A stretch of 64,000 nt of DNA from Salinisphaera sp. T31B1. GTDB lineage: Bacteria > Pseudomonadota > Gammaproteobacteria > Nevskiales > Salinisphaeraceae. The notes below the pieces were generated by a model. That model did no database searches. It had not been told where the DNA came from and saw nothing but the letters and a program-made list of their open reading frames with translations. Location of the stretch: the NCBI RefSeq assembly GCF_040361275.1, contig NZ_APNH01000002.1, positions 62,001-126,000 on the forward strand. Direction: 5' to 3'. How positions within the stretch are numbered: the first letter of the stretch is position 1; each line of letters begins with the position of its first letter. The translations under genes were made by a program, and so were the position numbers. Positions 1 through 64,000 of the stretch are shown here, in pieces.

Positions 1-258
1 GGATTCGCCGGCACCGACCGTGCCCTGGGCGGTGCATTCGGGGTGCTCCGCGGCGTTGCCGTGCTCGTGGTGCTGGTGCTGCTGGCCGGCGTGACCCCGG
101 TGCCGCGCGACGACTGGTGGCAGCAATCGATCTTCATCGGACATCTGGAAGCCGGCGCGCTGTGGGCGCGCGATTTCCTGCCCCCGGATCTGGCCGCCGC
201 GGTGACCTATCCCGATGCGCCCAGCGCGGCGCCGGCCTCTCGAACACCCTCGACTTGA
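1..258 (+). CDS. cvpA: CvpA family membrane protein, C-terminal part
   Basis: The reading frame is open from the first base, so the gene starts upstream of the window. The visible 85 residues begin with a DRALGG-type motif and a hydrophobic helix (residues about 18-34), then a short polar tail. The family motif (F/L-DR-x-LG-x-x-FG-x-x-RG) is clear. CvpA is an inner-membrane protein of unclear mechanism, first linked to colicin V production and normally cotranscribed with purF. purF follows 13 bases after the stop, which supports the call. The tail is short and rich in Ala, Pro and Ser. Confidence 0.85.
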
Positions 259-271
259 ACTGGTCCTACTT

Positions 272-1783
272 ATGTGCGGCATCGTTGGCATCGTCTCTCA
301 CACCCCGGTCAATCAGGAACTCTATGATGCGCTGACCGTTCTCCAGCACCGGGGGCAGGATGCCGCGGGCATCGTGACCACGGCCGGTGGCCGGCTGTTC
401 CTGCGTAAGGACAACGGCCTGGTGCGAGACGTCTTCCGAACCGACCATATGCTGCGGTTGCAGGGCAACGCCGGTGTCGGTCATGTGCGTTATCCGACGG
501 CCGGCGTGGAGACCAGCGCCGAGGCGCAGCCGTTCTATGTCAACACGCCCTACGGCATCTGTCTGTCTCATAACGGCAACCTCACCAACGCCGAGCAGCT
601 CGGAGAAGAGCTGTTCCGCTCGGATCGTCGTCATCTGAATACCGATTCGGATTCGGAGATCCTGCTCAACGTCTTCGCCCACGAGCTGATGCGCGGAGAG
701 CGGCTCGAACTGTGTCCGGACGATATCTTCGAAGCCGTCGGCGCCGTGCATCGGCGCTGTAGCGGCGGATACGCCGCGACGGCGTTGATCACCGGTTACG
801 GACTGATTGGCTTTCGCGATCCGCACGGTATCCGGCCGGTGGTCTACGGCAAGCGCGAAACCGAAGCCGGCACCGATTACATGATCGCTTCCGAGTCGGT
901 CGCACTCGACGCGCTCGGCTACGAGCTCATCGATGACATCAACCCGGGCGAATGCGTGGTGATCACGCTCGACGGCCAGTTGCATGTCCGCCAGTGTGCC
1001 GATCATCCGGTCTATTCGCCGTGCATTTTCGAGTATGTCTATCTTTCGCGTCCGGACTCGGTGATCGACGACGTCTATGTCTATAAGGCCCGGCTGCGTA
1101 TGGGCACCTATCTGGCCGAGAAGATAAAACGGGAATGGCCGGATCACGATATCGATGTGGTGATTCCTATCCCCTCGACCAGTCGCACCGCCGCGGTCGA
1201 GCTCGCCAGCCAGCTCGAGGTCAAGTATCGCGAGGGGTTCATCAAGAACCGTTATATCGGTCGGACCTTCATCATGCCGGGCCAGCAGCAGCGTGCGAAG
1301 TCGGTGCGCCAGAAGCTTAATCCGATCGATCTGGAATTCGCCGACAAGAACGTGCTTCTGGTCGACGACTCGATCGTGCGGGGGACGACCTCGCGTCAGA
1401 TCATCGAGATGGCCCGCGAGGCGGGCGCGGCGAAGGTGTATTTCGCCTCGGCGGCGCCGCCGGTACGCTACCCCAACGTGTATGGCATCGACATGCCCAG
1501 CGCTCACGAGCTGGTAGCCCACGGCCACACCGAAGACGAGATCGCAGAAATCATCGGCGCCGATCGGCTGATCTATCAGGACATGGCCGATCTGGAGCGA
1601 GCGGTCAGCGACGGCAACCCCGAGCTGACTCGTTTCGAGGACTCGGTGTTTTCGGGCGACTATGTCACCGCCGACATCAGTGCGGCCTATCTCGAGCAGC
1701 TCGAGCTGTTCAGGGCGGACGCGGCGCGCGAAGATCGTCGAAACAAGGATAACGCCGTGCTCGAACTGCACAACGACGGGTAG
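272..1783 (+). CDS. purF: Amidophosphoribosyltransferase (purine biosynthesis, first committed step)
   Basis: This 503-residue protein transfers the amide of glutamine to PRPP to make phosphoribosylamine in the cytoplasm. The start at 272 gives MCGIVG, so Cys2 becomes the N-terminal nucleophile of the glutaminase domain after Met removal. An upstream in-frame ATG at 215 would bury this Cys and lies inside cvpA, so I reject it. The glutaminase domain covers about residues 2-235. The phosphoribosyltransferase domain carries the PRPP loop [12 protein letters not shown] near residues 362-373. Length matches the usual ~505 residues of the gammaproteobacterial enzyme. It probably shares a transcript with cvpA. 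No strong ribosome site is visible. Confidence 0.97.
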
Positions 1784-1798
1784 CGCGCTCAGGCATGG

Positions 1799-1822
1799 CC
1801 GGGTCGGCCTGCGTCGGCCCGG
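1799..1822 (+). terminator. Hairpin after purF, no T-run
   Basis: A 9-bp stem (1799-1807 with 1814-1822, including two G-U pairs) and a 6-base loop lie 15 bases after the purF stop. No T-run follows. It could be an mRNA-end stabilising hairpin or a weak terminator. Confidence 0.3.
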
Positions 1823-1850
1823 TTGCCTGTGGCAGCCGGGCGTTTCATAC

Positions 1851-1903
1851 TGCGCGGGCGCCGATTTGAAACAGCTTGCGGGCGCCCTATAAGTACGGCT
1901 AAA
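1851..1903 (+). promoter_or_regulatory. Probable SAM-II riboswitch aptamer controlling metZ
   Basis: A perfect 7-bp P1 stem is formed by GGGCGCC (1856-1862) and GGCGCCC (1881-1887). Directly after the 5' strand comes GATTTG (1863-1868), then GCTTGC (1874-1879). After the 3' strand comes a tail with TAAGT (1890-1894) and GCTAAA (1898-1903). These elements occur in the order and spacing I recall for SAM-II aptamers of alphaproteobacterial metA/metX/metZ leaders. AGC (1873-1875) can pair with GCT (1898-1900) as part of the pseudoknot. The next gene is metZ, a classic target. The match is by eye; a covariance search against Rfam RF00521 would settle it. Confidence 0.82.
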
Positions 1904-1918
1904 CGGTCAAGGGACAGC

Positions 1919-1952
1919 AAGCCTGCTCGCGTGATTACGCAGCGGGCTTTTT
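1919..1952 (+). terminator. Intrinsic terminator in the metZ leader
   Basis: A 9-bp stem (1919-1927 with 1941-1949, one G-U pair) is followed by a run of five T (1948-1952). It lies between the SAM-II-like aptamer and the metZ start. GCGGGC in the aptamer (1878-1883) can pair with GCCTGC in the left arm (1921-1926), which would act as an antiterminator. This suggests transcriptional switching, with SAM binding favouring termination. The pairing logic is inference. Confidence 0.75.
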
Positions 1953-2030
1953 CGTGTCCGGTTGTGGCCCGAGCCGCCACGCGGTGCAGGGCGATCATCG
2001 ACAGCCCGCGCCTGGCCACTGGAGACAGCA

Positions 2031-3218
2031 ATGAACGACGATTTCGACCCGGAGTGGGGTACCGCCACGCGCGGCGTGCGCGCCGCCAATCTGCGCAGCG
2101 TCGAAGGCGAACACAGCAGCGCCATCCATATGACCTCGAGCTTCGTGTTCGACTCCGCCGAAGCCTGCGCCGCGCGTTTCGGCGGCGAGTCGCCGGGCAA
2201 TATCTATTCGCGTTTCACCAACCCCACGGTGGATGCGTTCTCACGACGACTCGCCGCGATGGAAGGCGGGCAGTCGTGTGTCGCGACCGCCTCGGGCATG
2301 TCCGCGATTCTGGCGACCTGTCTGGCCACGCTCGAGTCGGGCGACCATATCGTCGCCGCACATACGCTGTTCGGCTCTACGATCGGGTTGTTCAACAACT
2401 ATCTCGGCAAGCTCGGCATCAGCACGAGCTATGTCTCGCCCGAAGATCTCGAGGGCTGGAAAGCCGCGATCACGCCAGCCACGCGCATGCTGTTCGTGGA
2501 GACGCCCTCGAATCCGTTGACCGAGGTCGTCGATCTGGCGGCGCTGGCCGACCTGGCCAACGCCAATGACGCGTTGCTGGTGGTCGACAACTGTTTCTGT
2601 ACGCCCGCGCTGCAACGTCCGCTGGACTTCGGCGCCCATGTGGTGACCCATTCGGCGACCAAGTTCCTGGATGGGCAGGGAAGAGCGCTCGGCGGGGCCG
2701 TGGTCGGCGATGAAGATATCGTGGGTGATCGGGTGTTCCGCTTTTTGCGAACCTGCGGCCCGACCATGAGCCCGTTCAACGCCTGGATCTTCTACAAGGC
2801 GCTCGAGACGCTGGAAGTGCGCATGCGCGCGCACTGCATCTCGGCCCAGCGGGTCGCCGAATGGCTGAGCGAGCAGCCGGGTGTGGAACATGTCTACTAT
2901 CCCGGCCTGGCCTCACACGCACAGCACGATCTCGCGCGCCGTCAGCAGCCCGGCGGATTCGGCGGCATTCTGTCGCTCCGGTTGTCCGGCGGCCGGGCCG
3001 CGGCGTTCAAGTTGATCAACGCCACGCGCATGCTCTCGATCACCGCCAATTTGGGCGATACCCGGACCACCATCGTGCACCCGGCCAGCACGACCCATGC
3101 ACGCATCTCCGAGGCCGATCGGGCGCGCGCCGGCATCACCGAGGGGGTGGTTCGGGTATCGGTGGGGCTGGAAAACGTCGACGATATCATCGCCGATCTG
3201 GCGCGCGGGCTCGAATAA
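2031..3218 (+). CDS. metZ: O-succinylhomoserine sulfhydrylase
   Basis: This 395-residue PLP enzyme of the Cys/Met metabolism family makes homocysteine directly from O-succinylhomoserine (or O-acetylhomoserine) and sulfide, in methionine synthesis. The PLP lysine is in SATKFLDG at about Lys211. [13 protein letters not shown]-like segment (residues about 84-95) shapes the cofactor pocket. The start at 2031 follows GGAG with suitable spacing; an in-frame extension to 1962 lacks a ribosome site and would run into the leader. The cvpA-purF-metZ order is known from Pseudomonas. Expression is probably controlled by the SAM-II-like riboswitch and terminator upstream. Its stop overlaps the start of the DUF455 gene by one base. 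MetB/MetC-type specificity cannot be excluded by eye. Confidence 0.93.
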
Positions 3219-4009
3219 TGACGCCGTCGGACGTGTATGCCGCGCTCATGGAAGCTGATCCGGCACGGAAATGCGCGTTGGCACGTGCGCTGCACGTCGC
3301 CGACAGCGCCCAACTGGCCACCGCCGACGGTACACCCGAGGCCGTGCCGGTGCCGGGACGGCCCGCACGCCCGGCGCTTGTACATCCGGCGCGGCTGGCC
3401 AAGCGAGGCCTGGGCCGGCCCGAAGGCAGGGCAGCGCTTATCCATGCCGTTGCCCATATCGAATTCAACGCCATCAACCTCGGTCTGGACGCCGCCTATC
3501 GGTTCCGCGGCATGCCGGCGGCGTTCTATGCCGACTGGCTACGGGTCGCAGCCGACGAATCCCGGCATTTCGAACTGCTCAATGCACGCCTGGCCGATCA
3601 TGGTCTGGCCTACGGCGACTTCGATGCTCACAACGGCCTGTGGGAGATGGCAGTCAAGACCGCGCACGACGTAATGATTCGCATGGCGCTGGTGCCCCGC
3701 GTGCTGGAGGCGCGCGGGCTGGATGTCACCCCCGGCATGATCGAGCGGCTGCGCCAGGCCGGCGATCGGGAAACGGTCGCGGTGTTCGAGATCATCCTGG
3801 AAGAAGAGGTGCCGCACGTGGAGATCGGTACACGCTGGTTCCGCTATTGTGCCGAACCACGTGGGCTGGACCCGGATGCGACCTTTACGTCATTACTGGA
3901 CGAATACATGAACGGCGGGCCGCCCGGGCCCTACAATTTTCCCGCGCGCCGGCAAGCCAAGTTCTCGGAGACCGAACTCGATTGGCTGGTTGAGCGCGCG
4001 CGACGCTGA
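3218..4009 (+). CDS. DUF455 ferritin-like protein
   Basis: This 263-residue cytoplasmic protein belongs to the DUF455 family, which has a ferritin-like four-helix fold. Possible metal ligands appear as E-x-x-H style clusters: HIEFNAI (about residue 80), ADESRHF (about 111) and EEEVPHVEIG (about 195-204). It ends in the family-typical GPYNFPARR stretch. The ATG shares its first base with the metZ stop (TAATG), so translation is probably coupled. It may therefore answer to the same SAM-responsive leader. The biochemical role of the family is not established; a di-metal oxidase or hydroxylase is a guess. Two other ATGs within the N-terminus are possible, but the overlap favours 3218. Confidence 0.85.
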   Translation: MTPSDVYAALMEADPARKCALARALHVADSAQLATADGTPEAVPVPGRPARPALVHPARLAKRGLGRPEGRAALIHAVAHIEFNAINLGLDAAYRFRGMPAAFYADWLRVAADESRHFELLNARLADHGLAYGDFDAHNGLWEMAVKTAHDVMIRMALVPRVLEARGLDVTPGMIERLRQAGDRETVAVFEIILEEEVPHVEIGTRWFRYCAEPRGLDPDATFTSLLDEYMNGGPPGPYNFPARRQAKFSETELDWLVERARR

Positions 4010-4087
4010 GGCGCCCGGCCGCCGGGGACCATTCATCCGCACAAGACATCGTCAGCGCCCGGTCAAGTCGCCCGACGAGGCGGGCAT

Positions 4088-4828
4088 TCAGGAGCCGCCG
4101 CCGGCTTCGATGAGCGAATCGCGGTGAATGCCCCGATCATCGATACGAAGCACTTCGGCCTGATCCGGCCGCCAATCCGCCAAGACAATTCGCTCGCCGG
4201 TGCACGTCGGCAGCGCCACCTCGTGGGTCGCCGGCCGGTGGGTATGGCCGTGAATGAGCCGGCGCACGCCGTAGGCTTGCATGGCCTGGCGTACGGCGTC
4301 GTAGTTCACGTCCATGAGTTGACTGGCCTTGATTTGCTTGCCGGCCTGGCTCCGACGCCGCGCGCGTCGGGCAATGCGTCGTCGCAGCCAGAGCGGTAGC
4401 CTCATCATCCGGGCGCGCCAGCGTGGATTGGTGTATCGGGCCCGAAAGGCCTGGTGTGCTGTGTCGTCTGTGCAGAAGATGTCGCCATGAGACAGCAGGG
4501 TCGGCTCGCCGGCCAGATCGACGACGCAGGGATCGTCCAGGATGCGCAGTCGGCTGGCCGAGACGAAGGCCTCGCCCACCGCGAAATCGCGGTTGCCCCG
4601 CATGAAATACAGTGCGACCCCGTGGCTGGCCAGCTCGGCGAAGGCGTCGAGCACCGCGGCATGCGGGGCGATGGAACCGTCGTCGCCGACCCAGACGTCG
4701 AACAGATCGCCCAATACATAGACCGCCTCGGCATGGCGCGCCCGACCCGCCAGATAGCCTATCAGGCGCGCCGCATTTGGGTCTTTGCCGTCGCGCAGAT
4801 GCACGTCGGCAAGCAGATGAACCGCCAC
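4088..4828 (-). CDS. lpxH: UDP-2,3-diacylglucosamine diphosphatase
   Basis: LpxH hydrolyses UDP-2,3-diacylglucosamine to lipid X, the fourth step of lipid A synthesis, at the inner face of the cytoplasmic membrane. The 246-residue protein has the calcineurin-like metal motifs in order: ADVHL (residue 7), GDLFDVWVGDD (about 40), GNRD (about 78), SHGD (about 113) and GHTHRP (about 194). The start is GTG at 4828. It lies 21 bases downstream of the cyclophilin gene on the same strand; the ppi-lpxH pairing is conserved in gammaproteobacteria. Its presence indicates an LPS-bearing outer membrane. Confidence 0.95.
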   Translation of the reverse strand: MAVHLLADVHLRDGKDPNAARLIGYLAGRARHAEAVYVLGDLFDVWVGDDGSIAPHAAVLDAFAELASHGVALYFMRGNRDFAVGEAFVSASRLRILDDPCVVDLAGEPTLLSHGDIFCTDDTAHQAFRARYTNPRWRARMMRLPLWLRRRIARRARRRSQAGKQIKASQLMDVNYDAVRQAMQAYGVRRLIHGHTHRPATHEVALPTCTGERIVLADWRPDQAEVLRIDDRGIHRDSLIEAGGGS

Positions 4829-4849
4829 GAGGCCGGCCTGCGATACGGG

Positions 4850-5464
4850 CTATTCGGAGACGACTTCCGCCGACTCGATGACCACCATCTCCTGGGGGGC
4901 GTCCTGACGGAACGGCCCGGCGGAGCCGGTCTGCACATCGGCGATACGATCGACGACGTCCATGCCGTCGGTCACCTTGCCGAACACCGCATAACCCGGG
5001 CGGCCACGGCCGGCGTTGAGCGGCGCATTGTCGGACAGGTTGATGAAGAACTGCGACGTTGCGGAATCCGGATCGTTGGTGCGTGCCATCGACAGCGTGC
5101 CCCGATCGTTGTCGACGCCGTTGTCGGACTCATTGCTGATCGGATCGCGCGTGGACTTTTGCCGATAGTTTTCGTCGAAGCCACCGCCCTGGATCACGAA
5201 GCCGGGAATCACGCGATGGAAGATGGTGCCGGCATAGAAACCATCCTTGACGTACTGGATGAAGTTGGCGGCCGTCTTGGGCGCGTCGTCCTCGAATACC
5301 TCGATCCTGATATCGCCGAGATTGGTATGCATGACAACCATGGGGTCTTCCTTACTGGTCGGGGTGCCGGCATCGCCGGTCGCGGAATGGGCCGCCGCGG
5401 CGGCGAAAACGGTCAGGCCGGCTGCGAGCAGACGGGCGACAGGGATTAGGGAACGAAATTTCAT
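4850..5464 (-). CDS. Periplasmic cyclophilin-type peptidyl-prolyl isomerase
   Basis: This 204-residue protein has an N-terminal signal peptide (hydrophobic stretch about residues 8-25, cleavage near AHSA) followed by a complete cyclophilin domain. Motifs seen are FHRVIPGFVIQGG, SATSQFFINL and YAVFGKVTDGMDVVD. It should catalyse proline cis-trans isomerisation during folding of exported proteins, like PpiA of Escherichia coli. The ATG at 5464 overlaps the dusA stop by one base (TGATG), so it is probably translationally coupled to dusA. The in-frame extension upstream to 6181 is out of phase with dusA and has no family match. The gene could equally be named ppiA or ppiB, so I leave the symbol empty. 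Confidence 0.92.
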   Translation of the reverse strand: MKFRSLIPVARLLAAGLTVFAAAAAHSATGDAGTPTSKEDPMVVMHTNLGDIRIEVFEDDAPKTAANFIQYVKDGFYAGTIFHRVIPGFVIQGGGFDENYRQKSTRDPISNESDNGVDNDRGTLSMARTNDPDSATSQFFINLSDNAPLNAGRGRPGYAVFGKVTDGMDVVDRIADVQTGSAGPFRQDAPQEMVVIESAEVVSE

Positions 5465-6483
5465 CAGGCGACGGCCTCCGAGGCGGCATGAAAGGGCTCG
5501 ACTTCGGCCAGTGCAGCGTCGAGCACGCGAAGATCGGCGTCGCGACGATGACCCTGCTCGGAGAGCACGCGCCGCCAGCCACGACCGCCAGGCTGGCCAT
5601 GATACAGGCCGAGCATGTGGCGGGTGACGTCCTTGAGCGCGCCGCCGGCGGCCAGATGATCGGCGATATACCCCCGCATGGCAGCGACGACGCCGGCCCG
5701 GCACGGTGGCGCAGCGGCGACGCCGAACAACCGACGGTCGACCTGGGCCATGAGGAAGGGGTTGCGATAGGCTTCGCGACCGATCATGACACCGTCGACA
5801 TGGCCCAGCTGGGTGTCGACGGTATTCAGGTCGACGATGCCGCCGTTGATGCTCATCGGCAGCGCTGGGAAACACCGGGCCAGGGCATGGACCCGTTCGT
5901 AATCCAGCGGTGGCACATCCCGGTTCTCCTTCGGGCTCAGACCCGTCAACCATGCCTTGCGGGCATGAACGATCAAGCGATCGGCGCCGGCCTCGGCGAC
6001 CCGGGCGGTGAATTCGTGCAGGAACGCGAAGCTGTCCTGGTGATCGATGCCGATACGTGTCTTGACCGTGACCGGGATCGATACCACGGCGCGCATCCCG
6101 GCTACACAGTCGGCCACCCGCGCGGGCTCGGCCATCAGACAGGCGCCGAACGCGCCGTTTTGTACACGGTCCGAAGGGCAACCGACGTTGATATTCACCT
6201 CATCGAAACCGGCGTCCTCGGCCAGTCGTGCGCAATGAGCCATCGCGGCAGGCTCGCTGCCGCCCAACTGCAATGCGACCGGGTGTTCGTCGGCATGGTG
6301 CGCCAGAAAGCGCCCGGTATCGCCATGGATGAGCGCGCCGGTGGTCACCATCTCGGTATACAGCAGCGCACGCCGAGTGATCTGGCGCATGAAATAGCGC
6401 TGTGCCGGGGTCGTCCAGGCCATCATCGGCGCAATCGACAGTCGCGCGCCGGGTGTGACGCGCTGCGTGTGCGAATCATTCAT
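5464..6483 (-). CDS. dusA: tRNA-dihydrouridine(20/20a) synthase
   Basis: This 339-residue FMN enzyme reduces uridine to dihydrouridine in the tRNA D-loop using NADPH. The TIM-barrel N-terminus carries APMMAWT at about residue 19 and the NINVGCPSDRVQNGAFGACLM segment, with the catalytic Cys in GACLM (about residue 115). IHARKAWLTGLSPKENR is the DusA-type active-site loop. Start 6483 is preferred over 6558, since the extra 25 residues match nothing and overlap the divergent pyrD leader. It heads the dusA-ppi-lpxH minus-strand group. Confidence 0.95.
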   Translation of the reverse strand: MNDSHTQRVTPGARLSIAPMMAWTTPAQRYFMRQITRRALLYTEMVTTGALIHGDTGRFLAHHADEHPVALQLGGSEPAAMAHCARLAEDAGFDEVNINVGCPSDRVQNGAFGACLMAEPARVADCVAGMRAVVSIPVTVKTRIGIDHQDSFAFLHEFTARVAEAGADRLIVHARKAWLTGLSPKENRDVPPLDYERVHALARCFPALPMSINGGIVDLNTVDTQLGHVDGVMIGREAYRNPFLMAQVDRRLFGVAAAPPCRAGVVAAMRGYIADHLAAGGALKDVTRHMLGLYHGQPGGRGWRRVLSEQGHRRDADLRVLDAALAEVEPFHAASEAVA

Positions 6484-6593
6484 CCGGGTATTATCGCAAA
6501 CTCTGGCGAGCCGGGCAGTGCCCGGCAGGCTCGCAACCGGCCCGGCACGGCGGCACAATGGCCGGCCCGATATCGCGCCAGGAAGTCAGCCTT

Positions 6594-7691
6594 ATGTATG
6601 CGTTCGCCCGAGCCGGTCTTTTTGCCCTGGAGCCCGAGCGTGCGCACCATCTCACGCTGAGCGCACTGGCCCGTCATGCCGACCTGGCTCGACGTGTCTA
6701 CGGCCGACGCGTGCCCTCGGCGCCGCTCGAATTGATGGGACTTCGCCTGGCCAATCCGATCGGGCTGGCAGCCGGGCTGGACAAGGACGGCGCCTGTATT
6801 GACGGCCTGGCCGCGATAGGCTTCGGCTTTCTCGAACTGGGTACGGTCACGCCGGTGGCCCAACCGGGCAACGACCGGCCGCGCCTGTTCCGGCTGGTTG
6901 ACCAGCGTGCGCTGATCAATCGGTTCGGGTTCAACAACGACGGCGTCGAGGCGCTCGTCGCACGGGTCCGCGCGGCGCGCTTCGATGGCGTGATCGGCAT
7001 CAATATCGGCAAGAATGCATCCACGCCGGCCGACCGTGCCGTCGATGACTATCTGGCCTGTCTGGAGGCGGTTTACGACATCGCGTCCTATGTGACCATC
7101 AACGTATCGTCGCCTAATACCCGCGGGCTGCGCGACATGCAGTCGCGCGAAAATCTCGACGCATTGCTGGGCAGTCTCGTTGCGCGCCGCGACGCGCTGG
7201 CCGAGGCACGCGGCCGGCGCCTGCCGCTGGCGGTCAAGATAGCGCCGGACATGAATGATGCGGCTCTGGACGGGGTGGCCGAACTGCTCGTTCGGCACCG
7301 GATGGATGCACTGGTCGCGACCAACACGACGACGGGGCGGGCCGATCTGCCGCTGCGCTGGCGGAACCAGGCCGGCGGGCTTAGCGGGGTGCCGGTGCGC
7401 GCACGGGCCACCGAGGTGATCGCCGCCATGCATGCGCGGCTCGGCGAGGCGGTGCCGATCATCGGTGTCGGCGGTATTCAGAGCGCCCAGGACGCCCTGG
7501 CCAAACTGGAAGCCGGCGCGAGCGCGTTACAGATCTATACCGGGCTGATCTATCGCGGGCCGGCGCTGATCCGGGAATGTGCCGCGGCCGCCGCGCAGTG
7601 GCAGGCGCGCCGACGCGTGGTCGCTCAGGCCGGCGTCGTCAGCCGCGATCGAGCACACGCGACAGCTGCCGGTCGAGGATCGATCCGATGA
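6594..7691 (+). CDS. pyrD: Dihydroorotate dehydrogenase (quinone), class 2
   Basis: PyrD oxidises dihydroorotate to orotate in pyrimidine synthesis and passes electrons to membrane quinones. The 365-residue protein shows the class 2 N-terminal membrane-associating helix (YAFARAGLFAL), the FMN barrel segments GLAAGLDKDG and FGFLELGTVTP, and NVSSPNTRGLR, which holds the catalytic serine. The C-terminal YTGLIYRGP motif is typical. ATG 6594 follows AGGA at 6580-6583 and replaces an upstream ATG at 6558 that lacks support. Its last 53 bases overlap the convergent hydrolase gene. The C-terminus is about 20 residues longer than usual and is low-complexity, which explains the overlap. Confidence 0.95.
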   Translation: MYAFARAGLFALEPERAHHLTLSALARHADLARRVYGRRVPSAPLELMGLRLANPIGLAAGLDKDGACIDGLAAIGFGFLELGTVTPVAQPGNDRPRLFRLVDQRALINRFGFNNDGVEALVARVRAARFDGVIGINIGKNASTPADRAVDDYLACLEAVYDIASYVTINVSSPNTRGLRDMQSRENLDALLGSLVARRDALAEARGRRLPLAVKIAPDMNDAALDGVAELLVRHRMDALVATNTTTGRADLPLRWRNQAGGLSGVPVRARATEVIAAMHARLGEAVPIIGVGGIQSAQDALAKLEAGASALQIYTGLIYRGPALIRECAAAAAQWQARRRVVAQAGVVSRDRAHATAAGRGSIR

Positions 7692-8172
7692 AGCCCAGAC
7701 TGTTGGCCAGCCGGTGACCGTCGTCGACGACATGCAGGCTGGCGGCGCGCGCACGTGCGAACGCCAGGCTTGAGCTCAAGGGTACGATGTCGTCGTGCCA
7801 GCCGTGGATCACTTCGGTGTCGGCAGGGCAACCGACCGGCTCACCCGGATACCCGTCCAGATAGAGCGCTGGGGCGAGCAGAAGCAGGGCTGACGGCGCG
7901 AGTCGTTCGCAGGCCATGGCGCTGACATAGCCGCCCATGCTGGAGCCGACCAGTACCAGCGGCAGGCCGGTGGGCGCGCGTTCGATCAGCCGTGCCACGC
8001 GGGCGCGGGGATCCATCAGGTCGCTGTAGTCCAGGCTGTCCACGGCGAATCCGCGGGCCCGCGCGACGTCGGCCATGTGACGAATCTTCGAACCCCAGGG
8101 GCCGCTTTCCTTTCCGTGTGCGAAGACCACGCGTGGACCGGGGGCGGATGAACCTACATAGGAATCGGACAT
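7639..8172 (-). CDS. Small alpha/beta hydrolase, YqiA-like esterase
   Basis: This 177-residue cytoplasmic protein has a compact alpha/beta-hydrolase fold without a cap domain. FAHGKESGPWGSK near the N-terminus forms the oxyanion region, and VLVGSSMGGYVS (about residues 74-85) contains the nucleophilic serine. Asp in HGWHDDIVP (about 125-127) and His in VVDDGHRL (about 152) complete the triad. It resembles YqiA/RsbQ-scale esterases of unknown physiological substrate. The C-terminal codons overlap the end of pyrD on the other strand. No signal peptide is visible. Specific substrate unknown. Confidence 0.82.
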   Translation of the reverse strand: MSDSYVGSSAPGPRVVFAHGKESGPWGSKIRHMADVARARGFAVDSLDYSDLMDPRARVARLIERAPTGLPLVLVGSSMGGYVSAMACERLAPSALLLLAPALYLDGYPGEPVGCPADTEVIHGWHDDIVPLSSSLAFARARAASLHVVDDGHRLANSLGFIGSILDRQLSRVLDRG

Positions 8173-8244
8173 GTAATGGACGCTGGTCGGAATGCGGGCG
8201 TACTATGCCATCCATTGCTGGCAGGATGCCGCTTTTGCGGCGGC

Positions 8245-8562
8245 GTGCCGATCCCCGGGCCGGAGCCGACGCTGAAGATTCTCGCATTCATTAACTGGAT
8301 ACTGCTGGGCATCGGCGCGCTCATGGCGCTGCTGTATGCCGTGGTGTGCCTGATGATGTGGCCGTATCCGGAGCTGGTCGAAAACGCAGGCGGCGGCTTC
8401 GGCCACGTGGTTCAGATCACCTGCCTGCTCGGTCTGTTTACTGCAACCGCCGCCCTGGCTACCTGGCTGCTGGAAAAACGTCACCGCCGATGGTGGTGGG
8501 GCCAGATTCTGCTGGCCGGCGTTTTCGTCACGGTTGCGGTATTCGCCTGGACGACGCGTTGA
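8245..8562 (+). CDS. Small hydrophobic membrane protein of unknown function
   Basis: About 105 residues with three hydrophobic segments: ILAFINWILLGIGALMALLYAVV, VVQITCLLGLFTATAALATWLL and QILLAGVFVTVAVFAW. The loop between the last two is basic and Trp-rich (EKRHRRWWW). The start is uncertain. An ATG at 8176 lies only 3 bases from the divergent hydrolase start, leaving no room for a leader. GTG 8245 is in frame. A CTG at 8272, 6 bases after GGAG (8262-8265), would give a neat LKILAFINW start. I do not recognise the family. It is followed at 17 bases by a larger membrane-anchored hydrolase on the same strand. Confidence 0.6.
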   Translation: MPIPGPEPTLKILAFINWILLGIGALMALLYAVVCLMMWPYPELVENAGGGFGHVVQITCLLGLFTATAALATWLLEKRHRRWWWGQILLAGVFVTVAVFAWTTR

Positions 8563-8579
8563 ACCGTCGCCACGCGCCG

Positions 8580-9995
8580 ATGAGAACCCAGCCGCGCTGG
8601 TTCGTATGTGCGCTGATTCCCCTGATCGCCGGCCTGTACTGGCTTGCCGTGGCGTCAGACCATGGGGTGGTCGTGTGGCTGCTGGCGACCGTGCCGGGCG
8701 TGGTGATACTCGCCACCGGCGCGGGTCTGCTCCTGTGGCCCGGCGACCGCTACCTGACCCATTACCTGGGACTGGCGAGCCTGGTCGGCACACTCGGTTC
8801 GGTTCCGCTGATGCTGGGCACGGGCATCGTCGAGGGGCTGGGGCTGTTCGTCGCCGCGGCGGGATCGTTTCTGACCTGCGGACATACGGTCCTGCGACAG
8901 CGTGCGCTGCCGGCCGGCGTGCCGGTGCCCGTTGCCGGCCCACGAATCTGGCGCAAGGCAGCCACGGATGAAGCGCTACTCGGTTTTTTCGTTACCTGTG
9001 CGCGTATTCCCGTCGGCGACGACGTTGCCCGCGATGCGCAGGAAGTCCAGGCGCTCGGCGCGATCCGCAATCGTCGAGGCACCTACGATCTGGCCGACCG
9101 GCTGGTCGCTGCGCCCGCAGCACCCTCGGCACCGCATATTCGCCGGCGCCGTGCCGCCGGGCGCGAGTTCGAGTGGCTGACCTTCGATAGCGGCTACGTG
9201 CCCGACCCGGGGTTGCCCGGTGCGGCGCGCTGGCGCGCGCATCGCGTCAACGATCGCATGGCGGCCCGCGTATTCCGTCACCCCGGCCGTGCGCGGCCCT
9301 GGCTTGTCTGTATCCATGGGTATCGCATGGGCGTGGATCGGCTGGATCTGTCGCTGTTCGGCGTACGCTATCTGCACGAACGGCTGGGCTTGAATCTGAT
9401 GATGCCGATCCTGCCGCTGCACGGCCCGCGCAGCATTGCCCGTATCACGGGCGGGCATTTTTTCGATGGTCCCATGGTCGACCTGCTACATGCCCAGGCC
9501 CAGGCGCTGTGGGATATCCGCCGATGTCTGGCATGGATCCGCGTCGAGCAGCCGGGTGCCGAAGTAGGCGCGCTGGGCTACAGCCTCGGCGGTTACAACG
9601 CGGCGCTGCTGGCCAGCGTCGAATCGTCGCTGGCGTGCGTGATCGCGGGTATCCCGCTGACCGATATTCCCGCGACGATCTGGGATCACATGCCGTTGCT
9701 GCATCGCCAGTATATCGAGGCGCAAGGAATCGATCAGGGCCGGTTGAGCGCGCTACTGGCGCCTGTATCGCCGATGTATCGCGCCTGCGCAGTGGCCCGC
9801 GAGCGCCGCTATATATTCGCAGCAACCGCCGACCAGCTGGTTTCGCCGCAACAGCCGCTGGATCTATGGCAGCACTGGCAGCGCCCGGCTATTCACTGGT
9901 ATCACGGCTCGCATCTGTCGGTACGCCAGGAACCGGGCGGGCATACATTCATCGAGCGCGCGCTGCGAGAAACGGGGTTGATCGGCGCTCGGTAG
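8580..9995 (+). CDS. Membrane-anchored alpha/beta hydrolase
   Basis: This 471-residue protein begins with four hydrophobic helices (about residues 8-110), then a linker, then a hydrolase domain from about 225. LVCIHGYRMG (about residue 241) supplies the oxyanion segment, LGYSLGGYNAAL (about 335-346) the nucleophilic serine, and a distal His in GGHTF the acid-base. The segment NLMMPILPLHGPR recalls the ABHD18/DUF2048-like group. The start at 8580 is chosen because the in-frame extension to 8346 lies inside the preceding gene. Substrate unknown. The membrane half plus hydrolase suggests action on a lipid or envelope ester; that is inference. It may form an operon with the preceding small membrane protein. 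Confidence 0.78.
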   Translation: MRTQPRWFVCALIPLIAGLYWLAVASDHGVVVWLLATVPGVVILATGAGLLLWPGDRYLTHYLGLASLVGTLGSVPLMLGTGIVEGLGLFVAAAGSFLTCGHTVLRQRALPAGVPVPVAGPRIWRKAATDEALLGFFVTCARIPVGDDVARDAQEVQALGAIRNRRGTYDLADRLVAAPAAPSAPHIRRRRAAGREFEWLTFDSGYVPDPGLPGAARWRAHRVNDRMAARVFRHPGRARPWLVCIHGYRMGVDRLDLSLFGVRYLHERLGLNLMMPILPLHGPRSIARITGGHFFDGPMVDLLHAQAQALWDIRRCLAWIRVEQPGAEVGALGYSLGGYNAALLASVESSLACVIAGIPLTDIPATIWDHMPLLHRQYIEAQGIDQGRLSALLAPVSPMYRACAVARERRYIFAATADQLVSPQQPLDLWQHWQRPAIHWYHGSHLSVRQEPGGHTFIERALRETGLIGAR

Positions 9996-10093
9996 CACCG
10001 GCGCGCTCTTATGCCGCGAGGTTGTGGCAGGCGGGTGCGCGCGCGAGAATACCCGCCGACATGCCAGGCATCGATCAAGTGAAGGGGTAACAG

Positions 10094-11215
10094 GTGAACA
10101 ACGTCGTCATTTCCGGGACCGGGCTGTATACGCCGCCCGAGTCGGTCTCCAACGAAGAACTGGTCACGGCATTCAACGCCTATGTCGAGCGCTTCAACCG
10201 CGACCATGCCGGGGAGATCGATGCCGGGCGTTGCGAAGCGCTGGCCCCTTCGAATGCGGATTTCATCTACAAGGCCTCGGGGATAAAGAGTCGCTACGTG
10301 GTCGATAAGGCCGGCATTCTGGACCCTGACGTCATGCACCCGCGTATCCGTACACGCGGTAACGACGAACCGTCGCTGCAGTGCGAGATGGCCCTGGCAG
10401 CCATCGAGCCCTGTCTGGCACAGGCCGGCCGCAGCGCCGACGAGATCGACGCGGTATTGGTGGCCTGCTCGAACCTGCCGCGTCCGTATCCGGCGCTTGC
10501 CGTGGAGGTGCAGCAGTATCTGGGGGGCGGTCGTTTCGGGTTCGATCTGAACGTCGCCTGTGCATCGGCGGCGTTCGCCATTCAGACCGGCGCGGACATG
10601 ATCCGCAGCGGCAGCGCGCGTCGTGTGCTCATGGTCAACCCGGAAATCTGCTCGGCCCATCTCAATTTCCGCGATCGCGACAGCCATTTCATCTTCGGCG
10701 ACGTATGCACGGCCGCCCTGCTGGAAAACGCCGACGATGTCGCCGATGGCGAAGGCTTCGAGGTGGTCGGTACCCGTCTCCAGACTCGGTTTTCAAACAA
10801 CATCCGCAACAATTTCGGCTTTCTCAACCGCAGCGAGACCGAACCGCGCACCGACGCCGACCGGCTTTTCGTTCAGAACGGCCGTCGCGTATTCAAGGAA
10901 GTCGCGCCCATGGTCGCTCAGATGATCGTCGACCATGTGGGTGAGCACGATCTTTCGGCTGACGACATCAAGCGGCTGTGGCTGCACCAGGCCAACATCA
11001 ACATGAACTCGCTGATCTGCCGACGCGTGCTGGGACGCGAGGCCAGTCAGGCCGAGATGCCCTCGGTACTGGCCGAGTATGCCAATACCAGTTCGGCGTC
11101 GCCGGTGATCGTGTTCCACAAGTTCTCCGACGACATGGTCGCCGGCGACGTGGGCGTACTGTGCGGCTTCGGCGCCGGCTATTCCGCGGGCAGCGTGATC
11201 GTCCGCAGACGCTAG
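10094..11215 (+). CDS. Beta-ketoacyl-ACP synthase III-like enzyme (PA3286-type)
   Basis: This 373-residue thiolase-fold condensing enzyme has the FabH catalytic set: Cys in NVACASAAF (about residue 156), His in LWLHQANINMN (about 300) and Asn in YANTSSASP (about 333). FGAGYSAGSVIV closes the fold. It is longer than housekeeping FabH (~320 residues) and resembles the Pseudomonas PA3286 group, which feeds medium-chain acyl-CoA into fatty acid synthesis. No fab operon surrounds it, which also argues against the essential FabH. Start is GTG 10094 with AAGGGG 8 bases upstream. pepN follows after 88 bases. The acyl preference is inferred from family resemblance only. Confidence 0.85.
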   Translation: MNNVVISGTGLYTPPESVSNEELVTAFNAYVERFNRDHAGEIDAGRCEALAPSNADFIYKASGIKSRYVVDKAGILDPDVMHPRIRTRGNDEPSLQCEMALAAIEPCLAQAGRSADEIDAVLVACSNLPRPYPALAVEVQQYLGGGRFGFDLNVACASAAFAIQTGADMIRSGSARRVLMVNPEICSAHLNFRDRDSHFIFGDVCTAALLENADDVADGEGFEVVGTRLQTRFSNNIRNNFGFLNRSETEPRTDADRLFVQNGRRVFKEVAPMVAQMIVDHVGEHDLSADDIKRLWLHQANINMNSLICRRVLGREASQAEMPSVLAEYANTSSASPVIVFHKFSDDMVAGDVGVLCGFGAGYSAGSVIVRRR

Positions 11216-11303
11216 CCTCGCCTGGCTGCCTGCGGCTTTCGCGCCGATGTTGCCGGCGGCGGCGGCCGATCCCGTTTTAGACAGTCCTCAAGGGGCATCG
11301 CCG

Positions 11304-13913
11304 ATGAGCCAGACCCTGCGCAAGTACCGTGCTGACTACCAGCCGCCGACCTATCTGATCGACGAGGTCGCACTGGATTTCGATATCCGCGACGACCGGA
11401 CCCGGGTACGTGGCGACTATCGGATGCGTCGAAACCCGGCATCGCATGGCCGGCCCGCGCTGCGTCTGGACGGTCGCGGACTGACGCTAGTGTCCATCGC
11501 TGTCGATGGCAGAATGGCGAGCGACGAGGAATACGCCGTCGATGACACCGGGCTTACGCTGTTCGAGTTGCCGCAGGCGTGCACGCTCACTGTCGAGACG
11601 TCGATCGATCCGGAGCACAACCTTTCTCTGGAAGGGCTGTATCGTTCCGGCGATATCCTGTGCACGCAGTGCGAGGCGACCGGCTTTTCGCGGATCGTGT
11701 ATTTCCCCGACCGGCCTGACGTCATGGCGCGTTATCGCACCCGTATCGAGGCCGATGCGAGCCGCTATCCGGTGCTGCTGTCCAACGGCAACTGTGTCGA
11801 GACAGGCCCGACCGACCCCGGCCGCCACTATGCGGTGTTCGTCGATCCGTTTGCCAAACCCTGTTATCTGTTCGCGCTGGTCGCCGGCGACTTGGGCCTG
11901 ATCCGCGATCACTACACCACCGGGAGCGGGCGCGAGGTCGACCTGAGGCTGTACACCGAGCACGGCAACGAAGATCAGTGCCATCACGCCATGGCTTCGC
12001 TCAAGCAGGCCATGGCATGGGACGAGGCCACCTATGGCCTGGAATACGATCTGGACAGCTACGTCACCGTGGCGGTGTCCAGTTTCAACATGGGCGCAAT
12101 GGAGAACAAGGGCCTGAACGTATTCAACACGGCCTGTGTTTTCGCCCGCCAGGACACCGCCACGGATGCGGATTTCGCCCTGGTGCGCGATGTTGTCGCC
12201 CACGAATATTTCCACAACTACACCGGCAATCGTGTCACCTGCCGCGACTGGTTTCAGCTGTCGCTCAAGGAGGGTCTAACGGTCTATCGCGAGCATCAGT
12301 TCGCCGTTGACCAGGGCTCGCCCGGGGTGACTCGTATCGGTCAGGTTCGAACCATACGGGAAGTCCAGTTCCCCGAGGACGGCGGCCCGCGCGCCCATCC
12401 GGTCAGGCCCGATTCGTATGTGGAGATGGACAATTTCTACACCATCACCGTTTACGAGAAAGGCGCGGAAGTCATTCGCATGATCGCCCGCATGGCCGGA
12501 GACGATGCGTTTATCGCGGCGGTGCGCCACTACCTAGCCAAGCACGACGGCCAGGCGGTGACGATCGAGGACTTCGTTGTCGCGATGGAGGAGTCCACTG
12601 GCCTGGATCTCGAGCAATTCCGCCGCTGGTATGCACATGCCGGCACGCCGCACCTGCGGCTGGACAGCGATCATGTCGCCGATACGCTCACGCTGCGCCT
12701 GTCTCAGCATACGCCCGACACCCCGGACGATCGCGACAAGCCGGCCTTCGACCTGCCGGTCGAGATCGCGCTGTTCGATCACCGCGGCGAAGTCGTTCGC
12801 GGCCCGGAAGTGCTCCGGCTGAATCAAGCCGAGCAGGAGTGGCAGTTCGAGGGCCTGCACGAGGCGCCCATCGTCTCGGCGCTGCGCGGTTTCAGCGCGC
12901 CGGTCCAGCTGTCGCAGGCGCAGAGCGACACCGAGCGTGCGTTGCTCATGGCCCACGACAGCGATCCGGTATCGCGCTGGGATGCCGCCCAGGCGCTTTA
13001 CCTGGAGGCGCTGGTCGCCGATGCAAGCGCGCGCAGCGCGGGCCAGGACGCTGCCTCTGCACCGGCGGTGTTGTTTGAAGCGATCGAGACATTGCTCGAT
13101 AACCCGCCCGACGATCGGGCGCTGCTGGCCGAGATGCTCACCCTGCCCAGCGAAGCGCGTATCGGCGAGCAGTTCGAGCGCATCGACGTGGCCGCCATCG
13201 GCGCGGCGCGGCGTGAACTCGGCACCGACATCGCGCGCCGTTTCAGTGCGCGCTTCGAACGGCTGGCCGACGAGCACGCCGCGTGCGAGCCGTATGTCTT
13301 CGATGTCGCCGGCGCAGGGCGCCGACGCGTATTCGCGTGTGCGCTGGATTATCTGGCTCGTATCGATGCGCCGGGCCTGCGCGAGCGTGCCGTGGATGCT
13401 TTCGAGCGCGCCGACAACATGACCGACCGCATGGCGGGTCTGTCCGCGCTACGGGATCTGCCCGGGGCCGAGCGGGAGCGCGTGCTGGCGGATTTCGCCC
13501 GGCGCTGGGCCGACGAGCCGCTGGTCATGGACAAGTGGCTGCGCCTACAGGCGACCACGCGCCGCGACGATGCCGCCGACACAGTGCGACGATTGCTGGC
13601 CGACGATCGCTTTGACTTCACCAATCCGAATCGGGTCAGAGCGCTGCTGGGCGGTTTCGCCCGAGGCAACGTCGAGGCCTTTCACCGCGGCGATGCCAGC
13701 GGCTATCGATTGCTTGCCGACGAGATCGTTCGGCTCGATGCGATCAATCCCCAGCTTGCGGCCGCCCTGGCCGGATTGCTGGCGCCTTGGGCCCGATATG
13801 TCGCGCCGCAACGCGACGGCATGCGCGAACAGCTCAACAGGCTGAGCGAGCGCTCGCTGTCGGCCAATACACGCGAAATCGTGGACTCGGGGCTGGCGGC
13901 CGCTGCCGGATGA
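11304..13913 (+). CDS. pepN: Aminopeptidase N
   Basis: This 869-residue M1 zinc aminopeptidase removes N-terminal residues from peptides in the cytoplasm. The exopeptidase motif GAMEN lies at about residues 264-268. The zinc motif HEYFHNYTGNR follows at about 300, with the third ligand Glu in LKEGLTV (about 323). Length and layout match the proteobacterial PepN type (about 870 residues) rather than eukaryotic APN. ATG 11304 has AAGGGG upstream; the in-frame start at 11247 adds a low-complexity stretch and is rejected. No signal peptide. Confidence 0.96.
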   Translation: MSQTLRKYRADYQPPTYLIDEVALDFDIRDDRTRVRGDYRMRRNPASHGRPALRLDGRGLTLVSIAVDGRMASDEEYAVDDTGLTLFELPQACTLTVETSIDPEHNLSLEGLYRSGDILCTQCEATGFSRIVYFPDRPDVMARYRTRIEADASRYPVLLSNGNCVETGPTDPGRHYAVFVDPFAKPCYLFALVAGDLGLIRDHYTTGSGREVDLRLYTEHGNEDQCHHAMASLKQAMAWDEATYGLEYDLDSYVTVAVSSFNMGAMENKGLNVFNTACVFARQDTATDADFALVRDVVAHEYFHNYTGNRVTCRDWFQLSLKEGLTVYREHQFAVDQGSPGVTRIGQVRTIREVQFPEDGGPRAHPVRPDSYVEMDNFYTITVYEKGAEVIRMIARMAGDDAFIAAVRHYLAKHDGQAVTIEDFVVAMEESTGLDLEQFRRWYAHAGTPHLRLDSDHVADTLTLRLSQHTPDTPDDRDKPAFDLPVEIALFDHRGEVVRGPEVLRLNQAEQEWQFEGLHEAPIVSALRGFSAPVQLSQAQSDTERALLMAHDSDPVSRWDAAQALYLEALVADASARSAGQDAASAPAVLFEAIETLLDNPPDDRALLAEMLTLPSEARIGEQFERIDVAAIGAARRELGTDIARRFSARFERLADEHAACEPYVFDVAGAGRRRVFACALDYLARIDAPGLRERAVDAFERADNMTDRMAGLSALRDLPGAERERVLADFARRWADEPLVMDKWLRLQATTRRDDAADTVRRLLADDRFDFTNPNRVRALLGGFARGNVEAFHRGDASGYRLLADEIVRLDAINPQLAAALAGLLAPWARYVAPQRDGMREQLNRLSERSLSANTREIVDSGLAAAAG

Positions 13914-13928
13914 GACGGTGTCTCTGAA

Positions 13929-13950
13929 TCGTCATATTATTGTCATCTGC
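13929..13950 (+). promoter_or_regulatory. Pho box upstream of phoB
   Basis: Two direct repeats TCGTCAT (13929-13935) and TTGTCAT (13940-13946), 11 bases apart and with an AT-rich spacer, match the CTGTCAT-type PhoB half sites in 5 and 6 of 7 positions. The site lies 29 bases before the chosen phoB start. It implies autoregulation of phoBR under phosphate limitation. It also makes a TTG start at 13940 implausible, because that codon lies inside the box. Confidence 0.8.
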
Positions 13951-13978
13951 AGGCCATAGCGTTACGACGTCACCCGTC

Positions 13979-14689
13979 ATGAAACCTAGCCAGATGCAAC
14001 ATAAACACGTGCTGATCGTCGAAGACGAAGCCCCAATCCGGGACATGATTCGATTCGCTCTTGAGCGTGCCGGCTTCGAGGTCGCCGAGGCGGAGGATGC
14101 GCAGAGCGCACGCCTGGCGATCGCCGAACGGCGTCCCGACCTGATGCTGCTGGACTGGATGTTGCCCGGCGTGTCGGGCGCCGAATTCGCGCGCGAGCTG
14201 CGCCGCGACGAGCTGTGCGCGGACATGCCGATCATCATGGTGACCGCGCGCGTCGACGAGGACGATCGCGTGCGTGGGCTGAATATAGGCGCCGACGACT
14301 ATGTCACCAAACCGTTTTCGTCTTCGGAGCTGGTCGCCCGGGTCAGAGCGGTGCTGCGTCGCAGCCTGCCGGGCGGCGAAGACGAAACCCTGGAGCTGGA
14401 AGGCCTGGTTCTGGATGCCGCCAGCCAGCGGGTCGCCGCCGGTGAGGCGCCGGTCAAGCTCGGACCGACCGAATACCGCCTGCTTCGGTTTTTCATGAGC
14501 CATCCCGAACGGGTGTATTCACGCGAGCAGATGCTCGACCGGGTCTGGGGTCAGAACGTGTTCGTCGAGGAGCGCACGGTCGATGTGCATATCCGTCGGC
14601 TGCGCAAGGCGCTGGCCCCGCACGGTTTCGACGGCTTCATTCAGACCGTACGGGGCAGCGGCTATCGCTTTTCCAGCAAGAGCATGTAG
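13979..14689 (+). CDS. phoB: Phosphate regulon response regulator PhoB
   Basis: This OmpR/PhoB-type regulator has 236 residues. The receiver domain opens with [13 protein letters not shown]. The phospho-acceptor Asp is in [10 protein letters not shown] at about residue 59, and the conserved Lys is in DDYVTKPF. The C-terminal winged-helix domain ends with VRGSGYRFS, and its recognition helix region is [12 protein letters not shown]. It activates genes carrying Pho boxes when phosphorylated by PhoR. Starts at 13979 or 13994 are both possible, as neither has a strong ribosome site; 13994 would match Pseudomonas PhoB length best. phoR follows after 15 bases, and a Pho box lies upstream. Confidence 0.94.
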
Positions 14690-14704
14690 CCCGGTGGACG
14701 CACC

Positions 14705-16030
14705 GTGAGCATGCCCTCGATGGGGGTGCGTCGCGTCTGGCGTCGCGAGTCGCTGATCATCGTGACGTGGCTTGCCGTCAGCGCGGTGGTCGGTTTGCTG
14801 GTCGGACGTGTGCTGCTGTGTGTGCTGCTGGGCGTGAGCGCCTATCTGGCCATGCAGCTGATCTATGCCTATCAGCTGCACCGCTGGTTGACTTCGGATC
14901 GTATCGAGCCCTCCGACGGGTTCGGCGTATGGCAGGAAATCTATACCGAGCTGTACCGGCTCAAGCAACGCAACCGCAAGCGCAAGAAGCGCTTGAAGAG
15001 CATCGTCCACGAATTCCAGGCTTCGACCGCGGCGCTGCCGGACGGTGCGGTCGTTCTGGATTCACAGGGCCGGATCGTGTGGTTCAACCAGGCTGCCGCG
15101 GCACTGCTGGCGCTGCGTACGCCACAGGATCTGGGCCAGCGAATCGCCAACCTGCTTCGTCATCCGCATTTCGCCAGCTATCTGGCCGACCCGGGCGACG
15201 GCGGGGAGCTGGAGATGCCGTCGCCACTCAACGAAGCCGACACCATCCTCCTGCGTCGGATCCCCTATGGGAACAATCAGCGTCTGCTGATTGCGCGCGA
15301 CATCAGCGAGCAGAAGCGGCTCGAACATACGCGGCGAGATTTTGTCGCCAATGCGTCGCACGAACTGCGTACTCCGTTGACGGTGCTGCGCGGCTATCTC
15401 GAGATGATGGAAGAAGAAACCGCCGACGGCGCGGCACTGTCGAGCTGGCGCGCGCCGATTCGGGAGATGGGCGAGCAGTCACGGCGGATGAATCGCATCA
15501 TCGAAAGTCTGCTCAAGCTCGCGCGGGTGGAGGCCGAAGGGCTTCAGCAGCGGCAGGAGCGGGTGGACGTCGGGGCGATGGTCACGTCCCTGGTCGACGA
15601 TATCCGTCTAGCGGCCGGCGCCGGCCATACCATCGTCACCGATCTCGAGCCCGGTCTGTCCCTGTACGGGCGCACCAGCGAACTGGAAAGCGTGTTTTCC
15701 AACCTGTTGTCCAACGCCGTGCGCTATACGCCCGCCGAGGGCCATATCCATGTGCGCTGGTGGTCCGACGACGAGGGCGCCTATTTCTCGGTCGCCGACG
15801 ACGGGCCCGGCATCGACGCCGTACACCTGCCGCGCCTGACTGAACGTTTCTACCGGGTGGACGCGGGCCGCAAGGCCAGTGCCGGCGGGACCGGCCTCGG
15901 TCTGGCAATCGTCAAGCATTGTCTGGAACACCACGACGCCGATCTGCGGATCGACAGCCGCCCCGGCGAGGGCACGGTGTTCACCTGTCATTTCCCCGCG
16001 CAGCGCCGTCTGTCCCAGCGCGCGGCCTGA
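14705..16030 (+). CDS. phoR: Phosphate regulon sensor histidine kinase PhoR
   Basis: The 441-residue inner-membrane kinase has two adjacent N-terminal hydrophobic helices (about residues 17-53) with almost no periplasmic loop, as in PhoR. A basic linker RNRKRKKRLKS and a PAS domain (about 95-205) follow. The H-box FVANASHELRTPLT places the phospho-His at about 219. N-box LLSNAVRYT, G1 DDGPGI and G2 GGTGLGLAIVKH form the ATPase domain. Start is GTG 14705, 15 bases after phoB. PhoR normally senses phosphate through PstSCAB and PhoU, and pstCAB-phoU lie 3.5 kb downstream. Confidence 0.95.
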   Translation: MSMPSMGVRRVWRRESLIIVTWLAVSAVVGLLVGRVLLCVLLGVSAYLAMQLIYAYQLHRWLTSDRIEPSDGFGVWQEIYTELYRLKQRNRKRKKRLKSIVHEFQASTAALPDGAVVLDSQGRIVWFNQAAAALLALRTPQDLGQRIANLLRHPHFASYLADPGDGGELEMPSPLNEADTILLRRIPYGNNQRLLIARDISEQKRLEHTRRDFVANASHELRTPLTVLRGYLEMMEEETADGAALSSWRAPIREMGEQSRRMNRIIESLLKLARVEAEGLQQRQERVDVGAMVTSLVDDIRLAAGAGHTIVTDLEPGLSLYGRTSELESVFSNLLSNAVRYTPAEGHIHVRWWSDDEGAYFSVADDGPGIDAVHLPRLTERFYRVDAGRKASAGGTGLGLAIVKHCLEHHDADLRIDSRPGEGTVFTCHFPAQRRLSQRAA

Positions 16031-16178
16031 CGGCCGGCCATCAGCGGCGAAGCCGTCCAGGGTCGGTCCGCGCTGTTTTAAGACGCACCCTCTGAATAAC
16101 CGCCCAGAGCCAGCGCTATCTGCGTTGATCGGCGGGCTCGATTGGCGACGATCGTGCGCAGTCGGCGGGGCGTTGTGC

Positions 16179-16218
16179 TCGTCATGAAACCGTCACCGGC
16201 ACGTCATCCGGTTGTCTC
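16179..16218 (+). promoter_or_regulatory. Tandem Pho box, four units, ahead of the porin gene
   Basis: Four direct 7-mers stand in exact 11-base register: TCGTCAT (16179), CCGTCAC (16190), ACGTCAT (16201) and TTGTCTC (16212). Each keeps the GTC core of the CTGTCAT PhoB half site, and the register equals the known PhoB-dimer repeat. The last unit ends 86 bases before the porin ATG, which leaves room for a -10 and leader. This predicts strong, cooperative PhoB activation. The match is by eye. Confidence 0.82.
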
Positions 16219-16304
16219 AGGCCGGCGGTAACTTCCGCGGCGTGCCGTTGGCGCCACGGGACGCGCCGACGGCTGTAACCGCCGATTTTCCAGGGAGACA
16301 ACCA

Positions 16305-17594
16305 ATGAAGACCACGCCTTACAGGCTCGGCGCAATCGCGCCTCGATCCGGACTGATCGGGGCTACGGCCCTGGTCGGGGCCTCGATGTTCGCGGGCCCG
16401 GCGATGGCCAGTGACACGACCATGCAGCTCATCCAGATGATGCGCGACAACGGTAGCATCACACAGGCCCAGTACAACCAGCTCAAGGCCGCCGCGGCTG
16501 ACGACGAACAGCAGCAGGCACACGCGCAGAGCGCGCGACCGGTGGCGGATCAGGCGTCGCTGGAAGCGCGGGTCGACGACAAGCTCGCTGAAATGGAGTG
16601 GGCATCGAAGATCAAGCTCAAGGGCGATATCCGTCTGCGCTACCAGTACGGTGATAACAGTGGCCGGGAGAACGCTGCCGGCAACAATATCGATCGCAAT
16701 CGGGGCCGCGTACGCTACCGGCTTGGGATCATCACCACGCCGATGGATCGTCTGGAGGTCGGTGCCGGCCTGGCCAGCGGCGGGTCCGATCCGCGTTCGA
16801 CCAACCAGACCTTCAGTGACAACTTCAGTTCGAAGGGGATCAACCTCGACTACGCTTATGCGCAGTACGAGTTCACCGACTACTTCGCTGCCATCGCGGG
16901 CAAGTTCAAGTTCGGCGATTATCTGTGGATCCCTACCGACGTCATGTGGGACGGCGATATCAACCCCGAGGGTGTGTCCGCGCGCCTGAACTTCGACAAC
17001 GCCCTCGGCGAGAGTTTCGCCAACGGCGGCCTGTGGGTGCTCAACGAATTCGGCGGCAACAACAGCGACCCGTATCTGTATTACGGCCAGCTCGGCCAGC
17101 AGCTGGCCAGCGGCAATGTGTTCGCCACGCTGGCCGGTACCTGGTACGGCTTCGAGAACACCGCCCAGCCAGGGACATTCAACCCCGACTACAGTGCGGG
17201 CACCAATACCGACGACCAGTTCGGTATCGTCAACGTCAACGGCGAACTCGGCACCAAGTTCGCCGGTGGCAAGGCGTCGCTGATCGGCGAATACCTGCTC
17301 AATACCGAGACGGACACGAACGAGGACACCGGGTTCGCCTTCGGTGCGAAAGTCGGCATCGAAAGATGGTCGTTCAAGTACATCTATGCAGATCTGGACG
17401 CCAACGCCGTGCCCGATATCTTTCCGGACTCGGACCGGCTGGGCGGGGCGACCGATATGAAAGGCCATGAAATCGCCGGCGCCTATGCGCTGACCGATGT
17501 CGTTGAGCTGGGTCTGGATTACTACAACACCGAACGCAAGTCGATCGATCTGGACGAGCAGATCCTCCAGGCCGATCTGTCGGTCAAGTTCTGA
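16305..17594 (+). CDS. Outer-membrane porin, putative porin family, Pho-controlled
   Basis: This 429-residue precursor has a signal peptide (cleavage near PAMA-SD, about residue 38), a short helical/Gln-rich region (about 40-95), then a beta-barrel with alternating hydrophobic strands. It ends in DLSVKF, with a C-terminal Phe typical of barrel insertion. Segments like LKGDIRLRYQY and KFKFGDYLW recall the Porin_5/DUF3373-type putative porins. ATG 16305 follows GGGAGA with good spacing. The four-unit Pho box upstream and the phoBR genes before it suggest a phosphate or polyphosphate-selective channel made during starvation, analogous in role (not sequence) to PhoE/OprP. That role is inference. 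Confidence 0.88.
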   Translation: MKTTPYRLGAIAPRSGLIGATALVGASMFAGPAMASDTTMQLIQMMRDNGSITQAQYNQLKAAAADDEQQQAHAQSARPVADQASLEARVDDKLAEMEWASKIKLKGDIRLRYQYGDNSGRENAAGNNIDRNRGRVRYRLGIITTPMDRLEVGAGLASGGSDPRSTNQTFSDNFSSKGINLDYAYAQYEFTDYFAAIAGKFKFGDYLWIPTDVMWDGDINPEGVSARLNFDNALGESFANGGLWVLNEFGGNNSDPYLYYGQLGQQLASGNVFATLAGTWYGFENTAQPGTFNPDYSAGTNTDDQFGIVNVNGELGTKFAGGKASLIGEYLLNTETDTNEDTGFAFGAKVGIERWSFKYIYADLDANAVPDIFPDSDRLGGATDMKGHEIAGAYALTDVVELGLDYYNTERKSIDLDEQILQADLSVKF

Positions 17595-17600
17595 CGATGA

Positions 17601-17626
17601 GCCGGGCGGCGAACCCGCCGCCCGGC
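17601..17626 (+). terminator. Perfect GC-rich hairpin after the porin gene
   Basis: An 11-bp perfect stem (17601-17611 with 17616-17626) and a 4-base loop begin 6 bases after the porin stop. No T-run follows. It probably protects the porin mRNA 3' end or attenuates read-through into the next gene rather than terminating fully. Either would give a higher porin than lipoprotein level. Confidence 0.6.
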
Positions 17627-17690
17627 CGTCGCATGTTCCGATGCTCGACCCGGGTCATACCCCGGTCTTCCCCATATCCAGGATCAACCC

Positions 17691-19364
17691 ATGTACATTC
17701 AAACTTGGCGGTGGTCGGCCTGTGTGGCAGCCACCGTACTTTGCGTCGTCGTGGCTGGCTGCAGCGACAGTGACGACCGCGTTGCCGCCGGGCCGGGCCA
17801 GGCCGATGACATCGATGGTTCCCCCGCCGCGGTTACGCTTGCGATCAGACAGGCCGGGCGGTATCAGGTCGATCCGTTCGCTTTCGACGCGGGCGCGGCG
17901 GAAATCGTGGCCCACGATGCGCGCCTGAACCGCCTGTTCGTGGTCAATTCCAGTGCGCGTACGGTGGACGTGCTGGATATCAGCGACGTCGACAACATTC
18001 TGAAAATCGGCGAGATCGACGCCACGGCCGAGGGGGCCTCGGCGAACAGCGTAGCGGTCGCCGGCACCACGGTGGCCGTCGCCATCGAGAATGCCGACGC
18101 CCAGGCGCCCGGCCATGTCGTGTTCTACAACAGCAGCGACCTGAGCCGGCTCGGCGAGGCTACGGTGGGCGCGCTGCCCGACATGGTGACCTTCACGCCC
18201 GACGGGCAGCGCGTGCTCGTGGCCAACGAAGGCGAACCCGACGACGACTACAGCCGAGATCCGGACGGCTCGATCAGCGTGATCGATGTCAGCGGCGGTT
18301 TTCAGACCCCGTCGGTGACCACCATCGGTTTCCAAGCGTTCAACGATCGAGCCGATGCACTGCGCGCGCAGGGCGTGCGGATCTTCGGCCCCGGCGCGAG
18401 CGTGGCCCAGGATCTGGAGCCGGAATATATTGCCGTGGCCGATGACAGCACGACCGCCTATGTGAGCCTGCAGGAAAACAATGCCGTGGCGGTAATCGAC
18501 CTGGCCTCGTCGAGCGTGACCGCGATCAACCCGTTGGGCTACAAGGATCACAGCGTGGCCGGCCAGGGCATTGACCCGAGCAACGAGGACGGATTCAACA
18601 TACGCAGCGTCCCGGTGTTCGGTATGTACCAGCCCGATACCATTGCCGTGTTCGAAGCCGATGGCACGCGGTATCTGCTCACCGCCAACGAAGGCGACGC
18701 CCGCGACTACGACGGCTTCAGCGAAGAGGCCGATGTGAAGGATCTGGCGCTCGACCCGGTAAGTTTCGGTGACGCTGAGGCTCTGCAGGCCGATGCGGCG
18801 CTGGGCGATCTGAAAGTCACGCGCATGCTGGGCGCGAGCGGGCGCGAGTCCGCCGACGGCGTTGAGTTCTACGACGGGCTGTATGCCTTTGGTGCGCGTT
18901 CGTTCTCGATCCGGCGAGCCGATAGCGGCGCGCTGGTCTACGACTCGGGTGACGACTTCGAGCGCATCACCGGCGCGCGCTATGGCGATGGCTTCAACGC
19001 CGACAATACCGATAACGACGGGGACGATCGGTCCGACAACAAGGGCCCGGAACCCGAGGCGCTCGCGTACGGGCGCGTCGGAAGCCGTTCGTATGCATTC
19101 ATCGGCTTCGAACGCATGAGCGGGTTCGTCGTCTATAACATCACCGAGCCGGCCGAACCGTCGTTCGTGGCTTATATCAACAACCGCGATCTCACGATCG
19201 AGCCGGGATCCGGTGACGCCGGCGACCTCGGTCCGGAGAGCATCGTGTTCATCGATGCCGAGGACAGCCCCGACAGGGCCGGCGCGCTGTTGGCGGTCGG
19301 CAATGAGGTCAGCGGATCCACCACGCTCTACCGGCTTGAGACGGTCCCCGCGACCGGCGACTGA
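17691..19364 (+). CDS. Choice-of-anchor I type beta-propeller lipoprotein
   Basis: This 557-residue protein has a lipoprotein signal ending in VVAGC (Cys about residue 24), so it should be anchored in the envelope. The body is a repeated beta-propeller with signatures of the choice-of-anchor I family: FVVNSSARTVDVLDIS, VLVANEGEPDDDY, ANEGDARDYDGF and GPEPEALAYG. Acidic Asp-rich loops (DNTDNDGDDRSDNKGPEPE near 440) may bind Ca2+. Relatives are often annotated as alkaline phosphatase-like, without proof. AGGA precedes ATG 17691. It sits between the Pho-controlled porin and pstC, where pstS is usually found, so a role in phosphate or phosphoester capture is possible; this is inference. Confidence 0.85.
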   Translation: MYIQTWRWSACVAATVLCVVVAGCSDSDDRVAAGPGQADDIDGSPAAVTLAIRQAGRYQVDPFAFDAGAAEIVAHDARLNRLFVVNSSARTVDVLDISDVDNILKIGEIDATAEGASANSVAVAGTTVAVAIENADAQAPGHVVFYNSSDLSRLGEATVGALPDMVTFTPDGQRVLVANEGEPDDDYSRDPDGSISVIDVSGGFQTPSVTTIGFQAFNDRADALRAQGVRIFGPGASVAQDLEPEYIAVADDSTTAYVSLQENNAVAVIDLASSSVTAINPLGYKDHSVAGQGIDPSNEDGFNIRSVPVFGMYQPDTIAVFEADGTRYLLTANEGDARDYDGFSEEADVKDLALDPVSFGDAEALQADAALGDLKVTRMLGASGRESADGVEFYDGLYAFGARSFSIRRADSGALVYDSGDDFERITGARYGDGFNADNTDNDGDDRSDNKGPEPEALAYGRVGSRSYAFIGFERMSGFVVYNITEPAEPSFVAYINNRDLTIEPGSGDAGDLGPESIVFIDAEDSPDRAGALLAVGNEVSGSTTLYRLETVPATGD

Positions 19365-19435
19365 GCCGATCGCGCCCGCGCCGCGTCAGGCGCGGGCGGT
19401 CGTTCCTGTCGAATGGCCGGCAAGCCTCCGGTGAC

Positions 19436-19467
19436 ATCGGCCGCGGCATCGCCGCGGTCGGTTTTTT
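19436..19467 (+). terminator. Intrinsic terminator between the lipoprotein gene and pstC
   Basis: CCGCGGC (19441-19447) pairs with GCCGCGG (19451-19457) around a 3-base loop, and the stem extends outward by up to five weaker pairs. A run of six T (19462-19467) follows. It should end the porin-lipoprotein transcript, so pstCAB-phoU needs its own promoter or read-through. Confidence 0.88.
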
Positions 19468-19531
19468 CATGACGGGTTGCGTATCATGAGCGCCGATACG
19501 CCCGCTTGCCGCTCGTACCAGGATCCGCGTT

Positions 19532-20761
19532 TTGGACACCAGCCAGACTCTGCTCGTTTTTGTCGGCGGTCTGCTGCCCATGGCAGTCATGGCCTTCGTG
19601 CTCGGTCGCCGCAAGGCACTGATCGCCGAAGGGCAGGGCACGCGTCTGCATTCGCTGCCCGGCCAGTACGGGGTTTACGTCGCAACCTGGATGGCGCTGC
19701 CGGCCGTCGCGATCGGTTTCGTGGCCGGGGCGGCGAGTCTTTTCGGCGTGCGCGTACCCACCACCCCCTTCGTGCTCGCTTTCGCTCTGGTCGCGGCCGC
19801 GATCGGCTGCGCGCTCGCCTTGCGGCGGGTGGAGCCGTCACTGCGCGCACGCAATGCGATCGAACGGTTTGTCTACTGGGCCTTGTTTGCGGCGTCCCTG
19901 GTATCGATCCTCACCACGCTGGGGATCATCCTCTCGATCGTGTTCGAAGCGCTCAAGTTCTTTCAGCAGGTCAGCGTCTGGGAGTTCGTGACCGGCACAC
20001 AGTGGTCGCCGGTGGCCACGTTCCGTCCCGGTCAGGCGTCGGCGAGTTCGCAATTCGGCTCGGTACCGTTGTTCGCCGGCACGTTCATGATCACGGCTAT
20101 CGCGATGCTGGTAGCCATTCCGGTCGGGTTGTTCGCCGCGATCTACATGTCCGAATACGCCACCCGACGGGTGCGCACGATCGCCAAGCCGCTGCTGGAG
20201 ATTCTGGCCGGCATTCCGACCGTGGTCTACGGCTTTTTCGCCGCGATCACGGTCAGCCCCCTGATCGTGCAATTCGCTCATTCGGTGGGGCTGGAGGCTT
20301 CGTATACCAACGCGCTGGCGCCGGGTCTGGTGATGGGAATCATGATCATCCCGTTCATCTCGTCGCTGTCGGACGATGTCATCAACTCGATCCCCAATAG
20401 CCTGCGCGAAGGCTCTTATGCGCTGGGCATGACCCAATCGGAGACGATCAAGAAGATCGTCCTGCCGGCCGCGTTTCCCGGCATCATGGCGGCCTCGCTG
20501 CTCGGGATTTCGCGCGCGCTGGGCGAGACGATGATTGTGGTCATGGCCGCCGGTCTGCGGCCGAATTTGACCTGGAACCCGCTCGAAGACATGACCACCG
20601 TGACCGTTCGCATCGTCGACGCGCTGACCGGCGATCAGTCCTTCGACAGCCCGGAGACGCTGGCCGCTTTCGCGCTCGGGCTGGTGCTGTTCGTCGTCAC
20701 GCTCGCCCTGAACCTGGTCTCGATCGTGGTGATCCGAAAGTTCCGCCAGGCTTATGAATAG
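19532..20761 (+). CDS. pstC: Phosphate ABC transporter permease PstC, long form
   Basis: This 409-residue integral membrane protein is the first permease subunit of the high-affinity phosphate importer. The long N-terminal region (two or three extra helices before residue 115) is typical of the ~400+ residue PstC found in Pseudomonas and Vibrio relatives. The ABC permease core shows EILAGIPTVVYGFFA and the EAA-loop LREGSYALGMTQSETIKKIVLPAAFPGI. The start appears to be TTG 19532, with AGGA (19520-19523) upstream. pstA follows after 24 bases. No pstS lies before it. I saw no clear Pho box in the 64 bases between the upstream terminator and the start. Confidence 0.95.
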   Translation: MDTSQTLLVFVGGLLPMAVMAFVLGRRKALIAEGQGTRLHSLPGQYGVYVATWMALPAVAIGFVAGAASLFGVRVPTTPFVLAFALVAAAIGCALALRRVEPSLRARNAIERFVYWALFAASLVSILTTLGIILSIVFEALKFFQQVSVWEFVTGTQWSPVATFRPGQASASSQFGSVPLFAGTFMITAIAMLVAIPVGLFAAIYMSEYATRRVRTIAKPLLEILAGIPTVVYGFFAAITVSPLIVQFAHSVGLEASYTNALAPGLVMGIMIIPFISSLSDDVINSIPNSLREGSYALGMTQSETIKKIVLPAAFPGIMAASLLGISRALGETMIVVMAAGLRPNLTWNPLEDMTTVTVRIVDALTGDQSFDSPETLAAFALGLVLFVVTLALNLVSIVVIRKFRQAYE

Positions 20762-20785
20762 CGCCGCCTCGAGGGAGGACCATCG

Positions 20786-21955
20786 ATGAACCAGGGCATA
20801 TCACTGGCGCCGTCGCGGCGACTCAAGCGGCGCTATCGCGCCGAGAGGCGCTTCAAGGCCTGCTGTCTGGGTGCGCTGCTGCTAGCGCTGGCGTTCCTGC
20901 TGCTGTTCTTCACCGACATGATCCGACAGGGCTATTCGGCGTTCGTGCAGACCGAAATCCGTGTGCCGGTGACCTATAACGCCGATACCGTCAAATTTAC
21001 CCGCGAAGCGGTCGACCCGGCGATCGCGCCGATGGTGTCGCGCGCGTTTTTCCGCCAGATCCCCCGTCAGGTCGCCGCCGAGCCGGCGTTGATGGGGACC
21101 ACACAGCCGCAGTGGGTCGTGGCCACGACGGATATCGATCAGTACCGCAAGGGCCATATCGACTCGCTCGATACGGACAAGCAGGCGGTGCTCGACCGGC
21201 TGACCGAAGCCGGGGACGTGGCGTTCGGCTTCAACAAGTCGCTGTTCTTTTCGGGCGATTCGAAGATACCGTCGAATGCCGGGCTGTGGTCGGCGTTCGT
21301 TGGCTCGATCTACGTGATGCTCGTGGTGCTGGCAGTGAGTTTTCCTATCGGTGTCGCGACCGCGATCTATCTGGAAGAGTTCGCGCCTGATAATCGCGCG
21401 ACCCAGGCGATCGAGATCAATATCAACAACCTGGCGGCGGTGCCGTCGATCCTGTTCGGCCTGCTCGGGCTGGCGATCTTCATCAATTTCTTCGGGGTGC
21501 CACGCTCGTCGGCATTGGCCGGCGGTCTGACGTTATCGCTGATGACGCTCCCGGTGATCATCATCAGCACGCGCGCCGCGCTGCGGGCGGTACCGCAGAA
21601 TATCCGTCAGGGGGCGCAGGCGGTCGGTGCCTCGCGCTGGCAGGCGGTACGCGATCATGTGTTGCCGTTGTCGCTGCCGGGTATCCTCACCGGTACCATC
21701 ATCGGCATCGCGCAGGCGATGGGCGAAACCGCGCCGTTGCTGCTGATCGGCATGATCGCCTACATCCCGGATGCGCCGACCAACATGACCCAGGCGGCCA
21801 CGGTGCTGCCGGCACAGATATTCACCTGGGCCGGCATGCCCGAGCGCGCCTACGTGAGTCTTACCGCGGCCGGTATTCTGGTGTTGCTGAGTTTGCTGAT
21901 ACTCCTCAATGCGGCTGCCGTGTTGTTACGCAATCGCTTCGAGCGGCGCTGGTAG
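20786..21955 (+). CDS. pstA: Phosphate ABC transporter permease PstA
   Basis: The 389-residue second permease subunit has an N-terminal helix (about residues 27-45), then a large periplasmic insert of about 130 residues. The standard permease core follows, with [27 protein letters not shown] and the EAA-loop [27 protein letters not shown]. The insert makes it longer than the E. coli subunit (296) and matches long PstA forms that accompany long PstC. A strong GGGAGGA ribosome site precedes ATG 20786. pstB starts 47 bases after its stop. It couples to PstB in the cytoplasmic membrane. Confidence 0.95.
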
Positions 21956-22002
21956 CGTCATGCGCGTTCGAGCCATTTTCTTCTTCGGGCCAGGGATCTA
22001 GC

Positions 22003-22836
22003 ATGCCGTCATCGCGTTCGGAACCGGCGCAATCGGGCCCGGTATACAGGCAGAGCATGGAGCAGCCGCGGGTGAAACAGGCGATCAAGATGAGCGTACG
22101 TGACCTGTCGGTCTGGTACGGCGACAAGCAGGCGCTGCATGGGGTCTCGATGGACGTGGCCGAAAACGAGGTCACCGCACTGATCGGTCCCTCGGGTTGT
22201 GGCAAGTCGACCTTCCTGCGTTGTCTGAACCGTATGAACGACCTGGTCCAGGGCATACGCATCGATGGCGAAGTGGCATTCGACGGCGAGAACATCTACG
22301 CCTCGCATGTCGATGTCGTCGAACTGCGATCGCATATCGGCATGGTGTTCCAGAAGCCGAACCCGTTTCCCAAGAGCATCTACGACAATATCGCCTACGC
22401 GCCGCGGATTCTCGGCAAGGTCCGCAAACGCACCGAAATGGATGATCTGGTCGAGGAGTCGCTCCAGCGGGCGGGGTTGTGGAGCGAGGTCAAAGACCGG
22501 CTCCAGATGCCGGGGCTGGCATTGTCGGGCGGTCAGCAGCAGCGGTTGTGTATCGCCCGTGCGATCGCGGTGAGTCCGTCGGTGCTGCTCATGGACGAAC
22601 CCTGCTCGGCGCTTGATCCGGTGGCCACGGCCACCGTCGAACAGCTCATCGACGACCTGAAGGACAATTACACGATCGTGATCGTGACGCACAATCTGCA
22701 ACAGGCCGCACGCGTGGCCGGATACACCGCGTTCTTCCATCTGGGCAACATCGTCGAGTTCTCCGATACCGACTCGTTGTTCACGCATCCGCGCGAGAAA
22801 CGCACCGAGGATTACATCACCGGCCGCTATGGCTAG
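22003..22836 (+). CDS. pstB: Phosphate ABC transporter ATPase PstB
   Basis: The 277-residue ATPase subunit shows Walker [21 protein letters not shown], the PstB-specific Q-loop [18 protein letters not shown], signature [14 protein letters not shown], Walker [14 protein letters not shown] and the H-loop [11 protein letters not shown]. It powers phosphate import through PstCA. The first ~28 residues are variable and polar; internal ATGs at 22057 and 22090 are possible starts. Its last 8 bases overlap phoU, indicating translational coupling. Confidence 0.97.
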
Positions 22837-23587
22837 AGAGTTCGATATGGAAAAGGTGGGTCTGGAGAAACACACGTCCAAGCAGTTCGATGCCGATCTG
22901 GAAGACGTGCGTGAACTGGTGCTGGCCATGGGCGGCCTGGTGGAACAGCAGATCGCCGATGCGGTGCGTGCGCTGATCACCGGCGAGGGCGGTCTTGGCG
23001 AGGATGTCGTCGCCGGCGATCGCGAGGTCAACCGCATGGAGCTGGAGATCGACGAGGAATGCACGCGTATTCTGGCCCGGCGCGCGCCCCAGGCCGGCGA
23101 TCTGCGTCTGATCATCGCGGTGGCCAAAACGATCACCGATCTCGAGCGCATCGGCGACGAGGCCGAGAAGATCGGCCGCATGGCCACGCACCTGGCCAGC
23201 TACGATCGCCCGAAAAGCGCGTTCCGCCAGATCGAGGTCCTCGGTCGGCACGTTCGCGAAATGCTCCGTGATGCGCTGGACGCCTTCGCACGCCTGGATT
23301 CGGAGGCCGCAGTGCGGGTCTCCCAGGCCGACGCCGAGGTGGATCGTGAATACGAGGGCGTGGTGCGCCAGTGCATCACCTACATGATGGAGGATCCGCG
23401 CACCATTCGGCACATGCTGGACGTGCTGTGGGCGGTCAAGGCGCTCGAACGCATCGGCGATCACTCGACCAACATCGGCGAATACGTGGTCTACTTCGTC
23501 GAGGGCAAGGACGTACGCCATATCGGCGTTGAGGCCATGGAAAAGGAGGTCGCCAACAGTCCGCGTCGTCGTAATCAATCCGAATGA
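22829..23587 (+). CDS. phoU: Phosphate signalling protein PhoU
   Basis: This 252-residue protein has two PhoU helical bundles. Each carries the metal-binding E/D-rich signature: [19 protein letters not shown] (about residues 99-117) and [20 protein letters not shown] (about 200-219). PhoU links the Pst transporter to PhoR and keeps the regulon off in phosphate excess. ATG 22829 overlaps the end of pstB. It is the last gene of the pstCAB-phoU unit; the next gene (mrcB) starts 67 bases on. Confidence 0.96.
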
Positions 23588-23654
23588 CCGACGGAAATCG
23601 GCACGGATATGTCGCCGCGAACGATGCGAGCTTTGATACTATCACCGGCCTTGT

Positions 23655-26114
23655 TTGGCCCGGATAGCAGCCTTGGCCCGGAAAACGCCTAAACCACGAC
23701 GGCCCGCGCGGCGCCCGGCAAAAAAACGCGGCGGCAAACCGCGTCGGGGTTTCATCCGTCGACTGTTGCCCTATGTGTTCCTGCTGTTCTGTCTCGGTGC
23801 GGTCGTGGTGGCGGCCTATGCCGTCTATCTGGACGGCGAAGTGCGCACGCAATTCGAAGGTACGCGCTGGACACTGCCGGCCAAAGTCTATGCCGCGCCC
23901 CTGGAACTGTATGCCGGGCTGGACCTGAGCCGGGAGCAGATCGCCGACCGTCTGAAGCGCCAGGGCTATCGCTCGGCCTCGACCACCGACAAGGCAGGCA
24001 CCTACGAGGTGGTCGGCGGCTATCTGGATATCCATACGCGACCGTTTTCGTTCTGGGACGGCGACCAGGCGGACCGCGAAATCCGGCTCGGTTTCGACAA
24101 CACCGGCGTGGCCTCTCTGCGTGCACTCGATGGCAATGGCGATCTGGCATTGATCCGTCTCGACCCGTTGATGATCGGCAGTATCTACCCGACCCAGGGT
24201 GAGGACAGGATTCTGGTCAAGCTCGGCGAAGTGCCACCCATGCTGCCCGCCGGGCTGATCACCGTCGAGGATCGGGATTTCCTGCATCACTGGGGGGTGT
24301 CGCCAAAATCCATCCTGCGAGCGGCCGTCGCCAATCTGCGTGCCGGTCACGTGGTGCAGGGCGGTTCGACCATCACCCAGCAGCTGGTCAAGAACTTCTA
24401 TCTGAACAACCAGCAGACCCTTGTGCGCAAGGCCAAGGAAGCGCTCATGGCGATCCTGCTGGATGCGCACTACTCCAAACCGGAGATCCTCGAGGCCTAT
24501 CTCAACGAGGTCTATCTCGGCCAGGACGGCGGACGTGCGATTCACGGCTTCGGTCTGGCCAGCTATTTCTATTTCCAGAAGCCGCTGGAAGAACTACAGC
24601 CCAACGAGATCGCGTTGCTGGTTGCCATGGTCAAAGGCCCGAGCTATTACGATCCGCGTCGCAATCCCGAGCGTGCCAAGACGCGGCGCAACCTCGTGCT
24701 GGACATGTTTCACGACGCCGGTTTTCTCGACGACGAAGGCTGGACGACCGCCAAGAAGGCGGACCTGGGCGTGACCGCGCGCTCGACCCGCAGCACCAGC
24801 CAGTATCCGGCGTTCATCGACCTGGTGCGGCGTCAACTCCATGGCCAGTATGCCGACGAGGATTTGACAGAGGACGGGCTGCGTATCTTCACCACGCTCG
24901 ATCCGAGCGTGCAGGCCGATACCGAGGCACGCGTCAATCAAGGTCTGGCCGACCTGGAGCGATCGCGCGGCATCAAGGCAGACAGCCTGCAAAGTGCGGC
25001 GGTGGTGACCAGCGTCGAAGGCGGCCGCGTGCTTGCGTTGGTGGGCGGACGCGACGCCGGTTATGCCGGCTTCAACCGCGCCCTGGACGCGCGCCGGCCG
25101 ATAGGTTCGCTGATCAAGCCCGTGGTCTATCTCACGGCACTGGCCGAGCCATCGAAATACAACGTCATCACGCCGTTGGACGACAGTCCGCTGGCGGTCA
25201 AACTTGCCAATGGCGACACCTGGCGGCCGCAGAATTATTCCAAGACCAGTCACGGGCGGGCGGTGCCGCTGCACTATGCGCTGACGCATAGCTACAATCT
25301 GGCCACAGCCCGGCTGGCGCTGGATGTCGGTATTCCCAACGTCATCGATACGTTGAAGAAGCTGGGCTATACGGGCGATCCGCTGTCCGTGCCCTCGCTG
25401 TCGCTCGGGGCGGTCGACATGGCGCCGATGCAGGTCGCCCAGATCTACAACACCCTCGCCGGCGGCGGCTACTACACCCCGTTGCTGGCGATCCGTGACG
25501 TGACCACGCGTGACGGCGAGCCTCTCAACCGCTACCCGCTGCAGATCAAGCGCGTGCTCGACGAAGCGCCGGTCTACCTGACCGACTGGATCATGCAACG
25601 CGTCGCCCGGTTCGGTACCGGGGCTTCGATGTACAAGGTACTGCCCGATCGCCTGAATCTGGCGGGCAAGACCGGCACCACCGACGATCTACGCGACAGT
25701 TGGTTCGCCGGCTTCGGGGCCAATCGGCTGGCCGTGGTCTGGGTCGGACGCGACGACAACCAGCCTGCCCAGCTGACCGGCGCGACCGGGGCACTGCAGC
25801 TGTGGACGCGCATCATGAGCGATGTCGGCCCGAGAGGGATGATGAACGTGCCGCCGGAGGACGTGGTCGAGGTGCCGTTGCGGATGCGGTTCGACCCGCG
25901 TGGCGGCGCGTCGACCGGCGATGGGGACCTCTACCAGTACGCCCAAAGCTGCGGTGGTGCGACCGACGTGCCGTTCATCCGTGGTTATGTACCGGACGGG
26001 CTTTCTGGCTGCGATAGCGATATCATGAGTGAAAATGCCGCGCGCGATCGACAGCAACAGCAACAGCAGCGCGAGCAGGACGAAGGCAACTGGCTGCAAC
26101 GAATCTTCAGATGA
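23655..26114 (+). CDS. mrcB: Bifunctional penicillin-binding protein 1b
   Basis: This 819-residue class A PBP polymerises and crosslinks peptidoglycan. A basic N-terminus precedes one membrane helix (about residues 38-57). A UB2H-like domain spans about 85-170. The transglycosylase domain holds the catalytic Glu in TVEDRDF (about 205) and GGSTITQQLVKN. The transpeptidase domain has the nucleophile in GSLIKP (Ser about 485), SYN in THSYNLA and KTGT in AGKTGTTDD. Two in-frame TTG codons (23655 and 23673), each opening the same 9-base repeat, are alternative starts and neither has a clear ribosome site. The tail contains six Gln in a row. The next gene overlaps the stop by 4 bases. Confidence 0.95.
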   Translation: MARIAALARKTPKPRRPARRPAKKRGGKPRRGFIRRLLPYVFLLFCLGAVVVAAYAVYLDGEVRTQFEGTRWTLPAKVYAAPLELYAGLDLSREQIADRLKRQGYRSASTTDKAGTYEVVGGYLDIHTRPFSFWDGDQADREIRLGFDNTGVASLRALDGNGDLALIRLDPLMIGSIYPTQGEDRILVKLGEVPPMLPAGLITVEDRDFLHHWGVSPKSILRAAVANLRAGHVVQGGSTITQQLVKNFYLNNQQTLVRKAKEALMAILLDAHYSKPEILEAYLNEVYLGQDGGRAIHGFGLASYFYFQKPLEELQPNEIALLVAMVKGPSYYDPRRNPERAKTRRNLVLDMFHDAGFLDDEGWTTAKKADLGVTARSTRSTSQYPAFIDLVRRQLHGQYADEDLTEDGLRIFTTLDPSVQADTEARVNQGLADLERSRGIKADSLQSAAVVTSVEGGRVLALVGGRDAGYAGFNRALDARRPIGSLIKPVVYLTALAEPSKYNVITPLDDSPLAVKLANGDTWRPQNYSKTSHGRAVPLHYALTHSYNLATARLALDVGIPNVIDTLKKLGYTGDPLSVPSLSLGAVDMAPMQVAQIYNTLAGGGYYTPLLAIRDVTTRDGEPLNRYPLQIKRVLDEAPVYLTDWIMQRVARFGTGASMYKVLPDRLNLAGKTGTTDDLRDSWFAGFGANRLAVVWVGRDDNQPAQLTGATGALQLWTRIMSDVGPRGMMNVPPEDVVEVPLRMRFDPRGGASTGDGDLYQYAQSCGGATDVPFIRGYVPDGLSGCDSDIMSENAARDRQQQQQQREQDEGNWLQRIFR
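26052..26069 (+). repeat. CAG/CAA microsatellite in mrcB
   Basis: Six consecutive Gln codons (CAG, CAA, CAG, CAA, CAG, CAG) lie 15 codons before the mrcB stop. Short trinucleotide tracts can expand or contract in frame, changing only the length of the PBP1b tail. Confidence 0.85.
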
Positions 26115-26689
26115 ACATGAAAACCAGAATCATTGCACTCCTGGCGGTCGCCGTTCTGGCCGGCTGTGCCACGACCCAGCGCACGTCCACCTATCCCCCG
26201 ACCGGGGACCAGGGCGTCGAACAGCCTACGCCCGAACCGCGCGGGCAGAGTTCGCAGTTGCCCGAGCGCAATACGCCGGAGGTCAGCCGCGGTGAAACGG
26301 CGCCGGCCGGGCCGATGCCGCCGCGTTCGGCCGACGAGGCCAGCAGCCCGGCGGTTCGCTCGCTGCTGGGCCGGGCCGATACGCTGGCGCGCAACGGCAA
26401 TATGGACATGGCCGCCTCGACGCTCGAGCGCGCGCTCGATCTGGAACCTCGCAATCCGTTCATCTACCAGCGCCTGGCCGCCGTCAAACTGGCCCAGGGC
26501 CAGCCGGGCCAAGCCGAGGCGATGGCGCGCAAATCCAACAGCGTCGGCGGCAACAACCCGTTCGTACGGGCCGACAACTGGCAGCTGATCGCCGAAGCGC
26601 GACGCACGGCCGGCGATAGCCAGGGCGCTAGCGAAGCTGCGTCCCGGGCCGAGAACTATCATCGCACCAGCCTGCAGTTGAGCCGATGA
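26111..26689 (+). CDS. TPR-containing outer-membrane lipoprotein
   Basis: This 192-residue protein begins with a lipoprotein signal ending in VLAGC (Cys at about 19). A Pro/Gln/Glu-rich linker (about 20-75) and a tetratricopeptide-like helical region (about 80-190) with LDLEPRNPFIYQRLAAVKLAQGQ follow. The residue after the lipid Cys is Ala, which favours outer-membrane sorting. The ATG overlaps the mrcB stop (ATGA) and its own stop overlaps the next gene, so it is tightly coupled with PBP1b. By position it may act like LpoB, the lipoprotein activator of PBP1b, but sequence similarity to LpoB is not apparent; that role is inference. Confidence 0.82.
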   Translation: MNMKTRIIALLAVAVLAGCATTQRTSTYPPTGDQGVEQPTPEPRGQSSQLPERNTPEVSRGETAPAGPMPPRSADEASSPAVRSLLGRADTLARNGNMDMAASTLERALDLEPRNPFIYQRLAAVKLAQGQPGQAEAMARKSNSVGGNNPFVRADNWQLIAEARRTAGDSQGASEAASRAENYHRTSLQLSR

Positions 26690-28593
26690 GCGCCGCGGCG
26701 GGAGCCGCGCTCTTCGACGACGATGCGGCGCTTGCCGCCGCGCTGCCCGGCTACGCGGCGCGTCCCGGCCAGGCCGAGATGGCCCATGCCGTGGCTACGG
26801 CCATCGATGAAGGCGGCCGACTGGTGGTCGAAGCAGGTACGGGCACGGGCAAGACCCTGGCCTATCTGCTCCCGGCCATGGCGTCGCGGCGCAAGATCAT
26901 CGTGTCCACGGCAACGCGTTACCTGCAGAGCCAGCTCGATGACAAGGATGTCCCTTTGGCCCAGACCGTACTCGGCCGACGCATGCACGTCACGGTGCTC
27001 AAGGGGCGTGCCAACTATCTCTGTCTGCATCGGTTGAACCTCACAGAGGCCAGCGGCGACCTGTATCTGGCCGCCAAGATTCGGCGGGTGCGAGACTGGG
27101 CCGCACGTACCCGGACCGGTGATCTCGGCGAGTTCGGTGATCTGGGTGACGGCGATTCGCTGTGGCCGCGGATCACATCGACCACCGACAACTGTCTCGG
27201 CCAGGATTGTCCGTTGTTCGATCAGTGCTGGGTTGTCAACGCGCGCCGCGAGGCACAGGCCGCGGACGTGGTGATCGTCAACCATTATCTGCTGTTTGCC
27301 GATCTCACCCTGCGCGAGAGCGGTTTCGGCGAGGTGTTGCCGGGTGCCGATGCGATCGTGCTCGACGAGGCGCATCGCCTGCCCGATATAGCCGGGCGCT
27401 TCTTCGGCGAGGCGCTGTCGGCCCGTCAGCTCAAGGATCTGGTACGCGACGGGTTGAGCGAGCTCGATAGCCTCGGCGGTGATATGCCGGTGCTCAAGGC
27501 TCGCCTGCAGGATGTCGGTGAGGCCGAGCGCGACTTTGCAGATGCGCTCGGGCCCAACGCAGGCAGCCGCAGCTGGCAGGAGATCGCCACGCCAGCGCTC
27601 GACGCGGCCCAGCAGGCGCTGGCCGACGCACTGGATACGCTCAAGACCGGTCTGGAACCGGTAGCGTCACGCAGCGATCGGCTCAAGGCGCTGGCCCGCC
27701 GCTGTGACGAGCTTGTCGGCTGTCTGGCAACCGTTGCACGCGATGACGCCGAGCGAATCAACTGGCTTGAAAAGCGCGGCAATACCTGGATCTGGCACAG
27801 CACGCCGCTGGATGTCGCCAGCCCGTTCTCGCGAGCGATCGACGGCTATCCCGGCGCCTGGATCTTCACCTCCGCGACGCTGGCGGTGAACAACCGGCTG
27901 CGCTATTTCTGCGAGCGGCTCGGGCTGGTCGACGTGGTCGAAAAGGTGTTGCCGAGCCCTTTCGACTACGAGCACAACGCGCTGATGTATGCGCCCACGG
28001 CCATGCCCATGCCGGCCAGCACCGAGTTCGACGATGCCGTCGTCGCGCAGACCCTGGCTCTGGTCACCGCGGCCGGTGGCGGTGCATTCGTGCTGTGCAC
28101 CAGTTATCGCGCGGTCGCCTACTACGGCCAGGCGCTCGATGCGGCCGGGCTGGATGTGCTCACCCAGGGCAGCGCGCCCCGTGCCACGCTGCTGGCCGAT
28201 TTCCGGGCCGACGACCATGCGGTACTGGTGGCCACCAGCAGTTTCTGGGAGGGGGTGGATGTCCGCGGTCAGGCGCTGAGACTCGTCATTATCGATCGCC
28301 TGCCGTTTGCCTCTCCAGCCGACCCGGTGCTGGCGGCACGCTTCACCGCGATGAAAGAAGCCGGCCAGAATCCGTTCATGGACTACCAGCTGCCCCAGGC
28401 GGTGATCACGCTCAAGCAGGGCGTGGGCCGCCTGATTCGGGATGCGGCCGATCGTGGCCTGCTGGCGATCTGTGATCCACGCTTGTTTACCGCACGCTAT
28501 GGCGGGGCCATCCGTGCCAGTCTGCCGCCGATGCCGATCACGCGCGACCAGGCAGTGGCCTGCGAGTTTCTGGGCGCGCTGCAGCCGGCATGA
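26686..28593 (+). CDS. yoaA: ATP-dependent DNA helicase, YoaA/DinG family
   Basis: This 635-residue XPD-like superfamily 2 helicase shows Walker A EAGTGTGKT (about residue 53), the DEAH box LDEAHRLPD (about 227) and motif VI QGVGRLIRD (about 577). The iron-sulfur cluster Cys set is in NYLCLHR (about 114) and NCLGQDCPLFDQC (about 169-181). That cluster and the size match YoaA, which helps replication recover from damage. ATG 26686 overlaps the lipoprotein stop by 4 bases. tsaB follows after 7 bases, a neighbourhood also seen in E. coli (yoaA-tsaB). Confidence 0.93.
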   Translation: MSAAAGAALFDDDAALAAALPGYAARPGQAEMAHAVATAIDEGGRLVVEAGTGTGKTLAYLLPAMASRRKIIVSTATRYLQSQLDDKDVPLAQTVLGRRMHVTVLKGRANYLCLHRLNLTEASGDLYLAAKIRRVRDWAARTRTGDLGEFGDLGDGDSLWPRITSTTDNCLGQDCPLFDQCWVVNARREAQAADVVIVNHYLLFADLTLRESGFGEVLPGADAIVLDEAHRLPDIAGRFFGEALSARQLKDLVRDGLSELDSLGGDMPVLKARLQDVGEAERDFADALGPNAGSRSWQEIATPALDAAQQALADALDTLKTGLEPVASRSDRLKALARRCDELVGCLATVARDDAERINWLEKRGNTWIWHSTPLDVASPFSRAIDGYPGAWIFTSATLAVNNRLRYFCERLGLVDVVEKVLPSPFDYEHNALMYAPTAMPMPASTEFDDAVVAQTLALVTAAGGGAFVLCTSYRAVAYYGQALDAAGLDVLTQGSAPRATLLADFRADDHAVLVATSSFWEGVDVRGQALRLVIIDRLPFASPADPVLAARFTAMKEAGQNPFMDYQLPQAVITLKQGVGRLIRDAADRGLLAICDPRLFTARYGGAIRASLPPMPITRDQAVACEFLGALQPA

Positions 28594-28600
28594 GCCGCCC

Positions 28601-29302
28601 GTGAGAATACTGGCACTGGACGCCTCGACCGAAGCGTTGTCGGTTGCGCTGCTCGACGCCGAGCGCGATGTCGCGCGCGAACATTTCGAGATTGCACCAC
28701 GCGCGCACGCCAGCCGGCTGTTGCCCGAAGCGCAGCGATTGCTGGCCGAGGCCGGCTGGACGCTGGGAATGCTCGACGGCCTGGCGTTCGGTCGCGGCCC
28801 GGGCGCGTTCACCGGGCTTCGAATCGCGGCCGGGCTGATCCAGGGCCTGGCCAGCGGACTCGAGCGGCCGGTGGCGCCGGTCTCCACCCTGGCGGCGCTG
28901 GCGGCACGCTGCCTGGGCCAAGCACGGGTCGAGCGGGTCCGGGTGGTACAGGATGCCCGTATGGGCGAAGTGTATACGGCCGATTTCGCGCGCGGCACAC
29001 CGCCCGTATTGCTCGGCGCCGAACGCGTCGTCGCCCCGGCGGCTATCGATCTCATCGACGATGATAACGGCTGGGCGGCCGCCGGTAACGGTTGGGCTCT
29101 GGTGGCCGACGCGGGTGACGGACGAAGCGTGTCGGTGGCCGAGCCCTGGCCACACGCACTGGATATCGCCCGCCTGGGCGCCGAGTTGCTGGGCGCCGGC
29201 CAGGGCGTGTCGGCCGTACAGGCATTGCCCGTCTACGTTCGCGACGATGTCGCCCGCAAACCGACACCACGTTCAGACTTTGCCCAACCCGAGGACAGAT
29301 GA
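28601..29302 (+). CDS. tsaB: tRNA t6A synthesis protein TsaB
   Basis: This 233-residue ASKHA-fold protein is a partner of TsaD in making N6-threonylcarbamoyladenosine at tRNA position 37. It starts [16 protein letters not shown] and carries [14 protein letters not shown] (about residues 63-76), the family hallmark. The GTG at 28601 gives the canonical N-terminus; longer versions starting at 28442 run through the helicase gene and are rejected. It lies between yoaA and the gamma-carbonic-anhydrase-like gene with a 4-base overlap at its end. Confidence 0.94.
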
Positions 29303-29826
29303 TGCTCTATCGACTCGACGACACGCAGCCGATCACGCCGGACAACGGGGCCTGTTTCGTGGCCGACAATGCCACGGTGATCGGTCGGGTGACGCTGGCC
29401 GAAGATGCCAGCATCTGGTTCAACGCCGTGTTGCGAGGAGACAACGACGATATCGTCATCGGTCGCGGCAGCAATATCCAGGATGGCAGCGTCCTGCACA
29501 CCGATCCCGGTTTTCGCCTGACGGTGGGCGAGGGCGTGACGGTGGGTCACCAGGCCATGCTTCACGGCTGTACGATCGGCGACAATACGCTGATCGGGAT
29601 CAAGGCCGTAATCCTTAACGGCGCGACGATCGGCCGCAACTGCCTCATCGGCGCCGGCGCGCTGATTCCCCAAGGCAAGACCATTCCGGACAACAGCATG
29701 GTGATCGGCGCCCCGGGTCGGGTCAAACGGACGCTGGAGGACGACGAGATCGAAGGCCTTCGGCGCTCGGCGCAGCGCTACGTGGCCAATTACAAGCGGT
29801 TCTCAGGCGGGCTCAAAGCGCTGTAA
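29299..29826 (+). CDS. Gamma-carbonic-anhydrase family protein, YrdA-like
   Basis: This 175-residue left-handed beta-helix protein has repeated hexapeptides (for example [15 protein letters not shown] and [15 protein letters not shown]). The three His metal ligands of the gamma-class fold are present in DGSVLHTD (about residue 72) and [10 protein letters not shown] (His about 89 and 94). Relatives (YrdA, PaaY) bind zinc; activity as carbonic anhydrase or thioesterase varies. The start at 29299 is the first of two adjacent ATGs and overlaps the tsaB stop. It is intact, in contrast to the decayed beta-class enzyme at 48.2-48.8 kb. Confidence 0.93.
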
Positions 29827-29841
29827 CCGGCGCTGCCGGGC

Positions 29842-30594
29842 TCAGCCGCCTGTGAGATAAATATCGAACCGCACCGCTTTGGCCCGCACCTGTCGGTCGG
29901 GTAAGGCGAGCGGCTGGGCACGCGCATGCTGTTTGACCACGACTTGGCGGCCCGCGCGTGAACACGCGGCGGCCAGCAGGCGATCGGCATCGATATCGAT
30001 ACCCACGAGCGCGTTCAGCCACGCCAGCGCTTTCTGCGGAGCGGCCTTGCGACGGGGTGCGGCAAACATCGGGTCGATATAGATCACGTCGAAGGCCGGG
30101 GCGGCAGGCCGGGCCTCGAGCCACCGGATGGCATCGGCATGAACCAGTGTCTGCCAGTTGGCTAGCCATTGCGGACCGCCCGGCTCGGCCCGTGCCCGCG
30201 TCAACGCATCGTCGAGCAGGGCATGCAGCACCGGGTGGCGTTCGAGCGCGGTCACGCGCGCGCCCAGGGCGGCTAGCGTGGCGCTGTCGCGGCCCAGCCC
30301 GCAGGTGGTATCCAGCAGCCGGGGCTCGCGGTGACGACGCAGGCCGATGGCCTGGGCCAGCGGCGAGCGTCGGCCCGAGGCGATCCGGCGCGCGATCTCG
30401 GCGTCACCGAGGTCCAGCCGCAGTCCACGGCCGTGGTCGCGGGCCGCCGCGTTGCGAAGCGTCAGCCCATGTGTGTCGTCGACCAGATAAAACCCGGTAT
30501 CCGGCGCGAGGCGCCGACAGGGCCAGCCCAGCGCGGTCCAGTAGGCCCGGCGGTCGTCGGCACAGATCACCGGGCATTCCCCGGGCCCTGTCAT
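29842..30594 (-). CDS. rsmJ: 16S rRNA (guanine1516-N2)-methyltransferase
   Basis: RsmJ methylates G1516 of 16S rRNA in the small subunit. The 250-residue protein shows the SAM site LLDTTCGLGRDSATLAALGA (about residues 93-112) and a catalytic DPMF in VIYIDPMFAAPRRKAA (about 173), the family form of the N/D-PP-Y motif. C-terminal residues VVVKQHARA also fit. The ATG overlaps the stop of the SCP2 gene by 4 bases, so both are probably cotranscribed. It converges with the tsaB group. Confidence 0.93.
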   Translation of the reverse strand: MTGPGECPVICADDRRAYWTALGWPCRRLAPDTGFYLVDDTHGLTLRNAAARDHGRGLRLDLGDAEIARRIASGRRSPLAQAIGLRRHREPRLLDTTCGLGRDSATLAALGARVTALERHPVLHALLDDALTRARAEPGGPQWLANWQTLVHADAIRWLEARPAAPAFDVIYIDPMFAAPRRKAAPQKALAWLNALVGIDIDADRLLAAACSRAGRQVVVKQHARAQPLALPDRQVRAKAVRFDIYLTGG

Positions 30595-30911
30595 GCCAGC
30601 CGGCGGCGATCGAATATCTGTTGGAGTTTCTGTGCGAGCATCATGTTGCCTTCGACACGCAGTTTGCCGGTCAGGAATGCGGTGATGCCGCGCATGCGCC
30701 CGGTCATCAGGCGGACCAGGTGCTCGCCCTTTATACGCAGCGTGACGTCCGGGTCGGTGGCAATGCCGGTATGAACACGACAGCTGCCACGGTCGACCAC
30801 GACATACATGGGCTCTTCGATGAGGTACTGAACGGTCATGGACAGATCGCCCGCAGCGTCGGGGTCGAATGCTTCGGGCATGCGCTGGATCAGTTCGGTC
30901 GCACGGCTCAT
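30591..30911 (-). CDS. SCP2 sterol-binding domain protein
   Basis: This 106-residue protein is a single SCP2 lipid-binding domain, with the family pattern of a DVTLRIKGEHLVRLMTG helix-strand segment and a GKLRVEGNMMLAQKLQQIF terminal helix. Such small stand-alone domains bind fatty acyl or isoprenoid lipids; some act in ubiquinone or acyl-CoA handling. It overlaps rsmJ, giving a two-gene minus-strand unit. The partner and ligand are unknown. Confidence 0.85.
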   Translation of the reverse strand: MSRATELIQRMPEAFDPDAAGDLSMTVQYLIEEPMYVVVDRGSCRVHTGIATDPDVTLRIKGEHLVRLMTGRMRGITAFLTGKLRVEGNMMLAQKLQQIFDRRRLA

Positions 30912-31060
30912 GGACTATCGGGATGGCTCGTTCGGATGGCGCGCATGATGCGACACGGCGCGCGTCATGGCCAGTAGGAGAGCCGGGGGCTACGGGTTAG
31001 CTACCACCCGATGTGGCCGCTATAGTGTGGACATTCCCGATAGCGAATAGACACCGGATC

Positions 31061-32011
31061 ATGGCTGACAGCACTCACCGACAGATAAAGGACAGCGCAC
31101 TGGATGCGCTGCGCGCCCGTACCACCGTCGTGGCCGACAGCGGAGAGTTCGAGACGATCCGGGCCTATCGTCCGACCGATGCCACGACCAACCCGAGTCT
31201 GGTGCTCGCCGCTGCGCGCCAGGACAGCTATCGCATGCTGGTCGATGAAGCGCTGGCCGGCACGCCGGGGCACAATCTCACGCCCGCCGAACGGTTGATG
31301 ACGCTGTTCGGGCGGGAACTCACGGGCGTGGTGCCCCGCTACGTATCTACGGAGGTGGATGCGCGACTGTCCTTCGATACGAGCGCGACGATCGCCAAAG
31401 CTCGCGCCCTGCTGGCCGATTACGACGCACTCGGTGTGGCGCGCGATCGGATTCTGATCAAGATCGCGAGCACCTGGGAGGGTATTCGCGCCGCCAGCGT
31501 GCTGGAAGCCGAAGGCGTGGCCTGCAACATGACGCTGATTTTCTCTCTGGCACAGGCACAGGCGTGTTTCGACGTGGGCGCTACGTTGATCTCGCCGTTC
31601 GTCGGGCGGATCACCGACTGGTACAAGGCTGCGGACGGCGTCGATCATTATCCGGCGTCAGAGGATCCGGGCGTCAAGAGCGTGGCGCGTATCAATGCCT
31701 ACGCCAAGACCCACGGCTACCCGACTCAGGTCATGGCGGCGAGCTTCCGCAACTGCGATCAGATTCTCGCGCTGGCCGGTGCGGATCTGATGACGATCTC
31801 ACCGGCATTGCTCGCAGAACTCGACTCGATGCCGGCGGCCGACATGCCGGGACTGGACGTATCGGCCAGCCGGGATCCGCGTGTCGCACTGGATCGGGCG
31901 GGATTTGCATGGGCGATGAACGACGATGCCATGGCCACGGAAAAGCTAGCCGAGGGCATTCGCAAGTTCGCGGCCGATCAGCGCACCCTCGAAGGCGAGC
32001 TCGGCGTCTAG
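31061..32011 (+). CDS. tal: Transaldolase
   Basis: This 316-residue class I aldolase moves a dihydroxyacetone unit in the non-oxidative pentose phosphate pathway. The Schiff-base Lys is in ILIKIASTWEGI at about residue 132. Asp in TDATTNPSLV and Glu in STEVDARLSF complete the active site. Length and motifs match the TalB subfamily. ATG 31061 is preferred to 31013, which lies in the promoter-like leader. It is a single-gene unit: upstream genes run the other way, and the next gene downstream is on the minus strand. Confidence 0.95.
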   Translation: MADSTHRQIKDSALDALRARTTVVADSGEFETIRAYRPTDATTNPSLVLAAARQDSYRMLVDEALAGTPGHNLTPAERLMTLFGRELTGVVPRYVSTEVDARLSFDTSATIAKARALLADYDALGVARDRILIKIASTWEGIRAASVLEAEGVACNMTLIFSLAQAQACFDVGATLISPFVGRITDWYKAADGVDHYPASEDPGVKSVARINAYAKTHGYPTQVMAASFRNCDQILALAGADLMTISPALLAELDSMPAADMPGLDVSASRDPRVALDRAGFAWAMNDDAMATEKLAEGIRKFAADQRTLEGELGV

Positions 32012-32026
32012 GCGCTGACGCGCGCT

Positions 32027-32287
32027 TCAGCCGTCCAGATAATCGAGGATGGCGCTGTAACCGCCTTCGGTCAGGAGGATCGCGTTGACCGTGGTCTCGT
32101 AGATCCGCCCGGCCTTGCGGAGGGATTCGATCTCGCGGGCGTCCTGACTTGCGCTCAGGTAATAGTAGTCGCGGCCTTCGTCGAAGCTGTCCTTGAGCTG
32201 TTTGAACGCCAGAAAGGCTGTTCCCTTGCTGTCGCCACGGGCCTGATCGATCTCCCGAAGGCTCCAGGTCTTTTCGCTCTTGGCCAT
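32027..32287 (-). CDS. Small hypothetical protein, possible DNA-binding domain
   Basis: An 86-residue charged protein that starts at ATG 32287. It reads as helix-helix-strand: SLREIDQARGDSKGTAFLAFKQL, then DEGRDYYYLSA, then a helix and a Val-rich strand ending GGYSAILDYLDG. The order recalls small phage-type regulators of the KilA-N/ORF6N sort, but I cannot assign a family. It converges with transaldolase (15 bases apart) and stands alone. Codon use looks like its neighbours. A DNA-binding role is only a suggestion. Confidence 0.6.
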   Translation of the reverse strand: MAKSEKTWSLREIDQARGDSKGTAFLAFKQLKDSFDEGRDYYYLSASQDAREIESLRKAGRIYETTVNAILLTEGGYSAILDYLDG

Positions 32288-32441
32288 GCGCTTCTCGCGG
32301 TGGAAATTGGCGCCAAGCTAGCAGGCGCTTCATACGCGGTCAACGCGCTGTGACGGGCGGCAGCGGGCTCTCGCGCACGTGGGCTTGCGTAATTCGTGTG
32401 TCGACCCAAGACTGGAGGTCAGTCCATCGTCGAGTCACCGT

Positions 32442-32789
32442 ATGAAAGTCAATGAACTGGTTGCTCAGTGGCAGGCTAATGCCGGCGAGCAGCGTACCGA
32501 TGCCACCTATGAAATCCGTCTTCCCCTGTTCGATGCCGCCAAGGTCGCCGCGCTGTGCGACCTGTTTCCGGGCCTGACACAGGAACGCATTCTCACCGAT
32601 CTGCTGGCCGCGGCCCTGGACGAGCTGGCGAGCTCGTTCAGCTACGAACCGGGCGATCAGGTCGCCGCCTACGACGAGCAGGGCGATCCCATGTATGCCG
32701 ACGCCGGCCTGACGCCGCGGTTCCAGGCGCTGGCCAAGGCCTATGCCGAAGAGTTGCAGGCGCGCGGCAACGGGACACCCCGCGGTTGA
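32442..32789 (+). CDS. Conserved small protein of the type 1 pilus tip component-like family
   Basis: This 115-residue soluble protein resembles a Pseudomonas family that starts MKVNELV-x-QW and is often labelled type 1 pili tip component or pilin accessory without experimental backing. The middle contains LTQERILTDLLAAALDELASSFSY, and the tail GDPMYADAGLTPRFQALAKAY is strongly conserved in that family. ATG 32442 is preferred to 32379, because the first 21 residues of the longer form are unlike the family. No signal peptide is visible, so a pilus role is doubtful. The Nudix gene overlaps its stop by 4 bases. Confidence 0.75.
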   Translation: MKVNELVAQWQANAGEQRTDATYEIRLPLFDAAKVAALCDLFPGLTQERILTDLLAAALDELASSFSYEPGDQVAAYDEQGDPMYADAGLTPRFQALAKAYAEELQARGNGTPRG

Positions 32790-33454
32790 CCCAGCCTCAC
32801 GAACGCGGATCGGCTGCCGAGTGGCGGCATCGTCTGACCGCCGCGCTGGCCGAACCGCTGGACGAGCGTGAAGCCGCGCCCGGCGAGACGCGCGGGGTAT
32901 CGATCGACGAGGCCACCGCCCGGCGAGCGGGTGTCCTCATCCCCGTGGTCGGGGCGGCGCGGCCGTATATCTATTTCACCCAGCGCAGCCATGCGTTGCG
33001 CCATCACCCCGGCCAGATCAGCTTCCCGGGCGGCAGTATGGAAGCCTACGATCGCAACGCGGAGGCTGCGGCGCTCCGAGAGGCGCACGAAGAGATCGGG
33101 CTGGACCCCAGCCATGTCGAAATACTGGGCGAGTTGCCCGAGTATCGGACGATCACCGGTTTCGTGATCAGCCCATTCGTCGGCTGGGTGGCGCCCGCGG
33201 CGCGGGTGGCTCCCGATCGTGTCGAAGTGACCCGGATCTTCGGCGTGCCACTGGCGCATGCGCTGGATCATCGACACTTCCGGCGTCAAACGCGCGAGCG
33301 CGACGGTCAGGTTCACCAGATCTACTCGATCGACTACGACGACGACCATATCTGGGGCGCGACGGCGGGCATCCTCTACGGACTGCTGCAACGGCTCAGC
33401 CATGTCGAGGCCCGAGAGGTGGAGCGGCCGCGGGCACGCCAGCCGGGCCGCTGA
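32786..33454 (+). CDS. Nudix hydrolase, CoA pyrophosphatase type
   Basis: This 222-residue protein carries a complete Nudix box: GGSMEAYDRNAEAAALREAHEEIGL near residues 81-105, with G-x5-E-x7-REAHEE-x-G. The preceding HHPGQISFPGG segment is typical of the YeaB/NudL branch, which cleaves coenzyme A. The start is probably TTG 32786, whose last bases overlap the stop of the preceding gene; longer in-frame starts run through that gene. Cytoplasmic. Confidence 0.85.
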   Translation: MTQPHERGSAAEWRHRLTAALAEPLDEREAAPGETRGVSIDEATARRAGVLIPVVGAARPYIYFTQRSHALRHHPGQISFPGGSMEAYDRNAEAAALREAHEEIGLDPSHVEILGELPEYRTITGFVISPFVGWVAPAARVAPDRVEVTRIFGVPLAHALDHRHFRRQTRERDGQVHQIYSIDYDDDHIWGATAGILYGLLQRLSHVEAREVERPRARQPGR

Positions 33455-33470
33455 AGCGCCCGCCGTGGGT

Positions 33471-34280
33471 TCAGCGCTCGTCGGAGGGCGTGCCGGCCCG
33501 GGGGGCGGCCGGTGCGCCAGCGCTCTTGAGCTTGTCGCGCATGTCCATGAGGGGTTCGATCAGGTCCATCGGCAGCGGGAATACGATCGTCGAACTCTTG
33601 TCGCCTGCGATATCGACCAGCGTCTGCAGATAGCGTAGCTGCAGCGCCTGCGGCTCGCGGGCGAGCTGTTCGGCCGCCCCGCGCAGGTTCTCGGCGGCCT
33701 GCATCTCGCCTTCGGCGTTGATCACCTTGGCTCGGCGTGCCCGTTCGGCCTCGGCCTGACGCGCGATCGCCCGCGTCATGCTTTCGTCCAGATCGACCTG
33801 CTTGATCTCAACGTTGGCAACCTTCAGCCCCCAGGCGTCGGTGTGCCGATCGAGAATCTGCTGAATATCGGCGTTGAGTTTCTCACGCTCGGCGAGCATG
33901 TCGTCGAGCTCGTGTTTGCCGAGTGTGCTGCGCAGCGTGGTCTGGGCGAGCTGACTGACCGCGTCATAGAAGTGCTCGACCTCGATGATGGCCTTGTCGG
34001 CATCGATGACGCGAAAATAGACCACCGCGTTCACACGAACCGAGACGTTGTCGCGCGAGATGACATCCTGGGGTGGCACGTCCAGCACCACGGTACGCAT
34101 GTCCACCTTGATCATCTTCTGGATGAACGGGATGACGAGAAACAAGCCGGGGCCCTTGACCCCGGTCATGCGACCGAGCGTGAACATCACCCCACGTTCG
34201 TACTCCGGCAGTATCTTGATCGAGCTGAACACGAACACCGCAAGCAGCACGATCAATGCGAAACCGAAATTGAGGATCAT
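33471..34280 (-). CDS. SPFH/band 7 membrane protein (slipin)
   Basis: This 269-residue protein has one N-terminal membrane helix (about residues 3-20), the SPFH domain beginning [16 protein letters not shown], and an Ala/Glu/Arg-rich coiled coil (about 170-215). Its motifs [24 protein letters not shown] are typical of the slipin/stomatin group. Such proteins form membrane scaffolds. It lies downstream of an NfeD-family protease gene on the same strand (42 bases), the usual stomatin-NfeD pairing, in which the protease acts on the stomatin-like partner. Confidence 0.93.
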
Positions 34281-34322
34281 GAGAATCTCCTGACATAGGG
34301 AACGTGGGGGCGCGGTGAGCCG

Positions 34323-35699
34323 TTAATGTCGATACGCCGTGCCGGGCTGCCGGTCGGCCGGGCGCACGGTGACCTGCAGCCCGTCGACCGCGACGACGAT
34401 GAGCTTGTCCTCGCGACGGACCGGACGGTCGCAGTCAGCCAGCCAGGATTCGCCCTGAAGCAAGACCCGGCCTTCGCCGTCGAAATCCTCGAGGGCGACG
34501 CATCGTTGGCCGACTAGGCCTTCGCGGCCGGTCCATACGCGCTGCCGACGCGAGCGCAGGAACATATACAGGATACCCACCAGCAACAGGGCCGCAGCCA
34601 CGGCAATGCCGCCGATCAGCCCGAGCGGAATATCGAAACCGGGAATACTGCTGTCCATGAGCATGACCGAACCGAAGACGAAGGCGGCCACTCCGCCCAG
34701 TCCGAGGATACCGAAGCTCGGCGCAAACAGCTCGGCGATCATCAGTGCGATGCCTAGTATGAGCAGCCCCAGGCCGGCCATGTTGACCGGCAGCAGCTGA
34801 AATGCGAACAGTGCGGTCAGCAGACTGATTCCGCCGATCACGCCCGGCACGGTCGCGCCCGGGTTGAGTCCTTCGAGGATGAGTCCGTAGATCCCGACCA
34901 TGAACAATAGATAGGCGACGGTCGGGTGGGTGATCACCTGCAGCAGTCGCGTACGCCAATCGGGGAGGCGGGGCGTGATCCGGGCCGCGCCGAGATCCAG
35001 CGTATGGACACCGCTGACGGTTTCGATCCGCTGGCCGTTCAGTCGCTGCAACAGGGCGGCGGGATCGGCCACGATGGCATCGATGACGCCCGCCTCCAGC
35101 GCTTGGCGCGCGCCTAGGCTGACCCCTTCACGCACGGCCCGTTCTGCCCAGTCGACGTTGCGCCCCCGCTGCTCGGCCAGCCCGCGGATATAGGCCACCG
35201 AATCGTTGATCACCTTGCGACGCATCGATGTGGCGTTGTCGGGCGCATCGTCAGCCGATTCGGAGGACGTTTTTCCCGCCGGGCGGTCGCCGGCCAAGCT
35301 CACCGGCGTCGCCGCGCCGAGGTTCGTCGTCGGCGCCATGGCTGCGAAATGGGTCGCATACAGGATATAGGTTCCGGCGCTGGCCGCGCGAGCGCCGGCC
35401 GGCCCGACGAAACCGGCGACCGGCACCGGTGACGCAAGCACGGCCTGGACGATATCGCGCATGGCACCGTCCAGGCCGCCGGGCGTGTCCAATCGCAGAA
35501 TCACGAGCGGCGCGTTATCCGAGGCGGCCTGATCGAGTGCCCTCACCACGTAATCGCTCGTTGCCGGGCCGATGGGGCCGGTGATCTCGATCTGCGGCAC
35601 GGTCGTCGGCGTCCGGGCCAAGCCCGTGCCGACGATCAGTAGCGCGATGGCCAGCCAGAACCGACCGAGCCGGGCCCGTATCGTCGGACAGACGTTCAT
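34323..35699 (-). CDS. NfeD-family membrane-bound serine protease
   Basis: This 458-residue protein has a signal helix and a ClpP-like protease domain with the catalytic Ser in AASAGTYILY (about 110). The Lys is in RKVINDSVAYIRGLAEQRGRN (about 163). Five or so membrane helices (about 265-390) and a C-terminal OB-fold NfeD domain (about 400-450) follow. The long form resembles PH1510-type proteases that cut stomatin. ATG 35699 is used; a GTG two codons upstream at 35705 is possible. It lies 9 bases downstream of the parA-like gene and 42 bases upstream of the slipin gene, so all three may form one unit. Confidence 0.92.
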   Translation of the reverse strand: MNVCPTIRARLGRFWLAIALLIVGTGLARTPTTVPQIEITGPIGPATSDYVVRALDQAASDNAPLVILRLDTPGGLDGAMRDIVQAVLASPVPVAGFVGPAGARAASAGTYILYATHFAAMAPTTNLGAATPVSLAGDRPAGKTSSESADDAPDNATSMRRKVINDSVAYIRGLAEQRGRNVDWAERAVREGVSLGARQALEAGVIDAIVADPAALLQRLNGQRIETVSGVHTLDLGAARITPRLPDWRTRLLQVITHPTVAYLLFMVGIYGLILEGLNPGATVPGVIGGISLLTALFAFQLLPVNMAGLGLLILGIALMIAELFAPSFGILGLGGVAAFVFGSVMLMDSSIPGFDIPLGLIGGIAVAAALLLVGILYMFLRSRRQRVWTGREGLVGQRCVALEDFDGEGRVLLQGESWLADCDRPVRREDKLIVVAVDGLQVTVRPADRQPGTAYRH

Positions 35700-35708
35700 G
35701 GCCACGCG

Positions 35709-36473
35709 TCAGTCTAGATGATCGTAGAGCGCGACCAGTTGCTGGGTGACCTTATGGTTGGGCGCGTAGTGAATCAGCGGGATCGAGGCATCATGCGATT
35801 CGCGCACCTTCACCGAGGCGGTGATCTGGGTTTCGATCATCGGATGGCCTTCCTCTCGCAGCTCGGCGATCATGCGCGCCGGCAGCCGGGCGCGCGGCTG
35901 GAACTGGTTGACCACGATGCCGTCGATGACCAGTTCCGGATTATGGTCGTCCTGGATTTCGTGGATATTGTCGAACAGTGAATACAGCGCCTGACGGGCG
36001 AAATCGTCGCAGTCGAACGGCACCAGACAGCGATCGGCCGCGATCAGCGCGGATTGCGAGTAGAAATTCAGCGCGGGCGGCGTATCGATGAACACCGCAT
36101 CGTAGCCATCCAGCCGCTCGAGCTCCTGTTTGAGCTTGTAGATCTTATGCTTGGCTTCAAGCTTGACCCGCAGCGACTCCAGGTCGGGGTGGGCAGCCAT
36201 GACCGACAGATTGTCGAACGGCGTGGGCGTGAGGAAGTCGGCGAAGCGGCCGGCACGACGTCCCCGTGTCAACGTGGCCTCGAAGAAATCCGCGCTGCCG
36301 GCCTCGGCCTGCCGATCGCCCGATGACAACAGGTACTGGCTTGCGTTGCACTGGGCATCGAGGTCGATGACGAGCGTGCGCCGGCCGCGTGCGGCGCTGA
36401 TGGCAGCGAGATTGCATAGCAGCGTGGTCTTGCCCACCCCGCCTTTCTGATTGAATACCACCCGACGCATCAT
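35709..36473 (-). CDS. ParA/MinD-type ATPase without a ParB partner
   Basis: This 254-residue protein has the deviant Walker A FNQKGGVGKTTL (about residue 7) and the second ATPase motif DLDAQCNASQYLL (about 38). Walker B-like VFIDTPPALNF and a C-terminal KVRESHDASIPL follow. These fit ParA-superfamily ATPases that position DNA or protein clusters. No ParB or parS-like site is visible nearby, and the neighbours are NfeD and slipin. It may be an orphan ParA that positions a membrane or chemosensory complex; the cargo is unknown. Confidence 0.88.
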   Translation of the reverse strand: MMRRVVFNQKGGVGKTTLLCNLAAISAARGRRTLVIDLDAQCNASQYLLSSGDRQAEAGSADFFEATLTRGRRAGRFADFLTPTPFDNLSVMAAHPDLESLRVKLEAKHKIYKLKQELERLDGYDAVFIDTPPALNFYSQSALIAADRCLVPFDCDDFARQALYSLFDNIHEIQDDHNPELVIDGIVVNQFQPRARLPARMIAELREEGHPMIETQITASVKVRESHDASIPLIHYAPNHKVTQQLVALYDHLD

Positions 36474-36734
36474 GCTTGGCTACTCCGCGGTTGCGAGGAT
36501 CGGTTTCCGAAGGACCGGTCGATGGGCGCCGGCCGCGCGGGCCGACACTCTGCTCGTTCATTGGACCACAAACCGACCGGGTTTCGCCTGGAAGCCGGCC
36601 CGATGACCACACTTCTACGTGTGACAACTCGATAGCCATGGCGACCGGTCGGGCACCGGAAGAAACGCGATCTTTTCGAAATGACTCAGCCTAACCGCGG
36701 CACTTTGGCTCGTCGAGCGCGAATCAGCGGCCGG

Positions 36735-37487
36735 TCAGGCTCGGGCCTTGATGCGCCGGCTGATCTGCGGCAGCGCGTGGCTGGCCGACTCGGCCAGATG
36801 AACAGCCACCGATCCGGAGATCGGCGTCGTCTCGATATTGATTTCGATCACCGAAGCGGGCCCGCGCAGCGCGTGTTCGACCAGGGCCGCGGCTGGATAG
36901 ACGCGGTTGGACGTACCGATGACCAGAACACAGTCGGCCTCACGGATATATGCCTCGGCAGTGGTCAGGGCGTCGACGGGCAGCGTCTCGCCGAACCAGA
37001 CGACGGCCGGGCGAGTCAGTGCGTTGCACTGCGCGCAGCTTGGCAGTGCAAGGTCATCGCCCGGATGATCGATGATCGCAGTCGACGATTCGTGTCCGCA
37101 GGCGGTACAGCGTTCCCGCCAGATGTTGCCGTGCAGCTCGGCGACGTCCGGACTCCCCGCGGCGGTATGCAAACCGTCGACGTTCTGTGTGACGACCTCG
37201 AGCGGGACCTGCGTGCCCAGCTCGGCCAGTGCCCGATGGCCGGCGTTGACTCCGCCCCGCGCGATCAGGCTCCGTCGCCAGCGATACCAGGCCCAGACGC
37301 GTTCCGGAGCGGCCGCGAACGCCTCGGGCGTGGCCAGAGCCTCGGGTGAGAACCGGGCCCACAACCCGGTCTGAGCCTCGCGGAACGTCGGGATGCCGGA
37401 TTCGGCGGATATGCCGGCACCGGTCAGCGCCACGACGCGCCGGGCGTCTGCAATCAGGCGGGCGGCGGCTTTGAGAGCATCGGACAT
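36735..37487 (-). CDS. cobB: NAD-dependent deacylase, class III sirtuin (CobB-like)
   Basis: This 250-residue sirtuin shows GAGISAESGIPTFR (about residues 23-36), TQNVDGLH (about 100) and the catalytic His in AELHGN. Two Cys pairs (CTAC about 127 and CAQC about 151) bind zinc. WYRWRR near residue 67 supplies the Tyr and Arg that define class III enzymes preferring succinyl or malonyl lysine. It removes acyl groups using NAD. The gene stands alone; a 261-base gap precedes the ParA-like gene and shows only short imperfect inverted repeats. Confidence 0.92.
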   Translation of the reverse strand: MSDALKAAARLIADARRVVALTGAGISAESGIPTFREAQTGLWARFSPEALATPEAFAAAPERVWAWYRWRRSLIARGGVNAGHRALAELGTQVPLEVVTQNVDGLHTAAGSPDVAELHGNIWRERCTACGHESSTAIIDHPGDDLALPSCAQCNALTRPAVVWFGETLPVDALTTAEAYIREADCVLVIGTSNRVYPAAALVEHALRGPASVIEINIETTPISGSVAVHLAESASHALPQISRRIKARA

Positions 37488-37556
37488 GGGTGTGGCTGCA
37501 TTCGGACAGAGCGATCGGGCAACGTAGCGGCCCGAGCGATCGCGTTGGCCGGTCGA

Positions 37557-39137
37557 TCAGCGCGAGCGGGGGCCCTTGAGCGCACGTCGGCGCGGTTTCC
37601 ACTGCACGTGATACAGATCGTGGCGCCGGTCGAGCATGTTCTGTACCGAGCCGGTGGTGCGTGCCTCGTGAAGCAGATCGGTTCGCACATCGGCGATGGC
37701 GACCATTTCCACGTTCGGCGTGGTGTCGGCCGCGATCCCGTCGCGCGCGAAGGCGAAGTCGCAGGGGGTGATGATCGCGCTCTGGCCATAGTGCAGGTCC
37801 ATGGCATGGATACGCGGCAGGTTGCCCACATTGCCCGACGTGGCTACGTAGATCTGGTTCTCGACCGCTCGGGCATGGGCGGAATAGCGCACGCGCAGAT
37901 GGCCGTTTCGATCCTCGGTGGAGAACGGCACGAACAGGATATTGATGCCCTGATCGGCCAGATGTCGCGACAGTTCGGGGAACTCGCTGTCGTAGCACAC
38001 CAGCACACCGATCGGCCCGCAGTCGGTTTCGATGGCGTTGAGCGAATCGCCGCCGACGATGTTCCAGTAGTGGCGCTCGCCGGGGGTTGGGTGGATCTTG
38101 GGTTGCAGGTATTCCGAACCGTCGCGCAGATAGATATAGGCGATGTTCTGCAGTTCTTTGCCGACCCAGGTCGGATGTGAACCGGCGATGATGTTGATAT
38201 TGAAACGCACCGCCAGATCGGCCATCAATTCGCGGAACTCGTCGCAGAAGTCGGCCAGCCGCTGGATCGCGGCGCGATGGCGGAGTTCTTCGTTCTTGAT
38301 CGACAGCAACTGAACCGTGAACAGCTCGGGGAAGACCACGAAATCGGCCTTGGCGTCGGCGCATTCCTGGACGAAGTAGGTCACGATCTGGGCAAACTCG
38401 TCGAACGAGTCGATTGCGCGCTGCCCGTACTGGACCGTGGCGATGCGGACACGGTTCTGGCGCTGCAGGTGCACGTGTGAATCGCCCGCGACTTCCTCGT
38501 GCTGGGCGTATTCCGGGTTGCGCCACAACAGATGGGCAGCATAGCCCATCGACGCTTCGTCGGCCGGCAGATAGTTTTCCTGCACGCCCAGCAGCTCGTA
38601 GCCCTGGTTCAGCTGAAACGACAGAACCGAATCACGAATCGTCTTGTCGCGGACCGCCTCGACATAAGCCTGGGCGCTGCCGAAGCGTTTGAACCGGCGT
38701 TTGAGCCCCGGCAGGCGGCCGGCGAAGACGATGCCCTTCAGGCCGAGCTTGATACAAAGTGCTTCACGTTCGCGATACAGACGCTGGCCGATACGCAGCC
38801 CGCGCGCGGCCGGGTCCACGCAGATTTCATAGCCGTAGAGATAGTCACCGTCGGTGTCGTGGGTCGAGCCGTACCCGTTGCCGGTGATCTTGGCCCAGGT
38901 ATGCGGAGCCATGACCTGCGCTTCGGGCAGACACAGGGTCGCGCAGTAGCCGACCACGGTGTCCTCGTAAACCGCAACGAGCTGACCCGCCGGGAAATTG
39001 TTGATCTGGCCGCGTAGCTCGTCGAACGAATAATCGTCGAGATTGGGGTAGGTGTTGCGTACCACCTGGTTGATCGCCGGAATATCGGCAAGCGTGGCGG
39101 TACGGACGATCAGACGCGAACGACTCTGGCTGGGCAT
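37557..39137 (-). CDS. GNAT acetyltransferase fused to a nitrilase-family amidohydrolase
   Basis: This 526-residue two-domain protein has an N-terminal GNAT domain (about 8-190; motif A-like DPAARGLRIGQRL). A carbon-nitrogen hydrolase domain follows from about 230, with RVRIATVQYG and the Glu-Lys-Cys triad: Glu in FPELF, Lys in QPKIHPTPGER and Cys in VLVCYDSEFPE (about 380). The fusion is a known architecture of unsettled substrate. One part could release and the other re-acylate an amide; that is inference. A terminator separates it from typA upstream. Cytoplasmic. Confidence 0.9.
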   Translation of the reverse strand: MPSQSRSRLIVRTATLADIPAINQVVRNTYPNLDDYSFDELRGQINNFPAGQLVAVYEDTVVGYCATLCLPEAQVMAPHTWAKITGNGYGSTHDTDGDYLYGYEICVDPAARGLRIGQRLYREREALCIKLGLKGIVFAGRLPGLKRRFKRFGSAQAYVEAVRDKTIRDSVLSFQLNQGYELLGVQENYLPADEASMGYAAHLLWRNPEYAQHEEVAGDSHVHLQRQNRVRIATVQYGQRAIDSFDEFAQIVTYFVQECADAKADFVVFPELFTVQLLSIKNEELRHRAAIQRLADFCDEFRELMADLAVRFNINIIAGSHPTWVGKELQNIAYIYLRDGSEYLQPKIHPTPGERHYWNIVGGDSLNAIETDCGPIGVLVCYDSEFPELSRHLADQGINILFVPFSTEDRNGHLRVRYSAHARAVENQIYVATSGNVGNLPRIHAMDLHYGQSAIITPCDFAFARDGIAADTTPNVEMVAIADVRTDLLHEARTTGSVQNMLDRRHDLYHVQWKPRRRALKGPRSR

Positions 39138-39155
39138 GGCGATTCCCGCGGGTTG

Positions 39156-39189
39156 AAAAAAGACCGGCCCGGCGGGGCCGTGACCGGTC
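39156..39189 (-). terminator. Intrinsic terminator after typA
   Basis: On the minus strand, a GC-only 6-bp stem (39175-39180 with 39165-39170, 4-base loop) and a competing outer stem (39184-39189 with 39162-39167) are followed by six T (39161-39156). The element lies about 60 bases past the typA stop and ends just before the start of the GNAT-nitrilase gene. Confidence 0.75.
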
Positions 39190-39250
39190 GATGGTGGTCA
39201 GCCGCCGTCTTTCAAGGCGACGGCCGGCGCTGGCCGACGGCCGGAGCCGC

Positions 39251-41086
<1,836 letters not shown>

Positions 41087-41278
41087 TGAGAACCTCTGGC
41101 GACCCGCCGAGAAATGAAGGCGGCGAATCGAAATGCGCGCCGGACGGGCGCAAAACCCGCGTATTATCGGGTATTGCGCGCGCCTCGGCTAGCCGGGCAG
41201 GCGAAATGCCCGGCGCGTGCCGCCTGGAGGGCCCGTAAGGCCACCCGGGTGCGCCCGGCGCATGCCATACTCGCGCCG

Positions 41279-42526
41279 ATGAGCGTGCGCAGACCGTCTC
41301 CGGACAACCCGCTATCGTCTGGTGCCGGACTGGCACGCGGCACGTCCGCTTTTCGTCGGGCGAACATCGCGCTGTTCGCTGCCGGGTTCGCGACTTTTTC
41401 ATCGCTGTATACCGTCCAGCCACTGATGCCGCTGTTCTCGCACACCTTCAATATCAGTGCGACGGCGAGCAGCCTGTCGCTATCGGTGACCACCGCCATT
41501 CTCGCCGTTACGCTGTTCATGGCCGGCCTGATGTCGGAGGCGATCGACCGGCGCCGGATGATGAGCGCATCGTTGCTGGCCTCGGCCGCGCTGTCGGTGA
41601 TCGCTGCCTTCGCGCCTGGCTGGTATGGCCTGCTCACCGCACGAGCACTCGAAGGGATCGCACTCGGCGGTGTGCCGGCCCTGGCGATGGCCTATCTTTC
41701 GGAAGAGATCCGCGCCGGGGACCTCGGTTTTGCGATGGGATTGTATGTGGGCGGCAGTGCCTTCGGCGGCATGTCCGGCCGCGTGCTTGCAGGCGTAATT
41801 GCCGATATCGGCGGCTGGCGGGCCGCGATCGGTAGTGTGGGCACGCTCGGTTTCGTGAGTGCGGCGGTGTTCGTCTGGCTGCTGCCGCCGTCGCGTCATT
41901 TCGTGGCCCGCCGCGGGCTCGGCCTGCGCGATCATCTGGCCCCGATCGGCCGCCATCTGCGCCATCCGGCGCTACCCTGGCTGTTCGTCTGCGGTTTCGT
42001 GCTCATGGGCGGCTTCGTGAGCCTCTACAACTATATCGGTTATCGCCTGGCGGGGCCGCCATTCCGGATGAGCCAGAGCGCGATCGGGTCGATCTTCGTG
42101 GTTTACCTGCTGGGCATCGCCGCGTCGGCGATCTTCGGCCGGCTCGCCGATCGCTACGGGCGCGCACCGGCGCTCGTGAGTGCTTTCGCGCTGATGTGCG
42201 CCGGGCTTGCCTGCATGTGGCCGAACAGCCTGGTCATGATCGTGCTGGGGCTGGCCCTGGTCACCACCGGTTTCTTCGCCGGCCATTCGGTGGCCAGCGG
42301 CTGGGTCGGGCCGCTCGCCGAGACCGGCAAGGGCCAGGCAGCCGGCTTGTATCTGCTGGCCTATTATCTCGGTTCCAGCGTCGTCGGTTCACTGGGCGGC
42401 GTGTTCTGGCAGGCCGCCGGCTGGTCCGGCGTCGAGTTGATGGTGGCCGTGGTGCTGGCGATCGGGGTGGTGGCGGTCGTGCGTCTGGCGTATTGGCAGC
42501 GCCGTGTCGGTCGCGCGCTTCAGTGA
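41279..42526 (+). CDS. MFS transporter, YnfM-like
   Basis: This 415-residue major facilitator protein has 12 predicted helices. A loop after helix 2 reads MSEAIDRRRMMSAS, the usual charged inter-helix motif, and the second half contains FGRLADRYGRAPALVSAF. The N-terminus FAAGFATFSSLYTVQPLMPLFS and the fourth-helix AMAYLSEEI are characteristic of the YnfM/arabinose-efflux-like clade. The substrate is unknown. ATG 41279 is favoured; an upstream start at 41114 would add a basic low-complexity stretch. The last 7 bases overlap the convergent mntH gene. Confidence 0.88.
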   Translation: MSVRRPSPDNPLSSGAGLARGTSAFRRANIALFAAGFATFSSLYTVQPLMPLFSHTFNISATASSLSLSVTTAILAVTLFMAGLMSEAIDRRRMMSASLLASAALSVIAAFAPGWYGLLTARALEGIALGGVPALAMAYLSEEIRAGDLGFAMGLYVGGSAFGGMSGRVLAGVIADIGGWRAAIGSVGTLGFVSAAVFVWLLPPSRHFVARRGLGLRDHLAPIGRHLRHPALPWLFVCGFVLMGGFVSLYNYIGYRLAGPPFRMSQSAIGSIFVVYLLGIAASAIFGRLADRYGRAPALVSAFALMCAGLACMWPNSLVMIVLGLALVTTGFFAGHSVASGWVGPLAETGKGQAAGLYLLAYYLGSSVVGSLGGVFWQAAGWSGVELMVAVVLAIGVVAVVRLAYWQRRVGRALQ

Positions 42527-43830
42527 GCGCTGAAGCCGCCGGTGAACGTCTGATAGAGCAGGAACATATTCAGTGAGATCACCACGCCCGCAATGGCCCA
42601 GGCAGCTACGGTGGTCGCACGCCGGTTGACCAGCGTACCCATGATCTCGCGGTTGGAACAGAACAGCAGCAGGGGGATCAGCGCGAACGGAATACCGAAC
42701 GACAGCACCACCTGGCTCATCACCAGCGCGGTCGTGGCGTCCACGCCGGCGCCGATAATCAGCAGCGCCGGCGCCATCGTGATCATGCGACGGGCGAACA
42801 GCGGAATCTGGCGGCGGATGAAGCCCTGCATGACCACCTGACCGCTCATCGTACCGACCGACGAACTGGAGAAACCGCTGGCCAGCAGGCCGATGCCGAA
42901 CAAGGTCGCCGCAACCGGGCCGGCCTGTTCGCCAAGCCGGGCGAATGCGGCCTCGATCGTGGCGACCGGTTCGCCCACGCCGAAGAACAAGCCCGCGGCC
43001 ATCACGAGCATGGCGGCATTGATCAGGCCGGCCACGCCCATGGCGATGAGAATATCGAAGAATTCAAAGCGGAAGATCCGGTGGCGTTCGGCGGCCGTAC
43101 GCCCGATCACTCGCCGCTGGGTCAGCGCGGAATGCAGGTAGATCACGTGGGGCATGACCGTTGCGCCGAGGATGCCGGCAGCAAGCATTACGCTCGAGCT
43201 GCCCTGGAAGCCCGGAACCAGGCCGCGAGCCAGCGCGCCCGGGTCCGGGCGGGCGACATAAACCTCATAGGCGAACGAGACGACCACGACGCCCACGAGC
43301 GTGGTGATCACCGCTTCCAGCGGCCGGAAACCGCGGCGCTGGAGCTCGAGCAGGCCGAACGAGAACACGCCGGTGATCAGTGCGGCCGGAAACAGCGCGA
43401 TGCCGAACAGCAGATGCAGGCCCAGCGCGCCGCCGATGAACTCGGCCAGGTCGGTGGCGATGGCGATGATTTCGGCCTGAATCCACAGCGCGAACGTCAC
43501 CGGACGGCTGAATCGTTCCCGACACACCTCCGGCACGTTCTTGCCGGTGGCGATGCCGAGCTTGGCCGACATCGACTGGATGAGAATCGCCATCAGATTG
43601 GCCGTGATGACCACCCACAGCAGCAGATAGCCGAAGCTCGACCCGGCCTGGATATTGGTCGCGAAGTTGCCGGGGTCGATATAGGCTACGGCCGCAATGA
43701 ACGCCGGTCCGAGAAACGGCAGCAATCCCTTGAGACCACGCTGGCGGCCGCTCAGCGCGGCTTCGGCCGCGCGAATCGTGGCCTGCTCGCCCGGCAGCCG
43801 GTCCATGGAAGTATCCGCGCCGGTACTCAT
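42520..43830 (-). CDS. mntH: Nramp-family divalent metal (manganese) transporter
   Basis: This 436-residue proton-coupled importer of Mn2+ (and Fe2+) has 11 helices. The metal-site motifs are AYIDPGNFATN in helix 1 (about residues 48-58) and GATVMPHVIYLHS in helix 6 (about 222-234). Both are intact, including Asp, Asn and Met. An MntR-type operator-like sequence lies upstream at 43899-43920, consistent with manganese repression. Its end overlaps the MFS gene on the other strand by 7 bases. Confidence 0.94.
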   Translation of the reverse strand: MSTGADTSMDRLPGEQATIRAAEAALSGRQRGLKGLLPFLGPAFIAAVAYIDPGNFATNIQAGSSFGYLLLWVVITANLMAILIQSMSAKLGIATGKNVPEVCRERFSRPVTFALWIQAEIIAIATDLAEFIGGALGLHLLFGIALFPAALITGVFSFGLLELQRRGFRPLEAVITTLVGVVVVSFAYEVYVARPDPGALARGLVPGFQGSSSVMLAAGILGATVMPHVIYLHSALTQRRVIGRTAAERHRIFRFEFFDILIAMGVAGLINAAMLVMAAGLFFGVGEPVATIEAAFARLGEQAGPVAATLFGIGLLASGFSSSSVGTMSGQVVMQGFIRRQIPLFARRMITMAPALLIIGAGVDATTALVMSQVVLSFGIPFALIPLLLFCSNREIMGTLVNRRATTVAAWAIAGVVISLNMFLLYQTFTGGFSAH

Positions 43831-43898
43831 GGCCGACCCCTGCGCGATCCGACGCCAAACGAATAGAGCAGGTCGTGCATTAGTGGGCCATTACAATA

Positions 43899-43926
43899 AA
43901 ACTTAGCATTGGCTTAAAAGTAAGCC
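43899..43926. promoter_or_regulatory. Putative MntR box and inverted repeat upstream of mntH
   Basis: AAACTTAGCATTGGCT (43899-43914) agrees at 13 of 16 positions with the first 16 bases of the MntR box I recall for E. coli mntH (AAAC-ATAGC-AAA-GGCT). The right half is weaker. Overlapping it, GGCTTA (43911-43916) and TAAGCC (43921-43926) form a perfect inverted repeat with a 4-base spacer. The segment is AT-rich and lies 69-96 bases before the mntH start, within the divergent interval shared with the PhoD-like gene. Confidence 0.6.
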
Positions 43927-44022
43927 GCGCTGTGGTGGCCGTCAATAGCGCCTGAAGTTCACCAACTGCTTCACTGACGACGCTGCGATAGCAAAATCGG
44001 TTGTGCTCAGTACAATCGGCTC

Positions 44023-45963
44023 ATGAATCAATCGCGTGAACCCTCGTCGTGCCTGCCGGATGTATTGGCCGGGCCGATTCTGCGCCGCGTGGGCGCGCGT
44101 CGGATGGTGCTGTGGCTGGCCACGAGCCGGCCGCTGACGTTGCAGCTGGCGCTGTACCGGGCGGACGACGGCGACCAGCACACGCCCGACGATGTGGTGG
44201 ATCTGGCCGATCACGCGCGCTCGATCCGGGTGGGCGAACGAGCATGGATCGTGCTGATCGATATCGATTTCGATCGGGCCGGGCTGGCCGATCTGGCCTC
44301 CGATCGGGCGATTGGCTACGACCTCAGGTTGGGCCCCGACGGGTATTCGCTCGCCGAGGCCGAGCCGGGTCTGTGCTACGCCGGCGAGCGCCGCCCGCGG
44401 TTCGTTCGGCGGCGACGGCTGGATAACGTGCTGCACGGCTCCTGTCGGCGTCCACACCATCCGTCGGCCGACGGCATGGCGCGCGCCGATCGCTGGCTGG
44501 GCGAGCGCCGCGGCAACAGCGCCGGCTGGCCGACGGTGATGCTGCTCACCGGGGACCAGATCTATGCCGACGACGTGGCGGGCCCGATGCTGCGGGCCAT
44601 TCATACGCTGGTGGGCCGGCTGGAACTCTGGCCGGAGCAATTGGCGGGCTCGACGGTCGAGGACAGTGCAGGCTTGTATGCCTGCGAGCGTTGTTATTAC
44701 CAGCGCGACGAACTGCTGCCCCGAGAAAAATCCAGCCATGCGCTGCGTGAGCGGTTCTTCGGCGGCACCGAAAAGCCGGTATTCACTTCGGCCAGTTCCG
44801 GCAACCACCTGATCACCCTCGGCGAAGTGCTGGCGATGTATCTGCTGTGCTGGTCGGATGCCCCGTGGCGGCAGCTTAGCTACACCCCGCCGGACATGAC
44901 CGCCGAAGAACGTGAGCGCTACGACGAGGAAGCCGGCGTGATCGCCGACTTCGCCGCCGAACTGCCGGCGGTGCGCCGGATCATGGCGAACACCCCCACG
45001 GCAATGATCTTCGACGATCACGATATCACCGACGACTGGAACCTCACCGGGCTCTGGATGGACAGCGCCTACGGGCACCCGTTTTCCAAGCGCATCATCG
45101 GTAATGCGCTGATCGCCTATCTGCTCTGCCAGGGGTGGGGCAATCGGCCCGAGGCGTTCGAAGGCCGAGTCGATACGGCGCTCAACGACTATGCACGCGC
45201 TCCCGGCCCACCGACCCACGACGCCCTGGTCGATACGCTGCTTACATTCCATGACTGGGGGTTCGTACTCGAAACCGATCCGGCGGTGGTGGTGCTGGAT
45301 ACGCGCACCCGCCGCTGGCGCCGGCAGCGGCGCCCGGCACACCCGTCCGGGCTGATGGACTGGGAGGCGCTGTCGGACATGCAGGCCAACTTCATGGGCC
45401 GCGACAGCGTGGTCATCGTCTCTGCTGCGCCGATCTTTGGCGTCAAGCTCATCGAGAACGTCCAGCGCGTGTTCACCTGGTTCGGCAAACCGCTGATGGT
45501 CGACGCCGAGAACTGGATGGCCCATGCCGGCGCGGCCCATACGCTGCTCAACATCTTCCGTCACCGGGGGACACCACAGAACTTCACGGTGCTGTCCGGA
45601 GACGTGCACTATTCGTTCGTCTACGACGTGACGCTGCGCTATGCGCGTCACCGGCAGCGTATCTGGCAGATCGTCAGTTCCGGAATCAAGAATGAATTCC
45701 CGCGGACGCTGCTCGACTGGTTCGATCGGCTCAATCGCTGGCTGTATGCGCCATATTCGCCGCTGAACTGGTTCACCAAACGGCGTCGCATGCGGGTCAG
45801 CCCGCGACGACCGTCGCCGGCCAGCCACGGCGAGCGCCTGGTCAATGGAGCTGGCATGGGCTTCGTGCGATTCAATTCCGCCGGCCAGCCCACCGAAATC
45901 CGCGAACTCGGTGCCGACGATCACGACGTGACGTTTGACGAAACCGACGAGATCGAAACCTGA
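44023..45963 (+). CDS. PhoD-like metallophosphatase
   Basis: This 646-residue protein has the alkaline phosphatase D-like metallophosphoesterase motifs: GDQIYADD (about residue 182), FDDHDITDDWN (about 330) and GDVHYSF (about 529). No signal peptide or Tat motif is visible, so it is probably cytoplasmic, unlike secreted PhoD. Two long lineage-specific inserts and a basic Arg-rich tail are present. TACAAT at 44011-44016 lies 7 bases before the ATG with no ribosome site between, so a leaderless transcript is possible. I found no convincing Pho box. It may act on nucleotides or phospholipids; the substrate is unknown. Confidence 0.85.
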   Translation: MNQSREPSSCLPDVLAGPILRRVGARRMVLWLATSRPLTLQLALYRADDGDQHTPDDVVDLADHARSIRVGERAWIVLIDIDFDRAGLADLASDRAIGYDLRLGPDGYSLAEAEPGLCYAGERRPRFVRRRRLDNVLHGSCRRPHHPSADGMARADRWLGERRGNSAGWPTVMLLTGDQIYADDVAGPMLRAIHTLVGRLELWPEQLAGSTVEDSAGLYACERCYYQRDELLPREKSSHALRERFFGGTEKPVFTSASSGNHLITLGEVLAMYLLCWSDAPWRQLSYTPPDMTAEERERYDEEAGVIADFAAELPAVRRIMANTPTAMIFDDHDITDDWNLTGLWMDSAYGHPFSKRIIGNALIAYLLCQGWGNRPEAFEGRVDTALNDYARAPGPPTHDALVDTLLTFHDWGFVLETDPAVVVLDTRTRRWRRQRRPAHPSGLMDWEALSDMQANFMGRDSVVIVSAAPIFGVKLIENVQRVFTWFGKPLMVDAENWMAHAGAAHTLLNIFRHRGTPQNFTVLSGDVHYSFVYDVTLRYARHRQRIWQIVSSGIKNEFPRTLLDWFDRLNRWLYAPYSPLNWFTKRRRMRVSPRRPSPASHGERLVNGAGMGFVRFNSAGQPTEIRELGADDHDVTFDETDEIET

Positions 45964-46053
45964 CCGGCGACAGGGAACGCGTTTGCACCGGGGATGTCTT
46001 CACACCGGGCGGCCGATGCGATCGCCCGTGTGCATATTTCAACGGAGACAGAC

Positions 46054-46524
46054 ATGAGCTCGATCCTCTTTCCCGGCGTCCGCACGGCGATCGTCATGGG
46101 GCTCATCGGGGCGGCTGCGCCGGTTCACGCAGCCGATAGCGGGGATTCGGGTCTGGCCGCGCTGGATGCCAACGACGATCATGTAATCAGTCGCCAGGAG
46201 GCGGCCAATGGTCAGGTGGCCGCGTTCCGGTCGATCGACGCCGATGGCAACGGCGTGCTCGATCGTGGCGAACTCGCCGCCAGCCGTCCGAGCACGGCCG
46301 AGGCCGATGATCGCGCCGTTCGCCGTGCCCGCCAGGCCGCGCTGGACCGATGGTTTGCCAATCTCGATGCCGACGACAGCGGCGATATCTCGCTGGCCGA
46401 GTACCAGGCGGCGATGACGCCGTATTTCGACCGCCTGGACGACAACGGCGATGGCGTCATCGACGGCGCCGAACTGCGTGAGGCGTACGGCGAGCCGGAC
46501 GCCTCGGCCGCGAAGTCGCGCTAG
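46054..46524 (+). CDS. Secreted EF-hand calcium-binding protein
   Basis: This 156-residue precursor has a signal peptide (cleavage near VHA-AD, about residue 26). Four EF-hand-type loops follow: DANDDHVISRQE, DADGNGVLDRGE, DADDSGDISLAE and DDNGDGVIDGAE. The last three fit the canonical D-x-D/N-x-D/N-G pattern best. ATG 46054 follows CGGAGA; the in-frame 45994 start adds 20 residues without a signal. Periplasmic calcium buffering or signalling is plausible. It is adjacent to the PhoD-like gene, with no clear shared function. Confidence 0.85.
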   Translation: MSSILFPGVRTAIVMGLIGAAAPVHAADSGDSGLAALDANDDHVISRQEAANGQVAAFRSIDADGNGVLDRGELAASRPSTAEADDRAVRRARQAALDRWFANLDADDSGDISLAEYQAAMTPYFDRLDDNGDGVIDGAELREAYGEPDASAAKSR

Positions 46525-46566
46525 CGGCCCGTCCACGGGCGGCGGTCACCGTCCGTGGACGGGCCG
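46525..46566. terminator. Long hairpin between convergent genes
   Basis: A perfect 14-bp stem (46525-46538 with 46553-46566) and a 14-base loop start right after the EF-hand stop and end 6 bases before the SulP pseudogene. It could serve both strands as a bidirectional terminator, although no T-run follows on either side. Confidence 0.6.
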
Positions 46567-46571
46567 TACAT

Positions 46572-48098
46572 TCAGGCAATACTCGGCGCAGGCGTTTCGC
46601 TCGGCCGAAGATTCAGATAGGTCGCCGATCGGCCGTCGAAACGGCGTAGCTCGACCAAGATACCGCGCGCATGGCCCCATCGACGAACCGGTGGATATCC
46701 TCGCGGATATCCGGATCGATGAAGCGGGACTGGCTCGCGTCGATGATCAAATCGCCGCCTTCGGGTACGCCGCTCAGATAGCGCCGCAGTTCGTTGCGGT
46801 TGAGAAACGACACTTCGGTGTTCAACCGCGGCAGGGCATGTTGCCCGCTCCGGGTGAAGCGCAGCGCCGAACCATAGTTGGCACGTACCAGGAAATAGGT
46901 CGCGCAGACCAGCCCGATGAGTACGCCCTGTAACAGATCGGTCGCCAGAATCGCGCCGATCGTCACGATGAATGGCAGGAACCGCTGTCGGCCGAGCCGG
47001 TACTGGGCCGCGACCAGTGCCGGCCTGGTCAGCTTGTAGCCGGTGAACAGCAGCACTGCCGCGAGGCTGGCCTATGGTATCCACTCCAGCGCAAAGGCGG
47101 CGAACGCGACACTGGCCGTTAGCAGCACGCCACGCAAGAAGCTCGACAGTCGCGTACGACCGCCGGCCTGGACGTTGGCCGAGCTGCGCACGATCACGGC
47201 CGTCATCGGCAGGCCGCTGACCATATTGCCGATGCCCTGGGCGCCCAGTTCCCGGTGTGCGGGCATGGTCCGTCCGAGTGGATCCATAGCATCGACGGCC
47301 TCCACGCTGAGCAGCGTTTCTAGATTGGAGATCAGGGCGATCGTCGCCGCCACCCGGTAGTTCTCTGGCTGATTCCAGTGACTCCTACCCGGCAGGCGCA
47401 AGGCCTGTACGAGAGAGCCCGGGCCGTCCAGGTCCGACAGGGCAATATGCTGTTTGGCGGTCAATGCAAGGCCAGTGTCGGCGCCAGAGGCGAGCGCGCT
47501 GACGGCCATACCCAGACCGACGAGGACCAGCGGAGCTGGCACGGCGCGTAACGAAAGCGCTCTCGTAGGCGGCGAGAATCGCCACGCCGATGACGGTCAG
47601 CGCGACCGCTAGTGGCGAGATTGCGGCGGCCAGACTGGGCGGATCGAGCAGACTGGCATCGTTGTCTGCGGCATGCCCGAGCGCCAGTGGAATCTGGCTG
47701 CCGATCAGCAGCAGGCCGATAGCAGTCAGCATGCCCTTGATGACACCGCTGGGTATGAAGGCGCCGATGCCGCCAAGCCTGAGCAGGCCAAACGCCAGCT
47801 GAGCAAGCGCCGGCGATCACGGTCGCGAACAGCGGGCCGCCATAGCCGAACTGGTCGATCGCACCGAGCACGATCACCGTCAGCCCCGCGGCCGGACCGC
47901 TCACGCTTGGCTGGGAGCCGCTGGCAACGGATACGGCCGGCCCGCCGACCATGCCGGCAATCAGGCCGAAACAGGGGGCGCGCCGGGGGCGATCGCGATG
48001 CCAAGGCATAGAGGAATCGCCACCAAGAACACCACCATGCCGGCGCGCAGATCGCGGCCCAGATAACGCGTATCGAGCAAGGGTTTGGTTGAGAACAT
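46572..48098 (-). pseudogene. Decayed SulP anion/bicarbonate transporter
   Basis: Read on the minus strand from ATG 48098, the coding potential of a full SulP transporter (about 509 codons with STAS-like end) is present but split among frames. Shifts lie near 47965 (after APPVS), 47808 (before AQLAFGLL), 47555 (after ILAAYE) and 46672 (after VDGAM). An in-frame TAG sits at 47072-47074 after LEWIP, with ASLAAVLLF continuing in the same frame. Recognisable parts include [31 protein letters not shown] and QGIGNMVSGLPMTAVIVRSSAN. Neighbouring genes are intact, so this is likely true decay. Paired with a carbonic anhydrase, it was probably a bicarbonate importer. Confidence 0.9.
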
Positions 48099-48156
48099 CA
48101 ATAATCTCGCAGCCGGGCCGCAGCGGGCCCATGGTAAGTACGTCAGAAACGTTGAT

Positions 48157-48776
48157 TCAGGCGGCGACGGCCACGGGCGTGCGCACGTCGTCGGCGTGCT
48201 CGCAAACGGTTTCGAGCAGGCCGGACACGGTGGTATCGATCAGGCCATGCAGCCGGGGCGGCGACGCGGCCTCGCGAATGACGGATAGCGCTGCGAGCGC
48301 CTCTGCCTGGGCCATGACGTTCAGTTGCACCAGACGATCGATACGAGCGGTAAAGGGTTCGATACTTGCCAGTTCCCCGCGATGGGCGTCGTAGAGCGCA
48401 CGCAGGGGCGTGATATGCGCATCGACAGGCCTCAGCGCGGTCGGCTCGCATGCACAGGCGGCCGCCACGCCGCCACAGCCGGTATGGCCACAGATCACGA
48501 GTTGCGGCACGGCGAGCACGGACACTGCGTACTCGAGCACGCTCATGAAGCCGTGTCGTCGCGGGCGGCGAGATTGGCTACATTGCGATGGATGAGCAGA
48601 TCGGCCGGTGCGGCGTTGCATAGCTGTTCGGGCGGCACGCGGCTATCCGAACAGCCGATCCACAGCGCCTGCGGGGACTGGCGGTGGTTCAGACGGGCAA
48701 AGAAATCCGGATCTCGCGCCCGCATTTCGTCCGCCCAGGCCCGGTTTTCCAGAAGCAGCCGGTCACAGAATTGCAT
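48157..48776 (-). pseudogene. Beta-class carbonic anhydrase broken by one frameshift
   Basis: The first part (from ATG 48776) runs [14 protein letters not shown] to [10 protein letters not shown] and stops at 48543-48545. The second part continues in another frame from [12 protein letters not shown] to the end. The zinc ligands are present: Cys in [10 protein letters not shown], then His and Cys in VICGHTGCGG. One base is missing near 48546. The first stop overlaps an ATG of the second part (ATGA, 48543-48546), so re-initiation could make two half-proteins. It lies just upstream of the SulP pseudogene on the same strand. I call it inactive but flag the overlap. Confidence 0.82.
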
Positions 48777-48974
48777 GATGATTTGCTTTTGCTGGTCACC
48801 AGTGACAACGACTCCTCGTTGTTCGGCGGACCGCCAGGCGGCCTCCCGCAAAAGACCGACGGCCACGAACGACCGTCGGATATCACCATTGCCGACCGAT
48901 AAAAATCGGCAAGTTCAGCAATTTACACAGCGTCAGCAAAATTCTTCGTGGCTGTGGTGCAGTGAGCGCGAGTA

Positions 48975-50033
48975 TCAGCGGCCGCCATCGGCAGCCCAGG
49001 CCTGGGCCAGTGCGTGTGCGCCTTCGGCCAGGCCTGCCATGGCACCGTCTACCGCCCCGGCGAAATTCAGAAACCCGTGGATCATGGTCGGCATACGTCG
49101 GGCCCGCGCGGACACGCCTGCCGCTGCGAGTGCGGCGGCGTAGTCTTCGCCTTCGTCGCGCAGGGGGTCGAATCCGCCGGTGATCACCAGCGCTGGGGCC
49201 ACGCCGGCCAGTGGACCGAAGATCGGCGACACCCGTGGATCGGCATTGTCGAACCCGTCCGGAATATAGTGACCGCGAAACCAATCCATCGAGCTTTTTT
49301 CCAGAAGAAAGCCCTCGGCGAAGAGGAGAACCGATTCACGATCGCGGGTGAAATCGACGGCGGGGTAGTACAACAGTTGAAAGCACGGCGCGAGCCTGTC
49401 GTCCCGCGTGGCCTGGGCGACCCCGGCCGCAAGGTTGCCACCGGCGCTGTCTCCGCTGACCGCCAAGCGTGCCGGATCGATGGACCATTCAGTGGCCCGT
49501 TCGGCGATATCCCGGAACGCGGCGACCGAATCGTCCAGTGCTGTGGGCGCCGGATGCTCGGGGGCCAGGCGATAGTCCACGGAAACCACGACACAGCCGG
49601 CGCGCTCGGCCAGTACACGGCAGATTCCGTCGTGTGAATCCAGCGAGCCGAGTACGAACCCGCCACCGTGATAGAACACCAGGCCGGGCGCCGAGTCCCC
49701 GCAGCCGCTCGGGCGATAGACACGGGCGGGGATCGTCGTTCCGGCGCCGGCCACCTGGATGTCGGTGGTCGTCACCGGGGAATCGGGCGCGGGCGCGAGT
49801 ACCCGACACTGGGCATCCATCGTGTGCCGCTCTTCGCCCGGCGTACCGCCGCCCAGCCTGTCCGCACCGCGCAGGCGTTGCAGTTTGAGCAGAAGCTGGG
49901 TTTGTATGTCCAGCGTCTGGCCGTCGCGGACCAGCGGCCGACCGGCGAGCACCCGCAGAAGGCCGGCCGGCAGCCGCATCAATCCGCGTGCGAAGCCGCT
50001 CTCCACCCGTTGCGAAAACGATTCTCCACCCAT
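48975..50033 (-). CDS. HSL-family esterase/lipase
   Basis: This 352-residue alpha/beta hydrolase of the hormone-sensitive-lipase type has FYHGGGFVLGS (oxyanion motif, about residue 120) and SGDSAGGNLAA (nucleophile Ser, about 194). Asp in GGFDPLRDEG (about 289) and His in MIHGFLN (about 319) complete the triad. It probably hydrolyses short- to medium-chain esters in the cytoplasm. The first ~90 residues form a cap region. ATG 50033 is acceptable. The 198 bases between its stop and the carbonic anhydrase pseudogene show nothing recognisable. Confidence 0.9.
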   Translation of the reverse strand: MGGESFSQRVESGFARGLMRLPAGLLRVLAGRPLVRDGQTLDIQTQLLLKLQRLRGADRLGGGTPGEERHTMDAQCRVLAPAPDSPVTTTDIQVAGAGTTIPARVYRPSGCGDSAPGLVFYHGGGFVLGSLDSHDGICRVLAERAGCVVVSVDYRLAPEHPAPTALDDSVAAFRDIAERATEWSIDPARLAVSGDSAGGNLAAGVAQATRDDRLAPCFQLLYYPAVDFTRDRESVLLFAEGFLLEKSSMDWFRGHYIPDGFDNADPRVSPIFGPLAGVAPALVITGGFDPLRDEGEDYAAALAAAGVSARARRMPTMIHGFLNFAGAVDGAMAGLAEGAHALAQAWAADGGR

Positions 50034-50148
50034 GCAAACCCTCGTATTGATCGTCTGAGCATCGGCCGGTCACAACTGACCAGCCTCGTTGTCAGATGAG
50101 TCTAGCGGATATATCGAGTGCTTGCCGGGGCTGCGGCCCTGGTCGTTG

Positions 50149-50508
50149 TCAGTTTCGAAAGCCAGCCTCGAGTTCGTAGAAATCGATAGCCATGCCGGAC
50201 AACGGCTCACGCAACCGATCGAGTTCAGCTTTCGGGCCGTGGACTTCCATCCGCGTCAGTTCGGCGATCTGCTGGGCCTGTGTGAACAACTCGCCGACAT
50301 TGTCCAGATGGGCGAGCACGCCGTCCGCGCCGTCATAACCTTCCCGGCAGGTCGCCGTCTGGCCGTCGAAGAGAAAGCCGTAATACAGACAGCCCGGCTC
50401 CTTGGCGCTGGCCTCGACGAACCGGCCGACGAGCGCCTTGAACTCGTCCATGCGCTGCTCGGGTACGTTGAAATAAGGGGCGATTGAACAACAGTTGTCG
50501 TGGCTCAT
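50149..50508 (-). CDS. Antibiotic biosynthesis monooxygenase (ABM) domain protein
   Basis: This 119-residue single-domain ferredoxin-like protein begins with SIAPYFNVPEQRMDEFKALVGRFVEASAKEPGC, the usual ABM N-terminal strand-helix. GCLYYGFLFDG follows in place of the common E-x-x-x-Y segment. Such small dimeric proteins act as quinol monooxygenases, heme enzymes or are uncharacterised. ATG 50508 was chosen over 50583, which adds a Gly/Arg-rich stretch. It lies between two hydrolase genes on the same strand. Function unassigned. Confidence 0.72.
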   Translation of the reverse strand: MSHDNCCSIAPYFNVPEQRMDEFKALVGRFVEASAKEPGCLYYGFLFDGQTATCREGYDGADGVLAHLDNVGELFTQAQQIAELTRMEVHGPKAELDRLREPLSGMAIDFYELEAGFRN

Positions 50509-50589
50509 GTGGGCTCTCGTGGATAGCAGATCGAGCGGCCAGCATAGCCCACCGCAGGACCGGCCTCGCAAGCCGCGAATCACGGCGGG

Positions 50590-51543
50590 CTATCGATAGC
50601 GATCGGTGGCTTCGATCAGAGCCGACCGATTGCTGGCTTCGAATGCCGAATGCCCGGCATCCGGGGTGATGCGCAGGTCCGCTTCCGGCCAGGCGCGATG
50701 TAGATCCCAGGCGTTGGCCAGCGGGCAGACGACATCGTAGCGGCCGTGCACGATGGTCGCGGGGATATGCCGGATACGTTCGACCTGACGCAGCAGTTGG
50801 TCGTCGTATTCGAAGAACCCGCCGTGAACGAAGTAGTGGCATTCGATCCGGGCAAAGGCCAACGCAAAGCGATCGCCGGCCGTGGTGTCCATATAGCCGC
50901 GGTTGGGACGAATGAAACTGGTTGCGCCTTCCCAACTGGCCCAGGCACGCGCGGCGGCCCGCTGGAGCTCTGGGTCGTCGCTGGTCAGCCGGCGGTAATA
51001 GGCGCCCATCATGTCGCCACGCTCGACTGCAGGAATGAAATCGCGATAGGCCTCGAAGGCGTCGGGAAAGATTGCGCTGGCGCCTTGCTGGTAGAACCAC
51101 AGCATTTCTGCTCGACGGAGCATGAAAATGCCGCGTAGCACCAGTTCGGTCACGCGTTCGGGATGGGTCTGTGCATAGGCCAGGGCGAGCGTCGATCCCC
51201 AAGAGCCGCCGAAGACCTGCCAGGCTTCGATCTGCAGATCCGCGCGCAGGCGTTCAATGTCTTCGACGAGATCCCAGGTGGTGTTGTCGGTCAGTTCTGC
51301 ATGCGGGGTGGAACGTCCACAGCCGCGCTGGTCGAACAGCACGATCCGGTAGTGTGCCGGGTCGAAGAAACGGCGACTGGTCGGCCCGGCGCCGCCGCCG
51401 GGGCCGCCATGCAAGAACACGACCGGCTTGCCGTGCGGATTGCCGCACTGTTCGTAGTACAGCGTGTGGCGTTCGGATACGGCGAGCATGCCGCTGTCGA
51501 AGGGCTCGATCGGCGGGTACAGCGAGCGGTGGTCATCGTTCAT
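50590..51543 (-). CDS. pip: Proline iminopeptidase
   Basis: This 317-residue S33-family peptidase cleaves N-terminal proline from peptides. Motifs: FLHGGPGGGAGPTSRRFFDP (about residues 42-61), GGSWGSTLALAYAQ (nucleophile Ser about 112), Asp in HGRYDVVCP (about 268) and His in AGHSAFE (about 296). Together with YRIVLFDQRGCGRSTPH these are diagnostic of Pip. ATG 51543 is chosen over 51585. Cytoplasmic. It lies 60 bases downstream of the membrane transporter gene and may belong to the end of the same transcript. Confidence 0.94.
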   Translation of the reverse strand: MNDDHRSLYPPIEPFDSGMLAVSERHTLYYEQCGNPHGKPVVFLHGGPGGGAGPTSRRFFDPAHYRIVLFDQRGCGRSTPHAELTDNTTWDLVEDIERLRADLQIEAWQVFGGSWGSTLALAYAQTHPERVTELVLRGIFMLRRAEMLWFYQQGASAIFPDAFEAYRDFIPAVERGDMMGAYYRRLTSDDPELQRAAARAWASWEGATSFIRPNRGYMDTTAGDRFALAFARIECHYFVHGGFFEYDDQLLRQVERIRHIPATIVHGRYDVVCPLANAWDLHRAWPEADLRITPDAGHSAFEASNRSALIEATDRYR

Positions 51544-51603
51544 GGGCGATCGGCCGGTGCAAAAGCGACAGGCTATCAGCTGCACATACGTCTGCCAGCA
51601 GGT

Positions 51604-52926
51604 TCAGGGCATCAGTCCCCAGGTCAGTGAGGCGGCCAACAGCGAGGCGAGGGTGAGCGCACAAAGTGACAGCCGCCCGCTCCAGACCACGGATACCAGC
51701 CGGTTGTCGTAGCCGGTCAGTCGCTGAATGAGCAGGGCGTTTGCGGAATAGGGCGTGCCTGCAATCGTCAGCCCCCAGCCGCAGACCATTGCCACAGCCA
51801 GACCCAGCCCGGCATCGGCCGGCCAGAGCTGGCTGGCCAGGCCGCCGATCAGCGTCACGCCGATGATCGGGTTCACCCCCAGCATGCCGCCCCCGAACAA
51901 CAGCCAGGGAACACTCAAGGCGATCAGGGGCAGCAGCACGCCGGGCAGATCGAAGCCCACCCCGACCCATGTCGAGACGAACCCGCTGACCGCAGAGCCG
52001 ATGAAAGCCGACCCGCCGATGATGGCCAGTTCGTTGCCGATGTTATCCAGCGCCGGGAACCGCGGACGGCCGGGGGTGGCCAGGATGCCGATGGCCACGA
52101 TAACAAGACAGCTGGTGGTGACCGCACGCGCATAGGCGATGTCGGTGACCGTGCGCAGCACATAGGTGCCCAGGCAGATCAGGCCGATACACAATGCGAA
52201 GAACAGCCAGGCGCGCAATACGCTGAAGCCGTCCAGACGTGTGCGCGGGATATCGGTTGCCGGCTCGGCTTCGCGGAACACCGTGCCGAGCAGTAGATAG
52301 GCAGCGGCCAGGGGAAAGGTCAGGCTGATCAGCTGCCAGCCGTGAATACCGGGAACCAGGGTGAGGGTCAGCACGACCGCGATCGACAGCGGCGAACAGA
52401 GCGAGGCCGAGCCGAAGCCGCGCAGCACCGCGCGGGCCGCGTTGCGGGTGCCCGGCGAATCACCGTGGGTACGGATCTCGCGTCCGACGAGCGTACCGAT
52501 GACGCTCACCGAGCCGAAATTCATGGGCACAGCCAGAAACAGGCTGCCGAAGGTAATGCTCAGGTAGCGTGTCAGCGCATGCCCGGCAAACAGATGCTCG
52601 GACAGAATCGCCAGATGACGTGAGCGTGAAAGCACCGCGGCAAGCAGCATCACGGTAATCAGCAGCGAGGCCAGGCGCGTGAGTGTCGTGGCGGCCGGCA
52701 TGAGCGTGGCCGGCTGGAAGACCAGGGTCGCAATGGCGATAACCACTACCAGGCAGATCAGCACCCTCGGAATAGGCTTGAGCGTGCTCCAGGCCAGGCC
52801 GATGGCCAGCACCGCGGCGGGCGCACCGATCAATGCGGGTAGCGGCGTGATGCCGATTACGCCCGACAGCACCACGAGATAGGCCAGCGCGCTGCGCGCG
52901 CTGGCCTTGCCTGTCGTACCCTGCAC
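51604..52926 (-). CDS. Unclassified polytopic membrane transporter
   Basis: This 440-residue protein has about 11-12 hydrophobic helices in two similar halves, each with a Gly/Asn-rich segment: AVPMNFGSVSVIGTLVGREI in the first and GGGMLGVNPIIGVTLIGG in the second. The layout recalls ion-transporter-superfamily permeases (GntP, CitM, DctM-like), but no specific family is recognised. It starts at GTG 52926, 18 bases after the CoA-transferase subunit B gene, so it is probably the fifth gene of the TRAP operon. It may export or exchange a product of the imported acid; this is inference. Confidence 0.7.
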   Translation of the reverse strand: MQGTTGKASARSALAYLVVLSGVIGITPLPALIGAPAAVLAIGLAWSTLKPIPRVLICLVVVIAIATLVFQPATLMPAATTLTRLASLLITVMLLAAVLSRSRHLAILSEHLFAGHALTRYLSITFGSLFLAVPMNFGSVSVIGTLVGREIRTHGDSPGTRNAARAVLRGFGSASLCSPLSIAVVLTLTLVPGIHGWQLISLTFPLAAAYLLLGTVFREAEPATDIPRTRLDGFSVLRAWLFFALCIGLICLGTYVLRTVTDIAYARAVTTSCLVIVAIGILATPGRPRFPALDNIGNELAIIGGSAFIGSAVSGFVSTWVGVGFDLPGVLLPLIALSVPWLLFGGGMLGVNPIIGVTLIGGLASQLWPADAGLGLAVAMVCGWGLTIAGTPYSANALLIQRLTGYDNRLVSVVWSGRLSLCALTLASLLAASLTWGLMP

Positions 52927-52944
52927 GGTGATCGGGCGAGCCGT

Positions 52945-53586
52945 CTAGCGTGCCGGCAGCAGTTTGGTGCCGGTAACGGCCTGCACGTCGTCGAAGGTGT
53001 TGCCTTCGAACAGTTCCACCACGCGAAGGCCCTGGTCGACGACCTCGATCACGGCCAGATCGGTATAGATACGCTTGACCACGCCGGTGCCGGTCAACGG
53101 GTAGGTGCACTGGTCCAGAATCTTGGGCTGGCCATCCTTGGTGGTGTGGCGCATCAGCACATAGACCGCCTTGGCGCCGACCGACAGATCCATCGCACCG
53201 CCGACGGCCGGCGGATACTTTTCGTTATCGGTCGCCCAGTTGGCCAGGTCGCCGGTGGCCGATACCTGGAAGCCGCCCAGCACCGCGATATCCAGATGGC
53301 CGCCGCGCATCATGGCGAACGAGTCGGCCGTATCGAAATAGCAGCCGCCCTTGATCAGGGTGACATACTGCTTGGCGGCGTTGATCAGGTCCGGGTCCTC
53401 GGTCCCCGGCGCCGGCGTCGGGCCGACACCGAGAATGCCGTTCTCGCTGTGATAGATCACCTCGCGGCCTTCCGGCACGTAGTTGGCAACCATCACGGGC
53501 ATGCCGATGCCCAGGTTCACATAGCTGGCATCCGGAATATCCAGTGCCAGTCGTTCGGCCATCTGTGGGGGGGTGAGGCTGTTCAC
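52945..53586 (-). CDS. 3-oxoacid CoA-transferase, subunit B
   Basis: This 213-residue beta subunit carries the catalytic Glu48 in HSENGILGVG. LNLGIGMP-like VNLGIGMPVMVANYV precedes it, and GGAMDLSVGAKAV follows. It moves CoA from succinyl-CoA (or another acyl-CoA) to a 3-oxo acid. Succinyl-CoA:acetoacetate (ScoB/AtoA) and 3-oxoadipate (PcaJ) types cannot be separated by eye. GTG 53586 overlaps the subunit A stop (GTGA). The gene is in the TRAP operon. Confidence 0.92.
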   Translation of the reverse strand: MNSLTPPQMAERLALDIPDASYVNLGIGMPVMVANYVPEGREVIYHSENGILGVGPTPAPGTEDPDLINAAKQYVTLIKGGCYFDTADSFAMMRGGHLDIAVLGGFQVSATGDLANWATDNEKYPPAVGGAMDLSVGAKAVYVLMRHTTKDGQPKILDQCTYPLTGTGVVKRIYTDLAVIEVVDQGLRVVELFEGNTFDDVQAVTGTKLLPAR

Positions 53587-54257
53587 GTAAGGCTCCCTTC
53601 CTGGGCGACGACACGGTCGACGAACACGCCGGGCGTGGCCACGCTTTCCGGATCCAGTTCGCCGAGTTCGACGATATGTTCGACTTCGGCGACGGTGACC
53701 GTGGCAGCCATGGCCATCACCGGGTTGAAGTTTCGGCCGGCCGAGTTATAAGCCAGGTTTCCCCAGCGGTCGCCCTTGTGGGCCTTGACCAGCGCGAATT
53801 CCGCGGCCAGCGGATATTCGAAGACGTAACCGCGCCCGTCGATCTCGCGGGTCTCCTTGCCGTCGGCCATCTTGGTGCCATAGCCGGTCGGTGTGAAGAA
53901 GCCGCCCAGACCTGCGCCAGCAGCACGCATGCGTTCGGCGAACGTGCCCTGCGGGATGAGCTCCAGCTCGATGGCATCTTCCTCGAACAGACGTTCGAAC
54001 CAGATCGAACCCTGCGAGCGCGGGTAACTGCACACCACCTTGGACACCAGGCGATCCCGTAGCAGGGCGGCAATGCCCTGTTCGGCTACGCCGGCATTGT
54101 TGGAGATGATGGTCAGATCGTCGGCGCCGTGAACACGCAGCGCCTCGATCAGTTCGAAGGGAATACCCGAACTGCCGAACCCACCGATCATCACTGCGTC
54201 GCCGGGTTTGACCCCGGCGATCGCCTCGGCCATGGAGGCCACTCGTTTATCAATCAT
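53583..54257 (-). CDS. 3-oxoacid CoA-transferase, subunit A
   Basis: This 224-residue alpha subunit has the glycine-rich segment GDAVMIGGFGSSGIPFELIEAL (about residues 19-40). SNNAGVAEQGIAALL and GGFFTPTGYGTKMADGKE also fit the family. It forms an alpha2-beta2 enzyme with the next gene, whose start overlaps its stop by 4 bases. It lies 29 bases downstream of the fused TRAP permease, which ties CoA activation to uptake of an organic acid. Confidence 0.92.
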   Translation of the reverse strand: MIDKRVASMAEAIAGVKPGDAVMIGGFGSSGIPFELIEALRVHGADDLTIISNNAGVAEQGIAALLRDRLVSKVVCSYPRSQGSIWFERLFEEDAIELELIPQGTFAERMRAAGAGLGGFFTPTGYGTKMADGKETREIDGRGYVFEYPLAAEFALVKAHKGDRWGNLAYNSAGRNFNPVMAMAATVTVAEVEHIVELGELDPESVATPGVFVDRVVAQEGSLT

Positions 54258-54286
54258 CGATATTCCTTACGCTCTTGAACACTGTG

Positions 54287-56290
54287 TCAGGGCGAGACCG
54301 GCTGGTCCTCGGCGGCCTGTCGTTCGGCTTTTTCCTCGGCCAGGCGCTGCGAAGCCTTGGAGCCGAGCCGCCCGCCGAGGGCGAAGTCGGCGATATAGAT
54401 CAGCGCGATGATGGCAAAGCCGATGAGATCGCTGTAGCCCTCGGGATAGATCAACCCGGCGCCGGCGGCCAACACCACGAAGCGCATCGCCATGTTGATC
54501 GAGCCGACCCGGTAGAGATAGCCCTCCAGCGCGGCGGCGACCATCCACACGGCGACGACAGCCGTGATCGCCGACGGGACGATATGCCAGATATCGCCCT
54601 GCAGGATCAGTGCCGGGTTGGTCACGAACAGGAACGGCAGCACGAACAGCACGCTGCCCAGACGCATGGCGTACAGCCCGGTCCGGGTGGCGTTGGACTT
54701 GGCCACGCCCGACGCGGTGATCGCCGCCAATGCCACCGGCGGCGTGATGTAGGACATCATCCCCCAGTAGAGGATGAACAGATGGCTGGCCAGCGGATTG
54801 AGCCCGGCCTGGACCAGCGCCGGGGCCAGCAGAATCGACAGGAAGATATAGCAGGCGCTCACTGTCATGCCCATGCCCAGCACGAAGCTGGTCACTGCAC
54901 CCGCGGCGAGCATCAGCGGGATGCTGCCGTCAGCATAGAGCAGGAGCTCGCGCGAAAACGCACCGGCCACGCCGGTATAGGACAACCCGCCCACGACCAG
55001 ACCGATGCCGGCCAGAATCGAAACCAGATTGGCCACGCTGCTGGTCAGGTTGAGCAGCAGATATTGCAGCCGGTCCCAGTTGAGCCGGTGGCTCTTCTTG
55101 AAGACGGCGATTACCAGCAACACGGCCGTCGCGTAATAGGGCGCATAGGCGTCCAGCCGCATGAAAAGCAGCATGTAGATCAGCATTGCCAGACTGAATA
55201 GGTACGGCCAGCCCACCTTGAGCGTGTCCCAGACCTTGGGAATCTCGGATTCCGGCATGCCGATAAGCCCGCGGCGGGCGGCATAGGCATCGACCTGGAA
55301 CAGCAGGGCCAGATAGAACAGCAGCGCCGGCAAGAACGCCGCAATCATGACCTCGGAGTAGGGAACGCTCAAGAACGAGGCCATGATGAAGGCCACCGCG
55401 CCCATGACCGGGGGCATCAGGGTGGCACCGGTCGACGCACAGGCTTCGATCGCCCCTGCGTAATGGGGTGGATAACCCGAGCGTTTCATGGTCGGAATGG
55501 TGATCGGGCCGGTGGTCAGGATGTTCGAGATCACGCTGCCCGACAGGCTGCCCAGAATGCCGCTGGACAGGACCGAGACTTTCGCCGGACCACCGCGGCT
55601 GCGGCCCATCAGGGCCATGGCGAAATCCATGAAGAAATCGCCGCCGCCGGTCACGGTCAAGGCCGCGCCGAACACCACGAAGCCGATCACCAGATTGGCA
55701 ACCACCTGCATCGGGATGCCGATGACCGACTCCACACCGAGCACGTGGGCCCGAATGGTCTCACCGAACCCGTACTGGGTGCCCCAGAGAAAGCCGGGCA
55801 TGTGATCGGCATACAGCGGAAACGTGCCGAACAGCAGCGCGACCATGAGCAGCGGAAAGCCGCCACATCGACGCGTGCCTTCCAGAATCAGTGCGAGCAT
55901 GACCCCGGAGGCGATGGTGGCTTCGATCGGCGCCGAGAAATCCCAGCCTTCCTGAATGATCTGCAGACCGTGCTGGCCGAGATAGATTGCCGGCACGATG
56001 GCAGCGACCGCCAACACCCAGTCATACAGCGGAACGTGCCCCTTGGCGCCGTCCCAGGCCGGGTAATACAGAAAGGTCGCCGCCAGGAATATCCCGATCA
56101 GATAGTACAGAAACGAGTTGCCCAACGGCTGAAAGCCGGCCAGGCCCAGAGTGAACGTCTGGTTGATGGTCAGCAGCAGGCCGATGGTGCCCAGTGCCAG
56201 TACCGTCCAATAGGACACGCCACGCAGACGGCTGGCGGATTTTTCGGCAGCCAGCGAGATCTCGGTCGCGGATAGGGGTTTCGAAGCCAT
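54287..56290 (-). CDS. TRAP transporter fused permease (small and large subunits)
   Basis: This ~667-residue polytopic protein joins DctQ-like helices (first ~170 residues) to a DctM-like domain of the TAXI-associated 4TM/12TM type. Motifs include GGDFFMDFAMALMGRSRGGPAKVSVLSSGILGSLSGSVISNILTTG and MPPVMGAVAFIMASFLSVPY. It imports a carboxylate using a sodium gradient together with a TAXI binding protein. ATG 56290 is used; GTG 56296 with GGAG 4 bases upstream is also possible. A terminator lies between it and the binding protein gene. Confidence 0.93.
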   Translation of the reverse strand: MASKPLSATEISLAAEKSASRLRGVSYWTVLALGTIGLLLTINQTFTLGLAGFQPLGNSFLYYLIGIFLAATFLYYPAWDGAKGHVPLYDWVLAVAAIVPAIYLGQHGLQIIQEGWDFSAPIEATIASGVMLALILEGTRRCGGFPLLMVALLFGTFPLYADHMPGFLWGTQYGFGETIRAHVLGVESVIGIPMQVVANLVIGFVVFGAALTVTGGGDFFMDFAMALMGRSRGGPAKVSVLSSGILGSLSGSVISNILTTGPITIPTMKRSGYPPHYAGAIEACASTGATLMPPVMGAVAFIMASFLSVPYSEVMIAAFLPALLFYLALLFQVDAYAARRGLIGMPESEIPKVWDTLKVGWPYLFSLAMLIYMLLFMRLDAYAPYYATAVLLVIAVFKKSHRLNWDRLQYLLLNLTSSVANLVSILAGIGLVVGGLSYTGVAGAFSRELLLYADGSIPLMLAAGAVTSFVLGMGMTVSACYIFLSILLAPALVQAGLNPLASHLFILYWGMMSYITPPVALAAITASGVAKSNATRTGLYAMRLGSVLFVLPFLFVTNPALILQGDIWHIVPSAITAVVAVWMVAAALEGYLYRVGSINMAMRFVVLAAGAGLIYPEGYSDLIGFAIIALIYIADFALGGRLGSKASQRLAEEKAERQAAEDQPVSP

Positions 56291-56313
56291 GATCACGATA
56301 CTCCGACAGTTTG

Positions 56314-56353
56314 AAAAAGAGTCGACCGGGCCCGCAGTGGACCCGGCCGACTC
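56314..56353 (-). terminator. Intrinsic terminator between the TAXI receptor and permease genes
   Basis: On the minus strand a 12-bp stem (56353-56342 with 56330-56319, one G-U pair) with an 11-base loop is followed by five T (56318-56314). It begins 15 bases past the receptor stop and lies 24 bases before the permease start. Partial termination here would make the receptor much more abundant than the permease, as periplasmic binding proteins usually are. Confidence 0.88.
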
Positions 56354-56368
56354 ACATGCCGCCGATCG

Positions 56369-57532
56369 CTAGAGCGAGTCGATGGCCTGCTGACGATGCT
56401 TGGCCCAGATATCGGCGAAAGCCTCGTCGCTCTTGCCTTCGCCTTCGGCGACGGCGTCTTTCCAGGCAGCCTTGAGTGCGTTCAGACGCGCCAAGCGCTG
56501 ATCGTTCCAAGCCTGCATTTCATCGGTCCAGATGCCTTTTTCCTTCAGATACTTGATCGCGCCCGGGTGAAAGGGGACGTCAATCGGCGGAGTGCCCGCG
56601 CGATCGAGCTTCCAGCGTTTCATCACCGAGGTGCCATCCTTGTACATCGGATAGGCCTGATCGAGTGCCTTGATGAAGTTGTAGACGAAATCGTCATCGG
56701 TGTCCGCCTTGACGGTCAGAACCGGATAGCGATACGCCAGTATATCGACCGGATTGTCCTCGCTCAGCCCCGCGCCGATGGTTTCGCGATAAGGCTGGAA
56801 GAACGGAGCCACCTTCTTGAGACGGTCCCAGCCGGCCTTATCGTTCGGGTCGACTTCCAGCCAGCGAATGCCACGCGGCGACTCGGCGAGTTCGTAGACC
56901 TGACTGGGCGTAGTCGTCGTGCACGATGCGTCCGCCTGATTCTGCGCCAGCGAGCTCATCGCGGCGTTGTAGGTCGGGAACATCACGGGCTCTACGTCGT
57001 CGCGGGTCAGGCCGGCGAACGCCAGGAACGCATCGCATTTGACGTTGATCGACGGGTTGCCGGCGACATAAGCGAAACGATGGCCCTTGAGATCCTTGAG
57101 CGACTCAATGCCAGCGTCCTTGGCCGTGAATACGCCGAACGACGACGGACGGCCCGCCACGGCGCGCAGGTCCTGCGGCCCCCAGCGGCGCGTGGCGAAA
57201 TCCGCCGCGCCTTCGGAAGCGAAGAAGGTCTCGGTGGCGAGATAACCCACCTCGGCACGCCCAAGCAGCAAAGGCTGCAGACGGCCGATGGCCGAACCCG
57301 ACGGCTGGATACGGATACGGGTGCCGTATTTGCGGCCGAAGGCGTCGGCGATCGCCGAGGCTTCTGCATAGCCGGCAGAGCCGACGTCGTAGGACGACCA
57401 GGTCATCGAGCGGGGCAGATCCGGCTTGGTCTGGTCGGTGTCGGCCGCATGGGCTGCCGAAAGCGATGACAGCGCGCACGCGGCCACCAGTGCGGAAGCC
57501 GTAAGCGGCCGCAGAAAACGTTGCACGATCAT
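56369..57532 (-). CDS. TAXI-family TRAP transporter solute receptor
   Basis: This 387-residue precursor has a signal peptide (cleavage near AAHA-AD, about residue 29). A TAXI-type periplasmic domain follows: TWSSYDVGSAGYAEASAIADAF near the start, RIRIQPSGSAIGRLQPLL, then AEVGYLATETFFASEG. The mature protein should capture an organic acid (dicarboxylate, glutamate-like or aromatic) for the fused permease downstream. ATG 57532 gives the signal peptide; the longer start at 57700 lies in an AT-rich leader. Upstream is a short inverted repeat (57589-57604). Confidence 0.92.
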   Translation of the reverse strand: MIVQRFLRPLTASALVAACALSSLSAAHAADTDQTKPDLPRSMTWSSYDVGSAGYAEASAIADAFGRKYGTRIRIQPSGSAIGRLQPLLLGRAEVGYLATETFFASEGAADFATRRWGPQDLRAVAGRPSSFGVFTAKDAGIESLKDLKGHRFAYVAGNPSINVKCDAFLAFAGLTRDDVEPVMFPTYNAAMSSLAQNQADASCTTTTPSQVYELAESPRGIRWLEVDPNDKAGWDRLKKVAPFFQPYRETIGAGLSEDNPVDILAYRYPVLTVKADTDDDFVYNFIKALDQAYPMYKDGTSVMKRWKLDRAGTPPIDVPFHPGAIKYLKEKGIWTDEMQAWNDQRLARLNALKAAWKDAVAEGEGKSDEAFADIWAKHRQQAIDSL

Positions 57533-57588
57533 GATGGCGTGGAGTCTCCTAAGTTTGGTTTTTCGAGAAGGGGAATTGTAAAAAATTA

Positions 57589-57604
57589 CGACTGTCAGCA
57601 GTCG
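57589..57604. promoter_or_regulatory. Inverted repeat in the TAXI-TRAP promoter region
   Basis: CGACTG (57589-57594) and CAGTCG (57599-57604) form a perfect 6-4-6 inverted repeat 57 bases before the receptor start, next to an A-rich run. It may be an operator for a dimeric regulator. No regulator gene lies nearby. Confidence 0.4.
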
Positions 57605-57807
57605 ATTGAAAAAGTCCCTATCGAAGGTCCCCGTAATCAGAACGCGTGCAAGCCTAATCCGGCGTCTAACTGGCGTCAACAGGTTTTTCTTTGCGCACAA
57701 AACATGTCATATGAATCGCTCCAGCCGCGGCTTTGGGTCGTAAAAATCATGAAAAACACGGGAGTAAATAAACGAAATGATAAGCAGGGCGAATTAAGAT
57801 TAAATAA

Positions 57808-57840
57808 ATACGAAATCAGCCGGCATGGCTGGTTTCGTAT
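57808..57840 (-). terminator. Long hairpin in the AT-rich gap, T-rich on the minus side
   Basis: A 14-bp stem (57808-57821 with 57827-57840, one G-T pair) with a 5-base loop. On the minus strand it is followed by TTTATTTAATCTTAATT, so it could terminate the sugar dehydrogenase transcript or an unannotated small RNA. On the plus strand there is no T-run. A protein-binding palindrome is the other reading. Confidence 0.5.
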
Positions 57841-58111
57841 ACAGAATACCACCATGCTGAAAGCGCATCCGGCCCCGTTGTCAAAGGCGTTGGCGCCGGT
57901 TGAAGCAGCGAAAATTGAAATACAATGGAGTGCCGCTCGAGCCGTGCTCAAAGTGGTACAAACTGCAGCCAAAAAGAGCTGGGGCCGCACGTCGCTGCCA
58001 TCTGTTTGAAATATGGCGGGGCACGACGCTTTTCGGTGGAACCTTATACCGCTAAGCGAAACGCCATGCCTGACGATTTTCGCTAGGCCGGGCTGCCGTG
58101 CGGTCGAGAAT

Positions 58112-59488
58112 TCAATTTTTCGTGCCGCGCTGCAACATGCGGGCCGGGTCGTTGTCCGACTCAGCCTCGTGGGCGCTTATGCGCCATACGGTGTCGCCGA
58201 CATCGTCGGCCACCAGGACAGCGCCGTCGCGATCCATGGCGACTCCGACGGGGCGGCCGTGGGCGTGGCCATTGGCATCGACGAAGCCGTCCAGAACGAC
58301 TCGGGGCGGACCGTCCGGATGGCCCTTGGTAAAAGGCACGAACAGTACGCGGTAACCACTGCGGGGCGTTCGGTTCCAGGAGCCATGCTGGCCTACGAAC
58401 ATGCCCGGGCCGAATGAAGCATCCAGCCCCTTGCCTGCGCTATAGGCCAGCCCGAGCGAAGCGGTATGGGCGCCCAGCGCATAATCCGGCACGATCGCCT
58501 CGGCGACCCGGGCGGGGTTTGCCGGCTGTACGCGTTCGTCGACGTGGTCGCCGTAGTAGCTGTATGGCCAGCCATAGAATCCACCGTCGACAACTGATGT
58601 CATGTAATCCGGCACGAGATCGCCGCCAAGCTCATCGCGTTCGTTGACCACGGTCCACAGTTGCCGACTGCCGTCGGGCTGGGGCACGAACGCCATGCCA
58701 TTGGGATTGCGCAGGCCGGTGGCGAACAGCCGGTAGGCTCCGGTAACGCGGTCGATCGCCCAGATCGCGGCGCGGCCCTGTTCCACGGCCAGGCCGTTTT
58801 CGGCGGCATTACTGTTGGAGCCGACCGTGACATATAGCGTATCGCGGTCGGCGATGACGTTCTTGGTCCAGTGGTGGTTGATCGCTCCGGCCGGCAGCCG
58901 GCTCACCAGGGTGGGCGTATCGGTGATCCGCGTCTGCCCGGACTCGTAGGCGTAGACGTCCAGACGGTCGGTATTGGCGACATAGAATCGCTGGTCAACC
59001 AGCGCCATGCCGAACGGAGCGTTCAGTCCGGAGAGAAACACGTGACGCTCGTCGGCGACGCCGTCGTCGTCCGTGTCGCGCAGCAGGGTGATGCGATTGG
59101 CACTGGCTCCGCCGGCGCCGGCGCGCGCCATGATCTTCTTCCGAACCCAGCCTCGAATGCCCGTGGCGTCTCGGGGGCGCGCCGGCGCATTGGTCTCGGC
59201 CACCAGTACATCGCCGTTCGGCAGCACGAAAAGCCAGCGCGGATGGTCCAGATCCGTCGCGAAGGGCGTCACCGACAGCCCGGCGGCAGGCTTGGGCTTT
59301 TCGCCGTCGGCCCAGCCTCGTGCCGGCGCGATGTTGACCGTGGGTATCAGCGACGTGCGAGGCTCCGGCAGGATCGGGGTCGGCCCTGTCCCCGCGGCGA
59401 TGTCCAGCTGAGCCTGGTGGCTGCAGGCGGCCAGCAGCAGCAGGCCGGTCAGCAGGGCTGGGCGACGACAAGACACAACAGCGGGCAT
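58112..59488 (-). CDS. PQQ-dependent sugar dehydrogenase-like lipoprotein (sorbosone dehydrogenase family)
   Basis: This 458-residue protein has a lipoprotein signal ending in LLAAC (Cys about residue 22). It then has a six-bladed propeller typical of the soluble glucose/sorbosone dehydrogenase family: GLSVTPFATDLDHPRWLFVLPNGDVLVAET, GLNAPFGMALV, FATGLRNPNGMAF and VVNERDELGGDLVPDY. FVGQHGSWNRTP and RPVGVAMDRDGAVLVADD are near the end. Start 59488 gives the signal; 59524 would spoil it. It should be envelope-anchored and oxidise an aldose or similar compound with PQQ; cofactor use is inferred from the family. Confidence 0.88.
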   Translation of the reverse strand: MPAVVSCRRPALLTGLLLLAACSHQAQLDIAAGTGPTPILPEPRTSLIPTVNIAPARGWADGEKPKPAAGLSVTPFATDLDHPRWLFVLPNGDVLVAETNAPARPRDATGIRGWVRKKIMARAGAGGASANRITLLRDTDDDGVADERHVFLSGLNAPFGMALVDQRFYVANTDRLDVYAYESGQTRITDTPTLVSRLPAGAINHHWTKNVIADRDTLYVTVGSNSNAAENGLAVEQGRAAIWAIDRVTGAYRLFATGLRNPNGMAFVPQPDGSRQLWTVVNERDELGGDLVPDYMTSVVDGGFYGWPYSYYGDHVDERVQPANPARVAEAIVPDYALGAHTASLGLAYSAGKGLDASFGPGMFVGQHGSWNRTPRSGYRVLFVPFTKGHPDGPPRVVLDGFVDANGHAHGRPVGVAMDRDGAVLVADDVGDTVWRISAHEAESDNDPARMLQRGTKN

Positions 59489-59571
59489 GGCGGACGACCG
59501 GAGAGGTGACCAGGGCTGGATCATAGCGCAGCCGGACCAGCCGGCGCGCCGCGCCTTGCCTGGACGACGCC

Positions 59572-60339
59572 TTACTTGGGCTGCATGCGGATAGCGCCGT
59601 CGAGCCGGATGGTGCTGCCGTTCAGCATCGGGTTCTCGATGATGTCGCGTGCCATGCGTGCATATTCGTCCGGCTTTCCCAGACGCGACGGAAACGGCAC
59701 CATCGCGCCGAGCGATTCGCGGACGTCCTCGGGCAGCTCGGCCATCATGGGCGTATCGAACAGCCCCGGGGCGATCGTCATCACGCGAATGCCATGCCGG
59801 GCCATCTCTCGGGCAATGGGTAGCGTCATGCCGACGATGCCGCCTTTGGACGCCGAATACGACGCCTGACCGATCTGGCCCTCGAAGGCGGCGACCGACG
59901 CGGTATTGATGATCACACCGCGTTCGCCGTTCTTGTCTGCGTCTCCGGCGGCCATCGCCTCGGCTGCCAGACGGATCATGTTGAAGCTGCCGATCAGATT
60001 GATCTGGATGACCTTGGCAAAGCGATCCAGGTCGTGCGGGCCGTCGCGCCCCAGCACCTTGCCGGGAATACCGATACCGGCACAGTTGAGCAGCCCGTGC
60101 AGGCCGCCCCCGTGTTCACGTGCGGCGGCCACCGCCGCTTGGCCATCTTCGGCGCGGGTGACGTCACAGGGTACGAAGCGGGCCGCGGCCCCCAGCGATT
60201 CGGCGGTCTGGCCGCCGGCTTCGGCGTTGACATCGGCGAGTACCACCCGCGCGCCGCCGTCGACCAGCATGCGGGCGCTGGCAGCACCGAGGCCTGAGCC
60301 CCCGCCGGTGATCAGGAAACAGCTGTCGTTGAGTTGCAT
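59572..60339 (-). CDS. SDR-family 3-hydroxyacyl-CoA dehydrogenase (HSD17B10-like)
   Basis: This 255-residue short-chain dehydrogenase has the cofactor motif [11 protein letters not shown] (about residues 12-22). An NAD-preferring Asp is in VVLADVNAE, and [17 protein letters not shown] and the catalytic YSASKGG (Tyr about 163) follow. The insert and the [22 protein letters not shown] region match type II 3-hydroxyacyl-CoA/2-methyl-3-hydroxybutyryl-CoA dehydrogenases of isoleucine and fatty acid breakdown. A thiolase gene lies 0.5 kb away, divergent, which fits a shared pathway. Confidence 0.9.
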
Positions 60340-60385
60340 GGATTCTCCCGTTTTTGTCGATGAATCATAACGAGCCGAAATCGGC

Positions 60386-60700
60386 TCAAGCCGGTACGCC
60401 GTCCCATCCGTAGACGGACAGATCGACGCGTTGGCCGCTAAACCGCACGCCTTCCTCGATCAGACGTCGGCGCTGGGTCAACGCCGAAGTACTTTCGCAA
60501 GGCAGCGATATCTGGCCGCGCGCATTGATCACGCGGTGCCAGGGCAGACCAGGCGGGCAGCGATGCAGCGCGTAGCCGACCAGACGCGCCTGACCCGCCA
60601 GGCCGGCCAGGCGCGCAATCTGGCCGTACGTGGTCACGCGCCCGTACGGAATCGCGGCGACGATCTCGAAGATGGCCTGGTGGCTGGAAGGCTCGGACAT
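60386..60700 (-). CDS. Alkyltransferase-like (ATL) DNA repair protein
   Basis: This 104-residue protein has the O6-alkylguanine-DNA-alkyltransferase C-terminal fold: [17 protein letters not shown], then [22 protein letters not shown]. The usual PCHRV reactive Cys is replaced by Trp (PWHRV at about residues 53-57), so it cannot transfer alkyl groups. ATL proteins instead bind and flag O6-alkylguanine for nucleotide excision repair. Length (about 100) and the Trp replacement match the E. coli YbaZ group. It is a single gene facing the thiolase. Confidence 0.92.
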
Positions 60701-60816
60701 CGGAAGTGGCCGGCGGGTAGCCGGCCGTCGTGCTTAAAAGACGGATGGCCCAGCTTTACATTGTCGGACGGCACTGGCAAAAGATTCGTCTGTCTCGTTC
60801 TCGTTGGAGTGTGCTG

Positions 60817-61995
60817 ATGTCCGAAGCCTATATCGTGTCTGCCCTGCGTACCGCGGGAGGCCGGCGCAACGGGTTGCTGTCGGGTTGGCATGCGGTGGAC
60901 CTGGGCGCAGCGCTGATCGACGGACTGGTCGCCCAGACCGGCGTCGATCCGGCAGCCGTGGACGACGTCATTCTCGGTTGTGTCGGCCAGGTCGGGGAAC
61001 AGGCGGCGAATGTCGCCCGCAATGCAGTGTTGGGCTCGTCGCTGCCCGAATCGGTACCTGGCACGAGTGTCGACCGGCAGTGCGGCTCGTCCCAGCAATG
61101 TCTGCACTTCGCCGCGCAGGCGGTGATGTCGAACACCCACGATATCGTCATTGCCGGCGGCGTGGAGAGCATGAGCCGCGTGCCGATGGGCAGCCCGGTG
61201 ACGCTGGCCAGCCAGGCGAAGCTGGGCACTTACATGAGCCCGAACATCGGCCGCCGCTACCCGGACGTGGCGATGTTCAGCCAGTTTCAGGGCGCCGAAA
61301 TGGTCGCCGAGAAGTACGATCTGACACGTGATGCGCTCGATGCCTTTGCGCTGGAGAGCCACCGACGTGCCCAGCGTGCGACCGAAGACGGCGCCTTCGC
61401 CGCCGAGATTCTGCCGGTCGAGGCAAGAGACGCCGATGCCAATGTCGGCGGCATGCATACGGTCGACGAAGGCATACGGGCCGACGCGACGTTGTCTTCG
61501 ATCGCCAGCGTTAAACTGCTGGCAGAGGGCGGACGCATCAGTGCCGCAACGGCGAGCCAGATTTGCGACGGGGCCAGTGGCGTGATGGTGGTCAACGAGC
61601 GCGGGCTCAAGCTATTGGGCGTGGAGCCGCTGGCACGCATTCATCACATGAGCGTATTGGGGCACGACCCGGTGGTCATGCTCGAGGCGCCGCTGCCGGC
61701 CACCGTCAACGCGCTCGACAAGACGGGCCTGGGCATTGACGACATCGATCTGTTCGAGGTCAACGAGGCCTTCGCATCGATCCCGCTGGCATGGCTGGCG
61801 GCCACCGGGGCGGATCCGGCCCGCATGAATATCCATGGCGGGGCGATCGCGCTCGGCCATCCGCTGGGTGCTTCGGGAACCAAGCTCATGGCCACGCTCG
61901 TGCACGGCCTGCATCGTCACGGCGGCCGTTACGGGCTGCAGACCATGTGCGAAGGCGGCGGCATGGCAAACGTGACGATCATCGAACGGCTGTAG
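60817..61995 (+). CDS. Acetyl-CoA C-acyltransferase (thiolase)
   Basis: This 392-residue thiolase has the acyl-accepting Cys89 in VDRQCGSSQQ. The catalytic His is in NIHGGAIALGHPLGASG (about residue 348) and the second Cys in MCEGGGMAN (about 379). NEAFASIPLAW precedes the His. It cleaves or forms 3-oxoacyl-CoA thioesters in beta-oxidation or ketone metabolism. ATG 60817 follows GGAG (60806-60809); the extension to 60730 is unsupported. It pairs by function with the divergent SDR gene and perhaps the CoA-transferase operon. Confidence 0.93.
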   Translation: MSEAYIVSALRTAGGRRNGLLSGWHAVDLGAALIDGLVAQTGVDPAAVDDVILGCVGQVGEQAANVARNAVLGSSLPESVPGTSVDRQCGSSQQCLHFAAQAVMSNTHDIVIAGGVESMSRVPMGSPVTLASQAKLGTYMSPNIGRRYPDVAMFSQFQGAEMVAEKYDLTRDALDAFALESHRRAQRATEDGAFAAEILPVEARDADANVGGMHTVDEGIRADATLSSIASVKLLAEGGRISAATASQICDGASGVMVVNERGLKLLGVEPLARIHHMSVLGHDPVVMLEAPLPATVNALDKTGLGIDDIDLFEVNEAFASIPLAWLAATGADPARMNIHGGAIALGHPLGASGTKLMATLVHGLHRHGGRYGLQTMCEGGGMANVTIIERL

Positions 61996-62177
61996 CCGCG
62001 GGCGACGACGGCCGCTCGAGCCGAGATCCAATCCCGGGGTTGTGTTCCGACGCCCGGCAGGCCATCGCCGGGCCCGGGGCGCAGGGAAAGTCGCAAGTTG
62101 GCCCGGTGCCGTCTGTCTGCGTTTTTTCAGCGCGTGCTGGTAGTCTGGCAGCCCAGACTCTCCAGCCAAGAACCGGC

Positions 62178-63011
62178 ATGAAACAGCTGATGTTGCCCTG
62201 TGGTGAGTGCGTACCGGCGCTGGGCCAGGGCACGTGGTATCTCGGCGACGATCCGGACGTGCGCGAGCAGGAGATCGCCGCGCTCCAGGCCGGCATCGAT
62301 CACGGCATGTCGCTGATCGACACCGCAGAGATGTATGGCAACGGCCGTGCCGAACGACTGGTCGGCCGGGCCATCGCCAACCGACGCGACGAGGTATTCC
62401 TGGTGAGCAAGGTCCTGCCGTCGAACGCCGGCCGCGAGGCGGCCCGCGCAGCCTGTGAAGCCAGTCTCGCTCGCCTGGGCACCGATCACCTGGATTTGTA
62501 TCTGCTGCACTGGCAGGGCGGTGTGCCTTACGCACAGACGATCGAAGCCTTCGAACGACTCCAGGCCGAGGGCAAGATCCGCCACTTCGGGATCAGCAAT
62601 CTGGATCTGGCGGCCACGCGCGCGTTCGTCGATACGCCCGGCGGGGAGGCGATCCAGGTCAATCAGCTGCTCTACAACCTGGCGCAGCGCGGTATCGAAT
62701 GGGAGCTGCTGCCGTGGCTTGACGAACGGGGGCTGGCGACCATGGCCTACTCGCCGTTCGACGGGGGCGATCTGATACGCGATCCGGCGTTGAACGCGTT
62801 TGCGCGTGCCCGCGACATGACTCCCGGCCAGGCGGCACTGGCGTGGTTGTTGTCCCGTGACCGTGTACTGCCGATTCCGAAATCGGCAAGCCGCGAACGC
62901 GTGATCGAGAATGCCCGCGCGCTCGAGATCGAACTGTCTGCCGAGGATCTGGCCGAACTGGATCGCCTATACGCACCGCCAGCCGGCCCGACGTCGCTGC
63001 AGATCTACTAG
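62178..63011 (+). CDS. Aldo/keto reductase
   Basis: This 277-residue TIM-barrel reductase shows the tetrad Asp and Tyr in LIDTAEMYGNG (about residues 47-57), Lys in LVSKVLPSN (about 77) and His in YLLHWQG (about 114). The NADPH-binding end is IPKSASRERVIENARAL (about 235). It resembles the YeaE/2,5-diketo-gluconate reductase-like group; the substrate is unknown. ATG 62178 is used, as upstream frames overlap the thiolase gene. The 182-base gap after the thiolase includes a GCCCGGC/GCCGGGC hairpin at about 62051-62072. Confidence 0.9.
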   Translation: MKQLMLPCGECVPALGQGTWYLGDDPDVREQEIAALQAGIDHGMSLIDTAEMYGNGRAERLVGRAIANRRDEVFLVSKVLPSNAGREAARAACEASLARLGTDHLDLYLLHWQGGVPYAQTIEAFERLQAEGKIRHFGISNLDLAATRAFVDTPGGEAIQVNQLLYNLAQRGIEWELLPWLDERGLATMAYSPFDGGDLIRDPALNAFARARDMTPGQAALAWLLSRDRVLPIPKSASRERVIENARALEIELSAEDLAELDRLYAPPAGPTSLQIY

Positions 63012-63040
63012 ACCCGCTGCGGACCTCGGGCAGACCGTTC

Positions 63041-63457
63041 ATGCCGGAACTCAAGGGCATCGTCGAAACCGTGCTGTACACGTGCGACATGGCCGCGGCG
63101 CGGCGATTTTTCGAACAGGTGCTGGGACTGCGCGCGCATACCGCCGATCATCGTTTCACTGCCTATCCGGTGGGTTCGAGCATGCTGCTGATCTTCGCGC
63201 GGGGCGAAACCGGTGACACGGTCGTGCTGCCCCGGAACATGGGCACGATTCCGCCTCACGATGGCAGCGGCCGACAGCATGTCGCGCTGGCCGTGGCGGA
63301 TGACGATCTGCACGCCTGGCAGGCGCAGCTCAAAGCGCACGGCGTGGCCGTCGAAGGGCATACCCGTTGGCCCAAAGGGGCAACGAGCCTTTATTTCCGG
63401 GATCCGGACGGTCATCTGCTGGAGCTCGTCAGTCCCGGTATCTGGCCGAATTACTAG
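63041..63457 (+). CDS. VOC/glyoxalase-fold protein
   Basis: This 138-residue protein has paired beta-alpha-beta units of the vicinal-oxygen-chelate fold. It opens LKGIVETVLYTCDMAAARRFFEQVLGLR, has GRQHVALAVADDDLHAWQ in the middle, and ends SLYFRDPDGHLLELVSPGIW. A His in the second unit and Glu in LLELVSP could be metal ligands. It lies 29 bases after the aldo/keto reductase and may share its transcript. Its last 4 bases overlap the convergent DUF3750 gene. Whether it is a glyoxalase, dioxygenase or antibiotic-binding protein is unknown. Confidence 0.82.
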   Translation: MPELKGIVETVLYTCDMAAARRFFEQVLGLRAHTADHRFTAYPVGSSMLLIFARGETGDTVVLPRNMGTIPPHDGSGRQHVALAVADDDLHAWQAQLKAHGVAVEGHTRWPKGATSLYFRDPDGHLLELVSPGIWPNY

Positions 63458-64000
63458 GTCCGGCCGGAGGGCGGGCCTGCCGGTGTTTCTGCACTGGGCT
63501 CGAGTCCGCCACGAAAGCTCAGGCGACCGATGCCGGGCAGCTTGATGGCCAGCGCGAATGGGTCGATGCCCCAGACCAGGCCGAACAGGTTGAGCTCGAG
63601 GCCTTCTTCGCGGGCAAGGGTCACGCCGAGTACGCCGTAGAGTGACAACTGATAGCCGCTACCGCTAGGTACGCGGGCTACAAGGGCGCGGCCGATGAAG
63701 TCCTTTCCGATCGCGGTCGATGGCAAAGCCACGTTCAGCGCCGGCACACGCCGGATCAGCCACGCAGTGAACGTGTTGCTGTTGGGCCCGGGCCAGATGC
63801 GATAGTCGCGTGCGAACGGGTAAAGCGGGAGTTCGGTCTCGATATCTTCGATGGCCCGTTCGGCGCGGGCGCCGCGCAGATCGGCCAGCACCACGGGCGT
63901 GGCTTCGAACCAGCGGCGATCCGGAACGGCCGATACGGAGCTCAGTGCCGGCCGTGCCCAGCCGGTGACTTCGTGCACGGTATAGCCCGTTGCATCCCGG
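63454..64000 (-). CDS. DUF3750 family protein, C-terminal part
   Basis: The frame is open to the window edge, so the start lies beyond 64000. The visible ~181 residues include RDATGYTVHEVTGWARP, then LYPFARDYRIWPGPNSNTFTAWLIRRVP and IGKDFIGRALVARVPSGSGYQLSLYGVLGVTLAREEG, the typical conserved core of DUF3750. Function of the family is unknown. A GTG at 63978 is an internal codon, not the start, because the family continues upstream. It converges on the VOC gene. Confidence 0.85.
   Translation of the reverse strand, partial: RDATGYTVHEVTGWARPALSSVSAVPDRRWFEATPVVLADLRGARAERAIEDIETELPLYPFARDYRIWPGPNSNTFTAWLIRRVPALNVALPSTAIGKDFIGRALVARVPSGSGYQLSLYGVLGVTLAREEGLELNLFGLVWGIDPFALAIKLPGIGRLSFRGGLEPSAETPAGPPSGRT

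Follow-up and report, generated by a model that had tools for sequence, protein, structure and literature searches.

A probable phosphate-starvation operon in Salinisphaera combining a porin and a predicted atypical alkaline phosphatase

The porin and lipoprotein genes located between phoR and pstC in the window, the whole stretch of 64,000 nucleotides analyzed here, probably form a phosphate-starvation operon, in which a PhoB-switched outer-membrane channel and a surface phosphatase of the atypical alkaline phosphatase type (PhoA-aty) would feed Pst. This reading builds on the computed Pho box and its conservation, the identities of the genes, homology to phoA, the fold, the invariant acid motifs and the gene order of relatives. 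In the proposed mechanism PhoB-P would bind the tandem Pho box at 16179–16218 when phosphate is low, and the porin and the lipoprotein would then be transcribed together. The porin, with its presumed selectivity, would give phosphate and small phosphoesters access to the periplasm, the outer-membrane lipoprotein, a predicted PhoA-aty propeller, would cut phosphate off organic esters either at the surface or after their entry, and the freed phosphate would be taken up by Pst. The gene arrangement is new, and so is the link of a domain named only by its anchoring to Pho-controlled phosphatases. The pair is a genus-level one, and its porin and lipoprotein are both of known kinds. The first-pass annotation had presented it as a module new to these families, which did not hold: a PF16930 porin was already known to be PhoBR-dependent (PMC5082522), and the lipoprotein falls by its sequence within the PhoA-aty superfamily.

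The gene order of the locus is phoB, phoR, Porin_5 porin, choice-of-anchor I lipoprotein, pstC, pstA, pstB and phoU. The position of a porin and a choice-of-anchor I lipoprotein between phoR and pstC, as proposed earlier, was borne out by the matches to PF16930 and PF22494/NF038117 and by the NCBIfam profiles, which named the flanking genes. The features in window coordinates are as follows.

13918–13946, plus strand: Pho box of three units upstream of phoB, autoregulation (top three- and four-unit Pho score in the window; phoB starts 44 bp downstream)
13988–14689, plus strand: phoB, response regulator (TIGR02154, 1e-104)
14705–16030, plus strand: phoR, sensor kinase (TIGR02966, 7e-122; PF11808)
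16179–16218, plus strand: four-unit tandem Pho box of the porin–lipoprotein operon (units in register with seven relatives)
16229–16234, plus strand: putative -10-like element TAACTT, a weak consensus match (alignment with congeners)
16305–17594, plus strand: outer-membrane porin, Porin_5 short form (PF16930, 5.1e-28)
17601–17626, plus strand: perfect 11-bp hairpin in the porin–lipoprotein gap, without T tail (folding z -5.5)
17691–19364, plus strand: choice-of-anchor I lipoprotein, predicted PhoA-aty-type atypical alkaline phosphatase (PF22494/NF038117; cyanophage phoA homology; AlphaFold model)
19436–19470, plus strand: intrinsic terminator downstream of the pair (hairpin 19436–19462 and T run)
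19532–20761, plus strand: pstC (TIGR02138)
20786–21955, plus strand: pstA (TIGR00974)
22003–22836, plus strand: pstB (TIGR00972)
22829–23587, plus strand: phoU (TIGR02135)

Antisense to the porin, an open frame of 428 amino acids (window 16182–17468, minus strand) was also present, and looks like a GC-rich artefact.

The units of the operon Pho box start at 16179 (TCGTCATGAAA), 16190 (CCGTCACCGGC), 16201 (ACGTCATCCGG) and 16212 (TTGTCTC), and the last of them ends 86 bases upstream of the porin start. Three of the four contain GTCA and the fourth GTCT, the 11-base spacing confirming the four-unit tandem box in register that had been described from the letters. When ranked with our own consensus score, the array at 16179–16218 was the second-best four-unit array on both strands of the 64 kb, the best being the phoB array at 13918. 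Three exact GTCA units in register were found in only four places in the 4.36-Mb genome. In the genome search, exact or one-mismatch sites preceded phoB, the porin–lipoprotein operon, ppk1, a PlcP-like metallophosphoesterase and a 5'-nucleotidase-like lipoprotein. The motif has its positive control in the sites before the last three of these genes. Several sites with one mismatch fell within or close to unrelated genes and look like chance matches. The exact E. coli Pho box pattern had no match in the genome, as it is too strict for a GC-rich one. An exact three-unit box was also seen at C4:89336 (L005), with no obvious phosphorus gene downstream, and the box upstream of the PlcP-like gene (C1:1180814, L002) suggests phosphate-controlled lipid remodelling.

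The operon Pho box exceeded the local background in every Salinisphaera genome tested, and the box and its spacing to the porin were kept in six congeners, where the porin belongs to another family. Also the TAACTT of the window aligned with TAGCTT, TAGTTT or TAACGT of the congeners at the same distance from the last Pho unit. Tandem 11-base units upstream of the operon, the feature by which membership of the PhoB regulon was tested, are thus present, and together with their conservation they support the Pho control that had been proposed for the pair. In the five congeners keeping the gene order, the porin–lipoprotein gap was without a Pho-like site and pstS had its own, and the gap in the present genome had a weak two-unit match.

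The hairpin in this gap (17601–17626) has 11 pairs and the loop AACC and folds far better than shuffled sequences (z -5.5), and the pair is followed by a terminator consisting of a hairpin at 19436–19462 and a T run; both structures had been noticed in the first-pass annotation and both were recovered. Because it has no T tail, the gap hairpin is not a classical terminator. It may protect the 3' end of the porin mRNA or cut read-through as a partial stop, so that the porin would exceed the enzyme. In at least one congener (L070) the same gap contains a GC hairpin with a T run behind it. No consensus promoter was found before pstC, and the terminator at 19436–19462 lies upstream of it. The window locus lacks pstS (19365–19531), which the congeners with the locus have at this position with its own Pho box; the locus has lost both the gene and its box, which the first-pass annotation had passed over. 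An orphan pstS-like gene related to the pstS of the congeners is present at C1:35043–35876 and has no clear Pho box; the genome also contains another complete pst set, at C1:437–441 kb.

The porin was assigned to Porin_5 (PF16930) with 98 bits against a cut-off of 22 (5.1e-28) and is the sole gene of this family in the genome, while the profile search with PF07396 (Porin_O_P, OprP/OprO) gave no match in it. Porin_5 is an ordinary Pho porin. Sampling of 20 short Porin_5 loci over Gammaproteobacteria placed 10 of them with phoBR, pst or phoU. Phosphate depletion in Pseudomonas induces a PF16930 outer-membrane protein that the phoBR mutant lacks, and a PF16930 porin is among the most abundant exoproteins of P stress (PMC5082522). 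These results agree with the phosphate-related porin suggested earlier. The Porin_5 proteins of Pseudomonas (PPUBIRD1_1354 / PFLU4536) share with the window porin the family and the role of a Pho-dependent starvation porin, whereas the window porin is a short form situated within the phoBR–pst locus and has a phosphatase-like lipoprotein downstream.

Five congeners (G074, G075, G078, G080 and G083) had the order phoB-phoR-porin-lipoprotein-pstS-pstCAB-phoU, with the part that carries pstC on another contig in G074 and the contig beginning at phoR in G078, and the two genes are therefore not scattered away from pho/pst in all close relatives. The slot porin in all five was PF07396, the phosphate-selective porin O/P, and not Porin_5; tblastn with the window porin gave no match in the slot, the open reading frames there representing another porin family. 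In a sixth congener (G076) the PF07396 porin and pst were present and the lipoprotein was absent. The OprP/OprO porins of these five lipoprotein-keeping congeners and of the sixth thus have the same slot and the same promoter as the window porin, which differs in not being recognised as PF07396. The slot was occupied by Porin_5 in the window, in G073, where the adjacent pst set is a different one, and in a member of the sister genus (G069, before pstC). Altogether, at least three porin families occupied the porin slot at phoBR–pst. As both porin types have the Pho box at a conserved distance, the promoter has stayed and the porin has been exchanged, i.e. swapped between unrelated families under a kept promoter and neighbours. 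Tree support (0.4) was too low to name the ancestral porin, and overall charge failed to separate the two families (pI 4.2–4.5). Between phoR and pstS of a member of another family of the order (G045, L102:7575–8876), a PF13609 Porin_4 gene was located on the opposite strand.

The lipoprotein has the lipobox VVAGC and matched PF22494 (3e-126; 422 bits against a cut-off of 32) and NF038117 (1e-165; 552 against 300). Its only relatives among 50,697 phage records were cyanophage phoA 'alkaline phosphatase' genes (tblastn 3e-6), which adjoined pstS in all four records examined. PF22494 matched a cyanophage PhoA protein at 8.8e-17 and the cyanophage phoA PHROG matched the window lipoprotein at 1.7e-19. 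Furthermore, hhalign of the lipoprotein family against cyanophage phoA gave an E of 4e-35 over 363 columns and retained most of the acid motifs, at an identity of only about 25–30%, and the S. elongatus control genome also gave matches to PF22494. PMC11098088 reports a distant homology between the phoA of Prochlorococcus and the atypical PhoA found in freshwater Synechococcus, and the cyanophage phoA would be of the same type. PhoA-aty proteins share four D/E-rich motifs according to Lin 2015 (PMC4548154). On sequence grounds the lipoprotein belongs to the PhoA-aty superfamily and is a predicted phosphatase; activity is known from distant cyanobacterial and algal members, and no record of a tested activity was found for its own clade. 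The PhoA-aty proteins (PhoA of Synechococcus PCC 7942, cyanophage and picocyanobacterial phoA, and the algal ones) have in common with the lipoprotein the sequence superfamily, secretion, starvation control and, probably, conserved D/E-rich motifs. The lipoprotein differs from them as a short single-domain proteobacterial lipoprotein of predicted activity, in an operon with a porin and with PhoB-type boxes. It had been suggested earlier that the lipoprotein captures or hydrolyses phosphoesters; the PhoA-aty homology makes hydrolysis the likelier prediction and mere capture the less likely one.

The domain was repeatedly found together with 5'-nucleotidases. At six loci from this order and in Skermanella it stands behind a 5'-nucleotidase, either in one reading frame or directly adjoining, and the Skermanella fusion also includes an Exo_endo_phos domain. 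Fusions or neighbouring genes of the two kinds occur in cyanobacteria and other phyla as well. In Synechocystis, phoA is in an operon with the nuclease nucH (PMC1906773), and the separate 5'-nucleotidase-like lipoprotein of the present genome has a Pho box of its own. All these fit a lipoprotein that acts as a phosphodiesterase or nucleotide phosphatase for nucleic-acid phosphorus, with a 5'-nucleotidase and an extracellular nuclease, and not as a general phosphomonoesterase. This is nevertheless unlikely, as a fusion tells of shared use and not of substrate, and many members stand alone. The 5'-nucleotidase-like lipoprotein with the Pho box has 717 amino acids (L105:5720–7873, C2 about 957.7–959.9 kb), and relatives carry its homologue as a fusion with the choice-of-anchor I domain.

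For the preferred PhoA-aty-type phosphatase, the AlphaFold model gave a beta-propeller (pLDDT 89.6, pTM 0.88) with six repeats of P-D/E ... N/Q-E (acids 71, 164/180, 245/262, 316/334, 456/474 and 516/539). The repeat acids were invariant in 54 family sequences across many phyla, and no invariant His or Cys was found in the mature domain of these. The invariant acids probably form a carboxylate metal centre with Ca2+ or a similar metal. The third match in Foldseek was the propeller phosphotriesterase 5hrm of Sphingobium. The other top Foldseek and VIA matches were mostly generic WD40 and YVTN propellers, not enzymes, so that the fold alone says nothing on catalysis, and the sequence search of solved structures gave only an S-layer propeller of note. 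In PhoX a Cys is a ligand of the Fe-Ca cofactor. The PhoX Pfam profile had no match in the lipoprotein, and a PhoX-like Fe-Ca enzyme was rejected because the mature domain has no conserved Cys. PhoX and 5hrm resemble the lipoprotein in the propeller fold and the acid-rich centre, but the lipoprotein family has no invariant Cys or His and its metal site is thus expected to be unlike theirs. A lipoprotein binding phosphate or phosphoesters uncut, for surface capture or for delivery to the porin, would agree with these mostly non-enzymatic propellers and with acids that could hold Ca2+ for structure only. It is still less probable than a role in nucleic-acid phosphorus, being opposed by the homology to proteins called alkaline phosphatases, and shown to be such in distant members, and by the association with hydrolases such as 5'-nucleotidases.

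The lipoprotein family was present in about nine of the 14 Salinisphaera genomes and absent from four or five. In G073, G077 and G079 (L068, L076 and L069) the gene was located elsewhere, beside AdeT-type solute-binding proteins and with no detectable Pho box, and in G073 the phoBR-Porin_5-pst locus was away from it. One lipoprotein gene adjoined phoU in another family (L060). Conservation of the pair across Gammaproteobacteria was rejected, the lipoprotein gene being near pst in none of the 26 genomes of the class sample outside the order. The porin and the lipoprotein are not fixed partners: all five other order-keeping Salinisphaera have the other porin family, and elsewhere the lipoprotein is usually away from pst. 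Plasmid-borne choice-of-anchor I genes were found near toxin-antitoxin genes in Azotobacter chroococcum and an environmental Acinetobacter (L111, L112), so the family can be mobile.

Pho sites were also scored in the 200 bases upstream of family genes outside the Salinisphaera pst loci and compared with those upstream of neighbouring genes. A score of at least 12.5 was reached by 24 of the 63 family upstreams and 15 of the 452 controls (Fisher 1e-14), similarly at higher thresholds; this threshold was picked by eye, so the test without a threshold deserves the greater trust. With one gene per genus, a median of 12 of the 37 genera had a site (threshold-free Mann-Whitney p about 3e-5). At least one family gene with a Pho box, even far from pst, was detected in 16 of the 37 gammaproteobacterial genera tested. 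The sites clustered about 42–59 bases before the start codon, and the backward motif was found in five of the 63 upstreams, a slight rise due to composition. The boxes were unevenly distributed, with a strong signal in the order, in Marinobacter and in Acinetobacter and a weak one in the wide class sample (4/23). A chance arrival of the lipoprotein gene downstream of the Pho porin of this genus, with no phosphate role, is highly improbable, since the genes mostly unlinked to pst outside Salinisphaera and the possible lack of a Pho box in G073, G077 and G079 are outweighed by the phoA homology and by the excess of Pho boxes that the family as a whole shows away from pst.

Bacteria, archaea and phages carry the choice-of-anchor I domain in many functionally uncharacterised proteins. 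Tentatively, it could represent one phosphate-starvation phosphatase family with a new metal site (six acid-motif repeats, no His/Cys), placed in Salinisphaera behind an exchangeable outer-membrane phosphate channel. PhoA-aty had no defined HMM according to PMC11098088, and no link of PF22494 or NF038117 to phosphatases was found in the literature searched, so surveys of organic-phosphorus genes may overlook the family in proteobacteria. The locus offers an example of a Pho promoter keeping its neighbours while the porin is exchanged between unrelated families, and the lipoprotein suggests a function, open to testing, for a widespread domain that the databases name by anchoring alone.
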